DNA from: Thermodesulfobium narugense DSM 14796
Lineage (GTDB): Bacteria > Thermodesulfobiota > Thermodesulfobiia > Thermodesulfobiales > Thermodesulfobiaceae
Assembly (NCBI RefSeq): GCF_000212395.1
Contig: NC_015499.1
Span: forward strand, 709,501-773,500
Length of the DNA stretch: 64,000 nucleotides
Direction: 5' to 3'
The notes under the pieces were generated by a model. The model did not search any database and was not told the origin of the DNA. It saw nothing but the letters and a program-made list of their open reading frames with translations. The translations under genes were made by a program, and so were the position numbers. Positions 1 to 64,000 of this stretch are shown in pieces (within the stretch, counting starts at the first letter, position 1; each line of letters begins with the position of its first letter).

Positions 1-1
1 T

Positions 2-1339
2 GAGAAAATTAGACCGCTTGGAACTTTAATACAATTTGGAGGTCAAACTCCTTTAAAACTCGCTAAATCGTTTGAAAAACTTAATGTTCCAATTCTTGGT
101 ACCTCTCCTGAGGCAATTGATATGGCTGAAGATAGAGAACGTTTTGACTTATTTTTGGAGAAATTAAAAATATTTAGACCAGCAGCTGGTATAGCCAAGT
201 CTCCAGATGAAGCGTTAAGAGTTGCAAGAAGTCTTGGATATCCAGTTTTAGTAAGACCTTCGTATGTCTTGGGTGGTAGGGCTATGGAGATAGTTTATGA
301 TGACAACGATCTAATGGAATATATTAAGAAAGCTGTTGAGGTTTCTGAAGCGAAACCGGTTCTTATTGATAGATTTTTGGAAGATGCAATAGAAATTGAT
401 GTTGACGCCCTTTGTGATGGAGATGAAGTTTTTATAGGTGGTATTATGGAACATATTGAAGAGGCAGGGATTCATTCTGGCGATTCAGCATGTGTATTGC
501 CAACTTTTAGTTTGACAAAAGAAGAGTTAACAGAACTATCTAGAATTACAAGAGAGATAGCCTTGAAACTAGGAGTAAAGGGTTTAATAAACATTCAATA
601 CGCCATTAGAGATAAAATATATGTTCTTGAAGTAAATCCAAGAGCTTCTAGAACAGTACCGTTTGTAAGCAAAACCATAGGTATTCCTCTAGCAAAGCTT
701 GCAACTCAAATATCCCTTGGCAAAAAAATAAAAGATTTCAATATTAAAGAAAGGTTAGATTTGCCTTACATTGCTGTAAAGGAAGCTGTATTGCCGTTTG
801 GAAGATTTTCTGGTGTAGATACAATTTTGGGTCCAGAGATGAAATCTACAGGTGAGGTAATGGGCATTGATTTTGAATTTGGAAAGGCATATGCAAAAGC
901 ACAAATTGCTGCAGGAGAAGAGCTGCCACTAAGAGGAAATGTTTTTGTTAGTGTTTCGAATAAGCATAAAAGAAATATAGTTTTTATTGTTAAGAGCCTT
1001 GTGAATATGGGCTTTAATATATTTGCTACTCAAGGTACTGCTAAGGTTTTGAAATTTAATGGTATAAAGGTTAATGAGGTAAAAAAAGCTAGCGAGGACG
1101 GCTTTACAATTCTTGATATGATAAAAGATAACCAAATCCAGCTTATTATTAATACCCCTTCTGGTAAAGGTGCAAGAAAGGATGATTATAAGATAAGAAG
1201 GATGGCACTTTTACATCATATACCTACTATCACAACTATCGCGGGAGCTGCTGCAACAGTTAACGCCATTGAAGCTCTAAAGAATTCTGAAATAGAAGTA
1301 AAATCTATACAAGATTTTTACAAAATTTTAAACAGTTAA
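2..1339 (+). CDS. carB: Carbamoyl-phosphate synthase large subunit, C-terminal part (partial)
   Basis: The reading frame is already open at the window edge, so this is the last 445 residues of a protein that is normally about 1,070 long. CarB makes carbamoyl phosphate from bicarbonate, glutamine-derived ammonia and two ATP, for pyrimidine and arginine synthesis. The fragment begins in the second synthetase half (QFGGQTPLKLA) and runs through its ATP-grasp domain (EVNPRASRTVPFVSK). It ends with the MGS-like allosteric domain (the last ~130 residues, with IINTPSGKGARKDDYKIRR). It ends about 90 bases before tRNA-Met. An internal ATG at 122 is only an internal codon, because homology continues upstream of it. 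Confidence 0.97.
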   Translation, partial: EKIRPLGTLIQFGGQTPLKLAKSFEKLNVPILGTSPEAIDMAEDRERFDLFLEKLKIFRPAAGIAKSPDEALRVARSLGYPVLVRPSYVLGGRAMEIVYDDNDLMEYIKKAVEVSEAKPVLIDRFLEDAIEIDVDALCDGDEVFIGGIMEHIEEAGIHSGDSACVLPTFSLTKEELTELSRITREIALKLGVKGLINIQYAIRDKIYVLEVNPRASRTVPFVSKTIGIPLAKLATQISLGKKIKDFNIKERLDLPYIAVKEAVLPFGRFSGVDTILGPEMKSTGEVMGIDFEFGKAYAKAQIAAGEELPLRGNVFVSVSNKHKRNIVFIVKSLVNMGFNIFATQGTAKVLKFNGIKVNEVKKASEDGFTILDMIKDNQIQLIINTPSGKGARKDDYKIRRMALLHHIPTITTIAGAAATVNAIEALKNSEIEVKSIQDFYKILNS

Positions 1340-1384
1340 TTAAGAATTAAATTTTATATGTATAAATTTATTTTGAGATTTTTC

Positions 1385-1413
1385 TTGACTTTATTCAAAT
1401 ATTTTTTTAAAAT
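1385..1413 (+). promoter_or_regulatory. Sigma-70-type promoter for tRNA-Met (and tilS)
   Basis: TTGACT at 1385-1390, a 17-base spacer and TAAAAT at 1408-1413 form a good vegetative promoter. It would start transcription near 1420, about ten bases before the tRNA. It lies in the carB-tRNA gap. Confidence 0.7.
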
Positions 1414-1429
1414 AATCTTGCTTTTATGT

Positions 1430-1504
1430 GGCGGCGTAGCTCAGAGGCAGAGCAAGCGGTTCATACCCGCTGTGTCAGTGGTTCAAATCCACTCGCCGCT
1501 ACCA
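1430..1504 (+). tRNA. tRNA-Met (CAT), elongator type
   Basis: A full cloverleaf can be drawn: the 7-bp acceptor stem GGCGGCG/CGCCGCT starts with a G-U pair, the D stem is GCTC/GAGC, the anticodon stem is AGCGG/CCGCT with loop TTCATAC, and the T arm is AGTGG-TTCAAAT-CCACT. CCA is encoded. Position 1 is G paired to U72, not the C1xA72 mismatch of initiators. The TTCATAC loop resembles elongator tRNA-Met rather than the CTCATAA loop of tRNA-Ile2, the lysidine-modified tRNA. tilS begins seven bases after the CCA. Confidence 0.95.
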
Positions 1505-1511
1505 TTTTTTT

Positions 1512-2828
1512 ATGTATATTAAAACTGAAATAGACAAAATCATTTGCCATATCGATAGTGTTTTAAATAACTACAATCTCAAATTTTCAAATCCATGCAT
1601 AGCTATTTCAGGTGGAGCTGATTCTGTCTTTCTGACTTATATACTTTCAAGACTTAAATCTAAAGACGACTTTATATTACTTCACTTTGATCATGGATGG
1701 AGAAAAAAGGATCTAATTCTTGAAAGGAATTTGATAATTAATTATGCAGAAAAATATAATTTTAGAATTATTTTTGGCTCTTCGGGAAATACTGGGAGTT
1801 TAAATGAAGAAGATGCAAGAAAAAGAAGATTTGCTTTTTTTTGTAACATTATGGATAAGATAAATTCAAATGTTTTATTTACAGGACACAATTTGAATGA
1901 TAGGTTTGAGACATTTTTGTGGAATATTTGTCGTGGAACAGGAATTAGGGGGATTCTATCTTTGAAAGAAATAAGACAATTTGGGAAAATAAATATTATT
2001 AGTCCCTTAATACATTTAAAAAGGGATAAAATAAGGACTTTTTGCGAGTATTTGAAGCTAGATTATATATCTGATTTTTATAATGATGATATACGCTACA
2101 AAAGGGTATTTATTAGGAAGGAAATAACTCCAAGAATAGAGAATGTTTGGCAAAATTCCTTAGAACACTTTGATTCTTTTATTAAACTGGCAGAAGACGA
2201 AGATTGTTACCTAGAAAAGATTACAAACGAGATATATGGAAAAGTTGTCCTTTCTATGCCATGGGCTAATATTATCCTTTTAAAGGAATTATTAAAATTT
2301 GATATTGCCTTAATACGCAGGGTTATATTGAAATTTTTACATTCTTTAGATATATCTTATAACTTTAATGAAGTTAATTTGTTATGCAAATTTCTACAAA
2401 AGAATGAAAATCTTTCTTTGCCTTCTTTTAAAGATTTTGGAGTTTATAAAAATAAAAATATTTTTTCGTTGTACGACCGGTCTTTTGTAAAGGGATACCC
2501 ATGGGATAAAATACCTAAAGAGTTGGGCATATCTATTAATAACCCATTAGAAGAAAAAATTTTTCTAGAAATAAGGTTTTTTAAAAATTCTGACTTTGTA
2601 ATTATAAACGGAAAAAAGATTTATTTAAATAATTTTTTTAACAAAAAAAATAATTTTTTTTACAAATTTGTGCCAATGATATTTTATAAAAACGTTCTCA
2701 AATGGGCTCCATTTGAATATTGTGATGAGAATTTTTTTAAAAATTATAATATTAAAATTATTTGCGATGATTTTTTGGAAAAGTTTAGATTATCGTGGAG
2801 GCAGAGAAATGACAGGAACAATAATTAA
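1512..2828 (+). CDS. tilS: tRNA(Ile)-lysidine synthetase TilS
   Basis: TilS modifies C34 of tRNA-Ile2(CAU) to lysidine, so the tRNA reads AUA and is charged with isoleucine. The N-terminal PP-loop ATPase motif SGGADS lies at residues 33-38. It is followed by the HFDHGWR and TGHNLNDRFETFLWN motifs typical of the family. The length of 438 residues is normal. The C-terminal ~130 residues are low-similarity and Asn/Lys/Phe rich. The ATG lies only seven bases (all T) after the CCA end of tRNA-Met and has no ribosome binding site, so the gene probably shares the tRNA transcript. Its 3' end overlaps the next gene by 20 bases. Confidence 0.93.
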   Translation: MYIKTEIDKIICHIDSVLNNYNLKFSNPCIAISGGADSVFLTYILSRLKSKDDFILLHFDHGWRKKDLILERNLIINYAEKYNFRIIFGSSGNTGSLNEEDARKRRFAFFCNIMDKINSNVLFTGHNLNDRFETFLWNICRGTGIRGILSLKEIRQFGKINIISPLIHLKRDKIRTFCEYLKLDYISDFYNDDIRYKRVFIRKEITPRIENVWQNSLEHFDSFIKLAEDEDCYLEKITNEIYGKVVLSMPWANIILLKELLKFDIALIRRVILKFLHSLDISYNFNEVNLLCKFLQKNENLSLPSFKDFGVYKNKNIFSLYDRSFVKGYPWDKIPKELGISINNPLEEKIFLEIRFFKNSDFVIINGKKIYLNNFFNKKNNFFYKFVPMIFYKNVLKWAPFEYCDENFFKNYNIKIICDDFLEKFRLSWRQRNDRNNN

Positions 2829-3489
2829 TGCTTTTTCTGTAATTATTGGTAGTAGTATAGGTTTAGTTATGGGCTCTCGTTTAGCTGAAAAATATAAAAA
2901 CATAGTGATTAATGCTATTAGTTTGGTAACCCTTCTGATCGGATTAAAGCTAGCTTTGGAGGTTAAAAGTATTTTTTGGGTTTTGCTTTCTTTGATATTA
3001 GGAGGTTTAATAGGGGAATTTATTTCTCTTGAAGGTCTTATTGAAAGGTTTGGAAATTATGTTAATAAAAAGATGCAAAAAGGCGATGTTGTAAATGCCT
3101 TTATGAGTGCAAGCTTATTATTTTGTGTTGGTCCAATGAGCATTTTGGGATCTTTTCAGGATGGCCTAAAAGGTGACTATTCAATATTGTTGTTGAAGTC
3201 AGCTCTTGATGGGGTATCTAGTTTATTTCTTGCTTCATCGTTGGGAGTGGGAGTTTTTTTCTCTTTCATTACAATCCTTATTTATCAGGGTTCGCTTACC
3301 CTATTTGCAAACGCACTTTCTGGGTTGTTTAGCAATACAAACATAGCCAGTAATTTTTATGCAACGGGTGGCATTATGTTAATTGGTATTGGCTTTAATT
3401 TGCTAAGTTTAACTAAAATTAAAACGATTAATTATATATTTGCTCTTATATTAATAATTATTTTTTCGAAGTTTGGAGGAATATTGTGA
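2809..3489 (+). CDS. DUF554 family membrane protein
   Basis: A 226-residue hydrophobic protein with about six membrane segments, starting MTGTIINAFSVIIGSSIG. The Gly-rich N-terminus, the conserved CVGPMSILGSFQDGL stretch near residue 105-120 and the length match the DUF554 family (YdfK/YqgA-like), whose substrate is unknown. The start at ATG 2809 is set by a GGAGG site at 2797-2801. An upstream in-frame ATG at 2713 would add an unrelated sequence lying inside tilS. It overlaps tilS by 20 bases and the hpt start codon by 4, so the three genes are co-transcribed. Confidence 0.85.
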   Translation: MTGTIINAFSVIIGSSIGLVMGSRLAEKYKNIVINAISLVTLLIGLKLALEVKSIFWVLLSLILGGLIGEFISLEGLIERFGNYVNKKMQKGDVVNAFMSASLLFCVGPMSILGSFQDGLKGDYSILLLKSALDGVSSLFLASSLGVGVFFSFITILIYQGSLTLFANALSGLFSNTNIASNFYATGGIMLIGIGFNLLSLTKIKTINYIFALILIIIFSKFGGIL

Positions 3490-4016
3490 AAGAACATGAG
3501 CTAAAAATTTTAGTAAGTAGAGAAGAAATTGCTAAGGCTATTAATTCATTGGCAAAAAAAATAGATAGTGATTATCTTGGTAAGAAAATTTTACTGGTAG
3601 GGGTATTGAAAGGCGCTGCTTTCTTTCTTGTAGACCTCGCAAGATCAATATCTTTACCACTAGAAATAGATTTTGTAGAAGTATCAAGCTATGGCAATAA
3701 AGCTGAAAGTTCTGGGAAAATTAAATTAATTAAAGATATAAGAAAGGATTTATCTGATTATCACGTTCTGATTGTTGAAGACATTTTAGACTCTGGACTT
3801 ACTTTGCAATATCTAATTGATTTTTTTAAACAAAAAAAACCATTAAGTGTTAAATCTGTAGTGTTGTTTTATAAAATGAAAAATAATGATTGCAAAAGAC
3901 CTAATGCAGATTATTTCGGACTAAAAATTCCAGATTACTTCGTAGTTGGATATGGATTAGATTATGCTGAAAAATATCGTAATCTAAAGGATTTATATGT
4001 AGTTTCTTTTGTTTGA
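3486..4016 (+). CDS. hpt: Hypoxanthine phosphoribosyltransferase
   Basis: This purine salvage enzyme converts hypoxanthine or guanine and PRPP to IMP or GMP. The 176-residue length and motifs fit: VGVLKGAAFFLVDLAR near residue 40 and the PRPP loop IVEDILDSGLTL near residue 96-107. The hydrophobic base-binding segment with DYFVVGYGLDYAEKYRNL lies at the C-terminus. The start is GTG, overlapping the stop of the DUF554 gene (GTGA). The order tilS-hpt-ftsH, here with DUF554 inserted, is a well known bacterial cluster. Confidence 0.95.
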   Translation: MKEHELKILVSREEIAKAINSLAKKIDSDYLGKKILLVGVLKGAAFFLVDLARSISLPLEIDFVEVSSYGNKAESSGKIKLIKDIRKDLSDYHVLIVEDILDSGLTLQYLIDFFKQKKPLSVKSVVLFYKMKNNDCKRPNADYFGLKIPDYFVVGYGLDYAEKYRNLKDLYVVSFV

Positions 4017-4042
4017 CACTTATACGTAAAAAAAGATACAAT
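4013..4042 (+). promoter_or_regulatory. Probable promoter for ftsH
   Basis: TTGACA at 4013-4018, overlapping the hpt stop codon, and TACAAT at 4037-4042 are separated by 18 bases. ftsH starts 39 bases downstream, so ftsH can be expressed apart from tilS-hpt. Confidence 0.6.
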
Positions 4043-4080
4043 ATTTAACTAACATTTTTTAAAAAAGGGGATATGAATTT

Positions 4081-5964
4081 TTGAAAATAACTAAGAGTGT
4101 TACGTTTTATCTTATAATTTTGTTGATAGTTGTAGTTTTAACAGTAGTTTTGAGTAGTGGTAAAAAGGTTTCAAATCAGGAATTGTCATATACAGAATTT
4201 ATGGATAGAGTAAATCAGGAAGATGTTCGAAGGGTAACTATTTCTTCCTCTCAAAATGTAATTAATGGTAAATTAAAGGATGGCACTTCATTTACTGTAT
4301 ATTACCCTCAAAACGATCCTTCGCTAATAAAAACTTTGACTGAAAAAAAAGTAGATATTAGAGTTGAGCCGCCTAGTGATAATGGGTGGTGGGTTTCGGT
4401 CCTTACTCAATTGTTTCCCATCTTAATTCTAATTGGTTTTTGGCTTTTTATGTTAAAGCAAGCACAGGGTGGAGCAAGTCAAGCTATGTCCTTTGGAAAG
4501 TCAAGGGCAAAACTCTTTCATCAAGAGAAAACCAAAACAACATTCAAAGACGTTGCTGGGGCAGATGAGGCAAAGCAAGAACTTGAGGAAATTATAGACT
4601 TTCTAAAAAATCCAGCACCCTTTAGGGCTATGGGGGCAAAAATTCCCAGAGGAGTTCTTTTGGTTGGGCCGCCTGGATGCGGTAAGACTCTTTTGGCTAG
4701 AGCGGTGGCTGGAGAAGCAAAAGTTCCCTTTTTCAGTATATCGGGTTCGGATTTTGTTGAGATGTTTGTAGGAGTTGGTGCTTCACGTGTAAGAGATCTT
4801 TTTGAGCAAGCAAAAAATCAATCGCCGTGTATAATTTTTATTGATGAAATCGATGCAGTAGGTAGACAAAGAGGAGCTGGTCTTGGAGGCGGTCATGATG
4901 AAAGAGAACAGACTCTTAACCAATTGCTTGTTGAAATGGATGGGTTTGAAGTTGATGAAACAATTATAGTTATGGCTGCTACAAATAGACCTGATGTTTT
5001 AGATCCTGCGCTTTTAAGACCAGGAAGGTTTGATAGACATGTTACAGTTGATAGGCCAGATTTGTTGGGCAGAAAGCAAATATTAGAAGTTCACTTAGCC
5101 GGGAAGCCTATAGAAGAAGAAGTTAAGGTTGACATACTTGCAAAAAGAACACCCGGATTTGCGGGGGCAGATCTTGCTAATTTGGTTAATGAGGCTGCTT
5201 TGCTTGCTGCTAGGAAGGGTAAAAAAACTATATCGATGGCTGAATTTGAGGATGCAATTGATAGAATAGTGGCAGGTATCGAGAAGAGAAGTAGGGTTAT
5301 TTCTGAAAAGGATAAAAAAATAATTGCTTTTCATGAAGCAGGTCATGCATTGGTAGCACACAATCTTCCAGGGACAGACCCGATTCATAAAATTTCTATT
5401 ATTCCAAGAGGCATGGCATTGGGTTATACCCTGCAACTTCCGGGAGAAGATAGATATTTAATTAGCAAGACAGAACTTATTAATAATATCTGTGTCCTTT
5501 TAGGAGGAAGAGCTGCTGAAGAAATTATCTTTAAGGAAGTTACAACTGGTGCACAAAATGACCTTCAGAGGGCTACAGAACTTGCAAGAAAGATGGTTAT
5601 GGAATATGGTATGAGTGATCATTTGGGGCCCAGAACTTGGGGAAAGAGAAGCGAAAATGTTTTTATGGGCAGAGATCTTTTTGAAACCAAAAACTATAGT
5701 GAAAATATGGCAAATGAAATAGATCTTGAAGTTCAAAGAATTGTTGAGAGTTGTTATGAAAATTCAAAAAACATACTTTTAAGTGTATATGATACTTTGA
5801 ATAAAATTGCTATGAAACTTATTGAAAATGAGACGCTCCAAGGAGATACCCTTTTGGATTACCTAAATGGAAAGTTTGAAGATGAAAAAAACGATGACGA
5901 TTCTAAAACTGTTGAAAACAAATTAGATAAAAACGTTTTAAATGAAAATATAAAAGAAAATTAA
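4081..5964 (+). CDS. ftsH: ATP-dependent zinc metalloprotease FtsH
   Basis: A membrane-anchored AAA+ protease that degrades misfolded membrane proteins and short-lived regulators. Two membrane segments are visible (about residues 8-25 and 103-125) around a ~75-residue external domain. The Walker A is GPPGCGKT at 196-203, with Cys at the position usually held by Thr. Walker B is IIFIDEID at 251-258, followed by the second region of homology ([18 protein letters not shown]). The zinc site is HEAGH at 418-422. The start is TTG at 4081, behind an AAGGGGA site. The acidic, low-complexity tail of about 30 residues is ordinary. Confidence 0.97.
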
Positions 5965-6020
5965 TATGTGTAAATTAAAATTTGAAAGAAGGCGAAAATT
6001 TAGCTAGAGGAGGAAAGTTT

Positions 6021-6806
6021 ATGAAACTAAAAGGGTTATTTTATTTAATTTTTATGTTGATATTGTTTAATTTGTTATTTTCAATTTTTTGCATGAACTG
6101 TAAAGCCTCAGAAACGAAAACTATTGGGATTGTTAAAGAAAACATAATACCTTCCAAAGAAGTTCAGATCTTTGTAAACAATTATAAGGTCTTAACTTTA
6201 GTGTCATTTGATAATGAGAGTTTCGAAAGGATTAAAAAAGAGGCGGATATAGTTTCTAGCGCTATTAATCAATATTTTGGTTCATCTAAAGGCTCTTATG
6301 ATCCTTCTGATATAAGGTTTGTAACCGAAGACAAATATTTTTGTTGTTATGTAGGAGATGATTTGGCTTTTAAAATAGATAGAAGCCAAGCCTTTTTACA
6401 AAGTTTAGCTGATAGTGATATTACAAATATGTGGCTTACAAACTTGCAAAGATCGCTAGGATACAATCCAGATGAAAATCATAAAATTTTATATGGACAT
6501 AAATATTATTCAAAAGAATTTATTCAAGAGGGTATAGCTTCGTGGTATGGTACTAATCTAGCAGGTAGGTATATGTCGAATGGTGAAATATTTGATCCTT
6601 ATGACCTTACTGCAGCTCATAGATGGCTTCCTTTAGGATCTATTGTTCTTGTAACAAATGAAAACAATGGGAAGAGCGTCATAGTAACGATTACAGATAG
6701 GATGGGAAGCACAAGCAGGGTAATAGATTTATCTGAGGGCGCAGCTGAAAAGATCGGAATGATCAGTTCAGGCCTTGCTCCAGTAAAAATTGAGTTACTT
6801 AAATAA
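6021..6806 (+). CDS. RlpA-like double-psi beta-barrel secreted protein
   Basis: The N-terminal ~30 residues form a signal peptide (a Leu/Phe-rich core, then CKASE). No convincing lipobox is seen, so a signal peptidase I-type secreted or anchored protein is likelier than a lipoprotein. The C-terminal ~80 residues are an RlpA domain (GIASWYGTNLAGRYMSNGE; LTAAHRWLPLGS; ITDRMG). In RlpA, such domains bind or cleave peptidoglycan denuded of stem peptides. The middle ~110 residues are unassigned. ATG 6021 is chosen because AGAGGAGG lies just upstream; an in-frame TTG at 5982 lacks a site. It follows ftsH by 56 bases. Confidence 0.82.
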   Translation: MKLKGLFYLIFMLILFNLLFSIFCMNCKASETKTIGIVKENIIPSKEVQIFVNNYKVLTLVSFDNESFERIKKEADIVSSAINQYFGSSKGSYDPSDIRFVTEDKYFCCYVGDDLAFKIDRSQAFLQSLADSDITNMWLTNLQRSLGYNPDENHKILYGHKYYSKEFIQEGIASWYGTNLAGRYMSNGEIFDPYDLTAAHRWLPLGSIVLVTNENNGKSVIVTITDRMGSTSRVIDLSEGAAEKIGMISSGLAPVKIELLK

Positions 6807-6832
6807 GATTAATAACATAAATTTAATAATAG

Positions 6833-7504
6833 TTGAAAAAATTGTTTAAAACAATAAAAGAAGATATAAATACGGTATTTGAACGAGACCCTGCTGCTAA
6901 AAACATTTTTGAAGTATTATTTTGCTATCCGGGTTTACACGCTATATGGCTTCATAGGTTTTCACACTTCTTATGGGTTAAAGGAGTACCCTTTTTTCCA
7001 CGTTTGATTTCTCAGATTTCACGAGCTCTTACTGGCATCGAAATACATCCTGGTGCTGTAATTGGTAAAAGATTTTTTATTGATCATGGGATGGGCGTTG
7101 TAATAGGTGAAACAACTGAAATAGGCGACGACGTAACAATGTATCAGTATGTTACTTTGGGAGGAACAGGCAAGGAAAAAGGGAAAAGACACCCTACGAT
7201 AGGGAATAATGTAGTAATCGGTGCGGGTGCAATAGTTCTGGGGCCTATTACAATTGGTGACAATGTTAGAATAGGTGCTGGAGCAGTAGTGATAAAAGCT
7301 GTTCCTGAAAATTCAACAGTAGTGGGAAATCCTGGAAGGGTAGTTGTAAGAAATGGGGTAAAGGCGAAAATATCACAATTAGATCACAATATGTTGCCGG
7401 ATCCTTTAAAGGACTATCTAATTAAGCAGGATCAAAAGATAATGGAATTAGAAAATGAAATCTTGAAGCTTAAAAAAACTTTGGATTTGGAGGTAAAATC
7501 TTAA
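6833..7504 (+). CDS. cysE: Serine O-acetyltransferase
   Basis: CysE acetylates serine with acetyl-CoA, the first step of cysteine synthesis. The sequence shows the N-terminal helical part ([16 protein letters not shown]) and the left-handed beta-helix of hexapeptide repeats ([45 protein letters not shown]). At 223 residues it is the short bacterial form, with a C-terminal coiled tail ([17 protein letters not shown]). The start is a TTG immediately after an in-frame stop, without a clear ribosome binding site. It is 2 bases from cysS, a conserved pairing. Confidence 0.95.
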
Positions 7505-7506
7505 CT

Positions 7507-8976
7507 TTGTCAAACAATCAAATATATCTTTATAACACGCTAACAAAAAGAAAAGAACTGTTTGTGCCAATAGAAAATAAAAAGATTAGAATGTATGTTT
7601 GTGGTGTTACAGTCTATGATTATTGTCATCTAGGGCATGGAAGGTCTTATGTAGTCTGGGATGTGTGGAAAAGATTATTTTTAAGTCAGGGATTTGAGGT
7701 ATTTCATATTCAAAACTTTACAGATATTGATGACAAAATAATAAAGAGATCAAGAGAAGAGAAAGTTGATTGGAAAGAACTTACAAATAAATTTATTGAT
7801 GCATACTTTGAAGATATGGATAAACTAAATGTTTTAAGGGCAACTCTTTATCCAAAAGCTACTGATTATATTGATGAGATGATTAAAATAATTACTGGTT
7901 TAATAGAAAAAGGCTATGCCTATAAGGCGGGTGGTGATATAGTCTTTTCTATAAAGAAATTCAAAGACTACGGAAAATTATCTGGAAAATCTATAGACGA
8001 TCTCATTGAAAACTATAGAGTTGATTCATCATCTTACAAAGAAAGCCCTTTGGATTTTGTATTATGGAAAACGTCAAAACCTGATGAACCTTTTTGGGAT
8101 AGCCCATTTGGGAAAGGAAGACCGGGATGGCACATAGAATGTTCTGCAATGTCTCTGAAACACTTTGGTTCACCATTTGATATCCATGCAGGTGGACAAG
8201 ATTTAATTTTTCCTCACCACGAGAACGAGATTGCACAATCGGAAGGTTTTACTGGTAAAAAATTTGTAAATTATTGGTTGCACAATGGTTTTGTTACTAT
8301 ATCTGGAGAAAAAATGTCAAAATCTCTTGGGAATTTTAAAACCTTAAGAGATATTTATCAACAATATGATCCGATGGTTTTAAGGCTTTTTATATTAAGT
8401 AGTCATTATAGAAGTCCGGTTGTATTTAATTTAGAAAATTTAATGGCAGCTAAGGAGGCTTGGGATAAAATTAAAAATGCTATTGACGTTTGTTCTTCTT
8501 TTGGACTTATAGGAGAACTTAAAGCTGCGCCACCAAGTAATTTTATTGCTGCTTTATGTGACGATCTCAATACTCCTTTAGCTATCTCATATATTTTTGA
8601 AAAAGTTAGATTTATTAATTCAATTGTAGATAGTTATTCAAAATCACAGGCAGCGGATCTGAAAAACGCTATTTCTTTTAATATAAATGAAGTTTTATCC
8701 ATGATTGAAATATTAGGTTTAAAATATAAGCCTGATGTCTTATTTTATTCTAAAGAACAGCTATCTAAAGAATTTGACTCTTATGAGCTTACTGAAGTAA
8801 ATCTTGAATTATTTGATGAACTTACTACTGAGAATATGTTTAAGCTTTTGAGTTTTAGAGAATTTTTGAAAAAGAAAAAATTGTATGACAATGCCGATAA
8901 AATAAGAAACTTTTTGAATAAAAAGGGTATTGTGTTAGAAGATTTACCAGGGGGCATAAGAGCCAAAAAGAGATGA
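7507..8976 (+). CDS. cysS: Cysteinyl-tRNA synthetase
   Basis: A class I aminoacyl-tRNA synthetase of 489 residues. The HIGH-type motif is HLGH at 41-44, preceded by the zinc-binding Cys32 in MYVCGVTVYD. The other zinc ligands are in the WHIECSAM and HHENEIAQSE segments. KMSKS lies at 269-273. The start is TTG at 7507, three bases after the cysE stop, and AGGTAAAAT upstream provides a weak site. The synthetase sits in the cysE-cysS-rlmB order known from Firmicutes, but without the mini-ribonuclease III gene that often lies between cysS and rlmB. Confidence 0.97.
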   Translation: MSNNQIYLYNTLTKRKELFVPIENKKIRMYVCGVTVYDYCHLGHGRSYVVWDVWKRLFLSQGFEVFHIQNFTDIDDKIIKRSREEKVDWKELTNKFIDAYFEDMDKLNVLRATLYPKATDYIDEMIKIITGLIEKGYAYKAGGDIVFSIKKFKDYGKLSGKSIDDLIENYRVDSSSYKESPLDFVLWKTSKPDEPFWDSPFGKGRPGWHIECSAMSLKHFGSPFDIHAGGQDLIFPHHENEIAQSEGFTGKKFVNYWLHNGFVTISGEKMSKSLGNFKTLRDIYQQYDPMVLRLFILSSHYRSPVVFNLENLMAAKEAWDKIKNAIDVCSSFGLIGELKAAPPSNFIAALCDDLNTPLAISYIFEKVRFINSIVDSYSKSQAADLKNAISFNINEVLSMIEILGLKYKPDVLFYSKEQLSKEFDSYELTEVNLELFDELTTENMFKLLSFREFLKKKKLYDNADKIRNFLNKKGIVLEDLPGGIRAKKR

Positions 8977-9707
8977 GAAAAGATTTTGTGATTGGTATAC
9001 ATCCTGTTATTAATGCAATCAAGGAAGGAATAGAATTTAAACAATTACTTATTGCTAGAAATAAGAAACTGCCCTTTATAGAAGAGTTTTTACAAAAAAA
9101 CAAAGACAAAAGGTCTCTTGTTGTTTACAAAAATCTTTCAGAAATTGAAAGGCTTTTTCCTAATTCACAAGGAATAGTAATGTTTATAAAGAGATTTGAA
9201 TATGCAGATGAGGAAGAAACTGTTCTTAATGTTATAAAATCTAAAAAGGTTCTTTTAGCTTTTTCCGGTATTATGGATGTACGTAATATTGGTGCTGTAG
9301 CTAGAACTGCTCAGGCATCCGGCCTGGTGGGAGGAATAATTTTGCCAAAACATAGATCGCTTGATATTACTCCTGCTGCCATCAAGGCATCTACAGGTTC
9401 TCTCTTAAGCATTCCAGTAGTGCGACTCAGCAATTTAAGATATTTTGTAAAGGATCTAAAAAGAAGAGGTGTAAGCGTTATTGGTGTTGAAAAAAGAGGA
9501 TCAGTTAGGTACGATATGTTGAAATATGATCTCCCAATTTGTTGCGTTTTTGGTTCTGAATCGAAATCTCTTTCAGATGTTTTTTTGCGAGATCTCGATC
9601 AAAATGTATATATTCCTATGTCTAATGATTTTAACTCTTTGAATTTATCTGTGGCTTCTAGTATTTTGTTATATGAAATATTTAGACAAAAGAATTTTGA
9701 GTTATAA
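8973..9707 (+). CDS. rlmB: SpoU-family 23S rRNA ribose methyltransferase (RlmB-like)
   Basis: A SPOUT-class 2'-O-methyltransferase of 244 residues. The N-terminal substrate-binding domain begins FVIGIHPVINAIKEG. The SpoU knot motifs follow: SGIMDVRNIGAVARTAQASG (motif 1), CCVFGSESKSLSD (motif 2) and YIPMSNDFNSLNLSVASSILLYE (motif 3). The family methylates G2251 of 23S rRNA, or a related site. It overlaps the cysS stop by 4 bases (ATGA). Exact target nucleotide is by analogy only. Confidence 0.9.
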   Translation: MRKDFVIGIHPVINAIKEGIEFKQLLIARNKKLPFIEEFLQKNKDKRSLVVYKNLSEIERLFPNSQGIVMFIKRFEYADEEETVLNVIKSKKVLLAFSGIMDVRNIGAVARTAQASGLVGGIILPKHRSLDITPAAIKASTGSLLSIPVVRLSNLRYFVKDLKRRGVSVIGVEKRGSVRYDMLKYDLPICCVFGSESKSLSDVFLRDLDQNVYIPMSNDFNSLNLSVASSILLYEIFRQKNFEL

Positions 9708-9747
9708 TATTAACCTTGGTATTTTATTTTAAGGAGGAATTTTTTTG

Positions 9748-10212
9748 ATGCTGCCAATACCAACAAAGTATTTTATTTCATTTGGAAGCTGTAATGCTGA
9801 TCACCCTCTTAATGCATTTGATGGTGCTCTTCTTTCTGCTGGAGTAGGTAATACTAACCTTGTTAGAGTTAGTAGTATTTTGCCACCGTCTGCCGTTGAA
9901 GTAAAGAATTTAGTTCTACCTTATGGTGCACTAGTTCCTATTGCTTATGCAAGTAAGGTAAGTACAAACAAGGGAGAAAGAATTGCGGCAGCAGCTGGCA
10001 TTGGAATACCAGAAGATCCAAGTCTTCCTGGCTTAATAATGGAGTATAGCTGTTCTGGAAGCAAAGAAGAAGCTGAAAAAACAGTATTAGAAATGGTTGA
10101 AGAGGGTTTTGCAATGAGAGGCTTTAAACTTTTAGAAAAGAAGGCTGTGACTACGGATATCGTAGTCGATAAAGCTGCATGCGCCTTTGCTTGTGTGGTC
10201 CTATGGTATTAG
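9748..10212 (+). CDS. Pyruvoyl-dependent arginine decarboxylase
   Basis: This small enzyme makes agmatine from arginine with a covalently bound pyruvoyl group formed by self-cleavage. The cleavage motif VSSILPP is present (Ser-Ser at about residues 42-43), after GVGNTNLVR. The 154-residue length fits the archaeal and chlamydial family. AAGGAGG at 9731-9737 precedes both an ATG at 9748 (chosen) and a TTG at 9745, so the start is ambiguous by one codon. It overlaps speE by 10 bases. The pair points to an arginine-agmatine route into polyamines. No agmatinase or SpeD is in this window. Confidence 0.93.
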   Translation: MLPIPTKYFISFGSCNADHPLNAFDGALLSAGVGNTNLVRVSSILPPSAVEVKNLVLPYGALVPIAYASKVSTNKGERIAAAAGIGIPEDPSLPGLIMEYSCSGSKEEAEKTVLEMVEEGFAMRGFKLLEKKAVTTDIVVDKAACAFACVVLWY

Positions 10213-11060
10213 GAGATAATAATATACCGATTTTTCAATTCAAAGAAGAACATCTTCCAGGTTCTGGCATATATTTTGATGTAATTGATATACTCTTTAG
10301 TGCGCATTCGAAATATCAAAGAATTGAAGTATTTCAAACCACTAGTTATGGGAAAGTCCTTCTTGTAGACGGAAAGGTAATGCTTACTGAAAGAGATGAA
10401 TTCGTTTATCACGAGATGTTAACTCATGTTCCATTGAATTTGTCAGATAAAATTAAAGAAGTTCTAATTATCGGAGGAGGAGATGGCGGTTCTGCAAGAG
10501 AGTGTTTAAAGCATAAAAATATTAAACATATAAAACAAGTTGAAATTGATGAAATGGTTGTTGAAGTTAGCAAAAAATTCTTTCCTTCTCTGTCAAGTGG
10601 TTTTAATGATCCTAGGTTTGAACTTTGTATTTGCGATGGTATAAATTTTGTTAAACAGACTTCAGACAAGTTTGATCTTGTATTAGTTGATTCTACAGAT
10701 CCAATAGGACCTGCTGTTGGTTTATTTGAGGCTGACTTTTTTGAAAACATAAAAAGAATTCTTAATCCCGAAGGTATTTTAGTTTTTCAGCTTGAATCTC
10801 CATGGTGTCATTTGGAATTTATTAGTGAAGTTAGTAAAAAAGTCAAAAACATCTTTCCGATTTTCAAAAACTATGTTGCATTTATACCAACTTATCCTGC
10901 TGGACTATGGAGCTTCGGTTTTGCATCCTTTACAATAGATCCAATAAAGGAATTACCAAGTGATATATCTATTAGCGATTTAAAGTACTACACAACAGAA
11001 ATACACAAAGCATCCTTTGCGTTACCTAGATTTTTTAAAAATTATGTAAGAGATGTTTAA
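10203..11060 (+). CDS. speE: Spermidine synthase-family aminopropyltransferase
   Basis: SpeE transfers an aminopropyl group from decarboxylated S-adenosylmethionine to putrescine or a related amine. The methyltransferase-like fold shows SAM-site motif IIGGGDGGSARE, then VEIDEMVVE and LVDSTDPIGPA (the catalytic Asp loop). At about 285 residues it is typical. ATG 10203 overlaps the end of the decarboxylase gene; an ATG at 10179 is in frame but lies deeper inside that gene. Because the neighbour makes agmatine, the acceptor may be agmatine, as in Thermus; the sequence cannot decide. Confidence 0.93.
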   Translation: MVLGDNNIPIFQFKEEHLPGSGIYFDVIDILFSAHSKYQRIEVFQTTSYGKVLLVDGKVMLTERDEFVYHEMLTHVPLNLSDKIKEVLIIGGGDGGSARECLKHKNIKHIKQVEIDEMVVEVSKKFFPSLSSGFNDPRFELCICDGINFVKQTSDKFDLVLVDSTDPIGPAVGLFEADFFENIKRILNPEGILVFQLESPWCHLEFISEVSKKVKNIFPIFKNYVAFIPTYPAGLWSFGFASFTIDPIKELPSDISISDLKYYTTEIHKASFALPRFFKNYVRDV

Positions 11061-11251
11061 ATTTTTTGAAAGATTATTTTGTGTTGCAATAGATTTATTT
11101 CAAGTAGTTTTGCGTGTATTTCTTTTTGTTCGCCAAAGATATTAACTAAAAACCATAAATTTTCTTCCTCCGGTTTCAAAAGTGCAACATCTTTTAGAAT
11201 TAAAGTTTCTTCACTTTCCTGGTTTTTATAAAAAGCGCTGGCTTCACACAT
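11057..11251 (-). CDS. CooT-like small protein
   Basis: A 64-residue protein starting MCEASAFY, with the Met-Cys start typical of the CooT family. Its pattern (LILKDVALLKPEEENLWFL, then IFGEQKEIHAKLLEINL) also fits. In Rhodospirillum CooT is a nickel-binding accessory protein for CO dehydrogenase, with Cys2 as ligand. Most members are uncharacterised, so nickel binding here is inference from Cys2. It lies 2 bases after the DUF3842 gene, and this pair is likely an operon. Its stop overlaps the convergent speE stop by 4 bases. Confidence 0.75.
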   Translation of the reverse strand: MCEASAFYKNQESEETLILKDVALLKPEEENLWFLVNIFGEQKEIHAKLLEINLLQHKIIFQKI

Positions 11252-11253
11252 TT

Positions 11254-11697
11254 TTAGCTCGTCCTTTCGATATAATTTTTTAGACGCAAAACTGCGTCTT
11301 CAACTTGATGGGGGAGGGGTTCTTGCTGAGTGAGTGCGATATCTATGTTGGATTGATTAATTGGTAAAAGAATTTTTATTGCTTTTGATTTTGCAACAGC
11401 TTCTGACATTCTTGGAGTAAATTCTCCCATCATAGAATCGGCTACTAAAATGCTAATGGAACCGAGTATATAGTCGGCTTCTGGAACATTCTTTATTATT
11501 GCATTTTCGCCTGATGCACCTTTGTTTGCCTTTGCTTTAAGCATATTTACAGTTGCAAATGCATTTGTTCCTAGTGCTATTATTTCTATATTTTCAATGA
11601 TTTCTGACAGAATTTCTCTAATTTTTAGTACTATTTGTTGTCCTATTCCGCCACCTTGTCCGTCAACAATGGCTACTTTAATGATATTTTTTTCCAT
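11254..11697 (-). CDS. DUF3842 family protein
   Basis: A 147-residue soluble protein with a Gly-rich N-terminal loop (VAIVDGQGGGIGQQIV, residues 8-23) that looks like a nucleotide-binding beta-alpha turn. It also has the conserved segments ALGTNAFATVNMLKAKANKGASGENA and DYILGSISILVADSMMGE. These match my recollection of DUF3842; no function is established. A TAAAAAAGGAGGG-type site precedes the ATG. It is divergent from the PfkB kinase and is followed directly by the CooT-like gene. Confidence 0.8.
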   Translation of the reverse strand: MEKNIIKVAIVDGQGGGIGQQIVLKIREILSEIIENIEIIALGTNAFATVNMLKAKANKGASGENAIIKNVPEADYILGSISILVADSMMGEFTPRMSEAVAKSKAIKILLPINQSNIDIALTQQEPLPHQVEDAVLRLKNYIERTS

Positions 11698-11779
11698 TTA
11701 CCCTCCTTTTTTGCTTTTATTATTATATCAAATTTTGTTTTATAATGTACAAAATTATAAGAATAATTAGGGAGGATTA

Positions 11780-12736
11780 ATGATTTTTTGTGTTGGGACT
11801 ATAGTATTCGATACCATACTTGTAGTTAAAAAGTTAGCATTGGTTAATGATGCAGTGGTAGCTGATGAATACAAAAGGACTTTTGGAGGAGCTGCTGCGA
11901 ATTGTGCTGTTGCAATAAAAAAATTATCCGTAGATTCGGGCCTTATTTCTGTTGTAGGAGATAATGATTTTCACCACGGGTATGAAAGTTACCTCAAAGA
12001 TTTGATGATAGACACAAAGTTTGTATTTAAAGTTCAAAATGGATATTCTCCAAGAAGCATTTTAATTACAAGAGTGCCCGATGGTGCTCAACAAATTTAT
12101 TTCTATGAAGATAAAATAAACTATGAAAAAATTTTAGAATCAAATATTTCTAGTATATTAGACAACTTAGATAAATGTAAGGTGCTACACTTTACTACTG
12201 GCTATTATGATTTCTATAAAAAATTTTTAATTAAATTAAAGGAATTAAAGGATCGAAAAAAAAATATAAAAATTAGTTTTGATCCAGGGCAGCAAACTCT
12301 GACTCAACCTGAAAAAGTAATTGAAATACTGCCATATGTTGATTTTTTGTTTATGAACGAGTTCGAGAATAAAAAATTATGCGAAACCTTAAATGTTGAC
12401 AATATTATGAAATATAAGAAATTTGAACTTTCTTGTGTAAGTTTAGGTAAAAATGGATGTGAGATTTTTTATAACGGAGTAAATTATAAAATTCCAGCTA
12501 TTCCTCCAAAAAAATTTGTGGATTCTACTGGGGCGGGAGATAGTCACAGAGGCGCTTTTTTGGCTTCGTATCTTTTAGGATTTGAGTTTATTGATTGTGC
12601 ATATATAGCAGCCTCTGTATCGTCTTTTGTTCTAGAAAAAGATGGAGCTCAAACTAATTTGCCCACTCTTGATATGGCAATTGAAAGAGCTAAAAAATTT
12701 ACTAATTCAAGGTTTAAAGTTTCACGTCAATCATAG
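11780..12736 (+). CDS. PfkB-family carbohydrate/nucleoside kinase
   Basis: A 318-residue ribokinase-fold kinase. Signature 1 is near residue 36 (FGGAAANCAVAIKKL). Signature 2, with the catalytic Asp, is DSTGAGDSHRGAFLASYLL near residue 250. The substrate is not evident; adenosine, ribose or a sugar phosphate are all possible. GGGAGG precedes the ATG. A TATAAT at 11741-11746 suggests its own promoter. Its last 23 bases overlap the convergent hypothetical gene. Confidence 0.88.
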   Translation: MIFCVGTIVFDTILVVKKLALVNDAVVADEYKRTFGGAAANCAVAIKKLSVDSGLISVVGDNDFHHGYESYLKDLMIDTKFVFKVQNGYSPRSILITRVPDGAQQIYFYEDKINYEKILESNISSILDNLDKCKVLHFTTGYYDFYKKFLIKLKELKDRKKNIKISFDPGQQTLTQPEKVIEILPYVDFLFMNEFENKKLCETLNVDNIMKYKKFELSCVSLGKNGCEIFYNGVNYKIPAIPPKKFVDSTGAGDSHRGAFLASYLLGFEFIDCAYIAASVSSFVLEKDGAQTNLPTLDMAIERAKKFTNSRFKVSRQS

Positions 12737-13154
12737 CTGAGACACCGACTCCTAATACTCTATGGAACTGTAATGGGTTAAGAGAGTCGGATGGTATTAG
12801 TGCTTTAATTCTAAACTTATCATTGCTAAAATTAAGTTCTAACTGCATAACAGCTTGAACTGTTTGCACTCTTTCAGCGGGACCAGAAACCTGTACTGCA
12901 CCAACATACGTCCCGTTCCCTATCGATATAACTGGTACAACTTTTGTCATTTCTTGAGTAGAAATGTTTCTGTTCATTAGTGCTGTGTTAATAAAGTCAT
13001 TTATTTGTCTGCCAAAAATTTTAACTGCTATTGCAATTCCTCCACCTTCTAAAATACTGCTTAGATTGAATGCATAAAGTTTGGCAGGCGATAAAAGAAA
13101 TAAGCTGCAAATTAGAGCTGCAATGGTAACTCTTTGGAAAATAAATTTTCTCAT
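12714..13154 (-). CDS. Hypothetical secreted protein
   Basis: A 146-residue protein not recognised. It has a clear signal peptide (RKFIFQRVTIAALICSLFLL... ending around LYAF, residue 29). The mature part contains a hydrophobic Gly/Ala stretch (GGGIAIAVKIFG) and a VVPVISIGNGTYVGAVQVSG segment. It ends with a likely beta-rich domain without Cys. AAAGGAGGG precedes the ATG, so the gene is real. It is divergent from the DAHP synthase gene, with a TATAAT-like box at 13175-13180 on its strand. Location outside the membrane is the only safe inference. Confidence 0.75.
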   Translation of the reverse strand: MRKFIFQRVTIAALICSLFLLSPAKLYAFNLSSILEGGGIAIAVKIFGRQINDFINTALMNRNISTQEMTKVVPVISIGNGTYVGAVQVSGPAERVQTVQAVMQLELNFSNDKFRIKALIPSDSLNPLQFHRVLGVGVSAMIDVKL

Positions 13155-13211
13155 CTTATCCCTCCTTTATAGCTATTATATTCTAATCTAGATTACAGAT
13201 AAATTAAATCT

Positions 13212-13240
13212 TTGACAAAAGCATAAATTTTTTATAGTAT
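13212..13240 (+). promoter_or_regulatory. Promoter of the aromatic amino acid cluster
   Basis: TTGACA at 13212-13217, a 17-base spacer and TAGTAT at 13235-13240. The DAHP synthase ATG lies 34 bases downstream. The short leader has no room for a riboswitch or attenuator. Confidence 0.6.
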
Positions 13241-13273
13241 TTTCTAAATTAGTTTTATATGGAGGTAATTTCT

Positions 13274-14284
13274 ATGATTATTGTAATGAAACCGTCAGCT
13301 AGTGAAGAGGAGATTAATAGAGTAATTGAGAAGTTAAAGAGTTTAGGCTTTGGGGTTCATCTTTCAAGGGGAGAGGTTCATACTATAATCGGTGCAATTG
13401 GAGATAAGAAATTATTAGTTGAACCTATTGAGGTGTTACCGGGAGTTTCTGAAGTTATACCTGTGAGGAAGCCATATAAAAGAGCTAGCAGAGAATTTCA
13501 TCCTCTGGATACCATCATAAATATGAAAGATTTGAAAATAGGTGGCGAACAATTGGTTGTTATGGCTGGGCCGTGCGCTGTTGAAAGTAGAGAATTGTCT
13601 TTTGAAGTGGCAAAAGCAATTAAACGTTGTGGAGCTAAAATTTTAAGAGGAGGTGCATTTAAGCCCAGATCTAGCCCATACTCTTTTCAAGGATTGGGAG
13701 AAGAAGGATTAAAATATCTTCGAGAGGCTGCCGATGAATACGGGTTAAAGGTTGTTACAGAGGTAATGGATACAAGAGATGTGGAATTGGTCGCCTCTTA
13801 TGCTGACATACTGCAAGTTGGGACAAGAAATATGCAAAATTTCCCCCTATTAAGAGAAGTAGGCGGATGCTCAAAACCTGTTTTACTAAAAAGAGGATTG
13901 TCTTCATCAATTGAAGAGTGGTTATTAGCTGCAGAGTATATTTTGGCTGAAGGAAACCAAGATGTAATTTTGTGTGAAAGAGGAATTAGAACTTTTGAAA
14001 AATATACGAGAAATACCCTTGACTTAAGCGCTGTTCCCCTAGTAAAACAACTTAGTCATCTTCCAATAATTGTTGATCCAAGCCATGCTACAGGAAAGAG
14101 GTCTCTTGTAGCTCCTATGGCAAGAGCTGCCATTGCTTCTGGAGCAGATGGATTGATGATAGAGGTTCATCCAAGGCCAGAAGAAGCCCTCTCAGATGGA
14201 CCTCAGTCTCTTAATTTGAATGAATTTGAGACACTTATGAAGGAAATTCGCCCGATAGCAAAAGTATTGAATAGAACTTTGTAA
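13274..14284 (+). CDS. aroF: 3-deoxy-7-phosphoheptulonate synthase (DAHP synthase)
   Basis: First enzyme of the shikimate pathway, joining PEP and erythrose-4-phosphate. The N-terminal ~70 residues form the ferredoxin-like regulatory domain seen in the Thermotoga-type enzyme. The barrel follows: [40 protein letters not shown] and [12 protein letters not shown]. The 336-residue length fits. ATG 13274 has GGAGGT seven bases upstream; the ATG at 13259 sits before that site and is rejected. It leads aroF-tyrA-aroA. The N-terminal domain suggests feedback by an aromatic amino acid, by analogy only. Confidence 0.96.
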
Positions 14285-14291
14285 AAATACA

Positions 14292-15137
14292 ATGGATTTT
14301 AAAAATATTTGTGTTATAGGACTAGGCCTTATTGGAGGCTCTCTAGCTAAGGCGTTTTCTTTTAATGGGTATAGCGTTTATGGGTATGATTCAAGTATAG
14401 ATACTATTAATTTGGCTAGATCTGATGGATTTTTTCGTCATTTGAACGATAAATTTGACTCTAATATTTCTTTTTGTGATCTTGTCTTCGTATGTGTAAA
14501 TATTGAAAAAACTCTAGAGGCTTTTAAAGCTCTTATACCATATCTAAAAAATAATTGTATTGTATCTGATGTGGCTAGTGTAAAATCGCACTTTTTTGAT
14601 GAAGTGAGCAAAATTATTCCTAAAGATGTAAACTTTATAAGCACTCATCCAATGGCTGGAACTCAGTATAGTGGGTACGAGAATTCTTTTAAAGAAATCT
14701 TTTTTGATAGACCTTTTTTAATAATAGAAAACGAAAATGCTAAGCATTTAGTTAATGAATTTAGTAATTTTTTAAAAATTAATTTAAGAGTTAACATTCA
14801 ACTAATTAGTATTAATGAACATGATAGTCTTGTTTCTTTAGTTAGCCATTTGCCTATGTTTGTTGCACTATCTTTATCGAATACTTTAAGAAAATATGAT
14901 CAAACTTTTCCATATTTGAATTTAGTTGCTGGTCCTGGTTTTAAGGACACATCTAGATTAGCGCTTCAAGATCCAAATTTTACTTATTCAATATTTAAAT
15001 TCAATAAGAAAGAGATCTTGAAAGCTATTGATTCATACATTGATACTTTATCCTCTCTTAGAGACTCTTTTGATAAAGACATAGAGAGATTTAGGTCAGA
15101 AATTGTGGTAGCTAAGGAATTTAGAGGGAGGTTTTAG
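14292..15137 (+). CDS. tyrA: Prephenate dehydrogenase
   Basis: TyrA oxidatively decarboxylates prephenate on the way to tyrosine. The Rossmann motif is IGLGLIGGSLAKA at residues 9-21. The active-site stretches follow: DVASVKSHFFDEV, STHPMAGTQYSGYENS and SLVSHLPMFVALSL with its catalytic His. At 281 residues it has no C-terminal ACT domain. It follows the DAHP synthase gene by 7 bases and precedes aroA by 1 base. Confidence 0.95.
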   Translation: MDFKNICVIGLGLIGGSLAKAFSFNGYSVYGYDSSIDTINLARSDGFFRHLNDKFDSNISFCDLVFVCVNIEKTLEAFKALIPYLKNNCIVSDVASVKSHFFDEVSKIIPKDVNFISTHPMAGTQYSGYENSFKEIFFDRPFLIIENENAKHLVNEFSNFLKINLRVNIQLISINEHDSLVSLVSHLPMFVALSLSNTLRKYDQTFPYLNLVAGPGFKDTSRLALQDPNFTYSIFKFNKKEILKAIDSYIDTLSSLRDSFDKDIERFRSEIVVAKEFRGRF

Positions 15138-15138
15138 A

Positions 15139-16419
15139 TTGAAAATTTTAGGAAAATTTAAAAAGTTTTCTTCAGAAATTTCAGTTCCTTCTGATAAATC
15201 TATTACACATAGACTTTTTATTTTTGCTCTATCAACCAAAAAGGAATCTATTATTAGAAACCCCTTGCTTGGTGCAGATACTTTGTCAACGTTAGCAATA
15301 GTGGAACAGCTTGGTGGGATGGTTAAAAAGCAAGAAAAAGCAATTATTATTAAAGGTAAGGGTTTAAGAGATCTTGATGAACCGACAGATATATTAAACT
15401 GTGGTAATTCTGGAACCACAATAAGGCTTTTTTCGGGTTTATTGGCTTCGGAAAGAAAGGGATTATTTATCTTAACTGGGGATAATTCCCTAAGAAACAG
15501 ACCAATGGGTAGAATAATAAAACCATTATCTATTATGGGAGCCAATATATTTTCAAGAAGAAACTTTTTGGCGCCTTTAGCAATTGTTGGAAATAAGAAT
15601 GGTCTAGATGGTATTAATTACGAAATGCCCATTTCAAGCGCACAGTTAAAGTCGTGTTTAATTTTGGCTGGGCTAAAAGCTAATTCTGATACTATTATTA
15701 TTGAACCATTTCCCTCCAGAGATCATACTGAGCTTATTTTGACTTATTTGGGTGTTAATATAAAAAAAATAAAGAACTCAATATACGTATATCCCTCAGA
15801 AGATCTTAATCCCTTTGATTTAACTGTTCCGGGAGATCCTTCATCTGCAGCATTTTTTGTGGTTCTTGCAGTATTAATACCTGGTTCTAAATTGTTAGTA
15901 AGAGACGTTTGCCTTAATCCTTTAAGGATAGGCTATATCGAAGTACTTAAAAGAATGGGTGCAAATATAAAGCTTGAATACTGTTCCTTTAACCCCGAAC
16001 CAATCGGGAATATTTTTGTAGAAGGGGTGGAGAAGTTAACAGCTACAAATATATCTCCTGAAGAAGTACCTAAAATTATAGATGAGGTGCCTATCATTTC
16101 AATTGCTATGGCGTTGGCTGAGGGAAAAAGTGAAGTATCAGGTGCGCTTGACTTGAGGAAGAAGGAAAGCGATAGAATTAATGCAGTATGTTTTAACTTA
16201 AGAAATATGGGAGTTAAAGTTGTCGAAAAAGAAGATGGCTTTTTGATAGAAGGTACAAATGAGCTTAAACCTTCAAATATTAAAACTTTTGATGATCATA
16301 GAATAGCAATGGCTTTTACTATTGCTTCACTTTTGGCAAACGGGGAAAGCTCAATAGATAACCCATCATGTTGTGCCATTTCTTTTCCAGATTTCTATGA
16401 TAAATTAAAAGAGCTATAA
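15139..16419 (+). CDS. aroA: 3-phosphoshikimate 1-carboxyvinyltransferase (EPSP synthase)
   Basis: Transfers enolpyruvate from PEP to shikimate-3-phosphate. Motifs: VPSDKSITHRLFIFAL near residue 14, the PEP-site LNCGNSGTTIRLFSGLLA near residue 87, RPMGRIIKPL, and ALAEGKSEVSGALDLRKKESDR near the C-terminus. The length of 426 is normal. The start is TTG at 15139, two bases after the tyrA stop, with GGGAGG at 15126-15131. Convergent with the CCA-adding enzyme gene, 11 bases away, with no terminator hairpin between them. Confidence 0.96.
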   Translation: MKILGKFKKFSSEISVPSDKSITHRLFIFALSTKKESIIRNPLLGADTLSTLAIVEQLGGMVKKQEKAIIIKGKGLRDLDEPTDILNCGNSGTTIRLFSGLLASERKGLFILTGDNSLRNRPMGRIIKPLSIMGANIFSRRNFLAPLAIVGNKNGLDGINYEMPISSAQLKSCLILAGLKANSDTIIIEPFPSRDHTELILTYLGVNIKKIKNSIYVYPSEDLNPFDLTVPGDPSSAAFFVVLAVLIPGSKLLVRDVCLNPLRIGYIEVLKRMGANIKLEYCSFNPEPIGNIFVEGVEKLTATNISPEEVPKIIDEVPIISIAMALAEGKSEVSGALDLRKKESDRINAVCFNLRNMGVKVVEKEDGFLIEGTNELKPSNIKTFDDHRIAMAFTIASLLANGESSIDNPSCCAISFPDFYDKLKEL

Positions 16420-16430
16420 AACAATAATTA

Positions 16431-17873
16431 CTACTTTTTTATTTTCAAATTATTGAATTTTTCTAAAAGGAATGCCTTTGCATCTTCTTCGTCTTTAACT
16501 TCTCCCCTTATCATGGCTCCTTTTAACATTTTTAATGCTATGCCAACTGTAGGTCCAGGTTCAAGGTTTAATAGCTTCATTATTTCTTTTCCATTTAGTG
16601 GTAATTTTTTAGGTGGTTCGTAGTAAAGAGACGTCTTAATAATTTTTTTGTATAATCTGTATCTTTCTAATATATAAGAAAGGGTAATTTTCTGGCCTCT
16701 GCTTGATAGTCTGTCTGCTAAACTAAGAAGAGTAATATTGACGGTATAAGGATAAGTTCTGCTTAGAAATTTTAATATATGAGCTTCAGAATTTTCAGGT
16801 GGTATAAAAATCGGTTGCATATGATTCTTAACCAAATGTTTTAGCTCTTTTATCTCTGATTTTGACAGTCGCATTCTTCTGGCAATTTTTTCAACTATTA
16901 TAGAACCTTCCTGATCGTGATTAAGAAAGCTTGTTTTATTAGAATCTAGTTTCATAGTTATAGGTTTTCCCACATCGTGTAAAAGAGTAGCTAACTTTAA
17001 TAATTGTAGATTCTTCCTGCCACCGCCTATTATATGATTTAAATAATGTGTTAGTTTTTCTGATATATCGTGCCAGATAGGAGATTTGAAAAGTAAAATC
17101 CTCTCAAGACATCTGAGTGCTTCAAAAGAATGCTCAAGTCCATTTAAATGATGAAATCTTTGGGGTTCTGCACTAACTTTTTCAAGTAATGTCAGCTCTG
17201 GGAATATTATTTTCAAAATACCTGCTTTCCAGAGATTATAAAGAACGTCAGCAGAATTCTTTAGGTTTAAAATTTTGAAAATTTCATCTCGAACTCGTTC
17301 TGAAGGAACTTGAGATATTAGAGGTGCTTGTTCCATAATCAAAATACCTGTTCTCTCATCTAACTGAAAATTCATTTCGGCGACAAATCTATAGGCTCTA
17401 ATGAGTCTGACAGGGTCTTTGATAAAGGCAAGGTCGCTGGTTAGTCTAATTCTTTTGTTAATTAAATCTCTAATCCCCTCAGCTGAATCAAAGAGAGCTC
17501 CGTCGCTCATTCTTATGGCCATTGAGTTTATTGTAAAATCTCTTTCTAATAAATCTTCTTGAAGGTTACTGCCCTTTGGTTCTGATATGTCTATTTGCAA
17601 ACCTTCTTTTAATATACGAATTGTTTTAGAAGAATAGTTAGCGCCCTTAAGAAAGAAAAACTTCCCGCCTAAATTACTAGCTAATAATTTGGCTATATCT
17701 GACACAGACCCCTCAGAAACGAGGAAGTCATAGTCGCTTATTTCTTTGCCAATTAATAAGTCTCTAACTGCTCCTCCAACTAAAAAAACATCCTCATAAG
17801 CGTTGTTGTCTAATAGGATGTGAATTTTATTGAGCAAACTATTTTTTTCTATTAATTCCTTTAAAGAAGTTAT
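16431..17873 (-). CDS. cca: CCA-adding tRNA nucleotidyltransferase with HD domain (probable ATA start)
   Basis: The class II nucleotidyltransferase head shows FLVGGAVRDLLIGKEISDYDFLV and LLERDFTINSMAIR. An HD phosphohydrolase-type domain follows (LATLLHDVGKP). Such enzymes add or repair the tRNA 3' CCA. Some relatives split A- and CC-addition, so the exact activity is open. The first ATG/GTG/TTG-type codon is TTG at 17837, but the frame stays open upstream and adds (I)TSLKELIEKNS, a natural helix. An AGGGGGAG site lies about 5 bases before an ATA at 17873, so I place the start there (480 residues). It is the last gene of CoADR-XRE-cca. Confidence 0.88.
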   Translation of the reverse strand: MTSLKELIEKNSLLNKIHILLDNNAYEDVFLVGGAVRDLLIGKEISDYDFLVSEGSVSDIAKLLASNLGGKFFFLKGANYSSKTIRILKEGLQIDISEPKGSNLQEDLLERDFTINSMAIRMSDGALFDSAEGIRDLINKRIRLTSDLAFIKDPVRLIRAYRFVAEMNFQLDERTGILIMEQAPLISQVPSERVRDEIFKILNLKNSADVLYNLWKAGILKIIFPELTLLEKVSAEPQRFHHLNGLEHSFEALRCLERILLFKSPIWHDISEKLTHYLNHIIGGGRKNLQLLKLATLLHDVGKPITMKLDSNKTSFLNHDQEGSIIVEKIARRMRLSKSEIKELKHLVKNHMQPIFIPPENSEAHILKFLSRTYPYTVNITLLSLADRLSSRGQKITLSYILERYRLYKKIIKTSLYYEPPKKLPLNGKEIMKLLNLEPGPTVGIALKMLKGAMIRGEVKDEEDAKAFLLEKFNNLKIKK

Positions 17874-17946
17874 TTTTTCTCCCCCTCTTTTGTATATTTA
17901 TAATGTTCAAAAAGTATTTAAATTATAAAACATAATTTTGAAAAAA

Positions 17947-18315
17947 TCAATTTTTTGATTTGTCTGTCTTTTCCCAATTTTCAAGCTTAAATTTTACAAA
18001 ATCTAAAATACTTTTTTGTTCCTCTTTTGACAAAACCTTTAGAGCGTAAAACATCATGCTAAATTCAGGTTCTTCAGAAAACTTCTTTGTTAAATCGTCT
18101 GTAATATAACCTGCTCTTAGATATAAATCTAATTCATCTATCCCAAGAACTGATGCTATATTTTTCAAGACTTTTGGAGATGGTGGTGGCATCTTCCCAG
18201 ATTCGAGCTTATTTACATAACCAGGATCTATCCCAGATAGCAGAGCAAGCCGCCTCTGGTTAATGCCTTTTCGAACTCTTGCTTCTTTTAAGAATTTACC
18301 GAATTCATTTGTCAA
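17947..18315 (-). CDS. XRE-family transcriptional regulator
   Basis: A 122-residue DNA-binding protein. The helix-turn-helix occupies residues 6-62 (FLKEARVRKGINQRRLALLSG, then YVNKLESGKMPPPSPKVLKNIASVLG). The C-terminal half is helical and charged (SKEEQKSILDFVKFKLENWEKTD), perhaps for dimerisation. The start is TTG, preceded by AGAGGTG. It lies 19 bases after the CoADR gene on the same strand, so it may regulate redox genes or itself; target unknown. Confidence 0.88.
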   Translation of the reverse strand: MTNEFGKFLKEARVRKGINQRRLALLSGIDPGYVNKLESGKMPPPSPKVLKNIASVLGIDELDLYLRAGYITDDLTKKFSEEPEFSMMFYALKVLSKEEQKSILDFVKFKLENWEKTDKSKN

Positions 18316-18334
18316 ATTCGTTCACCTCTTTGTA

Positions 18335-20038
18335 TTAGTAAAAACCACTAACTCCTGCTTCCAGGTTGTATACTTCCCTAAAGCCTTTACTTTTCAACAT
18401 TACTGATGCCTGATAAGACCTTGAGCCTGTGCCACAGTATATGATAATCTTTTTATTTTTAATATATTCTAAATCAGAATTATATAAATAATCAATAGGT
18501 ATGTTGATAACGTTCTTGAAGGGAGAAGGAACTTTTTTAAATTCATCTTCTGATCTTACATCTAATAATACTACGTTTTCCATATTTTTATCATTTTCTA
18601 AAATTTCTTTTACTTCTTCGAATGAAATTCCTTTGTACATATTGTTCTTTTTGTTTTCATATATTTGAAAGCCCTGAATCAAAATGTCTACAGAATTTGA
18701 AAATGGAGGGGAATATGACAGATCTAAGTTTAGAACTTTATTATTCAAAATCTTATTTTGAATAATTGTTGCAGCAATATCAATTGTTTTGTCCACATTG
18801 GCTTTTTTGCCTATACATTGAGCTCCGATTAAATTATCAGTTTTTTTATCAAAAATAAGTTTAATGTTTATTTTATTGCTCTCACTCATATAATGTGGTT
18901 TATCAAAACCAGAATAATAAACTGTTTCAAAATCAATATTCAAATCCTTTGCCTCTTTTTCGCTCAGGCCAGTTTTGGCAATATTAAAATCTAATACTTT
19001 AACTATTGCAGTTCCTATTGATCCATCAAAAGTTTGAGTGTTGTTGTTCATAATATTATTTGCAACAAGTCTCCCAAGTCTGTTAGCATAAGTTGCCATT
19101 GGTGCATAAAAGGTTTTGTTAGTTAATAAATTTTTTATTTCTATACAGTCACCAACTGCGTAAATATCAGGGTTTGAAGTTTGTAGAAATTCATTTGTTA
19201 TTATTGCACCTTTTGTTGACACTTCTAATCCAGCTTTTTTTGCTATTTCTGTGTCTGGTCTTACTCCTGAACATATAAGGAATATATCTGCATTTACCTC
19301 TCTTTTTTCAGAAATGGCCTTAATTGTTTTTTTGTTTTTTGAGACAAATTTTACTACTTTTTCACCTGTAAATATTTCCATTCCATTGTTGAACATTTGT
19401 TTTTTTAAATATAACCCTATTTCTTTGTCTATAAGTGCTGCAAGAGGCCAATCAAAGATTTCAAAGATTGAAACATCTATATTAGAATTAAAAAGCGATG
19501 AAGCAACTTCACACCCAATTAAACCAGCACCTAGAATACAAGCGCTGTTGACTTTATTCTTTTCTAAATAAGATTTAACTTTTATTGAATCTGATGGGTC
19601 CTTTAGCGTGAAAAGATTTTCGTCTTCAATCGAAAGCCCTTCTATGGGGGGAACAATAGCTTTTGAACCTGTAGCTATTACAAGTTTGTTGTATTGGAAT
19701 CTAAATGTATCATGACTTACATTATTTAGGACCACAACGGTTTTTGATTCTGGATCAATTTCGGTAACCAAGTAATCTAGTAATAAATCTATGTTAGCGT
19801 AATTCTTAAAATAATTTTCATCTCTTAAAGATCCAAATGATGTCTTTCGCAAGTCATCAAAATCTTTTACTAAACCTTCCAGATAAAATGGCATTCCGCA
19901 AGCAGCAAATGAGGGATACGTTCCTTTATCTATAACTAAAATTTTCTGATTAAAATCTAATCTTTTCAATCTCATTGCAGTTTTAAGCCCTGCTGGTCCA
20001 GCTCCGATTACAATCACATTAAATTTATCCAAATTCAT
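18335..20038 (-). CDS. CoA-disulfide reductase-type flavoprotein with C-terminal rhodanese domain
   Basis: A 567-residue FAD/NAD(P)-dependent oxidoreductase. It has the N-terminal FAD motif VIGAGPAGLKTAMRLKRL, a redox Cys in FAACGMPFYLEGL (near residue 47) and a second Rossmann motif, ILGAGLIGCEVASSLF. FAD-binding IYAVGDCIEIKN follows. The last ~110 residues are a rhodanese domain with active-site loop CGTGSRS. CoADR-RHD enzymes reduce CoA disulfides, persulfides or polysulfides. A single Cys, not a CxxxxC pair, supports this class over lipoamide dehydrogenase. A sulfur-handling role fits a sulfur-metabolising anaerobe but is inference. AGGAGGC precedes the ATG. Confidence 0.9.
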   Translation of the reverse strand: MNLDKFNVIVIGAGPAGLKTAMRLKRLDFNQKILVIDKGTYPSFAACGMPFYLEGLVKDFDDLRKTSFGSLRDENYFKNYANIDLLLDYLVTEIDPESKTVVVLNNVSHDTFRFQYNKLVIATGSKAIVPPIEGLSIEDENLFTLKDPSDSIKVKSYLEKNKVNSACILGAGLIGCEVASSLFNSNIDVSIFEIFDWPLAALIDKEIGLYLKKQMFNNGMEIFTGEKVVKFVSKNKKTIKAISEKREVNADIFLICSGVRPDTEIAKKAGLEVSTKGAIITNEFLQTSNPDIYAVGDCIEIKNLLTNKTFYAPMATYANRLGRLVANNIMNNNTQTFDGSIGTAIVKVLDFNIAKTGLSEKEAKDLNIDFETVYYSGFDKPHYMSESNKINIKLIFDKKTDNLIGAQCIGKKANVDKTIDIAATIIQNKILNNKVLNLDLSYSPPFSNSVDILIQGFQIYENKKNNMYKGISFEEVKEILENDKNMENVVLLDVRSEDEFKKVPSPFKNVINIPIDYLYNSDLEYIKNKKIIIYCGTGSRSYQASVMLKSKGFREVYNLEAGVSGFY

Positions 20039-20164
20039 GCCTCCTAAAAATATACTTGAAATATAATTTATAAATATTTTATTACAATTTTTTAGTTTTA
20101 TTACAAATTTTTAATTCTAACATTTTTTTTACTTTATTTAAGCAAATAAATTATAATATATTTT

Positions 20165-22489
20165 ATGTCATTTAAATTTGATGCTGATGATTTAGATTAT
20201 AAAGACGTTTTAAAAATCATTTGCAAAAAAGCATTTTTGCCTTTTGTTAAAGAAAATATTTTAAATATCAAGCCTTTAGAAATTTTTGAACTAAAAATAA
20301 GGCAAAAGTGTATTAATGATGCTATCAATATTATTTGGAAGTACTCTGATCCTAGAGAAAGGCTGCAAGAAATTGCTATTGATTCACTTGTTAATTATAA
20401 AAACCATCTTCCCTTTTCCTTTAAGAACTATTTTGGACTGTTGCTCTTTTTAAAAGCAGTTAGTTCAATTAGAGAATTTTTTTTAAAAACAGAACTTAAT
20501 TTTAATTTTTTTTATGATAGTTCACTAAAGCTAAATTTCCCACAAAAATTTTTTAACCTCCTTATAAATATTTTTGATGATGAAGGTAATATAAAGGATA
20601 GTGCAAGCGAAAAATTAGGCGAAATAAGAAAAAATATAAAAAAACTTGAAAAAGAACTCAATAGTTTACTTAATGACTACATTAGAGGTGAAAACAAAAA
20701 ATATTTTCAGGAAAGCATTATTCTAGAACGAAATGGTTTTTATTTACTTCCTGTAAAAATTGAATATTTAGATAAAATTCCAGGAACAATTAGGGACACT
20801 TCTGCTTCAGGACTTACAGCTTATGTTGAGCCTTATATTTCTGCACAAATAGTTAGTAAAATTAGATTGAAAAGGGAAGAAGAATTAAACGAATTAAAGT
20901 TAATACTTAAAAATCTTGATAAAAATTTTTCTGATAATAAAGCAATAATCCAAGAATGCGTTGATTTTTACGAAACTGTAGACTTTTTTTTCTCTTTAGG
21001 GATATACGCTAAAGAAAATAATTGTATAAAACCAGAGTATGTTGACGAAATGGTAATTGATTTTAAAAATGCAAAGCACCCTCTCTTAAAAAACCCAATT
21101 GGTCAAGATTTTTTATTAAACAAAAACTTAAGGGGTTTTATATTAACTGGACCAAACGGTGGCGGCAAGTCTGTTGCATTAAAAAACCTTGGTTTAAACG
21201 TCTTTTTAGCTCTCAGTGGACTTTTTGTGCATGCAAGTAGTGCAAAAATTGGTCCTTTTAAAGGGTTGTATTCAGATTTGTGTGATATACAGGATTTAAG
21301 TTTGGGACTTAGTTCCTTTACCTATCATATAGATAGATTAAAACATTTTTTGGAGAACGACCTAAAAAATGTGATAATTTTAATAGATGAGTTGGGTAGT
21401 GGAACAGATCCTAAAGAGGGCTATGCTCTGGCAAAGTCAATTATTAAATATCTTTTAACAAAAGGTGCATTTGTTTGTATAACTACTCACATTGCAGAAT
21501 TAAAGATAACAAATATTGAAGGCTTTCAGATAGCTATAGGTGCAATGGAATATGATAAAAATTCAAATCTTCCTACTTATAGACTTGTGTGGAATTCTGT
21601 TGGTAATAGCCATGCTTTAGATGTTGCAAAGAAAATGGGTTTACCTTTAGAAATTATTTCTGATGCAAAAGAATATCTTATTGGCGATCGGGTTTATAAT
21701 GAGATGATAAAGTTAAACGAACTTACAGAATTTTACTACAAAAAAGTTGAAGAATTAAACAATAAGGAAAAAATTTTAGAAAATGAAAGAAAATTTTTAA
21801 AAGAGAAATTTGAGCAGCTTGAAAGAGATATGAAAGAACAGTATGAAGAAAAAATATCTCAATTAAATAAATTGCTGTCTTCAGTAAACTTAGTTGCTAA
21901 AGAGTTGAAGAGAAATTTGAATCAACCAAAAAAAGATTTAGTGCTTGAAAGTTTAAAAAAATGGGAGGAATTGAGCAGCTTAATTAATGAAAAAGTTTTA
22001 AAAAGAGAAGAGACTTCTAAGGATAAAATAGAGATAAATATTGGCGATTATGTTAATATATCAACAATGAATATATCAGGGAAAGTAATAAAAAAACAAG
22101 GTAAAAGGAGCTTAGTACAAACAGATAAGTCTAAAATCTGGGTTGATAATTCTTTGTTAGTTTTTGATAAGAATGAATCTGACAAAAAGCTCTCTAAGGA
22201 GTATAGTAATACTTTTAGTGTTTTAAGTAATCTAAAAAACATGGGTCCTAATGTTGAAATTAGTGTTAGAGGTTTGAGAGCAGAAGAGGCAATACAAAGA
22301 GTCGAAAAATTTATAGATAAATCCTTAATTTCTAATGTCCCCTATGTAAGAATAGTACACGGCAAAGGAGAAGGCATATTAAGAAAAATTATTCATGAAA
22401 TATTAGAAAAGCATCCACAAGTTAAAAGCTTTAATTTGGCTGATCCTCATGAAGGAGGTGCAGGAGTTACAATTGTACATTTTAAATAA
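20165..22489 (+). CDS. mutS2: MutS2 / RqcU endonuclease-ATPase
   Basis: A 774-residue MutS homologue lacking the mismatch-reading domain. Walker A is GPNGGGKS at residues 329-336, followed by Walker B ILIDELGSGTDPKEG and the HIAELK switch. A long coiled coil occupies about residues 515-610. The C-terminal Smr nuclease domain starts VEISVRGLRAEEA and contains VRIVHGKGEGILR. In Bacillus this protein, RqcU, splits collided or stalled ribosomes; recombination suppression is an older role. RqcH is also in this window at 48.7-50.2 kb. A TTTACT-18-TATAAT promoter lies just upstream (20130s-20157). Confidence 0.96.
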   Translation: MSFKFDADDLDYKDVLKIICKKAFLPFVKENILNIKPLEIFELKIRQKCINDAINIIWKYSDPRERLQEIAIDSLVNYKNHLPFSFKNYFGLLLFLKAVSSIREFFLKTELNFNFFYDSSLKLNFPQKFFNLLINIFDDEGNIKDSASEKLGEIRKNIKKLEKELNSLLNDYIRGENKKYFQESIILERNGFYLLPVKIEYLDKIPGTIRDTSASGLTAYVEPYISAQIVSKIRLKREEELNELKLILKNLDKNFSDNKAIIQECVDFYETVDFFFSLGIYAKENNCIKPEYVDEMVIDFKNAKHPLLKNPIGQDFLLNKNLRGFILTGPNGGGKSVALKNLGLNVFLALSGLFVHASSAKIGPFKGLYSDLCDIQDLSLGLSSFTYHIDRLKHFLENDLKNVIILIDELGSGTDPKEGYALAKSIIKYLLTKGAFVCITTHIAELKITNIEGFQIAIGAMEYDKNSNLPTYRLVWNSVGNSHALDVAKKMGLPLEIISDAKEYLIGDRVYNEMIKLNELTEFYYKKVEELNNKEKILENERKFLKEKFEQLERDMKEQYEEKISQLNKLLSSVNLVAKELKRNLNQPKKDLVLESLKKWEELSSLINEKVLKREETSKDKIEINIGDYVNISTMNISGKVIKKQGKRSLVQTDKSKIWVDNSLLVFDKNESDKKLSKEYSNTFSVLSNLKNMGPNVEISVRGLRAEEAIQRVEKFIDKSLISNVPYVRIVHGKGEGILRKIIHEILEKHPQVKSFNLADPHEGGAGVTIVHFK

Positions 22490-23117
22490 ATCATTTTTGA
22501 GAAAAATTTTTGTTTTGTTGTTTTTATTCCTTATAACAGTAGCGGTTTCAACAAAAGCTTTTGCTGATGATCTAATATTTACTCCCTCCCCATGGCAGCT
22601 GGCAAAGCTTCCTTTGAACAGTAGCCTTAACCTTGATTTTTCTTCTGGAGAATTTATCCCAGGTCAGCAAGACTCAATACAAAGAGTATCAATTATTGTG
22701 TTGAGCAATGACAATCCATTCTGGGATTCTGATAAAGCAGCTGTTTACCTTACAGAAGGAGAAAAAGAAAGATATTATTCTCCAATTCCAGGTAATTTCT
22801 TCGGTCCACCACAGTCAAGATGGTTCTTTATTACTTTTTCAAGATTAGCCTCGTTTAGCAGCTGTACTGTTAAAGTAATATTGAAAGGTGCTATTGTTCC
22901 AACTGCAAATTTGTATTTTTATACTAGCAATGGAATTTATAAAAATACAAAAATAGGGTTTGGATATTATGATACTGTTAGCTATACTTTTAAATTAGGG
23001 CAACCAGGAGATAGTATTACTTTAGTGATATTAAACTCACCATCAGATTCAGGTCCTAATATGGTATCCAACTGGAGATCTTTGGATTATAAAATAGAAG
23101 TATCAGGAAACCCTTAG
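22473..23117 (+). CDS. Hypothetical secreted protein
   Basis: Not recognised. TTG 22473, six bases after an AGGAG, gives a 214-residue protein overlapping mutS2 by 17 bases; a TTG at 22497 would also work. Residues ~8-32 are a signal peptide ending TKAFA. The mature part is rich in Ser, Phe, Pro and aromatic residues, with alternating hydrophobic strands (RVSIIVLSND, KVILKGAIVPTANLYFY, SITLVILNSP). It is probably a beta-sandwich surface or extracytoplasmic protein. It has one Cys. A greA promoter follows directly. Confidence 0.7.
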   Translation: MYILNKSFLRKIFVLLFLFLITVAVSTKAFADDLIFTPSPWQLAKLPLNSSLNLDFSSGEFIPGQQDSIQRVSIIVLSNDNPFWDSDKAAVYLTEGEKERYYSPIPGNFFGPPQSRWFFITFSRLASFSSCTVKVILKGAIVPTANLYFYTSNGIYKNTKIGFGYYDTVSYTFKLGQPGDSITLVILNSPSDSGPNMVSNWRSLDYKIEVSGNP

Positions 23118-23118
23118 T

Positions 23119-23147
23119 GTTTACAATATTCATTCTAGTAACTATAA
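23119..23147 (+). promoter_or_regulatory. Promoter for greA-lysS
   Basis: TTTACA at 23119-23124, a 17-base spacer and TATAAT at 23142-23147. The greA ATG follows 30 bases later behind an AGGAGGG. Confidence 0.65.
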
Positions 23148-23177
23148 TACATAGGAATTTTAGTACAGGAGGGTCAT

Positions 23178-23657
23178 ATGAAAGAGATAATTAATTTGAC
23201 TCAAGAGGGTTACGATAGATTAAAAAATGAGCTCGAATATCTTAGAGATGTTAAATTAAAAGAAATATCAGAAAGGATTCAAGAAGCAAAGGACTTTGCA
23301 GAAGATTTTGGCAATCTTGAGTATGAAGAGGCAAAAAGCGAGCAGGCTATGGTTCTTGCAAGAGTTAATGAATTAGAAGCTCAACTTTCCAATGCAAGAA
23401 TAATCGATAAAGATAAAATAGAAATATCGAGGGTTGGTATAGGTTGTAAAGTTGTGGTAAAGGATCTTAACAAAAAAACTATAAAGGAATATACTATTTT
23501 AGAACCTATTGAGGCAGATCCTGTAAATGGAAAGATATCTTTTCAATCTCCAGTAGGAAAGGCTTTATTTGGGAAACAAGTAGGAGATGAGGTTACTGTT
23601 CACACTCCAGGTGGTCAAACTATAAAATTAAAGGTGGTAAGCATTGAAAGAGCATGA
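23178..23657 (+). CDS. greA: Transcription elongation factor GreA
   Basis: GreA binds the secondary channel of RNA polymerase and stimulates cleavage of backtracked transcripts. The 159 residues show the N-terminal coiled coil with acidic tip (AEDFGNLEYEEAKSEQ) and the FKBP-like C-terminal domain (ILEPIEADPVNGKISFQSPVGKAL). AGGAGGG lies upstream of the ATG. It overlaps lysS by 14 bases, so the two are translated from one message, a common pairing. Confidence 0.97.
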   Translation: MKEIINLTQEGYDRLKNELEYLRDVKLKEISERIQEAKDFAEDFGNLEYEEAKSEQAMVLARVNELEAQLSNARIIDKDKIEISRVGIGCKVVVKDLNKKTIKEYTILEPIEADPVNGKISFQSPVGKALFGKQVGDEVTVHTPGGQTIKLKVVSIERA

Positions 23658-25146
23658 TGAAGAATCCTTTTTAATTGATAAAACTTTAGAGGACGAATAT
23701 TATAAGCAAAGGCTTTTAAAAATAAATGCTTTAAGGAATATGAAAATTGACCCTTATCCGGTTGAGTCTAATTTTTTAGATTATATTTCTAACATAAAAA
23801 ATAAATTTGAAGAAAATAAGCTATCTGAAACAGACGAAACAACTGTAGTTGGAAGACTTTTCTCTAAAAGACTTCACGGGAAGATGAGTTTTGCTGATAT
23901 AATTGATTTTACTGGTAAAATACAAATACAATTAAAAAAGGACATTTTAGGTGAACAATATGATTTCTTTAAAAATTATATTGATATAGGAGATTTTATC
24001 CAGGTTTCGGGGAATCTGTTTAGAACTAAAACAGGTGAGATTACAGTTTTAGTTAAAACAATAAAAATATTGTCGAAAGCTTTGAGAGCTCTGCCGGAAA
24101 AATGGCATGGTCTAAAAAATGTTGAGTTAAGATATAGGTTTAGATATTTGGATCTTATATCTAATCCAAAAACAAGAGATATCTTTGTAAAGAGAAGTAA
24201 AATAATAAGTTTTATTAGAAAATTTTTTGAAGAGAGAGGTTTTTTAGAAGTTGAAACTCCAATGCTACACATAATACCAGGAGGTGCATCTGCAAAACCT
24301 TTTGTGACCTATCACAACGTTTTAGAGAAAAATTTATTTTTAAGAATTGCCCCTGAGTTGTATTTGAAAAGACTCTTGATTGGTAATTTTCATAAAATTT
24401 TTGAAATAAATAGATCATTTAGAAATGAAGGGGTTTCTGTTAAACACAATCCTGAATTTACAATGTTAGAAGCCTATCAGGCTTATTCTGACTTGAATGA
24501 TATGATGTCCCTTGCAGAGGAGCTTTTATTTTATCTTTGTCAAAACGTTTTAGGTACTACAGATATTGTCTATCAGGGGAAGACTTACAGTTTCAAGCCA
24601 CCTTTGAGAAGACTTGATTTTGACGAATCGATCAAAGAATATGTTGGTTTAACCGAGGATCAACTGAAGGATAAAGCTTTTTTGCAGTCTTTTGTAAAAA
24701 ATTTAGGTTGCCAATTCAGCGAGGAATGGGGACTGGGAAAGTTAAAGCTTGAAATATTTGAGCACATTGTAGAGAAGAAAATTGAAGAACCTACCTTTGT
24801 AGTTGGCTACCCAGCAGAAGTTTCTCCACTGGCAAAAAAGGATCCTTTGAATCCAGAAAAAGCTCATAGATTTGAGTTGATTGTAGCTGGTAGGGAAATA
24901 GGAAATGCTCATAGCGAGTTGAACGATCCGATTTATCAAAAAAATATGTTTTTAGAACAAGCAAAATTAAAAGAAAGCGGAGATGAAGAAGCCCAGAGTA
25001 TGGATGAAGATTTTATTTTTGCGCTCGAACACGGCATGCCACCTGCAGGTGGACTTGGTTTGGGAATTGATAGAATAGTTATGCTCCTGACTGATTCTCC
25101 TTCGATAAGGGATGTTATATTTTTTCCTCATTTAAAACCAAATTAA
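23644..25146 (+). CDS. lysS: Lysyl-tRNA synthetase, class II
   Basis: 500 residues. The N-terminal OB-fold binds the anticodon (VVGRLFSKRLHGKMSFADI). The class II motifs follow: motif 1 around FLEVETPMLHIIPGGASAKPF, motif 2 FEINRSFRNEG and motif 3 GLGLGIDRIVMLL. The start is TTG at 23644, inside the greA 3' end; GGTGGTAAG just upstream may be the site. There is no T-box in front of it. Confidence 0.96.
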   Translation: MKEHDEESFLIDKTLEDEYYKQRLLKINALRNMKIDPYPVESNFLDYISNIKNKFEENKLSETDETTVVGRLFSKRLHGKMSFADIIDFTGKIQIQLKKDILGEQYDFFKNYIDIGDFIQVSGNLFRTKTGEITVLVKTIKILSKALRALPEKWHGLKNVELRYRFRYLDLISNPKTRDIFVKRSKIISFIRKFFEERGFLEVETPMLHIIPGGASAKPFVTYHNVLEKNLFLRIAPELYLKRLLIGNFHKIFEINRSFRNEGVSVKHNPEFTMLEAYQAYSDLNDMMSLAEELLFYLCQNVLGTTDIVYQGKTYSFKPPLRRLDFDESIKEYVGLTEDQLKDKAFLQSFVKNLGCQFSEEWGLGKLKLEIFEHIVEKKIEEPTFVVGYPAEVSPLAKKDPLNPEKAHRFELIVAGREIGNAHSELNDPIYQKNMFLEQAKLKESGDEEAQSMDEDFIFALEHGMPPAGGLGLGIDRIVMLLTDSPSIRDVIFFPHLKPN

Positions 25147-25165
25147 TTATGGAAGGTGAATTTAT

Positions 25166-26728
25166 TTGGGACCAGATGAAACTATTGATGATTTAAGATG
25201 TCTTATTGACATCTTGCCAGATGATTTCAAATATCCAATCTTAGAGCTCAAGAATCTAAACGATATTGTAGAAATTGTTTTAGATCTAGGTAGATATCCT
25301 GAAGTAAGATTTCCAGAGGATGCGTTCGAAATAACCACTAAACAAGTAACAAGAGAAGACTTACAAAACGTGGTAAAAAAAGTTGGCGTCTTTTCGGGCG
25401 ATAATAGGGCTGGCATAGAAAGAACATTGCACAGAATTTCCTGTATAAGAAATAGATCAGGAGAAATTGTTGGTTTAACGCTCAGAGTAGGCAGAGCTGT
25501 TTTTGGAACTATAGATATAATAAAGGATATAGTAGAAAGCAAAGAAAATATACTTTTGATGGGCCCTCCTGGTATTGGTAAAACTACAAAATTAAGAGAA
25601 ATTGCTAGGGTTTTATCGGTAGACATGAAAAGAAGAGTAATTGTTATAGATACCTCGAACGAAATAGGTGGAGATGGTGATATTCCTCACCCTGCAATAG
25701 GGAAATCAAGAAGAATGCAGGTTCCAACTCCTGAAAAACAGCATGCTGTAATGATTGAAGCTGTGGAAAATCATATGCCACAAGTCATTATAGTAGATGA
25801 AATTGGCACAGAACTAGAAGCTCAAGCAGCAAGAACTATAGCTGAAAGGGGGGTTCAGCTTATTGCAACTGCTCATGGAAATAGCCTTGTTAATCTAATT
25901 ATGAATCCAACTTTAAGTGATCTTGTAGGAGGTGTTCAGGTAGTAACCCTATCAGATGAAGAGGCTAAGAGAAGAAGAACACAAAAGACAATTCAGGAAA
26001 GGAAAACCCAGCCTACTTTTAATGTAGTTATAGAACTTTTAGACAGAGAAAAGATGGTAATACACAAAAATGTAGATAAAGTTGTAGATCAACTATTAAA
26101 GGGTGAACAAATAAGACCAGAAGTACGTTCAAAGTCGAGTGATGGAAAAATAATAATTGAAGAACATCGCATGGAGTTAAAAGAAGATAAATTTGAAGAT
26201 AAAAATTCTTACAATAATTTAGAAGCAAAAAGGAATCTTGATGTAAATGTTTGTAAAGAGTTTTTAAATATCTTTTCATTTGGAGTTAGTAAAGACATTT
26301 TAGAACGAGTATCAAAAGAACTAAGAGTTTCTACAAATATAGTTAAAGATCTAAATGTTGCAGATGTTGTTATAACACTAAAAGGTTTTTTGAAATCAAG
26401 AGGGAAATTCTTTGATGAAGTTGAAGATAAGAATCTTCCTGTATATGTTATGAGGAGCAATACTATAACACAGGCGAGAAAGGTCTTGTCGGAAATTATA
26501 CAACTTAGATCAGTTAATTTTGAAGATATGGATTTTGAAAAATTTGAGGCTTTGAGGGAGGCAGAAGAAGCTATTAAAAAAGTTTTAAGAGATAAAGTTT
26601 CTGTTGAATTAAGTCCAAGAAATGCTTATTTCAGAAGACTTCAACACCAACTAGTAGAAAAATATAATCTCTTTTCAGAAAGCCTGGATGAAGAACCTAG
26701 GAGAAGAGTGAAGATCTTTGCAAAATAA
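25166..26728 (+). CDS. R3H-domain, SpoIIIAA/Ycf45-like ATPase
   Basis: A 520-residue protein. The central AAA-type ATPase has Walker A GPPGIGKT at 133-140, Walker B VIIVDEIGT and the ATAHGNSLVNL segment. This resembles SpoIIIAA and plastid Ycf45. The last ~60 residues form an R3H single-strand nucleic-acid-binding domain (AEEAIKKVLRDKVSVEL, RRLQHQLVEKYNL). Function is not established. The start is TTG, preceded by GGAAGGTGA. It overlaps tmk by 11 bases and sits upstream of tmk and the delta-prime-like gene. Confidence 0.87.
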   Translation: MGPDETIDDLRCLIDILPDDFKYPILELKNLNDIVEIVLDLGRYPEVRFPEDAFEITTKQVTREDLQNVVKKVGVFSGDNRAGIERTLHRISCIRNRSGEIVGLTLRVGRAVFGTIDIIKDIVESKENILLMGPPGIGKTTKLREIARVLSVDMKRRVIVIDTSNEIGGDGDIPHPAIGKSRRMQVPTPEKQHAVMIEAVENHMPQVIIVDEIGTELEAQAARTIAERGVQLIATAHGNSLVNLIMNPTLSDLVGGVQVVTLSDEEAKRRRTQKTIQERKTQPTFNVVIELLDREKMVIHKNVDKVVDQLLKGEQIRPEVRSKSSDGKIIIEEHRMELKEDKFEDKNSYNNLEAKRNLDVNVCKEFLNIFSFGVSKDILERVSKELRVSTNIVKDLNVADVVITLKGFLKSRGKFFDEVEDKNLPVYVMRSNTITQARKVLSEIIQLRSVNFEDMDFEKFEALREAEEAIKKVLRDKVSVELSPRNAYFRRLQHQLVEKYNLFSESLDEEPRRRVKIFAK

Positions 26729-27362
26729 TAAAAAGGGTTTATTTATTACTTTTGAAGGAATTGAAAAATGTGGTAAAACTACTCAGTCAAAGTTGCTCTA
26801 TGATAAACTCCTTTCCTTAGGAGAGAAAGTAGTTTATTTGAAAGATCCAGGAGTTACAGAAGTGGGAGAGAATTTTAGAAATGCTTTATTATATGGCAAA
26901 AATATTTCTGTGGAAACAGAGGTTCTACTGTTTCTTGCTTGTAGGGCTCAACTGGTAAATGAACATATTTTTCCAGCACTAAAAGATGACAAAATCGTTA
27001 TTTGCGATAGGTTTTCTGATTCCACTTTTGCATATCAGGGTTATGGAAGGAACGTTAATTTGTCGTTTTTAAAAAGTCTTGATAAGTTTGCAACAAAAGG
27101 AATAAAACCTGATATCACCTTTCTTTTTGATTTCTCTTTTTTTGAAGCAAAACAGAGGTTTTTAGATAGCAAGGATAGAATGGAGACTGAGAGCATAGAA
27201 TTTCATAATAGAGTAAGAGCAGGATATCTTGACCTTGCTTCAATGGAACCGGATAGGTTTTGTATTTTGTATTCAAAACTGAATATAGAAAAACTTCATG
27301 AAATCGTTCTAAAAAAGGTTTTAGAGAGAAAGAATGAAAGAAGATGTTCGAGAAAAGATTAG
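26718..27362 (+). CDS. tmk: Thymidylate kinase
   Basis: Phosphorylates dTMP to dTDP. The P-loop is FEGIEKCGKTTQS near residue 12-24. DRFSDSTFAYQGYGR follows, as does LFDFSFFEAKQR, where the usual Asp-Leu-Pro is altered. The LID is short and DRME-like. 214 residues, normal. Start is TTG. It overlaps the neighbours on both sides, and the tmk-holB-PSP1 order is conserved in many bacteria. Confidence 0.94.
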   Translation: MQNNKKGLFITFEGIEKCGKTTQSKLLYDKLLSLGEKVVYLKDPGVTEVGENFRNALLYGKNISVETEVLLFLACRAQLVNEHIFPALKDDKIVICDRFSDSTFAYQGYGRNVNLSFLKSLDKFATKGIKPDITFLFDFSFFEAKQRFLDSKDRMETESIEFHNRVRAGYLDLASMEPDRFCILYSKLNIEKLHEIVLKKVLERKNERRCSRKD

Positions 27363-28231
27363 AGCAGTTCGATAGGCTTTTTGATAAAGTTAAAGAATTA
27401 GAACTAAAGTCATTTGCAATATGGGGTCCAAAAGGTTGCTTTAAAAAACAAATAGTGCTTAGACTTTTAGAGAGTATTTATGGTTATAAGTTCAGTTCAT
27501 TATATGAGAACAAACCTAATTTTTTCTCTTTTGTTTTTGGAAAACAGGTTGAAAATGAGTTATTGTCTGATAGGAATTTTTTAAGAGAAATTTTGAACGA
27601 TGTTTTGTGGCAGAAAAGGATTAATAATGAAATTATTACAGTTTATGTAGAATTTGGAAACGATCCTCAAAGAATGAGAGATGTTGTTGAGATACCTGAT
27701 TTTTTTTTGAAAATTGTAGAAGAGCCACCAGAAAATACTTATTTTATATTTTTATCTGATTTTCAAATAATATCTACTTTGAGGTCTCGATGTATTGAGA
27801 TTTATGCTCCTTTGCTTTCTGATAGGGAAAGTATACAGTTACTTGTAAGTTTGAACAAAAATTTAAAAAATGACGAAGAATTTGCTGATTTAGTTTATGG
27901 ATGTCCTGGGTTGCTTTCTGACAAAGATGAGACAACCTTAATAAACATGAAAGAAAAGGTTAAGTTAATGAGAAGTTTTATTAAATCTGAAAAATTTGGT
28001 GGCAAAAGCTATTTGTTTGATAGTATTTATAAAGATATGGAGCCTTATCTTTCTATATTTTTTTTTAAATCCTTGTTAATTAGCCTATTTAAGAAAAAAG
28101 AAATACCTGTTGACAAATATCTAAGTATTTTAGATAGAATAAAAATAGCAAATGAATTTTATGTAAACAGAGTTAATCCTTCATCAATATTTTTAATTAC
28201 TAATTTCTTATTGGATTCAAAGGAGATTTAA
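27344..28231 (+). CDS. holB: DNA polymerase III delta-prime-like clamp-loader subunit
   Basis: A 295-residue protein placed between tmk and a PSP1 gene, the usual holB position. The N-terminal P-loop-like stretch GPKGCFKKQIVLRLLES is degenerate. The sensor-like segments KIVEEPPENTYFIFLSD and STLRSRCIEIYAP are the diagnostic delta-prime pattern. Delta-prime does not need to hydrolyse ATP, so the altered P-loop is compatible. There are no zinc-module cysteines like those of E. coli. It abuts PSP1 directly. Confidence 0.8.
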   Translation: MFEKRLEQFDRLFDKVKELELKSFAIWGPKGCFKKQIVLRLLESIYGYKFSSLYENKPNFFSFVFGKQVENELLSDRNFLREILNDVLWQKRINNEIITVYVEFGNDPQRMRDVVEIPDFFLKIVEEPPENTYFIFLSDFQIISTLRSRCIEIYAPLLSDRESIQLLVSLNKNLKNDEEFADLVYGCPGLLSDKDETTLINMKEKVKLMRSFIKSEKFGGKSYLFDSIYKDMEPYLSIFFFKSLLISLFKKKEIPVDKYLSILDRIKIANEFYVNRVNPSSIFLITNFLLDSKEI

Positions 28232-29038
28232 ATGAACTATTATTATGTTAAGGTTTTGCCATTAAGAAGATTTGGATATTTTTCTTCCGAAGAAGTCTTT
28301 TCAAAGGGAGATTGTGTTGTAGTTGAAGGAAATTTTGGTATTGAGATGGGAATTATTGACTCAATAGTAGAGGAAACTTTTGAGAATATTGAGAAAGTAA
28401 AAAAAATCATAAAATTAGCTAGCAGAGAAGATATTAGTGGAATACAAGAGAGAGAAGAAAAAGCTAAAGAAATTCTTTCTCTTTCAAAAGAGCTTGCGAG
28501 AGAGCTAAAACTCGAAATGAAATTTCTTAAGGCTGCATATAACACTGATGGTTCTAAAATTACGATTTACTTTACAGCAGATGGAAGGATTGATTTCAGA
28601 GAGCTAATTAAAGAAATTACTAAAAGAGTAAAAAAAACAAGGGTTGAACTATTTCAAGTTGGTTCTAGAGATGCTGTAAAGTTGTTGGGCGCTATTGGGA
28701 GTTGTGGTAGAGAGGTTTGCTGTACTACTTTTTTGGATGAGATTGATACAATTTCAGTAAAAATGGTAAAGGATCAGGGACTGCAATTAAATCCTACTAA
28801 AATATCAGGTGTTTGTGGTAGACTTTTGTGTTGTATGGCATATGAATATCCTTTTTATGCTTCTTGTAAATCTTGTTTCCCAAACATAGATGATGTAATT
28901 AAGACTCCAAGAGGCATTGGAAGAGTTATTGAGAATAGATATCTTAAAAACTCATTTGTAGTGATGTATGAAGACGGTTTGAAGGAAGAGATCTCTTTAG
29001 ATCAGTGGCGTAAAGTAAAGGACAATGAAACGGCGTAG
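28232..29038 (+). CDS. PSP1 C-terminal domain protein (RicT/YaaT-like)
   Basis: 268 residues. The conserved domain runs from about residue 60 to 150. The Cys-rich stretch CGREVCCTTFL, then GRLLCCMAYE and ASCKSCFP, matches RicT (YaaT). In Bacillus RicT joins an Fe-S-carrying complex affecting RNase Y and RNA maturation. Context (tmk-holB-PSP1) is the standard one. ATG start behind AAGGAGA. It overlaps the M48 gene by 14 bases. Confidence 0.9.
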   Translation: MNYYYVKVLPLRRFGYFSSEEVFSKGDCVVVEGNFGIEMGIIDSIVEETFENIEKVKKIIKLASREDISGIQEREEKAKEILSLSKELARELKLEMKFLKAAYNTDGSKITIYFTADGRIDFRELIKEITKRVKKTRVELFQVGSRDAVKLLGAIGSCGREVCCTTFLDEIDTISVKMVKDQGLQLNPTKISGVCGRLLCCMAYEYPFYASCKSCFPNIDDVIKTPRGIGRVIENRYLKNSFVVMYEDGLKEEISLDQWRKVKDNETA

Positions 29039-29762
29039 CTTTTTAATTGTTTTTTTTGGCTTTGCCTCTTCTCTGATCTTGCCTAAAAAAGCAAGTGCTT
29101 CTTTAATCTCTACGCAGGAAGAAATAAAAATAGGTCGGGATGCTTCTAAAAGCTTTGAAAAGAAATATGGATTATACACCGATCAATATTGGAATCAAAA
29201 AGTTTCTGAAATAGGTTCAAGACTTGTTGCTGTTTGTGATAGAAAGGATTTGCCATATAGTTTTAAAATTGTTAATATAAATCAAGTAAACGCTGTTTCT
29301 TTTCCAGGCGGATTTATTTATGTATATAAAGGCTTGTTGAATTTCGTTAAATCTAATGATGAACTCGCATGTGTATTAGGTCACGAAATTGGTCATGTTT
29401 GTAGAAGACATGTTGTTAAAAATATTGAAAGAGAATTTTATGCAAATTTATTATTGCAAATTTTTTTGGCGAAAAGTTCTTCTTTGACTCAATATATAGC
29501 TGGGCTGACAGAAAACTTAGTGATGTTAGGATACAGCCGTGAAGAGGAATATGAGGCCGATCACTATGGAACTATCTATGCTTATAGGGCTGGATATAAC
29601 CCATGTGCGATGATTACTTTTATGGAAAGATTGAAAACTTTGGAAAAGGATAATTTTGGTAAGGCTTATGAGATTTTTTCTGATCATCCTGCGACAGATG
29701 AGAGAATTAAACGTCTTCAAGAGTTAGACAGAGAATTAGGGGTGCAATGTAATATGGTGTAA
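29025..29762 (+). CDS. M48-family secreted metalloprotease
   Basis: 245 residues. The N-terminus MKRRSFLIVFFGFASS has a twin-arginine-like pattern (R-R-x-F-L) and ends in a signal cleavage near KASASL. The zinc site is HEIGH near residue 119-123, inside LGHEIGHVCRRHVVK. The third ligand Glu lies in REEEYEADHYG, then HPATDERI. Members act as periplasmic or exported quality-control proteases (BepA/LoiP-like). Export route (Tat or Sec) cannot be told from sequence alone. Confidence 0.9.
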   Translation: MKRRSFLIVFFGFASSLILPKKASASLISTQEEIKIGRDASKSFEKKYGLYTDQYWNQKVSEIGSRLVAVCDRKDLPYSFKIVNINQVNAVSFPGGFIYVYKGLLNFVKSNDELACVLGHEIGHVCRRHVVKNIEREFYANLLLQIFLAKSSSLTQYIAGLTENLVMLGYSREEEYEADHYGTIYAYRAGYNPCAMITFMERLKTLEKDNFGKAYEIFSDHPATDERIKRLQELDRELGVQCNMV

Positions 29763-29787
29763 ATATTTACTTAGGAGGGAAAGCTTT

Positions 29788-30837
29788 ATGGACAAAAATG
29801 TAATGAATTCATACGTTTCTGATATTGCATACCATATGAAAGATTTTTATAAAGACTTAACTTTCTATAAAGATGGCAAAATAGATTTAAACGAAATAGA
29901 AAACTTAATTTTTCTGGGAATTGGTGGATCTGCAATTTCTCCAAAGATCTTTACTGAAATTATGAATATTAACAAAAAGGTTTATTTTTTTTCTACCTTG
30001 AATGGGTTTGAAGCTTTACCAGATCCTTCCACAAGCTTTGTTATAGCTTTTAGCTACTCCGGAAATACTGTTGAGACTTTAAGGAGTATTGAACTAATTG
30101 CAAAGGATAGATTTAGAGGAATAGGAATTTCATCTGGCGGCAAAATTGTTGATCTGTGTAAAAGTTTGAACTGGCAACATATTGCTGTACCAAAGGGCAG
30201 AGCTCCAAGAGCTGCTATGCCGTTTACCTTATCAATTTTATTTAAGTTAGCCCTTTCTAAAGGATGGACTGAATATAACGAGGATGATTTTTGGAATGAT
30301 ATAATCGAGCTGTCTAATAGTAAAAATAATTTTTTGCCCGAAGTTGACTTTGAGGATAATGTTTCAAAAAGGATCGCATATAAGCTCGCTACTAAAAAGA
30401 ACGTTATAATTTGGGGAGTGGAATCGATCAGTAAAAATATTGCCTATAGGTTTAAATCTCAGCTCGAAGAGAACGCAAAACAGCTGTCTTATTACTCTTA
30501 TCTTCCGGAGGCCTCACACAACCAGATTGTCCCAATCTCGCTGGTTGATAACAAAGAAGAATATATTGTGTTAATATTTAGGATTCCACAATTAGAATCA
30601 GTGTTGGTATCTAATATTATAAGTACAGTTAAAACTTTTCTAAATTCTGAAGGGATAGAGGTTTTGGAGGTGTTTGGTTCTGGGAAAAATCACGTTTTAG
30701 CAGGATTAGATCTTATATATTCTACTGATTTTGTAAGCTATTACCTTGCATTACTTAAAGGAATAGAACCAGAGCCAATTGAACCTATTAGCAGGATGAA
30801 GGTTATTTTGAACGATAATCTTCGCAAAGCTCTTTAA
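29788..30837 (+). CDS. Bifunctional phosphoglucose/phosphomannose isomerase family protein
   Basis: 349 residues with two SIS folds. The phosphosugar-binding segments are LGIGGSAISPKIF near residue 49 and VIAFSYSGNTVETLRS near residue 88. The catalytic region PEASHNQIVPISL is near residue 240. This is the archaeal/hyperthermophile-type PGI-PMI family, distinct from the standard Pgi. It interconverts glucose-6-P or mannose-6-P and fructose-6-P. GGAGGG precedes the ATG. Its last 35 bases overlap the convergent nth gene. Confidence 0.9.
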   Translation: MDKNVMNSYVSDIAYHMKDFYKDLTFYKDGKIDLNEIENLIFLGIGGSAISPKIFTEIMNINKKVYFFSTLNGFEALPDPSTSFVIAFSYSGNTVETLRSIELIAKDRFRGIGISSGGKIVDLCKSLNWQHIAVPKGRAPRAAMPFTLSILFKLALSKGWTEYNEDDFWNDIIELSNSKNNFLPEVDFEDNVSKRIAYKLATKKNVIIWGVESISKNIAYRFKSQLEENAKQLSYYSYLPEASHNQIVPISLVDNKEEYIVLIFRIPQLESVLVSNIISTVKTFLNSEGIEVLEVFGSGKNHVLAGLDLIYSTDFVSYYLALLKGIEPEPIEPISRMKVILNDNLRKAL

Positions 30838-31462
30838 TGGGACACATTTGGCAATTTTGCTTTTTAGCCCTGCAGATATTTCTTCCTAATTCAATTAAAT
30901 ATAAGTGCAGGGCTTTTAATTTTTCCCAATCGTGAATAGAACCTTCTATTTCAATTTGTATATCCTTTTTGGAGATCTTTTTCTTTTTAACCCTTTGAAC
31001 AATTCTTGATATATGTGTATCAACAGGGAAGGCAGGTTTGTGTAAACCAAACAATATTGCGCAGGAAACGGTTTTCAAACCTATTCCGTCAATGGACAGA
31101 AAGACTTCTACAATTTCAGAAATTTTCATTTTTTTAAAATAATCTTCAATATTAGAATAATTTTTGTTTTGGAGAAATTTTTTGCCCAAAGAGTGTAAAG
31201 TTTTTGTCTTCTGATTATTTAGTCCAGCAATTTTTATTGAATCTTTAATTTTGTCGCAAAATTCATCTTTTGAAAGATTTTGTAAATCGTTGTTTATAAT
31301 CTTTATAAGGTTATTGTAAGCCTGTACGGAATTTAAATCTGTAGTGTTTTGTGAAAGTATTGCCTTAATCAATTCATGAAAAAAATTCTCATCCTTCCTT
31401 TCTATTTTTCCGAAATAAGTTTCTAATTTATCCAATAATTTTTCGTAATAATTTTTTTTCAT
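30803..31462 (-). CDS. nth: Endonuclease III-like DNA glycosylase
   Basis: A base-excision repair glycosylase/AP lyase acting on oxidised pyrimidines. The helix-hairpin-helix is near LSIDGIGLKTVSCAILFG. The catalytic Asp is in VDTHISRIVQRV. The C-terminal [4Fe-4S] loop has exact C-x6-C-x2-C-x5-C spacing. The catalytic Lys of the bifunctional enzyme would fall in the DGIGLKT turn. ATG 31462, behind AAGGTAAT, gives 219 residues. An upstream TTG at 31498 adds 12 residues of tRNA promoter region and is unlikely. Confidence 0.9.
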   Translation of the reverse strand: MKKNYYEKLLDKLETYFGKIERKDENFFHELIKAILSQNTTDLNSVQAYNNLIKIINNDLQNLSKDEFCDKIKDSIKIAGLNNQKTKTLHSLGKKFLQNKNYSNIEDYFKKMKISEIVEVFLSIDGIGLKTVSCAILFGLHKPAFPVDTHISRIVQRVKKKKISKKDIQIEIEGSIHDWEKLKALHLYLIELGRNICRAKKQNCQMCPIKELCEDYRSK

Positions 31463-31509
31463 CAGTTTATTACCTTCTTTCCAAAAAGTATGATACAATA
31501 TTCAAAGCT

Positions 31510-31600
31510 GGAGGGGTGTCCGAGCGGTTTAAGGAGCCGGTCTTGAAAATCGGTGTCCCCTTTATTGGGGCCGTGGGTTCGAATCCCACCCCCTCCGCCA
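31510..31600 (+). tRNA. tRNA-Ser (TGA)
   Basis: A 91-base class II tRNA with a 7-bp acceptor stem GGAGGGG/CCCCTCC, anticodon loop CTTGAAA (anticodon TGA), a long variable arm (GTCCCC-TTTATT-GGGGCC) and encoded CCA. A TACAAT box at 31494-31499 may be its -10; a good -35 is not visible. It borders the mobile island on the left. Confidence 0.96.
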
Positions 31601-31707
31601 TTTTTATTTTCATTTATGAATGTTTTTCTAAAATATTTTTTATTAATGTGAAATATTATAAATGAAATTTTATCTTTCTCAGATATTAGTCAATTCATTC
31701 TTTATAT

Positions 31708-31754
31708 TGACAAATTACTTTCTTCTTAAGGAGCGAAATCAGCGTCCGATAACA
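31708..31754 (+). repeat. Orphan insertion-sequence terminus related to insertion sequence B
   Basis: This stretch aligns with the right end of insertion sequence B (34628-34677). Shared blocks in the same order are TGACA, ATTACT, TCTTCTTAAGG, then GTCCG-TAACA, with scattered changes. It ends in AACA like the intact element. No transposase is attached, because insertion sequence A begins 20 bases later. It is best read as the relic of an earlier B-type copy. Confidence 0.7.
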
Positions 31755-31773
31755 CAAATCATATTAAATAGCG

Positions 31774-33195
31774 TGTTGCCTCATTTAAAAACCTAAAGGA
31801 AGTTGTATTCGTTGCCTCACTTAAAATTCTAAACATAACCATAACATATTTTATCTTTGTTTTTGCTAATTTTTTTAATAGAGTTTCTTACTTCTTCCTT
31901 TATGGATATATCTTCTAGTAATTTTTTTTGAAGTTTTACTATTTCTCTTTGAAGTTCAGCTGGATTTAATTTTGTATACTGTTCTATTAGCTTTTCTTTA
32001 TCTATTTTTTCTACACCAGGATTTTCTAATATTCTTTGATAAGGAGTTCTTGCTTTATCGTATTTTTTTGTAACTTTACTTCCAATTCTTTCTTTTGAGA
32101 TTTGTTTCATTATAGGCTGAAAAAAGTTTATATATAGCCTTAGGCTTTCATAAAGCCTTTTTAAAGTTATTAGCTCAACTTCTCTATCATATCTAAAATA
32201 ACCAACATATTTTCTTACTACAGAGTAGTTTTTCTGTTCAACATAGCAGTTATCGTTTTTTCTATATTTTCTTGACCTTGTGAACGTTATATTATTTTCA
32301 ACACAATAACGATGAAGTTGATGATTTATAAACTCTGCTCCATTATCAGAATCAATTCCAAAGAGTTTAAAAGGCAAGCGTTTCTTTATTTCATCTATTG
32401 ATTCAAAAACCCACCTTTGAGCTTTATTTCTTAAAGCATCTATTTCTATCCAACCGGTGCAAATGTCAACTGCAGTTAGAGTTTGGATAAATTCTCCTCT
32501 TAGATCTCCTCCTTCATGACCTACAAGGTCTATTTCTAAATATCCAGGTATACTTTCGTCCCATTCTGAAAATGTCCTTATAGGGATCTGGCTTTTAAGA
32601 AGGCTGCCTGGTTTTGTATATGTCTTTCCCTTTGGTTTATTCATTCTTTTGTATTCTGAAAGTATTCTGTCTATAGTAGATGCGCTTATCTTAAAGAGTT
32701 TTTCTTCTACATCCCTTTCAATTTGTATTTCTTTAAACTCTTTAAGTTTATATATTATTTCAGGAAGAACAGGTTTTAACCTTTTGCCACATGGACAATC
32801 TAAAACGTCCCATACCTTAATTAACGCCTTTTTTACATCATCATCATAATATTTGCTTTTCTTTTTCTTTTTCTTCATCGTTAAATCTACTTTTAAAACT
32901 CTGTTATTCATCCTTACTATCTTCTCATGACTGCTTAAAAGAAAAGATGCATAACTACGATTGTATCCAGTCAAAGCTATTAGCTCATCTAAAATTATGC
33001 CTTTTTGTTTCTTGCTTGCTTTTTTATATCTTTTTGCAATTTCACTCACCACTGATTTTCTTTCCTTCATCGTTAACCCCATTTCTAGCCTCCAGAGTTA
33101 TAGTAACTACTATTCTAAGAGGCTTATTATTTTCATTTAGATTTTTTATTTGAGGCAACGATTGTATTTCGTTTAGATTTTTGATGAAGCAATTC
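31774..33195. mobile_element. Insertion sequence A (integrase-core transposase, double terminal repeats)
   Basis: About 1.42 kb with one transposase on the minus strand. Each end carries two copies of a TTGCCTCA-TAAAA-TCTAAA motif about 36 bases apart. The left copies start near 31775 and 31810. The right copies, inverted, have inner CGTTGCCTCA complement at 33151-33160 and an outer, more diverged one at about 33173-33195. The exact outer boundaries are uncertain by a few bases, and no flanking duplication is obvious. It lies between tRNA-Ser and insertion sequence B. Confidence 0.8.
31829..33082 (-). CDS. Transposase of insertion sequence A, DDE integrase-core type
   Basis: 417 residues, apparently intact. 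An N-terminal helix-turn-helix-like region (LIALTGYNRSYASFLLSSHE) is followed by a basic stretch of repeated Lys (MKKKKKKSKYY). A conserved CPCGKRLKPVLPEIIYKLKEF segment comes next. The integrase core shows the DDE residues in LEIDLVGHEG, GIDSDNGAEF and CYVEQKN. This is a widespread family of rve-domain transposases that I cannot assign to a named IS family with certainty. GGAGG lies upstream of the ATG. Confidence 0.88.
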   Translation of the reverse strand: MGLTMKERKSVVSEIAKRYKKASKKQKGIILDELIALTGYNRSYASFLLSSHEKIVRMNNRVLKVDLTMKKKKKKSKYYDDDVKKALIKVWDVLDCPCGKRLKPVLPEIIYKLKEFKEIQIERDVEEKLFKISASTIDRILSEYKRMNKPKGKTYTKPGSLLKSQIPIRTFSEWDESIPGYLEIDLVGHEGGDLRGEFIQTLTAVDICTGWIEIDALRNKAQRWVFESIDEIKKRLPFKLFGIDSDNGAEFINHQLHRYCVENNITFTRSRKYRKNDNCYVEQKNYSVVRKYVGYFRYDREVELITLKRLYESLRLYINFFQPIMKQISKERIGSKVTKKYDKARTPYQRILENPGVEKIDKEKLIEQYTKLNPAELQREIVKLQKKLLEDISIKEEVRNSIKKISKNKDKICYGYV

Positions 33196-33201
33196 GGATA
33201 G
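33185..33201 (+). repeat. 17-bp direct repeat flanking insertion sequence B, left copy
   Basis: TGAAGCAATTCGGATAG, identical to 34678-34694. The first half is also the outermost part of insertion sequence A. It is best explained as the target duplication made when B inserted at the edge of A. Confidence 0.85.
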
Positions 33202-34677
33202 TGTCAAGGGACACTGATTTTGTCACTACAAAAGTAAATTAATGAGACACTGATTTTGTCACCCCTCTTTCATCAACTAATGATGAATTGTCATTGCTAT
33301 TTGAATTTGAATTAGAACTTGAATTAGAATTTGAATTAGGTCTTTTAAACTTGTTGATAACCATATGACGCCAGGGGTGGTCTGCAGCAGGTATATAAGG
33401 TTTTTTGGTTGAAGTGTTTTTAGAGCCATTCTTTACTTTTTCTTTAGGTGGTATGAGTAATTCTTGTAGTAAGTAATATTTATCAGCGTATAATGCGCTG
33501 AATGATCCATCTAGATGAGTTAGAACTTTTACTGTACTTTTAGGAGTTAAAGGTATTACCTTGCCATTAGAATCTACTAATTGATAAATATGACCCAGGT
33601 AAGATATATAAGAGCCGTGAGATGCCTTGCGTTCTTGATGCCATGATAGAATCTCTTCTAGTTTGTCTAATGAAGGGCAAGGGCTATAAGTTAACTTGGG
33701 GTTATCTGGAACAACAGCGAACCTTTGATTAAACCTTTTAATAAAGTCTGGTAGAAATTCATTTGCTGCTTCAATAGTAGATATACCTGCCATACGCAGT
33801 TCAATTGTTAGTCTCTTTTGTAATGTGCCCCAAAGACGTTCAATACGTCCTTTGGCCTGTGGAGAACGAGCGGGTATATGTCTAATCCCTAATTCTGAAA
33901 TAGCTCTGCCAAACTGAGTTAAGGGAACAGTTTGCCCAGATAATTCTTCTGAAATTGATAACTTATCCTCTTTAGGTGAAAAGAAAATGGTATGACGATC
34001 ACTGTATATGCTTTTAGGTATTCCAAAGTTCTGTGCTACTTGTTGAATAAGTTTTAAGTAACCAAAAAGACATTCATGAAGTTCAAAATGTAATCCCTGA
34101 ACCTTACTAGTAGCATCATCAATAGAACCGTGCAAAGAAAGCATTGGTCCTCTATCTTCAAGCCATTCAAAAGGACTGGCGTCTATTTGAGAAAGTAGAC
34201 CTTCCTGAGGTAAACGTTTACGTGACCTCTTAAGCTTAGATGACCTGTGCGTATGACTTAATGGAATATTATTTTTCTTTAAGATACGATTTACTGTCTT
34301 GGATGAAACATCTATGTTATAAAACTCTTCAAGTATTTCAGCTATTTGCTGACAACTGGCATTGTGAAGACTATCCTGAGCTAATTTAACAATCCTTTCT
34401 CTAGTTTCTTTAGGTATTCTCTGTTTTGATTCTCTGCCTCTATTTTTGTGAACCAGACCAGTAACGCCTTCTGTTTTCACCCTCTCCTTCAAACGAATAA
34501 TTTGACGTTTACTTAAGCCTAAAACTTCAGCTGCCTGTCTATTAGTGATATTGCCTTCAATTGCTTGTTCAATTACAAAAACTCTGCGTGATTCCTTAAC
34601 ACTCAAAAATATCTCTCCCATCATAGTGACATTATTACTGTCTTCTTAAGGGGTGACAATATCACTGTCCGTTAACA
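33202..34677. mobile_element. Insertion sequence B (1,476 bp, ISNCY/IS1202-like)
   Basis: The termini are imperfect inverted repeats: TGTCAAGGGACACTGATTTT at the left and TGTTAACGGACAGTGATATT inward from the right, 21 of 25 bases matching over the repeat. Each end has a second inner copy of the GACACTGATTTTGTCAC motif (33246-33262 left; 34626-34642 right). A single transposase fills the element. The 17-bp flanking repeat implies an unusually long target duplication. Such long duplications are known for IS1202-related elements; the family call is from memory of the transposase style. Confidence 0.85.
33239..34606 (-). CDS. Transposase of insertion sequence B, ISNCY/IS1202-like
   Basis: About 455 residues. 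An N-terminal helix-turn-helix (TNRQAAEVLGLSKRQIIRLKERV) is followed by a second winged-helix part (RIPKETRERIVKLAQ...). The DDE core is in SQIDASPFEWLEDRG, IYSDRHTIFF and RIERLWGTLQ. The tail is a low-complexity Asn-Ser run. Its final RGVTKSVSH is encoded by the inner terminal repeat. TTG 34606, six bases after GGGAGAG, is preferred; ATG at 34624 or 34621 would add up to six residues but lacks a site. No frameshift is seen, so the element may be active. Confidence 0.88.
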   Translation of the reverse strand: MSVKESRRVFVIEQAIEGNITNRQAAEVLGLSKRQIIRLKERVKTEGVTGLVHKNRGRESKQRIPKETRERIVKLAQDSLHNASCQQIAEILEEFYNIDVSSKTVNRILKKNNIPLSHTHRSSKLKRSRKRLPQEGLLSQIDASPFEWLEDRGPMLSLHGSIDDATSKVQGLHFELHECLFGYLKLIQQVAQNFGIPKSIYSDRHTIFFSPKEDKLSISEELSGQTVPLTQFGRAISELGIRHIPARSPQAKGRIERLWGTLQKRLTIELRMAGISTIEAANEFLPDFIKRFNQRFAVVPDNPKLTYSPCPSLDKLEEILSWHQERKASHGSYISYLGHIYQLVDSNGKVIPLTPKSTVKVLTHLDGSFSALYADKYYLLQELLIPPKEKVKNGSKNTSTKKPYIPAADHPWRHMVINKFKRPNSNSNSSSNSNSNSNDNSSLVDERGVTKSVSH

Positions 34678-34694
34678 TGAAGCAATTCGGATAG
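34678..34694 (+). repeat. 17-bp direct repeat flanking insertion sequence B, right copy
   Basis: Identical to 33185-33201. The -35 box of the tRNA-Leu promoter starts at the next base, so the insertion left that promoter intact. Confidence 0.85.
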
Positions 34695-34723
34695 TTGACT
34701 TTATAAGATTTTATATTTATACT
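34695..34723 (+). promoter_or_regulatory. Promoter for tRNA-Leu
   Basis: TTGACT at 34695-34700, exactly 17 bases, then TATACT at 34718-34723, eleven bases before the tRNA. It abuts the right direct repeat of insertion sequence B. Confidence 0.75.
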
Positions 34724-34733
34724 AATAAAAAGT

Positions 34734-34820
34734 GCCGAGGTGGCGGAATGGCAGACGCGCTAGTTTGAGGGGCTAGTGAACGTTTTGTTCGTCAGGGTTC
34801 AAGTCCCTGTCTCGGCACCA
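34734..34820 (+). tRNA. tRNA-Leu (GAG)
   Basis: An 87-base class II tRNA. Acceptor GCCGAGG/TCTCGGC, anticodon stem CTAGT/GCTAG with loop TTGAGGG (anticodon GAG), long variable arm TGAACG-TTTT-GTTCGTC and encoded CCA. It is close in layout to E. coli tRNA-Leu(GAG). It borders the mobile island on the right. Confidence 0.94.
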
Positions 34821-34970
34821 AGGGCTTGCCTGCAATCGACTATTGGGTGGGTTCTTAAAGGGAGGTGAACTTTGCTCTAGGTTTTTTTGATTTACAAGGC
34901 TAGAAGAGTTAGGTAGAAAAGATGAGAAAAAATTTAAACTTTTGAAAGGGTTTTAGGAGGTTATTTATCT
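34821..34970 (+). other. Long leader before the cold-shock gene
   Basis: 150 bases without a gene. It contains a near-perfect anti-Shine-Dalgarno complement (AAAGGGAGGTGAAC, 34857-34870), which serves no visible gene. It is followed only by TTG-CTC-TAG at 34872-34880. A TTTACA/TAGAAA pair with 17-base spacing lies near 34890-34920 and could be a promoter. Cold-shock mRNAs often have structured leaders; no conserved element was recognised here. Confidence 0.4.
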
Positions 34971-35177
34971 ATGTTTTTAGGAAAAGTAAAGTGGTTTAAC
35001 AATGAAAAGGGTTATGGATTTATCTCAAAGGATGATGGGAGCGGCGATGTCTTTGTCCACTATAGTGCAATCCAGGGCAAAGGTTTCAGAACCTTAGAGC
35101 AAGGTCAAGCTGTTCAGTTTGAAATTGTAGATGGCCCAAAAGGACCGCAGGCATCAAACGTTACTAAGGTATCATAA
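34971..35177 (+). CDS. csp: Cold-shock domain protein
   Basis: 68 residues forming a single OB-fold. RNP1 is KGYGFIS and RNP2 is DVFVHYSAI, both intact, within [14 protein letters not shown]. Such proteins bind single-stranded RNA and act as RNA chaperones or antiterminators. ATG with TAGGAGG upstream. Monocistronic: long leader before, strong terminator after. Confidence 0.96.
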
Positions 35178-35226
35178 ATAAGATATTATTGTCCTTAAAA
35201 TAATAATTTTTAATAGTTAAACTTTT

Positions 35227-35256
35227 CAAAAGCCCCTGGTAGGGGCTTTTGTTTTC
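35227..35256 (+). terminator. Rho-independent terminator after csp
   Basis: A hairpin of 11 pairs, CAAAAGCCCCT/AGGGGCTTTTG with loop GGT, followed by TTTTC. It lies 50 bases after the csp stop. Confidence 0.9.
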
Positions 35257-35353
35257 TTAATTTAAAACTTTGCATTAAACATAAAAACAACTGTGAAAGG
35301 TTTCATAAGTACTAAATATTATTAAAATTAAATTTATATCTAGGAGGATAAAT

Positions 35354-35893
35354 ATGCAAATAGTCGTAAAAGATAAGGGCGTAAATTTATCAGAAGATCT
35401 AAAAAATTATACTACTAACAAGATATCAAAATTAGAAAAATTTTTCAAAAAAATAATAGAAGTTCAGGTTGTTCTTTCTAAAACAAGCGCCAAAAAGAAT
35501 AAACTAATTTTTTCAGCCGAAGTTACAATTTTTGCCGCTGGGTCTACAATTAGAGCTCAAGAAAGATCAGAAGATTTAAGAACTGCGATAGATTTGGTCT
35601 ATGATAAACTGGAAAGACAGATTTCTAAGTATAAAGAAAAGCTTGTGCAAAGACATAGAAATTTGATGAATGAAAACTTTTTAGAGCAAAAGAGCGAAGA
35701 AGTAGTACATGAAAATAAAATAGTTAAAACAAAAAAATTTCCTTTAAAGCCAATTACCCCAGAAGAGGCTATAATAGATATGGAATTGTTAGGTCATAAC
35801 TTTTATGTTTTTATTAATTCTCAAACTATGGATGTAAATGTAATTTACAAAAGAAATGAAGGTGGATACGGTTTAATTGAGCCAGAAAAATAA
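35354..35893 (+). CDS. hpf: Ribosome hibernation promoting factor, long form
   Basis: 179 residues. The N-terminal ~100 form the HPF/YfiA ribosome-binding domain (MQIVVKDKGVNLSEDLKNYTTNKI; TIRAQERSEDLRTAIDLVYDKLERQISKYKEK). A linker then leads to the C-terminal dimerisation domain (LKPITPEEAIIDMELLGHNFYVFIN; VIYKRNEGGYGLIEPE). The long form makes 100S ribosome dimers in resting cells. CTAGGAGGA site. It sits immediately upstream of secA, a common order. Confidence 0.95.
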   Translation: MQIVVKDKGVNLSEDLKNYTTNKISKLEKFFKKIIEVQVVLSKTSAKKNKLIFSAEVTIFAAGSTIRAQERSEDLRTAIDLVYDKLERQISKYKEKLVQRHRNLMNENFLEQKSEEVVHENKIVKTKKFPLKPITPEEAIIDMELLGHNFYVFINSQTMDVNVIYKRNEGGYGLIEPEK

Positions 35894-35910
35894 AATTTTG
35901 AGGAATATAA

Positions 35911-38427
35911 ATGTTTAATAAGCTTTTAAGTAAAATTCTAGGTTCTAGTAAGGAAAATGAATTAAAAAAATATTACGAAATTGTTGCAGCTATTAACAAT
36001 AAAGAAGAAGAAATAAAGAAGTTATCGAGGGAAGATTTTTTACAGATAACTAACAACTACAGAGAAGCGCTAAAAGACCTCAAAGAGAAAGATTTTCCTA
36101 ATGAGATTCTTATTAACTCATTTGCAATGGTAAGAGAAGCTTCTTTAAGAACTTTAGGACTCAGACACTTCGATGTGCAACTTATTGGTGGTTTGGTATT
36201 AAATGATGGCAAGATTGCTGAAATGGCTACTGGCGAAGGCAAAACTCTGGCTGCCACTACTGCTGCCTATCTTAATGCGCTAAGTGGTAAAGGCGTTCAT
36301 ATCGTTACTGTAAATGACTATCTTGCAAAAAGAGATGCTGAGTGGATGAGACCTGTTTACGAATATCTAGGCGTTTCAGTAGGGTATTTGCAGAATAACT
36401 TTGATAATGAACAGAGAAAAGCTGCGTATAATTGCGATATAACATATGGTGTAAATCATGAATTTGGTTTTGATTATTTAAGAGACAATATGGCTTTAAC
36501 TGTTGCCGATCAGGTTCAGAGAGGTTTAAACTATGCAATTGTAGATGAAGTAGACAGCGTCTTAATTGATGAAGCTAGAACTCCTCTTATTATATCTGGA
36601 AGAGCTGCTCAAAAAACTGAACTATATAATAGGCTTAATCCTATAGCTCTCAGACTAAAACCCGAAGAAGATTTTACACCTGATGAAAAAACTAAAACTC
36701 TTTCTTTGACTGAAGTTGGAGTTGCTAAAGCAGAAAAATTGTTGGGAATTGATAACCTTTTTGATGTTAAGTATATTGATGTGCTTCACGTTCTTACTCA
36801 GTTATTAAGAGCCCATCATTTGTTTAAAAGAGAGAAAGATTATGTGGTCAAAGATGGAGAAGTAATTATTGTAGATGAATTTACAGGAAGACTTATGCAT
36901 GGAAGAAGATATTCTGATGGTTTGCATCAAGCTATTGAAGCAAAGGAACATGTAAGAGTAAGAGAAGAAACACAGACTATAGCTACTATCACTATACAAA
37001 ACTATTTTAGATCTTATGCAAAATTGGCAGGTATGACCGGTACTGCGAAAACAGATGAAGCTGAATTTATAAAGATCTATAACCTGATGGTAGTAGAGAT
37101 TCCAACGAACAAACCTGTAATTAGAGTTGATTTTCCAGACGTAATATATAAAAATGAAGAAGCAAAATTGAGAGCCTTGATAAAAGAAATTCAAGAGTGT
37201 TTTGAAAGAGGCCAGCCAGTTTTGGTTGGCACGACATCTATTGAAAAATCAGAAAAACTTAGCTTGCTTTTAAAGAAAAAGGGTATACCTCATCATGTCT
37301 TGAATGCAAAGTATCATGAAAAAGAAGCAGAAATAATTTCACATGCTGGCGAAAAGAAATCAGTAACTATTGCTACAAATATGGCTGGTAGAGGTGTAGA
37401 TATTGTAATTGATGACGAAGTAAGGCAACTTGGTGGACTTCACGTAATCGGCACTTCAAGGCATGAAAGCAGAAGAATTGATAATCAGTTAAGAGGTCGA
37501 GCAGGTAGACAGGGAGATCCGGGTTCATCAAGATTTTATTTATCTTTAGACGACGATCTTTTAAGATTGTTTGGTTCTGATAGACTTGTTGCTTTGATGG
37601 ATAAATTAAACATAGATGAAAACGAGCCAATTGAACACAAATGGGTTACAAAGGCTGTAGAAAATGCGCAGAAAAAGGTAGAAGAAAATAATTTTTCAAT
37701 AAGAAAGCAATTAATTGAATATGATGATGTTTTAAATAGACAAAGAGAATACATATATTCTGAAAGGCAAAAACTTTTAACCCGTGAAGATTGTAAGGAT
37801 ATAATTGTTGGTTGGATTGAACAAATTGTAGATAAATATGTGGATGAGTCTTTCCCAAAAAAAACAATAAATGATGAAAGTTTGTTAGCTCTTAAGGAAT
37901 CTCTTCAAGAGATAGTAAAACTAGATGATGATGCTTTCGATAACTGTAAGGATTTGTCTGAATTAAAAAATAAGCTTAAATTAACTTTGAAAGAAAAGTA
38001 TGATCTTAGAGAGTCAGAACTTGGCTCGGAATTATTGAGGTCTTTAGAGAAATATATAGCTTTAAGAATTATAGATGAAAAGTGGATGGAATATTTACAG
38101 GACAATGATTCTTTGAGGGAGGGTATAGGACTTAGAGCTTATGGCCAAAAGGATCCCCTCGTTGAATATAAGATAGAAGCATCAAAATTGTTCCAAGAAA
38201 CTGCTACTCTTATAAAAAAGGACACTTTAAAATTTTTGTTCAACGTAATTGTTGAAAAAAAGGAAGATTTAAGCGCTAAAAAAGAGGTTCCTCAAGGGAA
38301 AACCAATATAAACAATGCTAAGAGTAATCAAAAAAATAATAAAAAGAAAAAGATAGGCAGAAATGATCCTTGCCCCTGCGGTAGCGGGAAGAAATATAAA
38401 CATTGTTGTGGAAGGAATGAGACATGA
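35911..38427 (+). CDS. secA: Preprotein translocase ATPase SecA
   Basis: 838 residues. Walker A ATGEGKT is at 106-112. The DEAD motor continues with VDEVDSVLIDEARTPLIISG. The preprotein-binding domain, second motor half (TNMAGRGVDIVI, QLRGRAGRQGDPG) and helical scaffold follow. The C-terminal zinc motif is CPCGSGKKYKHCCG, which binds SecB or ribosomes. It drives Sec export at the membrane. It overlaps the prfB start by 4 bases (ATGA). Confidence 0.98.
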   Translation: MFNKLLSKILGSSKENELKKYYEIVAAINNKEEEIKKLSREDFLQITNNYREALKDLKEKDFPNEILINSFAMVREASLRTLGLRHFDVQLIGGLVLNDGKIAEMATGEGKTLAATTAAYLNALSGKGVHIVTVNDYLAKRDAEWMRPVYEYLGVSVGYLQNNFDNEQRKAAYNCDITYGVNHEFGFDYLRDNMALTVADQVQRGLNYAIVDEVDSVLIDEARTPLIISGRAAQKTELYNRLNPIALRLKPEEDFTPDEKTKTLSLTEVGVAKAEKLLGIDNLFDVKYIDVLHVLTQLLRAHHLFKREKDYVVKDGEVIIVDEFTGRLMHGRRYSDGLHQAIEAKEHVRVREETQTIATITIQNYFRSYAKLAGMTGTAKTDEAEFIKIYNLMVVEIPTNKPVIRVDFPDVIYKNEEAKLRALIKEIQECFERGQPVLVGTTSIEKSEKLSLLLKKKGIPHHVLNAKYHEKEAEIISHAGEKKSVTIATNMAGRGVDIVIDDEVRQLGGLHVIGTSRHESRRIDNQLRGRAGRQGDPGSSRFYLSLDDDLLRLFGSDRLVALMDKLNIDENEPIEHKWVTKAVENAQKKVEENNFSIRKQLIEYDDVLNRQREYIYSERQKLLTREDCKDIIVGWIEQIVDKYVDESFPKKTINDESLLALKESLQEIVKLDDDAFDNCKDLSELKNKLKLTLKEKYDLRESELGSELLRSLEKYIALRIIDEKWMEYLQDNDSLREGIGLRAYGQKDPLVEYKIEASKLFQETATLIKKDTLKFLFNVIVEKKEDLSAKKEVPQGKTNINNAKSNQKNNKKKKIGRNDPCPCGSGKKYKHCCGRNET

Positions 38428-39516
38428 TAGAGTACGATATTAATTCTTTAAATGAGAGAATTTTAAAAATTCGTGACTGTCTTTGACCTGGATAACAAAA
38501 TAAAAAAGTTAGAAGAAATAAGAAATGACCTTTCAAACCCAGAAATTTGGCAAGATGTTCAAAAATCTTCAAATCTGACTCAGCTAGCTGACAATCTTCA
38601 AAAAAGTATTGATGAATGGAATAATTTAAATTCAAGTTTTGAAGATTTTTTGTTTTGGACTGAATTTCAGGACGAAGGTGCTGAAAATGAGATAGCTGAG
38701 AGTTATAAGAATTTAGTTAAAATTCTTGAAGAATTGGAAGTTAAGGCTCTTTTGTCCGGCAAATACGATAGTTATGACGCAATGCTTTCAATAAGTGCTG
38801 GAGCAGGAGGAGTGGATGCGCAAGATTTTGCAGAAATGCTTCTTAGGATGTACATTCGCTGGGGAGAAAAAAATAAATATTCTGTAGAATTAGTGGATCA
38901 AAGCCCTGGTGATGAAGCAGGTATTAGATCTGCTACGATTTTTTTTAAAGGAAAGTACTCATATGGTTTTCTTAAATCTGAACAAGGAGTTCACAGATTA
39001 ATAAGACTTTCTCCTTTTGATTTTAATAACAGAAGACATACATCATTTGTTTTGGTAGAGGTTACTCCACTAATTGAAAACGTTAAGGAAATTAACGTAA
39101 AAAATGAAGAAATAAAAATAGAGACTTTTAGAGCTTCTGGAGCTGGTGGTCAGCACGTAAACAAAACTGATTCGGCAGTAAGAATTACACATTTGCCAAC
39201 AGGAATTGTGGTAACGTGTAGGAATGAGAGGAGCCAGTTTCAGAATAAAGAGGCTGCGATGAAAATTCTTATTTCAAGACTTAATAGTCTTTATGAAGAA
39301 AAACAAAAGGACAAGATGAGTGAATTCAAGGGTGAAACTGATGCCTCATGGGGCAAACAAATAAGAACTTATGTTATGCATCCCTATACAATGGTAAAAG
39401 ATCATAGAACTAATGTAGAGATTGGAGATGTTTATGGGGTTTTGGATGGAAATATTGATGAATTTCAAAAAGCTTTTTTACTTAAAGAATCAAAAGAAAA
39501 AAATCAAGGTGATTAG
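38424..39516 (+). CDS. prfB: Peptide chain release factor 2 with programmed +1 frameshift
   Basis: RF2 ends translation at UAA and UGA. The gene is in two frames. ATG 38424 opens 20 codons ending CTT, then in-frame TGA (38484-38486) followed by C. A +1 shift at CTT-TGA-C enters the long frame at GAC 38485. The product is 363 residues. The stop-reading motif SPF is at ~196-198 and GGQ at ~241-243, in GAGGQHVNKTDSAVRITH. The CTTTGAC site is canonical, but no AGGGGG-type stimulator is visible upstream. A GTG at 38473 is not the true start. Confidence 0.95.
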
Positions 39517-41442
39517 ATGACTAATAGAAAACTTTTCTTGTTTGCAGGGCTCTTTATGCTTTCTATTTCTGCTTTATTTTCTTTTATTGTTTCTTCGATT
39601 AGGTCTGATGTAGAAATAAAAGCTGATAAACATATATCTATTGTAATTGATTATGAGGGATTTAGAGATTTAGCTGAATTAGCAGATTATCCTTTTGATA
39701 AGTTTTTAACCGAGTTAAGAAAAGAGGGGGTTACTGCTGTTGCTCTTAAAGAATCCAACCTCAAATCTTTGGTTGAGAGAGGAGAAGTTTTTCTAGTTCA
39801 CCCAGACGAAAAGTCAATTAAAAATGGAATAATATGGGTAGCTGAGTTTAGAAATCCTAAACTTGCTAAAGAAGTATTTGATAAATTAACAAACAAATAC
39901 AACAGTCTTCTTAAAAAAACTTATTTGAAGGGAACTTCTGTATATTCTTCTGACGAAGATTTGCCATCTTTGTACTTTGGTTTTCTTAATCAAGAGATAG
40001 ATTTTTGTAAGAAGTTAGGTTTTGATATTGTATTAAGACCAATAAATGATTATCGTTTCTATTCAAACAAAGAAGATTTTGAAAGATGGGTTAATCAGTA
40101 TCCTAAAAATATTTGGATGATAATTTTTGGTGAAAGAGAAGTATTGGGATATCCAAAATTTATTAATATTTATGCTAAGATTTTGGAAGAAAATAATATA
40201 CGCTTTGGTTATGTTGAATTTGCTAAACAAAAGGGTATTGATGAGTTGGCAAGAATGATCCCATATCAAGTGCTGAGAGTTCATGCGATTACAAACAATG
40301 AAATACCTGGTGCTAACATCATTTATTCAGATTCCAGGTTTGAATCAGGCAAAAAGATAAAATATTCAGATGCTATCCCTCGCTGGGGGAGAGCTATTAA
40401 AGAAAGAAATATAAAAGTATTATATGTTAATCCTTGGGGAGAACCATTGAAGGGCAATCTTATCGATACGAACTTAGAATACATAAAAAATATTGTTCAA
40501 GAAATAAAGCTTCAAGGGTTTGTACCTGGCAGAGCCCTTTGGAATGCGCATGACGAGTTTTATTTTAAACCAGTAAGGCTTGTATGGATCTTTGGTATAT
40601 TTTTCAGTTTGGGATGTCTTTTGCTTTTGATGTTTTCCGTTAATTTAGATACTAGAAGGATATTAATTTTTTCATCTACTCTTTTGATGATAAATATTTT
40701 GTTATTTATTTTCGGTAAATTTAACTTTATAGCGTGGGAAACTGCTTTGATGAGTTCTACTTTCCCGCCAATATATTTATACAATAAAATCAGGTCTTCT
40801 AACTGGATACCATTTCTGCTCAATTTTATAATGGTATTTTCAATTTCAATTTTGGGAGCTTTGTTAACAAACAATATCTATTTGTCTGCTACTTCTGTTA
40901 TTGGAATTAATATTTTTCCTCTGATTAAACTACTTTTGGTTTTGCCAATATTACTTTTAGGCTTAAGAATATTTTTTAGAACTATCAACGTTAAAGAATA
41001 CATTAACGAGCTTACGAAACCAATGAGAAGAGTAGAATTTGTGGCATTGATAGCTTTTTTGATAATTTTAGCAATATATGTTCTAAGATCTGGGAATCAA
41101 AACCCAATTGGTTTGTTACCTGATGAAGAGCATATAAGAATCTTTTTAGAAAAGATTCTTTTTGTAAGGCCTAGATTTAAAGAATTGATAGGGTACTCTA
41201 TGCTTATATTTTCGTTCTATTTGTATAGATTAAAAAATATTAATTTCTTTAAATTTTTCTTTTTGATTTCGTCTGTGGCATTTATATCATTAACTGACAC
41301 ATTTTTACATATTCACATTCCATTATATATTAGTATAATTAGAAGTTTGGAAGGACTCTTTTTTGGGTCGATCTTGGGATTTGTTTTTTGCTTTGCACTT
41401 TTTATCTTATTAAAATTATATAAAACGAGGTTTGATACATGA
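39517..41442 (+). CDS. DUF5693 family membrane protein
   Basis: 641 residues of unknown function. An N-terminal signal anchor (residues 5-26) is followed by a ~320-residue extracytoplasmic domain. That domain resembles a TIM-barrel polysaccharide deacetylase-like fold only in style. About eight membrane segments occupy residues 350-640. The family call rests on this architecture and segments such as ISIVIDYEGFRDLAEL and LRKEGVTAVALKE. It starts one base after the prfB stop and overlaps cmk by 4 bases. A cell-envelope role is inference. Confidence 0.75.
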   Translation: MTNRKLFLFAGLFMLSISALFSFIVSSIRSDVEIKADKHISIVIDYEGFRDLAELADYPFDKFLTELRKEGVTAVALKESNLKSLVERGEVFLVHPDEKSIKNGIIWVAEFRNPKLAKEVFDKLTNKYNSLLKKTYLKGTSVYSSDEDLPSLYFGFLNQEIDFCKKLGFDIVLRPINDYRFYSNKEDFERWVNQYPKNIWMIIFGEREVLGYPKFINIYAKILEENNIRFGYVEFAKQKGIDELARMIPYQVLRVHAITNNEIPGANIIYSDSRFESGKKIKYSDAIPRWGRAIKERNIKVLYVNPWGEPLKGNLIDTNLEYIKNIVQEIKLQGFVPGRALWNAHDEFYFKPVRLVWIFGIFFSLGCLLLLMFSVNLDTRRILIFSSTLLMINILLFIFGKFNFIAWETALMSSTFPPIYLYNKIRSSNWIPFLLNFIMVFSISILGALLTNNIYLSATSVIGINIFPLIKLLLVLPILLLGLRIFFRTINVKEYINELTKPMRRVEFVALIAFLIILAIYVLRSGNQNPIGLLPDEEHIRIFLEKILFVRPRFKELIGYSMLIFSFYLYRLKNINFFKFFFLISSVAFISLTDTFLHIHIPLYISIIRSLEGLFFGSILGFVFCFALFILLKLYKTRFDT

Positions 41443-42113
41443 TAATAGCAATTGATGGTCCTGCTGGAGCTGGTAAAAGCACTGTAGCGCGTGAGTTATC
41501 AAAGAGATTGAATTACAAGTATTTAGATACTGGAGCAATGTATAGAGCTATCACATTTGAGCTAATAAACAGAAAGTTAGAAGACTCAGAAGATTTGGAA
41601 AAGGTTTTTAAAGAGATAATTGACTCTATTGAACTAGATTTTGTTGATGGTGATATCGTATTAAACGGAAGGATTTTAACAAAAGAGATAAGGGAACCAA
41701 TTATAGATAAACATGTTTCGAAAGCAGCTTCTAGTAAAGTAGTAAGGTCATTTCTTTCCTCTGAACAGAGAAAATTAGCAATTAATTCGCCAAATACTAT
41801 TTTAGAGGGTCGCGATACAACTACTGTTGTGTGTCCTGATGCTCAAGTAAAGATATTTTTAACAGCATCACTTGATGAAAGGGCAAGAAGAAGATATAAA
41901 GAACTGCTTAAAAAAGATATTAAAATTGACTTTGAAGAAGTAAAAAGACAAATTGAAAAAAGAGATAAGTCTGATACAACTAGAGAAATAGGCCCTCTTA
42001 AGGTTGCAGAAGATGCAGTAGTAATTGATTCGACAGAAAAGGATGTAGAGTGGGTTGTTGATAAAATTTTCTCACTCGTTAGAAACAAAAGAAAACAGTT
42101 AGAGTATAATTGA
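41439..42113 (+). CDS. cmk: Cytidylate kinase
   Basis: Phosphorylates CMP and dCMP. The P-loop GPAGAGKS is at residues 7-14. YLDTGAMYRAITFEL follows, then GRDTTTVVCPDA, where the usual sequence is GRDIGTVV, and the LID (SLDERARRRYKEL). 224 residues, normal. ATG overlaps the DUF5693 stop. Confidence 0.95.
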   Translation: MIIAIDGPAGAGKSTVARELSKRLNYKYLDTGAMYRAITFELINRKLEDSEDLEKVFKEIIDSIELDFVDGDIVLNGRILTKEIREPIIDKHVSKAASSKVVRSFLSSEQRKLAINSPNTILEGRDTTTVVCPDAQVKIFLTASLDERARRRYKELLKKDIKIDFEEVKRQIEKRDKSDTTREIGPLKVAEDAVVIDSTEKDVEWVVDKIFSLVRNKRKQLEYN

Positions 42114-42138
42114 TTACAAATTGAAAGGAGAATGGATT

Positions 42139-42969
42139 TTGGATGACTTGCAATTGAGAGAACATGCAGTAAATATAAGAGAATCAATAATTGAAATGAT
42201 TACTGCTGCAAAATCAGGACATCCAGGCGGTTCGCTTTCTAGTGTAGAGATAATGGTTTCTTTATTTTTTGGGAAAGTTATGAACTATGATCCTAAAAAT
42301 CCCCAATTGGAATCTAGAGATAGATTTTTCCTTTCAAAGGGGCATGCTGCACCAGTTCTATACTCTACTCTTGCGGAGGCTGGCTATTTTGATAAATCTG
42401 GACTCAATACTTTAAGACAATTAAATAGTCCGTTTCAAGGACATCCAGATATGAGAAAGTTACCTGGGATAGAAGCGTCAACAGGATCTTTGGGTCAGGG
42501 GTTATCTATTTCTGTTGGTTGTGCTTTGGGTTTAAGATTAAAAGGCTTAAGTTCTCATGTCTTTACCCTATTGGGAGACGGAGAATTAGAAGAGGGTCAG
42601 GTTTGGGAAGCTGCAATGGCAGCAAGTCACTTTAAGTTGGATAATCTGACTGCAATTGTTGACAGAAACAAACTTCAAATAGATGGTTTTACAGAAGAGG
42701 TAATGTCATTGGAACCATTAGCTGATAAATGGCATGCTTTTGGCTGGAATGTTTTAGAATTAAATGGGCATAGCTTTGACGAACTAATACCTGCTCTCCA
42801 AAAAGCAAAAAAAAGAAGTGACAAGAAACCTTTAGTGATTATTGCTCATACCATAAAGGGTAAGGGAGTTTCCTTTATGGAAAATATGTGTGATTTTCAT
42901 GGGAAGGCTCCAAGCGAGGAGCAAGCAAAAATAGCATATTCTGAAATAAGAGAGTGTGATGTTCAATGA
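42139..42969 (+). CDS. Transketolase, N-terminal subunit
   Basis: 276 residues, the thiamine-diphosphate-binding half of a split transketolase. Motifs: AAKSGHPGGSLSSVEIM, FFLSKGHAAPVLYSTL, and the ThDP/Mg site GDGELEEGQVWEAAM, where D and the following Asn-equivalent hold the metal. TTG 42139 is eight bases after AAGGAG. A TTG at 42121 precedes the site and is less likely. It overlaps the C-terminal subunit gene by 4 bases. It serves the pentose phosphate pathway and supplies erythrose-4-phosphate for DAHP synthase. Confidence 0.93.
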   Translation: MDDLQLREHAVNIRESIIEMITAAKSGHPGGSLSSVEIMVSLFFGKVMNYDPKNPQLESRDRFFLSKGHAAPVLYSTLAEAGYFDKSGLNTLRQLNSPFQGHPDMRKLPGIEASTGSLGQGLSISVGCALGLRLKGLSSHVFTLLGDGELEEGQVWEAAMAASHFKLDNLTAIVDRNKLQIDGFTEEVMSLEPLADKWHAFGWNVLELNGHSFDELIPALQKAKKRSDKKPLVIIAHTIKGKGVSFMENMCDFHGKAPSEEQAKIAYSEIRECDVQ

Positions 42970-43886
42970 AGGCGACCAGGGAAGCTTATGGAGAAGCACT
43001 ATTGGAGTTGGGAAGGTCAAACGATAAAGTAGTAGCTTTGGATGCAGATCTTTCTAAATCTACTAAAACTTCGCTCTTTGCAAAGGAATTTCCTGAGAGA
43101 TTTTTCAATGTTGGGATAGCTGAACAAAATTTGATAGGAGTAGCTGCCGGGCTTTCTCTTGCGGGATTCGTTCCTTATGCTAGTACCTTTGCAATATTTG
43201 CTACTGGGAGAGCGTGGGAGCAGATTAGAAATACTGTGGCTTATCCATCTTTAAACGTTAAAATATGTGCATCTCATGCAGGAATTACTGTAGGAGAGGA
43301 TGGGGCATCACATCAATCTATAGAAGACATAGCTTTGATGTCAGTAATTCCTAATATGACAGTGTTAGTTCCTGCAGATCCTATAGAAACAAAATCAATG
43401 GTAAATTGGGCATATCAGCATAATGGTCCTGTGTATATAAGATTGGGAAGAATGGGAGTTCCAAATATTTTACCTAATGATTATAAATTTGATACAAAAC
43501 CTTTTATTCTAAAAAAAGGAAAAAAAATAGTGATATTTGCTACTGGAATAATGTTGTGGAAATGTCTTGAAGCAATTGAGCTATTGAAACCTTATAACTT
43601 AGAGCCAACTTTAGTAAATGTTTCTTGTATAAAGCCCCTTCCTGAAGAGTCTATAATAGAAATTGCAAAAGAGCACGAAATAGTATTAACTGCTGAAGAA
43701 CATAATATTATAAACGGGCTTGGATCAATGATTTCATCAACTCTTTCGAGAAATTATCCAATGAAAGTATCTTTTATTGGTATCAATGATAAATTTGGAA
43801 CATCAGGAAAACCAAATGATTTATTAAGTTATTATGGCTTGGATGCAAACAGTATAAAAGAGAAATTGTTATTATTAGGGTCGTAA
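42966..43886 (+). CDS. Transketolase, C-terminal subunit
   Basis: 306 residues. The pyrimidine-binding domain is DADLSKSTKTSLFAKEFPERFFNVGIAEQNL, with the catalytic Glu in IAEQN. Then ISHAGITVGEDGASHQ-type residues and the C-terminal transketolase domain (HNIINGLGSMISSTL) follow. It pairs with the upstream N-terminal subunit; split transketolases are common in Firmicutes and archaea. One base separates it from ftsE. Confidence 0.94.
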   Translation: MKATREAYGEALLELGRSNDKVVALDADLSKSTKTSLFAKEFPERFFNVGIAEQNLIGVAAGLSLAGFVPYASTFAIFATGRAWEQIRNTVAYPSLNVKICASHAGITVGEDGASHQSIEDIALMSVIPNMTVLVPADPIETKSMVNWAYQHNGPVYIRLGRMGVPNILPNDYKFDTKPFILKKGKKIVIFATGIMLWKCLEAIELLKPYNLEPTLVNVSCIKPLPEESIIEIAKEHEIVLTAEEHNIINGLGSMISSTLSRNYPMKVSFIGINDKFGTSGKPNDLLSYYGLDANSIKEKLLLLGS

Positions 43887-43887
43887 G

Positions 43888-44583
43888 GTGAATTTAGCTA
43901 TAGTCTTTAAAAACGTGTCAAAGATTTATCACGGTCAAATATATGGTTTGAAAGACATAAATCTTGAAGTGGAAAAAGGAGATTTTGTTTTTGTTACGGG
44001 TCATAGTGGAGCTGGAAAATCAACTTTGTTGAAACTGTTATATAGAGCATTACTTCCTTCTTCCGGAGAAGTCTATGTAAATAACATGAATTTATTAAAA
44101 TTAAAAGAAAAGGATATCCCTCTATTCAGGAGAACGCTTGGAGTTGTTTTTCAGGACGTAAAGTTGCTGCCTAGAAAAACCGCAATAGAAAACATATCTT
44201 TGTGCCTTGAAATGCTAGGTTTATCTGATAGAGAAGTTAAAAAAAGAGCATATAAATCGCTAGAGCTTGTTAAGTTGAGTTCAAAGTCAAGAGCTTTTCC
44301 AAATGAACTTTCAGGAGGAGAACAACAAAGACTTGCAATTGCAAGAGCTATATCATATTACCCCACACTTCTAATTGCAGATGAGCCAACTGGAAATATA
44401 GATCTTAAGACTTCATGGGAGATAATGTCTATTTTTGAAAACTTGAATAGAATGGGAATGACAATTTTAATAACAACTCATAATCCAATTATTGTTAGTA
44501 AAATGAATAAAAGAGTAATTCAATTGAAAAATGGCCAGATTGAATCTGACAGCTTGAGGGACAAACCTTTAATTTATGAGTAA
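43888..44583 (+). CDS. ftsE: Cell division ABC ATPase FtsE
   Basis: 231 residues. Walker A GHSGAGKST at 38-46, Q-loop VVFQDVKLL, signature LSGGEQQRLAIARA, Walker B LLIADEPTGNID, H-loop TTHN. With FtsX it forms a non-transport ABC complex that activates septal peptidoglycan hydrolases. GTG start. It overlaps ftsX by 8 bases. Confidence 0.95.
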   Translation: MNLAIVFKNVSKIYHGQIYGLKDINLEVEKGDFVFVTGHSGAGKSTLLKLLYRALLPSSGEVYVNNMNLLKLKEKDIPLFRRTLGVVFQDVKLLPRKTAIENISLCLEMLGLSDREVKKRAYKSLELVKLSSKSRAFPNELSGGEQQRLAIARAISYYPTLLIADEPTGNIDLKTSWEIMSIFENLNRMGMTILITTHNPIIVSKMNKRVIQLKNGQIESDSLRDKPLIYE

Positions 44584-45472
44584 ATTTAGAATATATTTAA
44601 GAGAAGCAATTGTTTCTTTAAGTAGGGGTGGGGGAATGGCAATAGCTTCTACTATTTCTATTTCTTTTACAATGATAATCTTTGGTTTGATCTTGATGCT
44701 CTTTTTGTCGTTGTTTCAAGCTTCAAATAAGATAGGTGATCAGGTAGAACTACTTGTATTTTTGAAAGATAACGTATCCAGTCAGGATATAAATGGGCTG
44801 GTTGGTACAATTTCTAATATGGAAGGAGTCTCTTCTGTTGAGTTTGTTTCAAAACACGATGCTTGGGAGAAATTTAAGAAGTATTTTCAAAACAAAATTA
44901 ACATATCTGACATAAAAAATCCTCTACCTGATACTATAAAAGTGAGAGTAAAAAGCCCTGATTATATTGCAGGACTTGCAAAGGTTATCTCTCAGTTTCC
45001 ACAGGTAGACGAAACAAGATATCCACAACAGCTTTTGAATGCACTTAACATTCTCGTTCAAAAAATTACACTCATAGGCTCACTTCTACTCATTGGTTTT
45101 GCACTTGCATCTCTTGTGGTTATTTCAAGTACTATAAAAGTATCTGTGCTAGCAAGGAGAGAAGAACTTGAGATATTGGAACTAGTAGGTGCTGAGCCGA
45201 ATTTTATCAGAATGCCATATATTCTTGAAGGCAGCTTTATAGGATTTTTTTCTTCACTTTTAGCAATCTCTTTCTTTATTATTTTGTCAATCTTTTTAAG
45301 CTTTGCAATTGCAAACACTGCTCCTCCCTGGTCATTTTTCTGGCCATTGGATACGTCTTTGTGGATTCTAATGTGTCTGGTTGTTGTAATTGTAGGAACG
45401 TTTATAGGTTTTTTGGGAAGCTTAATTTCGCTTAAAGACGTTGGTAAATTTTCTGTTACTAAGGACTTTTAA
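44576..45472 (+). CDS. ftsX: Cell division protein FtsX
   Basis: 298 residues with four membrane segments (about 21-46, 165-190, 215-245, 262-285). The ~110-residue external loop contains VELLVFLKDNVSSQDI and PLPDTIKVRVKSP. LARREELEILELVGA is the FtsX/MacB-type coupling segment. It pairs with FtsE. Its stop codon is directly adjacent to the stop of the convergent UDG gene. Confidence 0.94.
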   Translation: MSKFRIYLREAIVSLSRGGGMAIASTISISFTMIIFGLILMLFLSLFQASNKIGDQVELLVFLKDNVSSQDINGLVGTISNMEGVSSVEFVSKHDAWEKFKKYFQNKINISDIKNPLPDTIKVRVKSPDYIAGLAKVISQFPQVDETRYPQQLLNALNILVQKITLIGSLLLIGFALASLVVISSTIKVSVLARREELEILELVGAEPNFIRMPYILEGSFIGFFSSLLAISFFIILSIFLSFAIANTAPPWSFFWPLDTSLWILMCLVVVIVGTFIGFLGSLISLKDVGKFSVTKDF

Positions 45473-46102
45473 TTAATTTTCTTCTATAAACTGTTTTACT
45501 TTCTGGATATCTTTCCATGTAAGCCATCGTGGAGATCCAATGCTTCTACTAGCATTTCTAAGCAAATAAGAAGGGTGAAACATTGGTATATAGTATCTAT
45601 TATCTTGCAATATTATTTCGCCTCTAATTTTTGTAATAGAAGAAAAATTTTTTAAGATTGTTTTACATGCGACAGCACCTAATAAAATTATTATTTTTGG
45701 ATTTAAGATTTTTATTTGAGCATCTAAAAAGGGTCTACATTGCTCAATTTCTTCTGGTAATGGATTCCTGTTGCCTGGAGGTCTACATTTCACAACATTT
45801 GTAATATAGATATCCTTTCTGTTCAAGCTCACGGATTCGAAGATTTTAGTTAAGAGTTGCCCTGCTTTTCCTACAAAGGGCAGTCCTTGGATGTCTTCTG
45901 TTTCTCCTGGTCCCTCACCGATAACCATAATATCAGGATTCATAGGTCCCTCGCCAAAAACAACGTTTATACGAGTTTCACTTAACTTACATTTTTTGCA
46001 ATTCTTTGCTTCAATTAGTATGTCGCTAAGTTTTAGTTTGCTTGAGTTCTCTTTTTGTTTATTTTCTTCTTCTAGATTGTCAAACAAACTGGGTATGTAC
46101 AA
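45473..46102 (-). CDS. Family-4 uracil-DNA glycosylase (Fe-S)
   Basis: 209 residues. Four cysteines (C35, C38, C106, C122) match the Fe-S ligands. Uracil-binding motif GEGPGETEDIQGLPFVG is at 62-78, and the C-terminal HPSYLLRN holds the catalytic-loop His. Family 4 (UDGa) is typical of thermophiles and many anaerobes; it removes uracil from DNA after cytosine deamination. GGAGG lies upstream of the ATG. Confidence 0.94.
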   Translation of the reverse strand: MYIPSLFDNLEEENKQKENSSKLKLSDILIEAKNCKKCKLSETRINVVFGEGPMNPDIMVIGEGPGETEDIQGLPFVGKAGQLLTKIFESVSLNRKDIYITNVVKCRPPGNRNPLPEEIEQCRPFLDAQIKILNPKIIILLGAVACKTILKNFSSITKIRGEIILQDNRYYIPMFHPSYLLRNASRSIGSPRWLTWKDIQKVKQFIEEN

Positions 46103-46193
46103 GATTTTTCCTCCAGATTTAAAATTTTAAGTCAAACTATATAAATTATATGTTAAAATAACAAACCATGAAATAAAGAAAGGATTGATTTAA

Positions 46194-46724
46194 ATTATAG
46201 AATTTCTTGTTAAAAAAAGAACAAAACTTTTGTATTTGCTTTTTGTTTTGATAATTTTTTTATCCCGTCCAACATTCTTATCTTTGATTACTGGTGCTGT
46301 TTTTTCAATCTTAGGTTTGTTATTAAGAGCCTGGGCTGCTGCGACTATAAATAAAGTGAAGGTTCTTTCTACTGAAGGACCCTATTCTATAGTAAGAAAT
46401 CCGCTTTATTTGGGAAGTTTTCTGGCTGGTTGTGGAGTTATGATATCAAGTGGGAGTTTTTTCTTGCTTGTTGCTTTTGCTGTAGGATTTTTGTTTATAC
46501 ACTTTCACAAAATGAAAGAAGAGGAAGAAGAACTTTACAGAGAACATAAAGAAAAATTTCTTGAATATAAGGAAAAAGTTCCTGCTTTTTTCCCAAACTT
46601 TTTAAGCTTTAAAATGGCTCCTGTCTCTTTTGAAAGATATATGGCAAATAACGAATATAGAGCTCCTATAACAGTGATAATTATATATATTTTTTTGATT
46701 CTAAAATATATATTTTTTAATTAA
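46194..46724 (+). CDS. Isoprenylcysteine carboxyl methyltransferase-like membrane protein (probable ATT start)
   Basis: About 176 residues with four or so membrane segments. The PEMT/ICMT-type motif is STEGPYSIVRNPLYLGSFLAGCG, and the C-terminal RxPxF-like region is KEKVPAFFPNF. Substrate is unknown. The first standard start is TTG 46230, inside the natural N-terminus and with no site. Upstream, the frame reads ATT-ATA-GAA-TTT-CTT-GTT-AAA-AAA-AGA and AAAGGA lies about 9 bases before ATT 46194. A non-standard ATT or ATA start is therefore likely. It is 11 bases from the next gene. Confidence 0.75.
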   Translation: MIEFLVKKRTKLLYLLFVLIIFLSRPTFLSLITGAVFSILGLLLRAWAAATINKVKVLSTEGPYSIVRNPLYLGSFLAGCGVMISSGSFFLLVAFAVGFLFIHFHKMKEEEEELYREHKEKFLEYKEKVPAFFPNFLSFKMAPVSFERYMANNEYRAPITVIIIYIFLILKYIFFN

Positions 46725-46735
46725 GGGAGAGACAA

Positions 46736-47731
46736 ATGAATATATTAATTACTGGTGGTGCAGGTTTTATAGGTAGCGAGTTTGTGAGGCAGTCTGTTGA
46801 AAAAGGTTATAAAGTTAGCGTGATTGACAAGCTTACTTATGCAGGTTCTATGGATCGCATTAATTCAGTTATTGAAGAAATAAGATTTTACAAAGACGAC
46901 ATTAAGAACGAAGATTCTATAAAGAAGATTATAAAGACAGATAAGATTGAAGCTGTTATAAACTTTGCAGCTGAAACTCACGTGGACAGGTCTATTCTTG
47001 AACCAAACGAGTTTATTAATACAAATATCTGTGGTACTACCAGTATATTAAATTCGCTAGCAAATTCTGATGTTTTATTAGTACATGTGTCTACTGATGA
47101 AGTTTATGGAGAGCTTGGAAAGGATGGGAAATTTTCTGAAGATTCACCTCTTAGACCGAACTCACCTTATTCTGCTAGCAAGGCAAGTGCAGATTTGTTA
47201 ATAAATGCCTATGCTAGGACCTATTCTTTAAGGACTCGAATAGTTAGACCATCAAACAACTACGGAATGTGGCAATTTCCTGAAAAATTAATTCCGGTAG
47301 TAATATATAAAGCTTTAAATAACCAAAGGGTTCCTGTGTATGCTGATGGAAGTAATATTAGAGAATGGACATATGTAAAGGATTGTTGCAGCGCAATTTT
47401 TAAAGTCTTAAATGATGGCAAAGATTCCAACGTTTATAATATTGGTAGCGGGGAGGAGATGACCAATCTTAATCTTGTAAAAAAAATATTAAGTATTTTA
47501 GGAAAATCAGATGACCTTATAGAATTTGTAAAGGATAGACCTGGACATGATTTTCGATATTCGCTGAATACTGAAAAAATTTCAAAAGAGTTGGGGTGGA
47601 AACCATCCTTTTCGCTAGATCAGGGTTTAAAGGAAACTGTTCAATGGTATGTAGAAAACTATGCATGGTTAGAAAAGGAGGTTGCAAACTTAAAAGAGTA
47701 TTGGAATAAAGTTTACAGGTCTAAATCATAG
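46736..47731 (+). CDS. rfbB: dTDP-glucose 4,6-dehydratase-type NAD-dependent epimerase/dehydratase
   Basis: 331 residues, extended SDR. NAD motif GGAGFIGS at 7-14. NFAAETHVDRSI, then the active-site VHVSTDEVYGELG and YSASKASADLL with Tyr and Lys, follow. RPSNNYGMWQFPEKLIPVVI completes the dTDP-glucose 4,6-dehydratase pattern. It would make dTDP-4-keto-6-deoxyglucose for rhamnose-type sugars, but no other rml genes are here, so the substrate is less sure. GGGAGAG site. Its last 19 bases overlap the convergent pseudouridine synthase gene. Confidence 0.88.
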   Translation: MNILITGGAGFIGSEFVRQSVEKGYKVSVIDKLTYAGSMDRINSVIEEIRFYKDDIKNEDSIKKIIKTDKIEAVINFAAETHVDRSILEPNEFINTNICGTTSILNSLANSDVLLVHVSTDEVYGELGKDGKFSEDSPLRPNSPYSASKASADLLINAYARTYSLRTRIVRPSNNYGMWQFPEKLIPVVIYKALNNQRVPVYADGSNIREWTYVKDCCSAIFKVLNDGKDSNVYNIGSGEEMTNLNLVKKILSILGKSDDLIEFVKDRPGHDFRYSLNTEKISKELGWKPSFSLDQGLKETVQWYVENYAWLEKEVANLKEYWNKVYRSKS

Positions 47732-48672
47732 TTAATATTACATCTTTTTAGAAAATCCTGCAAATCCTGAGGCAATGGGGCTTTGAAGCTTACTATTTTA
47801 TTTGTGATTGGGTGTAAAAATTCTATTTTTAGTGCGTGTAGGGCAATTTCAGGGCAATTTTTACAGCTTTTTGTTGAATACTTTTTATCGCCTACTATAG
47901 GGTGACCTATATAAGACATATGAACTCTTATTTGATGAGTTCTTCCTGTAAAGATATTCACTTTTAATAGAGAAACTATTTGTTTTTCAAAAATACCTTT
48001 GTTAATAACAGAATACTCAGTAAAAGCTACCTTGCCGGATAAATTTACTTCCATTTTTTGTCTGTGAATTTTTGAGCGTTTAATTGGCATTGAAATGAAA
48101 CCTTCTTTATAATTTACGTCTCCATAGACTAAAGCTAAATAAGTTTTTTTTACCTGACGATTTTTGAATTGTTCGGAAAGTTTTCTCATTATTTTTTCTG
48201 ATTTTGCTATTATTAAAACTCCAGTGGTTTCCTTGTCGAGTCTGTGAACAATTCCAGGCCTTTCTTGATCTGTAAACTCATCTTTATTAATTGAGTTAAT
48301 TAAAGCATTAAGTATAGTATTTCTAAAATTTCCAGGTCCCGGATGTACTACCATGTTTCTTTCCTTATTTATGACTATAATGTAATCATCTTCATACAAA
48401 ACCGTTATATTTAATTTATCGTATTCTATATAGAGAGGTTCTTTAGGTTTTAGAAAGAGAGTTATTTTATCGTATGGCTTAACGATGAAAGAGGGTTTTT
48501 CGACAATTTTATCGTTTACTCTTACAAGACCTTCTTTAATTAGTTTCGAATAATAACTTCTTGATTCCTCTTTTGTGGCGTTTAAGAGGAACTGATCTAA
48601 TCTTTCTTTATTGAAAAGTGGTAGTGCAAAGAGTTCTATTTGATTGGAATTCATTTTTATTTCATCACGCAT
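47713..48672 (-). CDS. RluA-family pseudouridine synthase
   Basis: 319 residues. The N-terminal S4 RNA-binding domain (LDQFLLNATKEESRSYYSKLI, LVRVNDKIVEKPS) is followed by the catalytic domain. The catalytic Asp is in HRLDKETTGVLIIAKS. RTHQIRVHMSYIGHPIVGD is near the end. It isomerises uridine in rRNA or tRNA; RluD-like placement is probable but not certain. ATG 48672 has no clear site; an ATG at 48654 would give a protein 6 residues shorter. It follows rqcH by 11 bases. Confidence 0.93.
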   Translation of the reverse strand: MRDEIKMNSNQIELFALPLFNKERLDQFLLNATKEESRSYYSKLIKEGLVRVNDKIVEKPSFIVKPYDKITLFLKPKEPLYIEYDKLNITVLYEDDYIIVINKERNMVVHPGPGNFRNTILNALINSINKDEFTDQERPGIVHRLDKETTGVLIIAKSEKIMRKLSEQFKNRQVKKTYLALVYGDVNYKEGFISMPIKRSKIHRQKMEVNLSGKVAFTEYSVINKGIFEKQIVSLLKVNIFTGRTHQIRVHMSYIGHPIVGDKKYSTKSCKNCPEIALHALKIEFLHPITNKIVSFKAPLPQDLQDFLKRCNINYDLDL

Positions 48673-48683
48673 AGTTTAAAATC

Positions 48684-50222
48684 TTAAAAATTTTCTTCCT
48701 GTTCTGGTGATACAAAGATTGTCCTCTCATTTCTGTAAAATATGGTTCCGCTTTTTTTCCCTTTTGGTTTTGTAAGATATTTTACTTGAGTAAAAACTAC
48801 TTCAACTTCTTTTTCTTTCTTGCCCTTTGAAAAGCGAGCACAAATTTGAGCAGCTCTCTTAACATCTGTTTGATCTAATTCCCTTTTTGTGGTTTTTAGA
48901 ATTACGTAGCTTCCAGGATAATTTCTTGTATGAAACCACCAATCATTTGGATTTGAAATCTTTAACAGATTAATATTAGAGTTAGCATTTTTTCCAACCA
49001 ACGCAATAGTGTAGTCATCAAAGTCAATTTTTATGTAATCCTTTGGTTTATCCTTTTCTTTATGTTTTTTATCTTTAGCATTTTTTTCTACTTTTAAATT
49101 TTCAGGTTGCTCAGATTTAACTTTTTGTATTTGAGATTCTAAAGAATTTATCATCCTTTCAATTTTTGATAGCGCGCTTTTCATTTTTTTTGATTTTTCA
49201 AATAATTCGCTTGCAAACTTGCCTGGGGTTTTGCTTGTATTCCCAATGACTTCACCGTTTAAAACATACTGGTTATTTACAATATCAATTTTATCTAAAT
49301 TATTTAAAATATTTTGAGCTTTTGATTGTATATCTTTCCAGTGTAAATTTTTTTCATAATCCTTTTTAACATTTTCAAGTTTTTTTTCCAGGTATGCTAT
49401 CTTTTTTCTTTTTTGTGCTTCAAACTCTCTTTTTTTCTTCTCTTCGTTTAACTCAATAATTTTATTTATACCAACTGTATAGATATTTTCTAAAAAAGAG
49501 CTTTTATCAAAATTTAAAGACAAAATTAGTTCGTTGTTTAGTATTTTTGAATTTAAATTTTCAAAATCAGCGTTTATCCATTGAATTATCCTTTGAGGAG
49601 TCCAATCCTTTATTTCTTCAATAACGTTTTTTGGAATGCCAAACGTCTTTTCTGATAAGGCTTTTTCAACGCCTAACTCTGACAGGATCTCAAGAGCAAT
49701 TTCTTTTGGTTCAAGCTTCTTGGTTGACTTTTCGGGATATTGATACTCTATTCCGGGAAGAATCTTTCTTCTTAAAGGATCGTCAGGAATTATTTCTTTG
49801 TAAGATATTTTAATAATATTATCTACCAGTACAATTGCATTAGTTTTGTTTGTAATTAACTCAAAGACAACGCCTACTTTAGGAAGTTTCCCTACAGGGA
49901 AGTCATTTGAAAAAGAAATTTTTAAAACTTTATCGAACCTGTTTATTGTAATTCCAGATATTTTAGACCCTATTAAGTGTCTAGTTAGAAAATCGTAAAA
50001 GGGATGTTTGTATGGCTCTAACTTTATGACTTTTTCCTTTGAAATGCCTATAAATGGAACACTATTTACAAGGGATACAAAGAAGAAGATAGCACCCTCT
50101 TCTTTGTCCCAGAGATTTAGAACAAAACAGTCTTTATAAAATTGTATTTTGCTGACTTCTTTTTTAATTAATCTGTCTTTTGCTTCTAAAAAACTTAAAT
50201 AAAGCGTTAAAGTATTAAACAG
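48684..50222 (-). CDS. rqcH: RqcH/NFACT-family ribosome quality control protein (probable CTG start)
   Basis: RqcH binds obstructed 50S subunits and adds C-terminal Ala tails to nascent chains. The C-terminal NFACT-R part is clear: DDYTIALVGKNANSNINLL, WWFHTRNYPGSYVILKT and QICARFSKGKKEKEVEV. A coiled coil (about residues 250-420) precedes it. The first standard start codon, TTG 49523, would leave only this half (279 residues). Upstream the frame stays open for 233 codons and encodes an NFACT-N-like region, with no ATG, GTG or TTG. Near its 5' end a CTG at 50222 lies about 10 bases after GGAG, so I place the start there (512 residues). It overlaps thi4 by 8 bases. Confidence 0.88.
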   Translation of the reverse strand: MFNTLTLYLSFLEAKDRLIKKEVSKIQFYKDCFVLNLWDKEEGAIFFFVSLVNSVPFIGISKEKVIKLEPYKHPFYDFLTRHLIGSKISGITINRFDKVLKISFSNDFPVGKLPKVGVVFELITNKTNAIVLVDNIIKISYKEIIPDDPLRRKILPGIEYQYPEKSTKKLEPKEIALEILSELGVEKALSEKTFGIPKNVIEEIKDWTPQRIIQWINADFENLNSKILNNELILSLNFDKSSFLENIYTVGINKIIELNEEKKKREFEAQKRKKIAYLEKKLENVKKDYEKNLHWKDIQSKAQNILNNLDKIDIVNNQYVLNGEVIGNTSKTPGKFASELFEKSKKMKSALSKIERMINSLESQIQKVKSEQPENLKVEKNAKDKKHKEKDKPKDYIKIDFDDYTIALVGKNANSNINLLKISNPNDWWFHTRNYPGSYVILKTTKRELDQTDVKRAAQICARFSKGKKEKEVEVVFTQVKYLTKPKGKKSGTIFYRNERTIFVSPEQEENF

Positions 50223-50994
50223 TTTTAATATACTCCATTATTAGTTTTGCTGCTTTTAATCCTGATTTTATCATTCCTCCGAATATTGGTCCCATTCTGC
50301 TTCCGCCATCAACATTATTGGCTGCCATTCCAGATACAAATAAGCCATTTGCTAACATTTTTGTATTGTTTACGGTATCTTCTTCTCCCTGAACTGCGTT
50401 CATAAAGTGTTCCTTCCTAAGAGGTAGCTGAACTCTTCTTGAATAGATGTTTGCGGCTATAGCATCGTGACCAGTGGAGTCAAGAACGGCTTTTGTCTGA
50501 AAAACCATTGGATCCACGTGGAGTCCTGCTATTTCTATACCTGTATTGTTTACTACTACGCCTGTAATTGCGTTGTTTGTATATTCTAAATCTACAACGG
50601 TCATAAGATTGAAAAGCTTAACGTTTTGAGTTTTAAGCGCTTTAGAAATTAGTTGGCTTGCAAAAAGGCAAGAATCTACTACTAGCGCATCTTCATCTTC
50701 TATAAAGGGAAGTTCTAACTCATTTAAATAGTCTTTTAGGTCTTTTTGTATAACAACTTTATTAAAAGACATAGAGCCACCCCAGGTGCCTCCACCAGGA
50801 GAGAGCTTTCTTTCCATAATTACTACTTTATATCCTGAATTCCCAAGTTCTCTTGCAGCAGTTAGGCCAGATGGACCTCCTCCTACTATTATAACGTCAG
50901 AAATAAGCGCATCAGTAAGGTTCTCGAAGTAATGTTTTAGAATTAATTTACTTACCTTTACGTCAGTAACAGGATTAAGAAAATGTTTTGTCAT
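50215..50994 (-). CDS. thi4: Sulfide-dependent thiazole synthase Thi4
   Basis: 259 residues, FAD/NAD-linked thiazole synthase family. GGGPSG lies at 38-43, inside DVIIVGGGPSGLTAARELG. ERKLSPGGGTWGGSM follows, as does the C-terminal DGGSRMGPIFGGMIKSG. In yeast Thi4 a Cys gives up its sulfur once. Here the same region reads AGLHVDP with His159, as in methanogen enzymes that use free sulfide catalytically. It makes the thiamine thiazole from NAD, glycine and sulfide, which suits an anaerobic sulfidic cell. AAGGAGG site; no TPP riboswitch seen upstream. Confidence 0.93.
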   Translation of the reverse strand: MTKHFLNPVTDVKVSKLILKHYFENLTDALISDVIIVGGGPSGLTAARELGNSGYKVVIMERKLSPGGGTWGGSMSFNKVVIQKDLKDYLNELELPFIEDEDALVVDSCLFASQLISKALKTQNVKLFNLMTVVDLEYTNNAITGVVVNNTGIEIAGLHVDPMVFQTKAVLDSTGHDAIAANIYSRRVQLPLRKEHFMNAVQGEEDTVNNTKMLANGLFVSGMAANNVDGGSRMGPIFGGMIKSGLKAAKLIMEYIKTV

Positions 50995-51119
50995 TATTAC
51001 CTCCTTAAAAAATTTTGTACTAAATTATAGATGATACAATATATTTGGAATTTTTTCATGCTGATGAAATAAAAATTGGGTAAAAATTATATGAACGAAG
51101 AATTTGTTAATTAGTAGAG

Positions 51120-51430
51120 CTCATATTAGCCTAATTGCTGACTTTCTATTTACAAATTACGTATTACTCTTTCTCTACGTCGTATTTTTTCATTAAATAG
51201 CTGTTTAAGCTCTTTTGTAGATGCTTAGGACATGCGCTTAATATGCTACAAATAAAGCGAGTCTGACATTTTTACCAGGTTAATTCCTGAAAGTTTATTG
51301 TTGCTGCTTTTACAAGTCCACCATGTTGATCTGATACTACAAAATCTACGCCCTTTAGTCCTCTTTCCTTTAAGTGTCTGAAAAAATCTGACTAGCTTTG
51401 TTCTGATTTGCTAGGGTAATATTATATATT
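51120..51430 (-). pseudogene. IS256-type transposase remnant
   Basis: On the minus strand the pieces SEQS-stop-SDFFRHLKERGLKG and VDFVVSDQHGGLVKAA are followed by ELTW-stop-KCQTRFICSIL. They match the IS256/mutator pattern LxxRGLxGVxxVISDxHxGL...WQRCxxHF. A TAG replaces a codon in the first piece and a TAA replaces the Gln of WQRC, so the gene is dead. Only the middle of a ~400-residue protein remains. The rest of 50995-51872 holds the thi4 promoter area, an inverted repeat at 51439-51503 and the dnaK promoter. I see no other gene. Confidence 0.75.
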
Positions 51431-51438
51431 ATATATTT

Positions 51439-51503
51439 GGTCATCGTCCACTTCCGGTAGTTTTTTGCTTAGCTAACTTATATTCTATCAGAGGACGATG
51501 GCC
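51439..51503. repeat. Inverted repeat with 11-bp arms
   Basis: GGTCATCGTCC (51439-51449) pairs with GGACGATGGCC (51493-51503), one G-T pair, around a 43-base loop. It lies beside the IS256 remnant and could be part of a decayed element end. No T-run follows it on either strand. Confidence 0.6.
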
Positions 51504-51803
51504 TTCTATTTTTCTTTATTGATAGTCATTTCACTTTTACAGAAAATTCTGTACGTTACTTTTCAAGTTGCTTTATTGTAAAAGTTTCTTTTTTTACCTG
51601 TTGGCTTCTATAAGCCTTTCTTTAATTTCTAAGGCTAATATTATCCATTAATAGACTGTTTATCAAAATCATAAGTGACCATTTATGTGACGCTTAGGAG
51701 ATGTTTTTTGAGAATTTTTTAAAGTTCATAAAAGTAAGCTATATATACTAAATCTATTAATAATGGCTCTAGTGTTCTATTTAGTATTATATTATAAATA
51801 CTA

Positions 51804-51832
51804 TTGACACATATTAATAAATATGTTATATT
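51804..51832 (+). promoter_or_regulatory. dnaK operon promoter with internal dyad
   Basis: TTGACA at 51804-51809, exactly 17 bases, then TATATT at 51827-51832. A perfect 7-bp inverted repeat, ACATATT-AATA-AATATGT (51809-51826), fills the spacer. A second dyad, TAGTATT-N8-AATACTA (51782-51803), ends at the base before the -35. No CIRCE and no canonical HAIR (CTTGAGT-N7-ACTCAAG) are present. The dyads are the best operator candidates for the operon's HspR. Confidence 0.7.
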
Positions 51833-51872
51833 TTGCTTGTAAAATATATTTAAAATTTTTGGAGGTGTAATA

Positions 51873-53780
51873 ATGTCAGAGAAGATTGTCGGTATCGACT
51901 TAGGTACAACTAATTCTGTCATTGCTGTAGTTGAGAGCGGAGAACCAGTAGTCATTCCTAATAGTGAGGGCAGTAGGCTTACTCCTTCTGTAGTTGGCTT
52001 TACGAAGAATGGAGATAGATTAGTAGGCCAACTTGCAAGGAGACAAGCCGTACTTAATTCTGATAATACTGTTTATTCGGCCAAGAGATTTATTGGCCAT
52101 CGTTTTTCGGAGGTTGCTGCTGAAAGAAAAAGAGTGGCTTATGAAGTCGTGCAGGGGCCGAATGATTCAGTAAGATTTAGAATTCCTGCCATAAACAAAG
52201 AGCTTTCGCCAGAAGAAATCTCTTCTATGGTTTTGATGAAATTAAAAACAGATGCTGAGGCTTATCTGGGTACAAAGATTACAAAAGCAGTAATTACTGT
52301 GCCTGCTTATTTTAACGATTCACAAAGGCAGGCTACAAAGGATGCTGGTAAGATTGCTGGTTTAGATGTGGTAAGAATTATTAACGAGCCTACCGCTGCA
52401 GCTCTTGCATATGGTTTGGATAAAAAGAAAAACGAGACTGTTCTCGTTTGGGACTTAGGCGGTGGAACGTTTGACGTGTCAATATTAGAGGTTGGAGATG
52501 GAGTATTTGAAGTAAAATCCACATCAGGTGATACGCACCTTGGCGGAGATGATTACGACCTTGCACTTGCAAACTACTTGGCAGATGAATTTAGAAAGGA
52601 TCAGGGAATAGATCTAAAAGCCGATAAACAAGCTTGGCAAAGACTTCTTGAGGCAGCAGAAAAGGCGAAGATTGAACTGTCTTCAATGACCTCTACGAAT
52701 ATAAGTTTACCATTTATTACTGCAGATCAGACAGGGCCAAAACACCTTGAAATGAGCATTACTAGGGCAAAGTTTGAAGATATCACAAGACATCTCACAG
52801 AGAGATGTATCGCGCCTTTCAAGCAAGCTCTTGATGACGCAAAACTAAAGATTGAGGATATAGACGAGATCATTCTTGTTGGTGGTTCTACAAGGATGCC
52901 TGCAGTTCAAGAGCTGGTTAAGAGATTAACTGGAAAAGAGCCTAACAAGGGTGTAAATCCAGATGAAGTTGTAGCTGTTGGCGCTGCTATTCAGGGTGCT
53001 GTTCTTGCAGGGGAAGTAAAGGATATAGTCTTGTTAGATGTTACTCCTCTTTCTCTTGGAATTGAGACACTTGGTGGAGTGTTTACAAAGATGATCGAAA
53101 GAAATACCACTATTCCTACCAAGAAGAGTGAAATATTTACTACTGCTGAAGATAACCAACCTGCAGTGGAAATTCACGTTTTGCAGGGAGAAAGGGCAAT
53201 GGCAAGAGACAACAGGACTCTTGCAAGATTTAGATTAGAAGGTCTGCCCCCTGCTCCAAGAGGCGTTCCTCAGATTGAGGTTACTTTTGACATAGATGCA
53301 AATGGTATATTAACGGTTCATGCAAAGGATCTTGGAACGGGTAAGGAACAAAAGGTTACTGTAACAGGTGCTTCTACTCTGTCCAAAGAAGAAATAGATG
53401 AAATGATTAAAAAGGCTGAACAATTTGCTGAGGAAGATAGAAGAATTAAAGAAGAAGCGGATACAAGGAACCAGGCTGAGAGTTTTGCTTATAGCTTAGA
53501 AAAAACTTTGAGGGATATTGGTGACAAAATCTCTCAAGATGAGAAGTCAAAGATAGAGAATGGAATTTCTGAGTTAAGAGATTTGATTAAGAAAAATGCA
53601 AGCAAGTCTGAAATTGAAGCTAAGATGAATGAACTAAAGCAACTAAGTTATAAGCTTAGTGAAGAAATATATAAGAGCAGTTCTTCAGGAGCTTCTTCTG
53701 GATCGACGACCACCGGTTCTTCTGGCCAAGGTCCACAAGAAGGAGAAGTGATAGATGCTGATTTCAAAAAGGAAAATTAA
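51873..53780 (+). CDS. dnaK: Molecular chaperone DnaK (Hsp70)
   Basis: 635 residues. ATPase start [14 protein letters not shown], then [14 protein letters not shown] and [13 protein letters not shown]. The interdomain linker [19 protein letters not shown] leads into the substrate-binding domain and helical lid. It ends with a Gly/Ser-rich tail and the acidic [10 protein letters not shown], the usual DnaK C-terminus. TTGGAGGTG site before the ATG. First gene of a heat-shock operon with grpE, dnaJ, hspR and a ClpB-like gene. Confidence 0.98.
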
Positions 53781-53834
53781 AGAAGTACATTAGTTATTAG
53801 CTTTTACAAGTTTTAAAAAATTATTTGCAAATAA

Positions 53835-53890
53835 GGTACCGAGTGGCAGGTATAGGCATATCAATAATGCTATATATGTCACTCGTTACC
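53835..53890 (+). other. Large hairpin between dnaK and grpE
   Basis: GGTACCGAGTG (53835-53845) pairs with CACTCGTTACC (53880-53890), 10 of 11 bases. An inner helix (TATAGGCAT with ATGCTATA) shortens the loop. No T-run follows. It lies in the only sizeable gap (193 bases) of this operon, so an mRNA processing or stabilising hairpin, or partial attenuator, is plausible. Confidence 0.6.
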
Positions 53891-53973
53891 AAAATTATAT
53901 TATTTTAAAAATCTTTTTAGGTATGTGTTTTTCTACAACTAAAATTAATTCGACATATTAAAGGAGGTAAAAT

Positions 53974-54546
53974 ATGTCTGAAATAAAGATAGAAAACAAT
54001 AACGGTGAAAATAAAGAGAATAAAGAGGGTGAAGAAGTAAAGGATTACGTTGAAACCCCAGTTGAGGATAAAGATGCTCTCATTGAAAAACTTCAACAAG
54101 AAATAAATGATTTACAAAATAAATATCTAAGAAGCCTGGCTGACTATGATAACTTAAGGAAAAGAACCCAAAGAGAAATAGAGTTTAGAACTAGCGAAAT
54201 AAGAAGAAATTTTTTGGCAAAGATATTGCCAAACATTGATCAACTTGAAAGGGCTCTCTCTTATTCTGATTCCGAAAATTTTAAAAAAGGAATAGAGATG
54301 GTTTATAAGAATCTGTTTGAAGCTCTTAAATCAGAAAATATATCAAAAATTGATGCTGAGCCTGGAACTATTTTCAACCCTCTATATCATGAAGTTGTAT
54401 TTGCAGAGGAATCAGATAAGCCTGAGGGAACCATACTCCAGGAGCTAAGTGCTGGATATATATATAACAATGAAGTATTAATTCCATCAAAAGTTAAAGT
54501 GAGTCGGCCGCCCAAAAAGGAAGGCGAAACTCTAGATGAAGTATAA
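53974..54546 (+). CDS. grpE: Nucleotide exchange factor GrpE
   Basis: 190 residues. An acidic Lys/Glu-rich N-terminus leads into a long coiled coil (about 40-95; [29 protein letters not shown] is its core, split here for length). The C-terminal beta domain has [19 protein letters not shown] and [17 protein letters not shown]. GrpE releases ADP from DnaK. AAAGGAGG before the ATG. It overlaps dnaJ by 11 bases. Confidence 0.96.
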
Positions 54547-55441
54547 AGATTATTATAAAATTCTTGGTGTTGATAGAAACGCTACTGAAAAAGAAATAAA
54601 ACAGGCATATAAGAAATTGGCCAGAAAATACCATCCTGATTTACCGGGCGGCGATGCAGAAAAGTTTAAAGAAATAAACGAAGCCCATGAAGTTCTATCA
54701 AATCCTGAAAAAAGAAAGATATATGACCAGATGGGTTCTTCATGGACAGGTCAGGGAGTAGGTAGTCAGAACTTTAATTTCAATGGCAATTTTTATACAC
54801 AGTATAATATAAATCCTGGCGAATTTGATAACATATTTGATCTCATTAATAGTATTTTTGGCTCTTCCAGTAAAAGAGGTTTTTCTAGTAGAGGATTTTC
54901 GCCATTTGATTTTTTTGGAAAACAACAAAATGTTAGAACGGATATTGGTCAGGATGTAGAATCTGAGGTTACAATATCGTTGAGCGAATATTTACATGGT
55001 ACTACAAAAAAGGTCAATTTACCCTATCTTAATAAGGATGTGGAATTAAAGATTCCTGCTGGAGTTAAAGAAGGTTCAAAGATTAGGTTTAAAGGTTTAG
55101 GCCAAAATGGTGGTGATCTATATTTAAAAATAAAGATCGAGAAGGATCCTAGGTTTTCTATTGATGGTGACAATATTAAGACTACAGCTAATATTTCTTT
55201 ATTTACAGCTCTTCTTGGTGGAGAAATCCCAATAGACACTCCTGAGGGAAGAGTTAAGGTGAAAGTTCCTGCTGGTTCTTCATCCGGAACGATTCTTAGA
55301 TTAAAGGGACTTGGTGCTCTTAAACATAACAAAACAAGAGGAGATTTGCTTGTAAATATAAATGTTCAAGTTCCAAAAAATCTTTCAAACGAAGAAAAAG
55401 AAATTGTTACAAAATGGGCTAAATTAAGGGGTGAAAAATAA
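54536..55441 (+). CDS. dnaJ: DnaJ-type co-chaperone lacking the zinc finger (class B, CbpA-like)
   Basis: 301 residues. J domain at 1-68 with intact HPD ([23 protein letters not shown]). A Gly/Phe/Ser-rich linker runs to ~140. The two C-terminal peptide-binding beta domains follow directly ([36 protein letters not shown]). No CxxCxGxG repeats occur, so it is a class B protein like CbpA rather than classical DnaJ. It stimulates DnaK ATPase. ATG overlaps the grpE end, and it shares a base with the hspR start. Confidence 0.94.
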
Positions 55442-55770
55442 TGCCAGAAACAAGTGGCTTCTATGCTATAAGCATTGTTTCAAAAATGTTATCAATTCAC
55501 CCACAGACAATAAGAAGATACGAAGAGTTAGGTTTAATTTGTCCAAAGAAACTTGCTGGTAAAACAAGAGTTTTTAGTGATGAGGATATAGAAATACTAA
55601 AAAAGATTCAAGAGTTTACAAAAGATCTTGGAATAAATATTGCAGGCGTTGAAGTTATTTTAAGATTGTCAAAGAGAGTAGAAGAGTTAGAATCAGAAGT
55701 CTCAAGGCTCAATAATTTGCTAAAAAGTATTTCTCAAGAGAAAGAAGGTGAAAATAATGAATCCAGATAA
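55441..55770 (+). CDS. hspR: MerR-family heat-shock repressor HspR-like
   Basis: 109 residues. A winged helix-turn-helix (YAISIVSKMLSIHPQTIRRYEELGLI, split over residues 7-35) is followed by TRVFSDEDIEILKKIQEFTKDLGINIAGVEVIL. A C-terminal coiled coil (SKRVEELESEVSRLNNLL) follows. HPQTIRRYEELGL and GINIAGVEVIL are typical of HspR, which represses dnaK operons in actinobacteria and Helicobacter with DnaK as co-repressor. The gene lies between dnaJ and the ClpB-like gene, the classic arrangement. Confidence 0.9.
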   Translation: MPETSGFYAISIVSKMLSIHPQTIRRYEELGLICPKKLAGKTRVFSDEDIEILKKIQEFTKDLGINIAGVEVILRLSKRVEELESEVSRLNNLLKSISQEKEGENNESR

Positions 55771-58159
55771 ATTTACAGAACAGTTAAGAGACTCTTTGGA
55801 GTCTTCACAAAGAGTCTTAATGAAGTTCCAAAATAGCCAACTTGATGTAGAACATCTTTTATATGCGATGCTTACTCAACAAGATGGTCTTGTAGGGAAG
55901 GTTTTGACTAGAGCTGGAATTAATAAAAATGATATTAAAAATAGACTTGAATCTATTTTGAATAGGTTACCAAAGATACAATATTCATCTTCTACTCCCC
56001 AAATTTATATTACTCCATCTTTGAAGAAGGTTTTAGATATAGCTGAAGAAGAGGCGATCAGATTAAAAGACGAATTTGTTGGAGTAGATCACGTTTTGAT
56101 TGCAATAGTAAAAGAAGGCGAGAGTCCAGCGTCACGCCTTTTAAACGAGTATGGTATCACAGAAGAAAAGGTTTATCAAATTCTTAAAGATATAAGAGGT
56201 ACACAAAGAGTGACAGATCCAGGTGCAGAAGAAAAATATCAAGCTCTTGAAAAGTATACAAGAAATTTAACTCAACTTGCATTAGAGGGCAAGTTAGATC
56301 CTGTAATCGGTAGAGATGAAGAAATTGAGAGAGTTATGCAGATTCTTTCTAGAAGAACGAAAAACAACCCGGTTTTAATTGGTGAGCCCGGTGTTGGAAA
56401 AACGGCTATTGTTGATGGAATTGCACAAAAGATAGCTTCCAACGATGTGCCTGAGATATTAAAGGGAAAACAACTTTTAGCTCTCGACATGGGCGCCTTG
56501 ATAGCTGGTACTAAATTTAGAGGTGAATTTGAGGAAAGGTTAAAAACAATCATTGATTCTGTAACTAAAACTCAAAATTATATTTTGTTCATTGATGAAT
56601 TACATACTGTAGTTGGAGCAGGCGCTGCAGAAGGTGCCATTGATGCATCAAATTTACTTAAACCTGCTCTTGCAAGAGGTGAATTAAGGGTAATAGGTGC
56701 CACTACTCTTGATGAATATAAAAAATATATAGAAAAAGATCCTGCCCTTGAAAGAAGATTTCAACCTGTTTTTGTAAAAGAACCAAGCGTAGATGATACT
56801 ATTTCTATTTTAAAAGGTTTAAGAGATAAATATGAGGCGCATCATAGGGTAAAAATTACAGATGAGGCAATTGAATCGGCTGCACATCTTTCCGAAAGAT
56901 ACATATCTGATAGATTTTTGCCAGACAAGGCTATTGATTTGATTGATGAAGCTGCTGCTAAAGTAAGAATTCAACTTTCTAATATGCCTACAGAACTTAA
57001 GGAAATGGAAAATAAGTTATCAAGGTTATATCAAGAGGGACAAGAAGCTGTAAAAAGAGAGGACTACGAATTAGCAGCAAAGCTAAAGAGCGAATCTGAA
57101 GCTCTTTCTAAAGAATTTAAAGAGAAAAGGGATAAATGGCTAATTGACAAGAAAGTTAACGAAGTAGTAGACAAAGAAGACATTGCAAATTTGGTTTCTA
57201 AATGGACAGGTATACCGGTTACAGAGCTTGTTCAAGAAGAAGTCGACAAATTAACTAATATGGAGAGCATTTTACATAAAAGAATTATTGGCCAAGATGA
57301 GGCTGTAGTTGCTGTTTCCGAGGCAATAAGGAGGTCAAGGTCAGGCCTGAAGGATCCGAGAAGGCCAGTAGGATCATTTCTCTTCCTTGGTCCAACTGGT
57401 GTGGGCAAAACTGAGTTAAGCAAAGCCCTTGCTGCATTTTTATTCAAGGATGAAAATGCTTTAGTTAGAATTGATATGTCAGAATATATGGAGAAGCACT
57501 CAGTTTCGAGGTTGGTAGGAGCTCCTCCTGGTTATGTAGGTTATGAAGAGGGTGGCCAATTAACAGAAGTTATCAGAAGAAGACCTTATTCTGTTATACT
57601 CTTAGACGAGATAGAAAAGGCTCATCCTGACGTTTTTAATATACTCTTACAGGTTCTTGACGATGGAAGATTGACAGATGGTAAGGGTAGGACTATAGAT
57701 TTTAGAAATACTGTTATAATAATGACATCTAATCTTGGTTCTGATATACTATTAAATTCCAATGTTGAAGATGAAAGGGAATTTGAAAAGGCAAAGAACA
57801 GAGTTTTATCGCTATTAAATTCTACATTTAGACCAGAATTTTTAAATAGAATAGATGAAATTGTGGTTTTTAAACCTCTTTCTAGATCTGATATTGAAAA
57901 AATTGTTGAATTGATATTAAATGATATTCAAGAAAGATTGAATGAAAAGAAAATAAAACTAATACTTACCGAGGAAGCAAAGAAGTTTTTTGCGAAAGAG
58001 GGATATGAACCTACGATGGGAGCTAGACCTCTTAAAAGATATATACAGAAAAATTTGGAAAATCTTATTGCAAAGGAGCTTTTGAACAATAAAATTAAGG
58101 AAGGAGATACTGTGAAAATAGTGGTAGATAACAATAAGATTGGGTTGGTAGTTGAATAG
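55757..58159 (+). CDS. clpB: ClpB-like AAA+ disaggregase with short, ClpC-sized middle domain
   Basis: 800 residues from ATG 55757 (AAGAAGGTG lies upstream; a GTG at 55748 is less likely). The N domain ([16 protein letters not shown]) leads to AAA1, with Walker A GEPGVGKT at 209-216, and AAA2, with GPTGVGKT at 545-552. The linker [20 protein letters not shown] is ClpB-like. The middle region (~405-470) is only ~65 residues, with a UVR-like [16 protein letters not shown], as in ClpC; ClpB usually has ~120. No ClpP-docking IGF loop follows SNLGS. Hence a disaggregase-type protein with shortened M domain. Confidence 0.88.
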
Positions 58160-58989
58160 TGAATTTTTTTGACATAATTTGGTTTATTTTTATAATATTT
58201 GCTTTTACTCCTGTTTTGCAACAAAAATACCTGGAAAACATGAGAATTAGAACTATAAGGTCTTTGGAGAAAAAGATGGGTTCCAGAGTCATTACACTCA
58301 TACACAGACAGGAGACTATATCCTTTTTTGGCATTCCTCTTTCCAGATATATTGATATAGATGATTCTGAACAAATTTTAAGGGCAATAAGGCTTACCGA
58401 AAAAGATATGCCTATTGACATTATACTTCATACACCAGGAGGATTGGTATTGGCAGCAGAGCAAATAGCAAAGGCTTTAATAAGACATCCGGCACCTGTG
58501 AGGGTGTTTATTCCTCATTATGCTATGTCTGGTGGCACTATGCTTGCTCTTGCTGCCGATGAAATATATCTTGATGAAAATGCAGTTCTTGGCCCCGTAG
58601 ATCCTCAGCTAGGTGAGTATCCAGCTGTTTCTATTTTACAAGCCGTTAGAGAGAAGGGTATAGGAAATGTTGATGACAGAACGCTAATTTTAGCGGATAT
58701 GTCACAAAAGGCTATTAATCAGGTGAAGAGTACTATTAAACGACTCCTACAGGATAGAATGGATTCAGAAAAGGCGTCATTTCTTGCTGAACTTTTTACA
58801 AGTGGGAAGTGGACGCACGATTATCCAATTTCCTATGAGGAAATTAAAAATTTGGGCATTTCGGTGAGAAAAGATTTGCCGGAAGAGGTGTATGAGCTAA
58901 TGGAGTTATATCCTCAAGCGGGAAATAGAAGGCCTTCGGTACAATTTATTCCTATTCCTTATAAGCTTCCTGCGAAAGGTAATAAATAG
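58159..58989 (+). CDS. SDH-family Clp-fold serine proteinase, membrane-anchored
   Basis: 276 residues. An N-terminal membrane segment (residues 4-20, FFDIIWFIFIIFAFTPV) precedes a ClpP/SppA-type domain. The probable nucleophile Ser is in HYAMSGGTMLALAADEI, with HTPGGLVLAAEQIAKAL before it. LDENAVLGPVDPQLG follows, and a Lys lies in the helical part near ADMSQKAINQ. Function is unknown; related proteins act in membrane or secretion quality control. GTG start sharing a base with the ClpB-like stop, hence likely one transcript. Confidence 0.85.
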   Translation: MNFFDIIWFIFIIFAFTPVLQQKYLENMRIRTIRSLEKKMGSRVITLIHRQETISFFGIPLSRYIDIDDSEQILRAIRLTEKDMPIDIILHTPGGLVLAAEQIAKALIRHPAPVRVFIPHYAMSGGTMLALAADEIYLDENAVLGPVDPQLGEYPAVSILQAVREKGIGNVDDRTLILADMSQKAINQVKSTIKRLLQDRMDSEKASFLAELFTSGKWTHDYPISYEEIKNLGISVRKDLPEEVYELMELYPQAGNRRPSVQFIPIPYKLPAKGNK

Positions 58990-59636
58990 TGTTCAAAAAG
59001 AATGAGGAAAGAAAAGGTTTACTATTTGTGGTTTCTGGTCCTTCTGGTGTAGGGAAGGGCACGGTAATTAAGGAATTGATGCAAAGGGATCCACTGCTTT
59101 GTCTTTCTATTTCTATGACCAGTAGATCTAGAAGACCTAACGAAGTTGATGGTAAAGATTACTTTTTTGTTTCTGAGTCAGAGTTTTTAGAACACATAGA
59201 AAAGGATAACCTTTTGGAATGGGCTAAGGTTCATGGTAATTATTATGGAACTCCAAAGGATTATGTTTTAAAAAAATTAAGTGAAAACAATGATGTTATT
59301 CTTGAAATAGATACCAGAGGTGCAAGTAAAATAAAGTCGTTGTACCCCGATGCAATTTTGATTTTTATTGTGCCTCCCAGATGGTGCGATCTTAGATTAA
59401 GATTGGAAACTAGGTCTTCTGAGAATTTTGATGAAATAAAAAGAAGACTTTCAAGATCGATTGAAGAGATAGAAGAATACTTTATATATGATTACATAAT
59501 TGTGAATAATAGCGTTATAGAAGCAGCTAGCGAACTTGAATGTATAATTGTCGCTCAAAGAGCGAGAAGAGAAAGAAGAGAAGACATAATTTCAAAACTT
59601 AGATCAGAAATACAATTTGGACAGGAGGTAATTTAA
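58989..59636 (+). CDS. gmk: Guanylate kinase
   Basis: Phosphorylates GMP to GDP. P-loop VVSGPSGVGKGTVI near residue 14-27. SMTSRSRRPNEVDGKDYFFVS, the GMP-binding region, follows, as does ILEIDTRGASKIKSLYP. 215 residues, normal. GTG start overlapping the upstream stop by one base. The gmk-rpoZ-coaBC order is conserved. Confidence 0.96.
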   Translation: MFKKNEERKGLLFVVSGPSGVGKGTVIKELMQRDPLLCLSISMTSRSRRPNEVDGKDYFFVSESEFLEHIEKDNLLEWAKVHGNYYGTPKDYVLKKLSENNDVILEIDTRGASKIKSLYPDAILIFIVPPRWCDLRLRLETRSSENFDEIKRRLSRSIEEIEEYFIYDYIIVNNSVIEAASELECIIVAQRARRERREDIISKLRSEIQFGQEVI

Positions 59637-59638
59637 TT

Positions 59639-59830
59639 GTGATAGCGCCGAGCCTGGAAAATGCTTTGAAAATGATACCATCAAGATATGCTCTAGTTAT
59701 TGTAGCTGTAAAAAGGGCAAAAGAGATAAAGAGCAACAAAGACATTTTTGCAACTAATGTTAGCGATCCTCTCGAACAAGCATTTGAAGAAATTGCAAGT
59801 GGAAAAATAAAGTTCACTATAAGTAAATAA
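59639..59830 (+). CDS. rpoZ: RNA polymerase omega subunit
   Basis: 63 residues. Recognised by SRYALVIVAVKRAKEI and DPLEQAFEEIASGKI and by its position between gmk and coaBC. Omega helps fold and hold the beta-prime subunit. GTG start behind GGACAGGAGG. One base before coaBC. Confidence 0.9.
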   Translation: MIAPSLENALKMIPSRYALVIVAVKRAKEIKSNKDIFATNVSDPLEQAFEEIASGKIKFTISK

Positions 59831-59831
59831 A

Positions 59832-61010
59832 TTGAAAATACTTTTTGGTATTTGTGGTGGCATCTCTGCGTATAAAGCTGCAAGTTTCGTTTCTTCTTTA
59901 GTAAAGGAGGGAAACGAGGTAAATGTCGTGATGACACAGAATGCTACTAGATTTGTTTCCCCTTTAACGTTTGAGGCTCTAACAAAAAATGTTTGTTACA
60001 GCGATTCTAATTTGCCTTCGGGGAAAGATGCAGTAGCTCACATAACTTTACCTCAAAGTTCTGATGTTTTTGTTATATGTCCAGCTACGGCTAATACAAT
60101 TTCAAAGATTGCATTGGGTATAGCTGATAACCTCCTTACCACAATGGCTATTGCAAGAAAGTGTCCACTAGTATTGGTTCCTGCAATGAACGATGTTATG
60201 TGGTCCAATCCTTCTTTGCAGGATAATGTAAAGAGATTATTGGCTCAAGATGTTATATTTTTTGGACCTACCTATGGTAGGCTTGCTTGCGAAAGCGTGG
60301 GGTCGGGTAGAATGTTAGAGGTATCTGAACTCTTAGAGATGTTTAACTATCATTTTTATCCAAAAAAGGATTTTGTTGGAAAAAGGATATTAATAACTGC
60401 AGGTCCTACTCGTGAACCTATAGATCCTGTTAGATATATTTCCAATAGGTCCTCAGGTAAGATGGGTTTTGCTTTTGCCCAAATCGCTTCTTTGAGAGGG
60501 GCCCAAGTAAAGCTTATTTCGGGACCTACCAGTTTAAGTACTCCTTATATGGTAGAAAGAATAGATATTGAAACTACAGAAGAGATGCTAAAGAGCGTTC
60601 TTGATAATTTTGAGTTTTGTGATGTGCTGGTTATGGCAGCTGCTGTTTCAGATTTTAAAGTTGATCAACAATCTTCAAAAAAGATAAAAAAGAAAAATAG
60701 CTTAGAGCTTAACCTTATAGCAAATCCTGATATACTTAAGGAAATTAGTTCATTAAAAAAAAACCAAGTAGTTATTGGATTTGCTGCTGAAACTGAAAAT
60801 TTGAGCGAAAATGCAAGCAAAAAGCTAGTTGAAAAAAAATTAGATTATATAGTAGCTAATAGAATTAGCGAAACTGGATTCCCTTTTGGAAGTGAAAACA
60901 ATGAGGTTTTAATCTTATCTGCAAGCGGCGAGTGCTACGAACTTAACTCAACAAAGATAGATATTGCAAGCTTCATTCTGGACATTATTAAGGAAAGAAT
61001 CTCGTTCTAG
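59832..61010 (+). CDS. coaBC: Bifunctional phosphopantothenoylcysteine decarboxylase/synthetase
   Basis: 392 residues; two successive steps of CoA synthesis. The N-terminal flavoprotein CoaC half shows GICGGISAYKAASFVSSL, a catalytic His in VAHITLPQ and the VPAMNDVMW motif. The C-terminal CoaB half starts ~residue 182 with ILITAGPTREPIDPVRYISNRSSGKMG (split motif) and has AAVSDF and KKNQVVIGFAAETENL. TTG start. Confidence 0.96.
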   Translation: MKILFGICGGISAYKAASFVSSLVKEGNEVNVVMTQNATRFVSPLTFEALTKNVCYSDSNLPSGKDAVAHITLPQSSDVFVICPATANTISKIALGIADNLLTTMAIARKCPLVLVPAMNDVMWSNPSLQDNVKRLLAQDVIFFGPTYGRLACESVGSGRMLEVSELLEMFNYHFYPKKDFVGKRILITAGPTREPIDPVRYISNRSSGKMGFAFAQIASLRGAQVKLISGPTSLSTPYMVERIDIETTEEMLKSVLDNFEFCDVLVMAAAVSDFKVDQQSSKKIKKKNSLELNLIANPDILKEISSLKKNQVVIGFAAETENLSENASKKLVEKKLDYIVANRISETGFPFGSENNEVLILSASGECYELNSTKIDIASFILDIIKERISF

Positions 61011-61062
61011 TCCTATATTTTTTGTGTTATAATTTTTAAGATTATAAATGAGAGGTGATAAG

Positions 61063-61815
61063 GTGGTCAGGAAAATCCGTTTGGGGGTTAATGTTGACCA
61101 TGTTGCTACACTTAGAGAGTCTAGAAGAATTACTTATCCAGATCCACTCTCTGCTGCCTCTATATCTTTAGCTGCAGGTGCAGACCTCATAACAGTTCAT
61201 CTGAGAGAAGACAGAAGGCATATACAGGACAATGATGTCCTTAAAATAAGAAAGGCTGTAGATAACCTAAATTTAGAGATGGCTTGTGTTCCGCAAATTG
61301 TCTCTTTTGCTCTGAAGGTAAAACCAAACAAAGTGACCTTAGTTCCTGAAAAGAGGGAAGAGCTCACAACAGAAGGAGGTTTAGACCTTTCAAAAAACTA
61401 CGATTCTTTGAAAGAAAACATTTCGACTTTAAAGTCGAATGGAATTGAAGTTTCTCTTTTTATCGATCCAGATGAGTTTTCTATTGAAAAAAGCGCTACA
61501 CTGGGTGCGGATTCTGTAGAATTACATACTGGTAGATATGCTGACTCTATGGATGAAATTGAAAGAGATTTTGAATTAGAAAGATTAAAAAAGGCGTCTG
61601 TTCTTGCTAAAGAAGCAGGTCTTAACGTTTATGCAGGACATGGCTTAAATAAAGACAACGTGTGGCAAATTGCTTTAATACCTGAAATTGAAGAGTTAAA
61701 TATTGGTCATAGCATAATATCAAGAGCTGTATTTGTAGGAATTTTTAAAGCTGTTGAGGAGATTGTAGAAATACTCAATCTTGCAAGTGCTTTAAGAGAA
61801 AATAAGAATTTATAG
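61063..61815 (+). CDS. pdxJ: Pyridoxine 5'-phosphate synthase
   Basis: Condenses 1-deoxyxylulose-5-phosphate with aminoacetone phosphate to pyridoxine phosphate. About 250 residues with [15 protein letters not shown] at the N-terminus. [27 protein letters not shown] and LHTGRYAD are family marks, as is [14 protein letters not shown] 61063 is six bases after GAGAGGTG; an ATG at 61048 lies before that site. A TATAAT at 61028-61033 suggests a promoter here, with a weak -35. Confidence 0.94.
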
Positions 61816-61825
61816 GAGGTCTAAT

Positions 61826-63262
61826 TTGGGAAATATTAAGTGTGGGTTTAAAGATTATGAAGAATTTAAAAATTTTGTAAAGGAAAATGAAGTAAAATTT
61901 GTTGATGTAAGGTTTTGTGATGTACCAGGAACATGGCAGCACTTTACTGTTCCTGTAGAAGCTTTTGATGAGGGTGTAATCGAAGAGGGCTTAGGCTTTG
62001 ATGGTTCAAGTATAAGAGGATTTCAGCAAATTGAAGAGAGCGACATGATCCTTATTCCAGATCTATCATCAGCCTTTGTAGATCCATTTTTTGACGACTT
62101 AACTGTCAATATTATTTGTGATGTAAAAGAACCAATCATTTTGAGAGATTACCCAAAAGATCCAAGAGGCGTTGCAAGAAGAGCAGAAAACTATCTTAAA
62201 ACAACAGGAATTGCAGATACTGCTTATTTTGGACCAGAGGCTGAATTTTTTATTTTTGATGACGTTAAGTACAAATATGATTCAAGAGGCGGTATGTTTT
62301 CTATAGACTCAGTAGAAGCATGGTGGAACTCTGATAGAGAGGAAGAGCCCAACCTTGGTCATAAAATAAGAGCAAAAGAGGGTTATTTCCCATGTCCACC
62401 AAACGATCAATTGCAAGATGTTAGATCGGAAATGGTTAAGGCAATGATGGAAGTTGGTCTTGAAATTGAAGTTCATCACCATGAAGTTGCGACTGCTGGA
62501 CAAGTTGAAATTGATATAAGGTTTAATAATTTGCTAAGAATGGCCGATGATCTTATGAAATATAAATATGTTGCAAAAAATGTTGCAAGATCAAACGGAT
62601 TAACAGTTACTTTTATGCCCAAGCCCCTATTTGGCGATAATGGTTCAGGCATGCACTGCCATCAAAGCTTGTGGAAAGGTGGAAAGCCTCTTTTCTACGA
62701 TGAAAAGGGATATGCAGGGCTAAGCGACATTGCTTTGTGGTATATTGGTGGTCTTCTCAAGCATGCGAAATCCGTTCTCGCATTTGCTGCGCCTACTACA
62801 AATTCATATAAGAGACTTGTGCCTCATTATGAAGCTCCAGTAAACTTGGCTTATTCACAGAGAAATCGTTCTGCCGCTATTCGTATTCCAATGTATACCG
62901 CTAATCCAAAAGCTAAAAGAATAGAATTTAGACCACCTGATCCATCTGCAAATCCATATCTAGCTTTTTCGGCAATGCTAATGGCAGGTTTAGATGGAAT
63001 AGAAAACAAAATTGACCCAGGCAAGCCTCTTGATAAGAATATTTATGATTTGCCGCCAGAAGAAGCAAAAAATATTCCTTCAGTTCCCGGTTCTTTAGAT
63101 GAGGCTCTTGATGCACTTGAGGCTGATCACGAATATCTTTTGAAAGGTGGGGTTTTTTCGAAGGGGTTAATAGAATCATACATTAAATTTAAAAGAACTC
63201 AGGCTAAAGAGGTAGCCATAAGGCCTCACCCTTATGAATTTGTTACTCTTTTTGATATCTAA
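61826..63262 (+). CDS. glnA: Glutamine synthetase, type I
   Basis: 478 residues. [39 protein letters not shown] and [13 protein letters not shown] are active-site marks. NRSAAIRIP follows. [13 protein letters not shown] holds the Tyr that is adenylylated in GSI-beta enzymes, and the length also fits GSI-beta. It fixes ammonia into glutamine. TTG start after AGGAGG. It ends in a strong terminator, then glmS, which uses glutamine. Confidence 0.96.
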
Positions 63263-63292
63263 ACAAAATCATTGTTAAATTAAAATTAATTG

Positions 63293-63330
63293 AATTGGCA
63301 CTTGGTATAATTACCAGGTGCCAATTTTAT
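63293..63330 (+). terminator. Rho-independent terminator after glnA
   Basis: A 15-pair hairpin, AATTGGCACTTGGTA/TACCAGGTGCCAATT with one G-T pair and loop TAAT, followed by TTAT. It starts 30 bases after the glnA stop. Confidence 0.85.
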
Positions 63331-63354
63331 GTAAAGCTTTAGAAGGGAGATTAT

Positions 63355-64000
63355 ATGTGCGGAATAGTTGGTTATATAGGCAGTAAAAATTCAGCAGATG
63401 TAGTTCTGCACGGGTTAAAAAAGCTTGAATATAGGGGATATGATTCTGCAGGCATTGCTGTTGTAAATGAGTCTGGAGATCTTGACATTAGACATGCAGT
63501 AGGGAAAATTTTGTTTTTGGAAGACAACTTAAGAGATGCCCCCTTAAACGGTTTTTTAGGCATTGGCCATACTCGTTGGGCTACACATGGAGAACCATGT
63601 TTAAAAAATGCCCACCCTCAAGTAGATTGCACTTCTTCTATTGCTGTAGTTCACAATGGAATTATTGAGAATTATCTTGAACTTAAAGAAAATTTGTTAT
63701 CCAAAGGCCATATCTTTAAATCCGATACTGATACCGAGGTAATTGCCCATCTTGTAGAGGATTATCAGAAAACTTATAAAGACACCTTTACTTCATTTTT
63801 AAAAGCGCTGAATGATTTAAGGGGTGTTTTTGCTATTGCTCTTATTAATTCTAAAGAACCTGATAAAATTTTTGCTGCAAGACAATTTGCGCCTCTAATT
63901 TTAGGTCGTGGCGATGGTGAAAACTTTTTGGCATCTGATATACCAGCAATATTAAAATATACTAAAAGTGTATATATTATGAAAGATGGTGAAGTTGCAG
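63355..64000 (+). CDS. glmS: Glutamine-fructose-6-phosphate aminotransferase, N-terminal part (partial)
   Basis: Starts MCGIVGYIG with the nucleophile Cys2 of the class II amidotransferase domain. LKKLEYRGYDSAGIAV, IGHTRWATHGEP and VVHNGIIENYLELK follow. The frame is open to the window edge (215 residues seen). It makes glucosamine-6-phosphate for cell-wall synthesis. AGAAGGGAGA precedes the ATG. There is no room for a glmS ribozyme between the glnA terminator and this start. Confidence 0.97.
   Translation, partial: MCGIVGYIGSKNSADVVLHGLKKLEYRGYDSAGIAVVNESGDLDIRHAVGKILFLEDNLRDAPLNGFLGIGHTRWATHGEPCLKNAHPQVDCTSSIAVVHNGIIENYLELKENLLSKGHIFKSDTDTEVIAHLVEDYQKTYKDTFTSFLKALNDLRGVFAIALINSKEPDKIFAARQFAPLILGRGDGENFLASDIPAILKYTKSVYIMKDGEVA

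Follow-up and report, generated by a model that had tools for sequence, protein, structure and literature searches.

A conserved CTG overlapping the end of thi4 is very likely the start codon of rqcH in Thermodesulfobium

Gene callers accept only ATG, GTG, and TTG as start codons; genes with rarer starts are therefore cut or lost. One gene with such a start is infC, which begins with ATT in Escherichia coli and with ATC in Streptomyces, and in E. coli this rare start is a basis for autoregulation of IF3. RqcH of Bacillus subtilis has a standard start. Streptomyces sigR, with an extended AGGAGGTG site, starts with GTC and is repressed by IF3; codon, use, and repression have been shown experimentally, and this start, conserved in the genus, was missed or misplaced by annotation (PMC5472188). 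CUG accounts for 0.024% of bacterial starts and reaches 0.86% of the efficiency of AUG in E. coli (PMC11497404). Coupling through reinitiation is known at 8-nt gene overlaps, where the known pairs use ATG, GTG, or TTG (PMC10666635).

We analyzed a window of 64,000 nt from the complete genome (1.9 Mb) of Thermodesulfobium narugense DSM 14796, in which rqcH very likely begins at a CTG that is conserved throughout the genus (Table 1). As with sigR, the proposed start is none of ATG, GTG, or TTG, is conserved within a genus, and would be missed or misplaced by annotation; unlike sigR, rqcH presents a CTG, a short Shine-Dalgarno-like site, and an overlap with the upstream gene, and its start is proposed here from sequence. 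The thi4/rqcH pair shares a start/stop overlap of exactly 8 nt with the described termination-reinitiation pairs but differs from them in having CTG in place of a standard start. The infC gene, which appears to start with ATA in this genus, likewise presents a rare start kept by evolution; however, infC encodes IF3 itself, whereas rqcH encodes a rescue factor for which we know of no link to IF3.

Table 1. Features of the thi4/rqcH locus and genes of the genus with proposed rare starts (plain numbers are window positions).
Feature	Start codon and context	Position	Strand	Conservation or support
rqcH (NFACT/RqcH family) CDS read from CTG, 512 aa, TAA included	CTG	48684..50222	-	frame conserved in 4/4 genomes
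Proposed start codon of rqcH	CTG	50220..50222	-	conserved in 4/4 genomes of the genus
In-frame TAA closing the rqcH frame upstream, this genome		50238..50240	-	sequence
First standard start in rqcH frame, codon 234	TTG	49521..49523	-	not conserved as start
NFACT_N match, residues 13-207, wholly upstream of first standard start		49602..50186	-	Pfam, E 2.6e-14
NFACT-R_1 match, residues 405-491, overlapped by NFACT-R_2		48750..49010	-	Pfam
thi4-type sulfide-dependent ADP-thiazole synthase; last 8 nt overlap rqcH start (CTGTTTAA)		50215..50994	-	
GGAG, Shine-Dalgarno-like, 10 nt before CTG, within thi4 codons ATG GAG		50233..50236	-	conserved in 4/4 genomes
nrnA	CTG	L037:711	+	4/4 genomes
Lipid-A acyltransferase-like gene	CTG after AAGGGAG	L035:14790	-	4/4 genomes
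RNase J gene	ATT six bases after AGGAGG	L036:15936	-	4/4 genomes
GNAT N-acetyltransferase	ATT	L170:7052	-	4/4 genomes
Gfo/Idh oxidoreductase	ATT	L180:1330	+	4/4 genomes
livH	ATT	L162:14015	+	4/4 genomes
infC	ATA after GGAGGTGA	L026 (G000), L024, L025, L027		4/4 genomes
ftsQ, less certain	CTG after AGGAGG	L039:16171	+	GTG one codon earlier in two genomes
gmhB-like, less certain	ATT in two genomes, upstream TTG in other two	L164:6373	-	
murA, less certain		L036:10387-10525	+	no standard start before codon 34-47, 4/4 genomes

On the minus strand, the TAA at 50240-50238 is followed by TGG AGT ATA TTA AAA CTG (50222-50220) TTT AAT ACT, and the frame then stays open to its stop at 48684, with ATG, GTG, and TTG absent from the CTG through codon 233. 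The original prediction had described a TAA just upstream of this frame, a GGAG ahead of the CTG, and no standard start until codon 234, where the TTG at 49523 would yield a fragment of 279 residues; all of this was borne out, including the GGAG (at 50236-50233) and a 279-aa ORF. An ATA located three codons before the CTG, which the original prediction did not mention, is also open, in this genome only; it is excluded as the rqcH start because in all three congeners the frame is closed by a TAA two codons ahead of the CTG.

The comparison set comprised this genome and three other genomes of the genus, with RqcH proteins 85, 71, and 70% identical to that of T. narugense over the full 512 residues; as the latter two genomes are close to each other, the four represent three independent lineages. 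AAA-CTG-TTT is present at the equivalent position in all four genomes, and none of the four contains a stop codon within the rqcH frame. The first standard starts of the congener frames are found at codons 25, 78, and 99. Codons 2-233 presented dN/dS values of 0.05-0.09 where computable, and codons 2-25 presented values of 0.05-0.22 (Nei-Gojobori, with synonymous sites near saturation in the distant pairs), indicating purifying selection. Retention of a frame without a standard start in four genomes (three lineages), together with its coding-type evolution, exceeds chance. The CTG is located one codon ahead of the Phe that matches the F-D of relatives, with NFACT_N beginning directly after; a sample of 30 RqcH genes from another phylum showed a standard start (ATG, GTG, or TTG) a few codons before the F-D position in 29 cases. 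Because the frame is closed upstream by TAA and the standard starts are scattered, CTG alone is left as a near-cognate candidate that all four genomes share at the N-terminus of the family.

The part of rqcH that lacks standard starts, which had been proposed to encode an NFACT-N-like domain, does match NFACT_N (PF05833; 53.3 bits, cut-off 31), and NFACT-R was matched through PF05670 (36.8 bits, cut-off 29.8) and PF18297 (42.5 bits, cut-off 26.9). The Asp-Arg pair of NFACT-N and the N-terminal Phe-Asp have been linked to tRNA recognition. In this genus, Asp97 is kept and Arg98 is replaced by Lys (GLDRIM of B. subtilis reads RFDKVL here), while Asn or Ser takes the place of the Asp of Phe-Asp in each of the four genomes. 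D-R and F-D in B. subtilis contrast with D-K and F-N or F-S here, and these changes may affect alanine tailing. The CTG-read product has both NFACT_N and NFACT-R in common with B. subtilis RqcH and is collinear with it (PDB 7AQC, 7AS8), which, together with the NFACT_N match, argues that the upstream half represents a genuine domain. In the NCBIfam search, this product matched no equivalog model of bacterial RqcH, and the equivalog cut-off was not reached by the best model, archaeal RqcH (75.7 bits, cut-off 400), with the EfbA exception model scoring 92.4 (cut-off 1025); the product is therefore assigned to the NFACT/RqcH family by its domains and not as a proven equivalog. An AlphaFold model of the CTG product, built with four sequences, was too poor for use (mean pLDDT 57.9, pTM 0.28).

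The 8-nt overlap between thi4 and rqcH is present in all four genomes and is the shortest possible in that phase; thi4 stops with TAA in T. narugense and with TAG in the three congeners. Shine-Dalgarno distances before standard starts in the genus range from 3 to 13 nt (mostly 4-9 nt), so that the GGAG represents a weak site yet one within range. Since the GGAG and the CTG lie inside thi4 codons (ATG GAG and ACT GTT, respectively), their conservation could partly come from Thi4; ACT is the commonest Thr codon (46%), whereas GAG represents just 26% of Glu codons and is nonetheless present in each of the four genomes. Across the final 12 codons of thi4, synonymous change showed no clear reduction among the four genomes, and conservation of the GGAG and the CTG by itself is therefore weak evidence; the strong evidence for the CTG is the closed upstream frame and the absence of other candidates. 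Predicted RNA folds around the CTG were weak and not shared among the genomes.

The main rival to a CTG start is a +1 frameshift on the final codons of thi4 (ACT GTT TAA/TAG), which would produce a Thi4-RqcH fusion and leave rqcH without a start of its own. The overlap of the two frames in every genome, with the rqcH frame continuing without a gap, fits this reading, and the thi4 stop could act as a slow A-site codon. However, Val-GUU slipping to UUU gives poor pairing, the stop varies between TAA and TAG, and the site lacks a conserved stimulatory Shine-Dalgarno at short spacing, the element that characterizes the prfB frameshift. In addition, the N-terminus of the RqcH family coincides exactly with the junction, and a frameshift is unnecessary, given that the CTG frames of nrnA and the acyltransferase-like gene open directly after a stop codon; we consider a fusion quite unlikely. 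About equally unlikely is initiation at codon 26, which would yield RqcH minus its first helix; a standard or near-cognate codon is present there in every genome (ATA, TTG, CTG, and CTG), but it differs between species, the ATA of T. narugense is not preceded by a Shine-Dalgarno, and codons 2-25, which are under purifying selection, correspond to the conserved first helix of NFACT-N.

Mechanical ORF calling would choose the TTG at 49523 as the first standard start, implying that only the C-terminal 279 aa are made or that the gene is decaying. This is very improbable, as the TTG is not conserved, the 233 codons upstream of it evolve at the low dN/dS given above, and the frame is stop-free in all genomes. 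Removal of the start by a sequencing or assembly error, finally, is refuted: four independent, separately sequenced genomes share both the CTG and the absence of a standard start. The original prediction had named a base error here, along with orthologues carrying an ATG at this position, as findings that would speak against it; none of the orthologues of the genus has an ATG there.

Under a CTG start, translation of rqcH would begin at a codon overlapping the final two codons and the stop of thi4. Initiation on the CUG would be carried out by a 30S subunit positioned through the GGAG, or by a ribosome finishing thi4 eight bases away, and ordinary fMet-tRNA would read the codon to give Met-Phe-Asn-Thr... 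in T. narugense and Met-Phe-Ser-Thr... in the congeners. Coupling of rqcH to thi4 translation is plausible; it is attractive because CUG is so poor a start, which reinitiation could make work. Bacteria normally discriminate against CUG, which is a weak start; RqcH synthesis would therefore be expected to be low, linked to translation of thi4, and probably responsive to IF3. We consider this mechanism the most likely one; unlike the conserved sequence features, use of the CTG in the cell, coupling, and IF3 sensitivity are what we infer from them. The thi4/rqcH pair, with its conserved CTG, would represent a natural case for how a bacterium copes with a start that has about 1% of the efficiency of ATG in E. 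coli, and would allow one to ask whether reinitiation after an overlapping gene compensates.

Rare start codons (i.e., CTG, ATT, and ATA) seem to be in use in several further genes of the genus, judging from a screen of approximately 40% of the genome against a relative with 85% identity. A total of 641 orthologous frames (266 + 375), from which antisense shadows had been removed, were screened for coding sequence conserved between both genomes ahead of the first standard start, and candidates were checked in the two more distant genomes. In nrnA, the CTG is constant while the two preceding codons vary (ATA GTT, GCA GTT, ACC GGA, and ACA GGA), and the first standard start is located at codons 36-60 after the CTG; neither nrnA nor the acyltransferase-like gene has an overlap like that with thi4. 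The acyltransferase-like product is approximately 20 residues short relative to its relatives, and the first ATG of the RNase J gene falls inside the first conserved strands. Family profiles reach to within approximately 14 residues of the proposed N-termini of RNase J, NrnA, MurA, GNAT, LivH, GmhB-like, and Gfo/Idh, and these frames are therefore not arbitrary extensions. The Shine-Dalgarno of infC contains a GTG that would misdirect gene calling. Three further candidates were rejected, including cysS with an ATC start (conserved TTG in congeners), a gtrA-like gene with an ATT start (upstream TTG in congeners), and an ftsI-like gene, in which an overlapping gene accounts for the conservation seen upstream. 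The original prediction had regarded a CTG on a rescue factor as notable for translation-linked control; the CTG itself is supported and may serve such control, but because the genus has several other conserved rare-start genes, rqcH is one of a number of such genes and not a special case of a rescue factor. Automatic annotation would miss half of rqcH as well as the N-terminal regions of RNase J, NrnA, and further proteins.

At a rate of 0.024%, 0.15 CTG starts would be expected among 641 genes, as compared to the three firm ones found (P = 5e-4), a rate that rests on annotation hardly looking for CTG; rare starts may be under-recorded in bacteria generally. The same screen in one unrelated control genus (G039/G043, 370 frames) yielded one match, a relA/spoT-like gene. 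With identical criteria, 8 of 592 frames in this genus and 1 of 328 in the control genus were found (one-sided p = 0.11, not significant), in a comparison that is imperfect because the two pairs are not equally divergent (median identity 92% and 76%, respectively); enrichment of rare starts in the genus is therefore suggested, not established. In the control relA/spoT-like gene (L125-L142, L143-L160), approximately 52 codons ahead of the first standard start are conserved, and an ATT follows an AAGGTGA-like sequence. Thermodesulfobium makes abundant use of TTG, which starts 53 of the 153 frames that have a clear Shine-Dalgarno.

An unusual initiator tRNA as the cause of the rare starts was rejected, as this tRNA is ordinary (CAT anticodon, three G-C pairs). 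The IF3 C-domain of the genus (L024-L027) scored 82-86 bits, the lowest group among 41 genomes, and presents an ESEKH stretch where most genomes have EGRxM; this divergent domain is a lead for a possible cause of the rare starts. An Arg-to-Ile change in IF3 at E. coli position 129 was rejected as the cause of relaxed starts, as many bacteria have a residue other than Arg there. That the rare starts represent a shared control, by which genes of initiation (infC), RNA decay (RNase J and nrnA), and ribosome rescue (rqcH) would rise and fall together with IF3 activity in a lineage with a divergent IF3 C-domain, is unlikely; if they do prove to be a set, the lineage could serve for studying start-codon discrimination by IF3 as a form of regulation. 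Outside the genus, the idea that rqcH is generally prone to rare starts was rejected, since one genome of another phylum (G007) alone presented an ATC-type opening, its congener G085 has GTG there, and 29 of the 30 sampled genes have standard starts. The RqcH frame of G007 (L013, near position 271) opens with ATC ATC GAG AAG GCC ATT and extends for 42 codons without a standard start.
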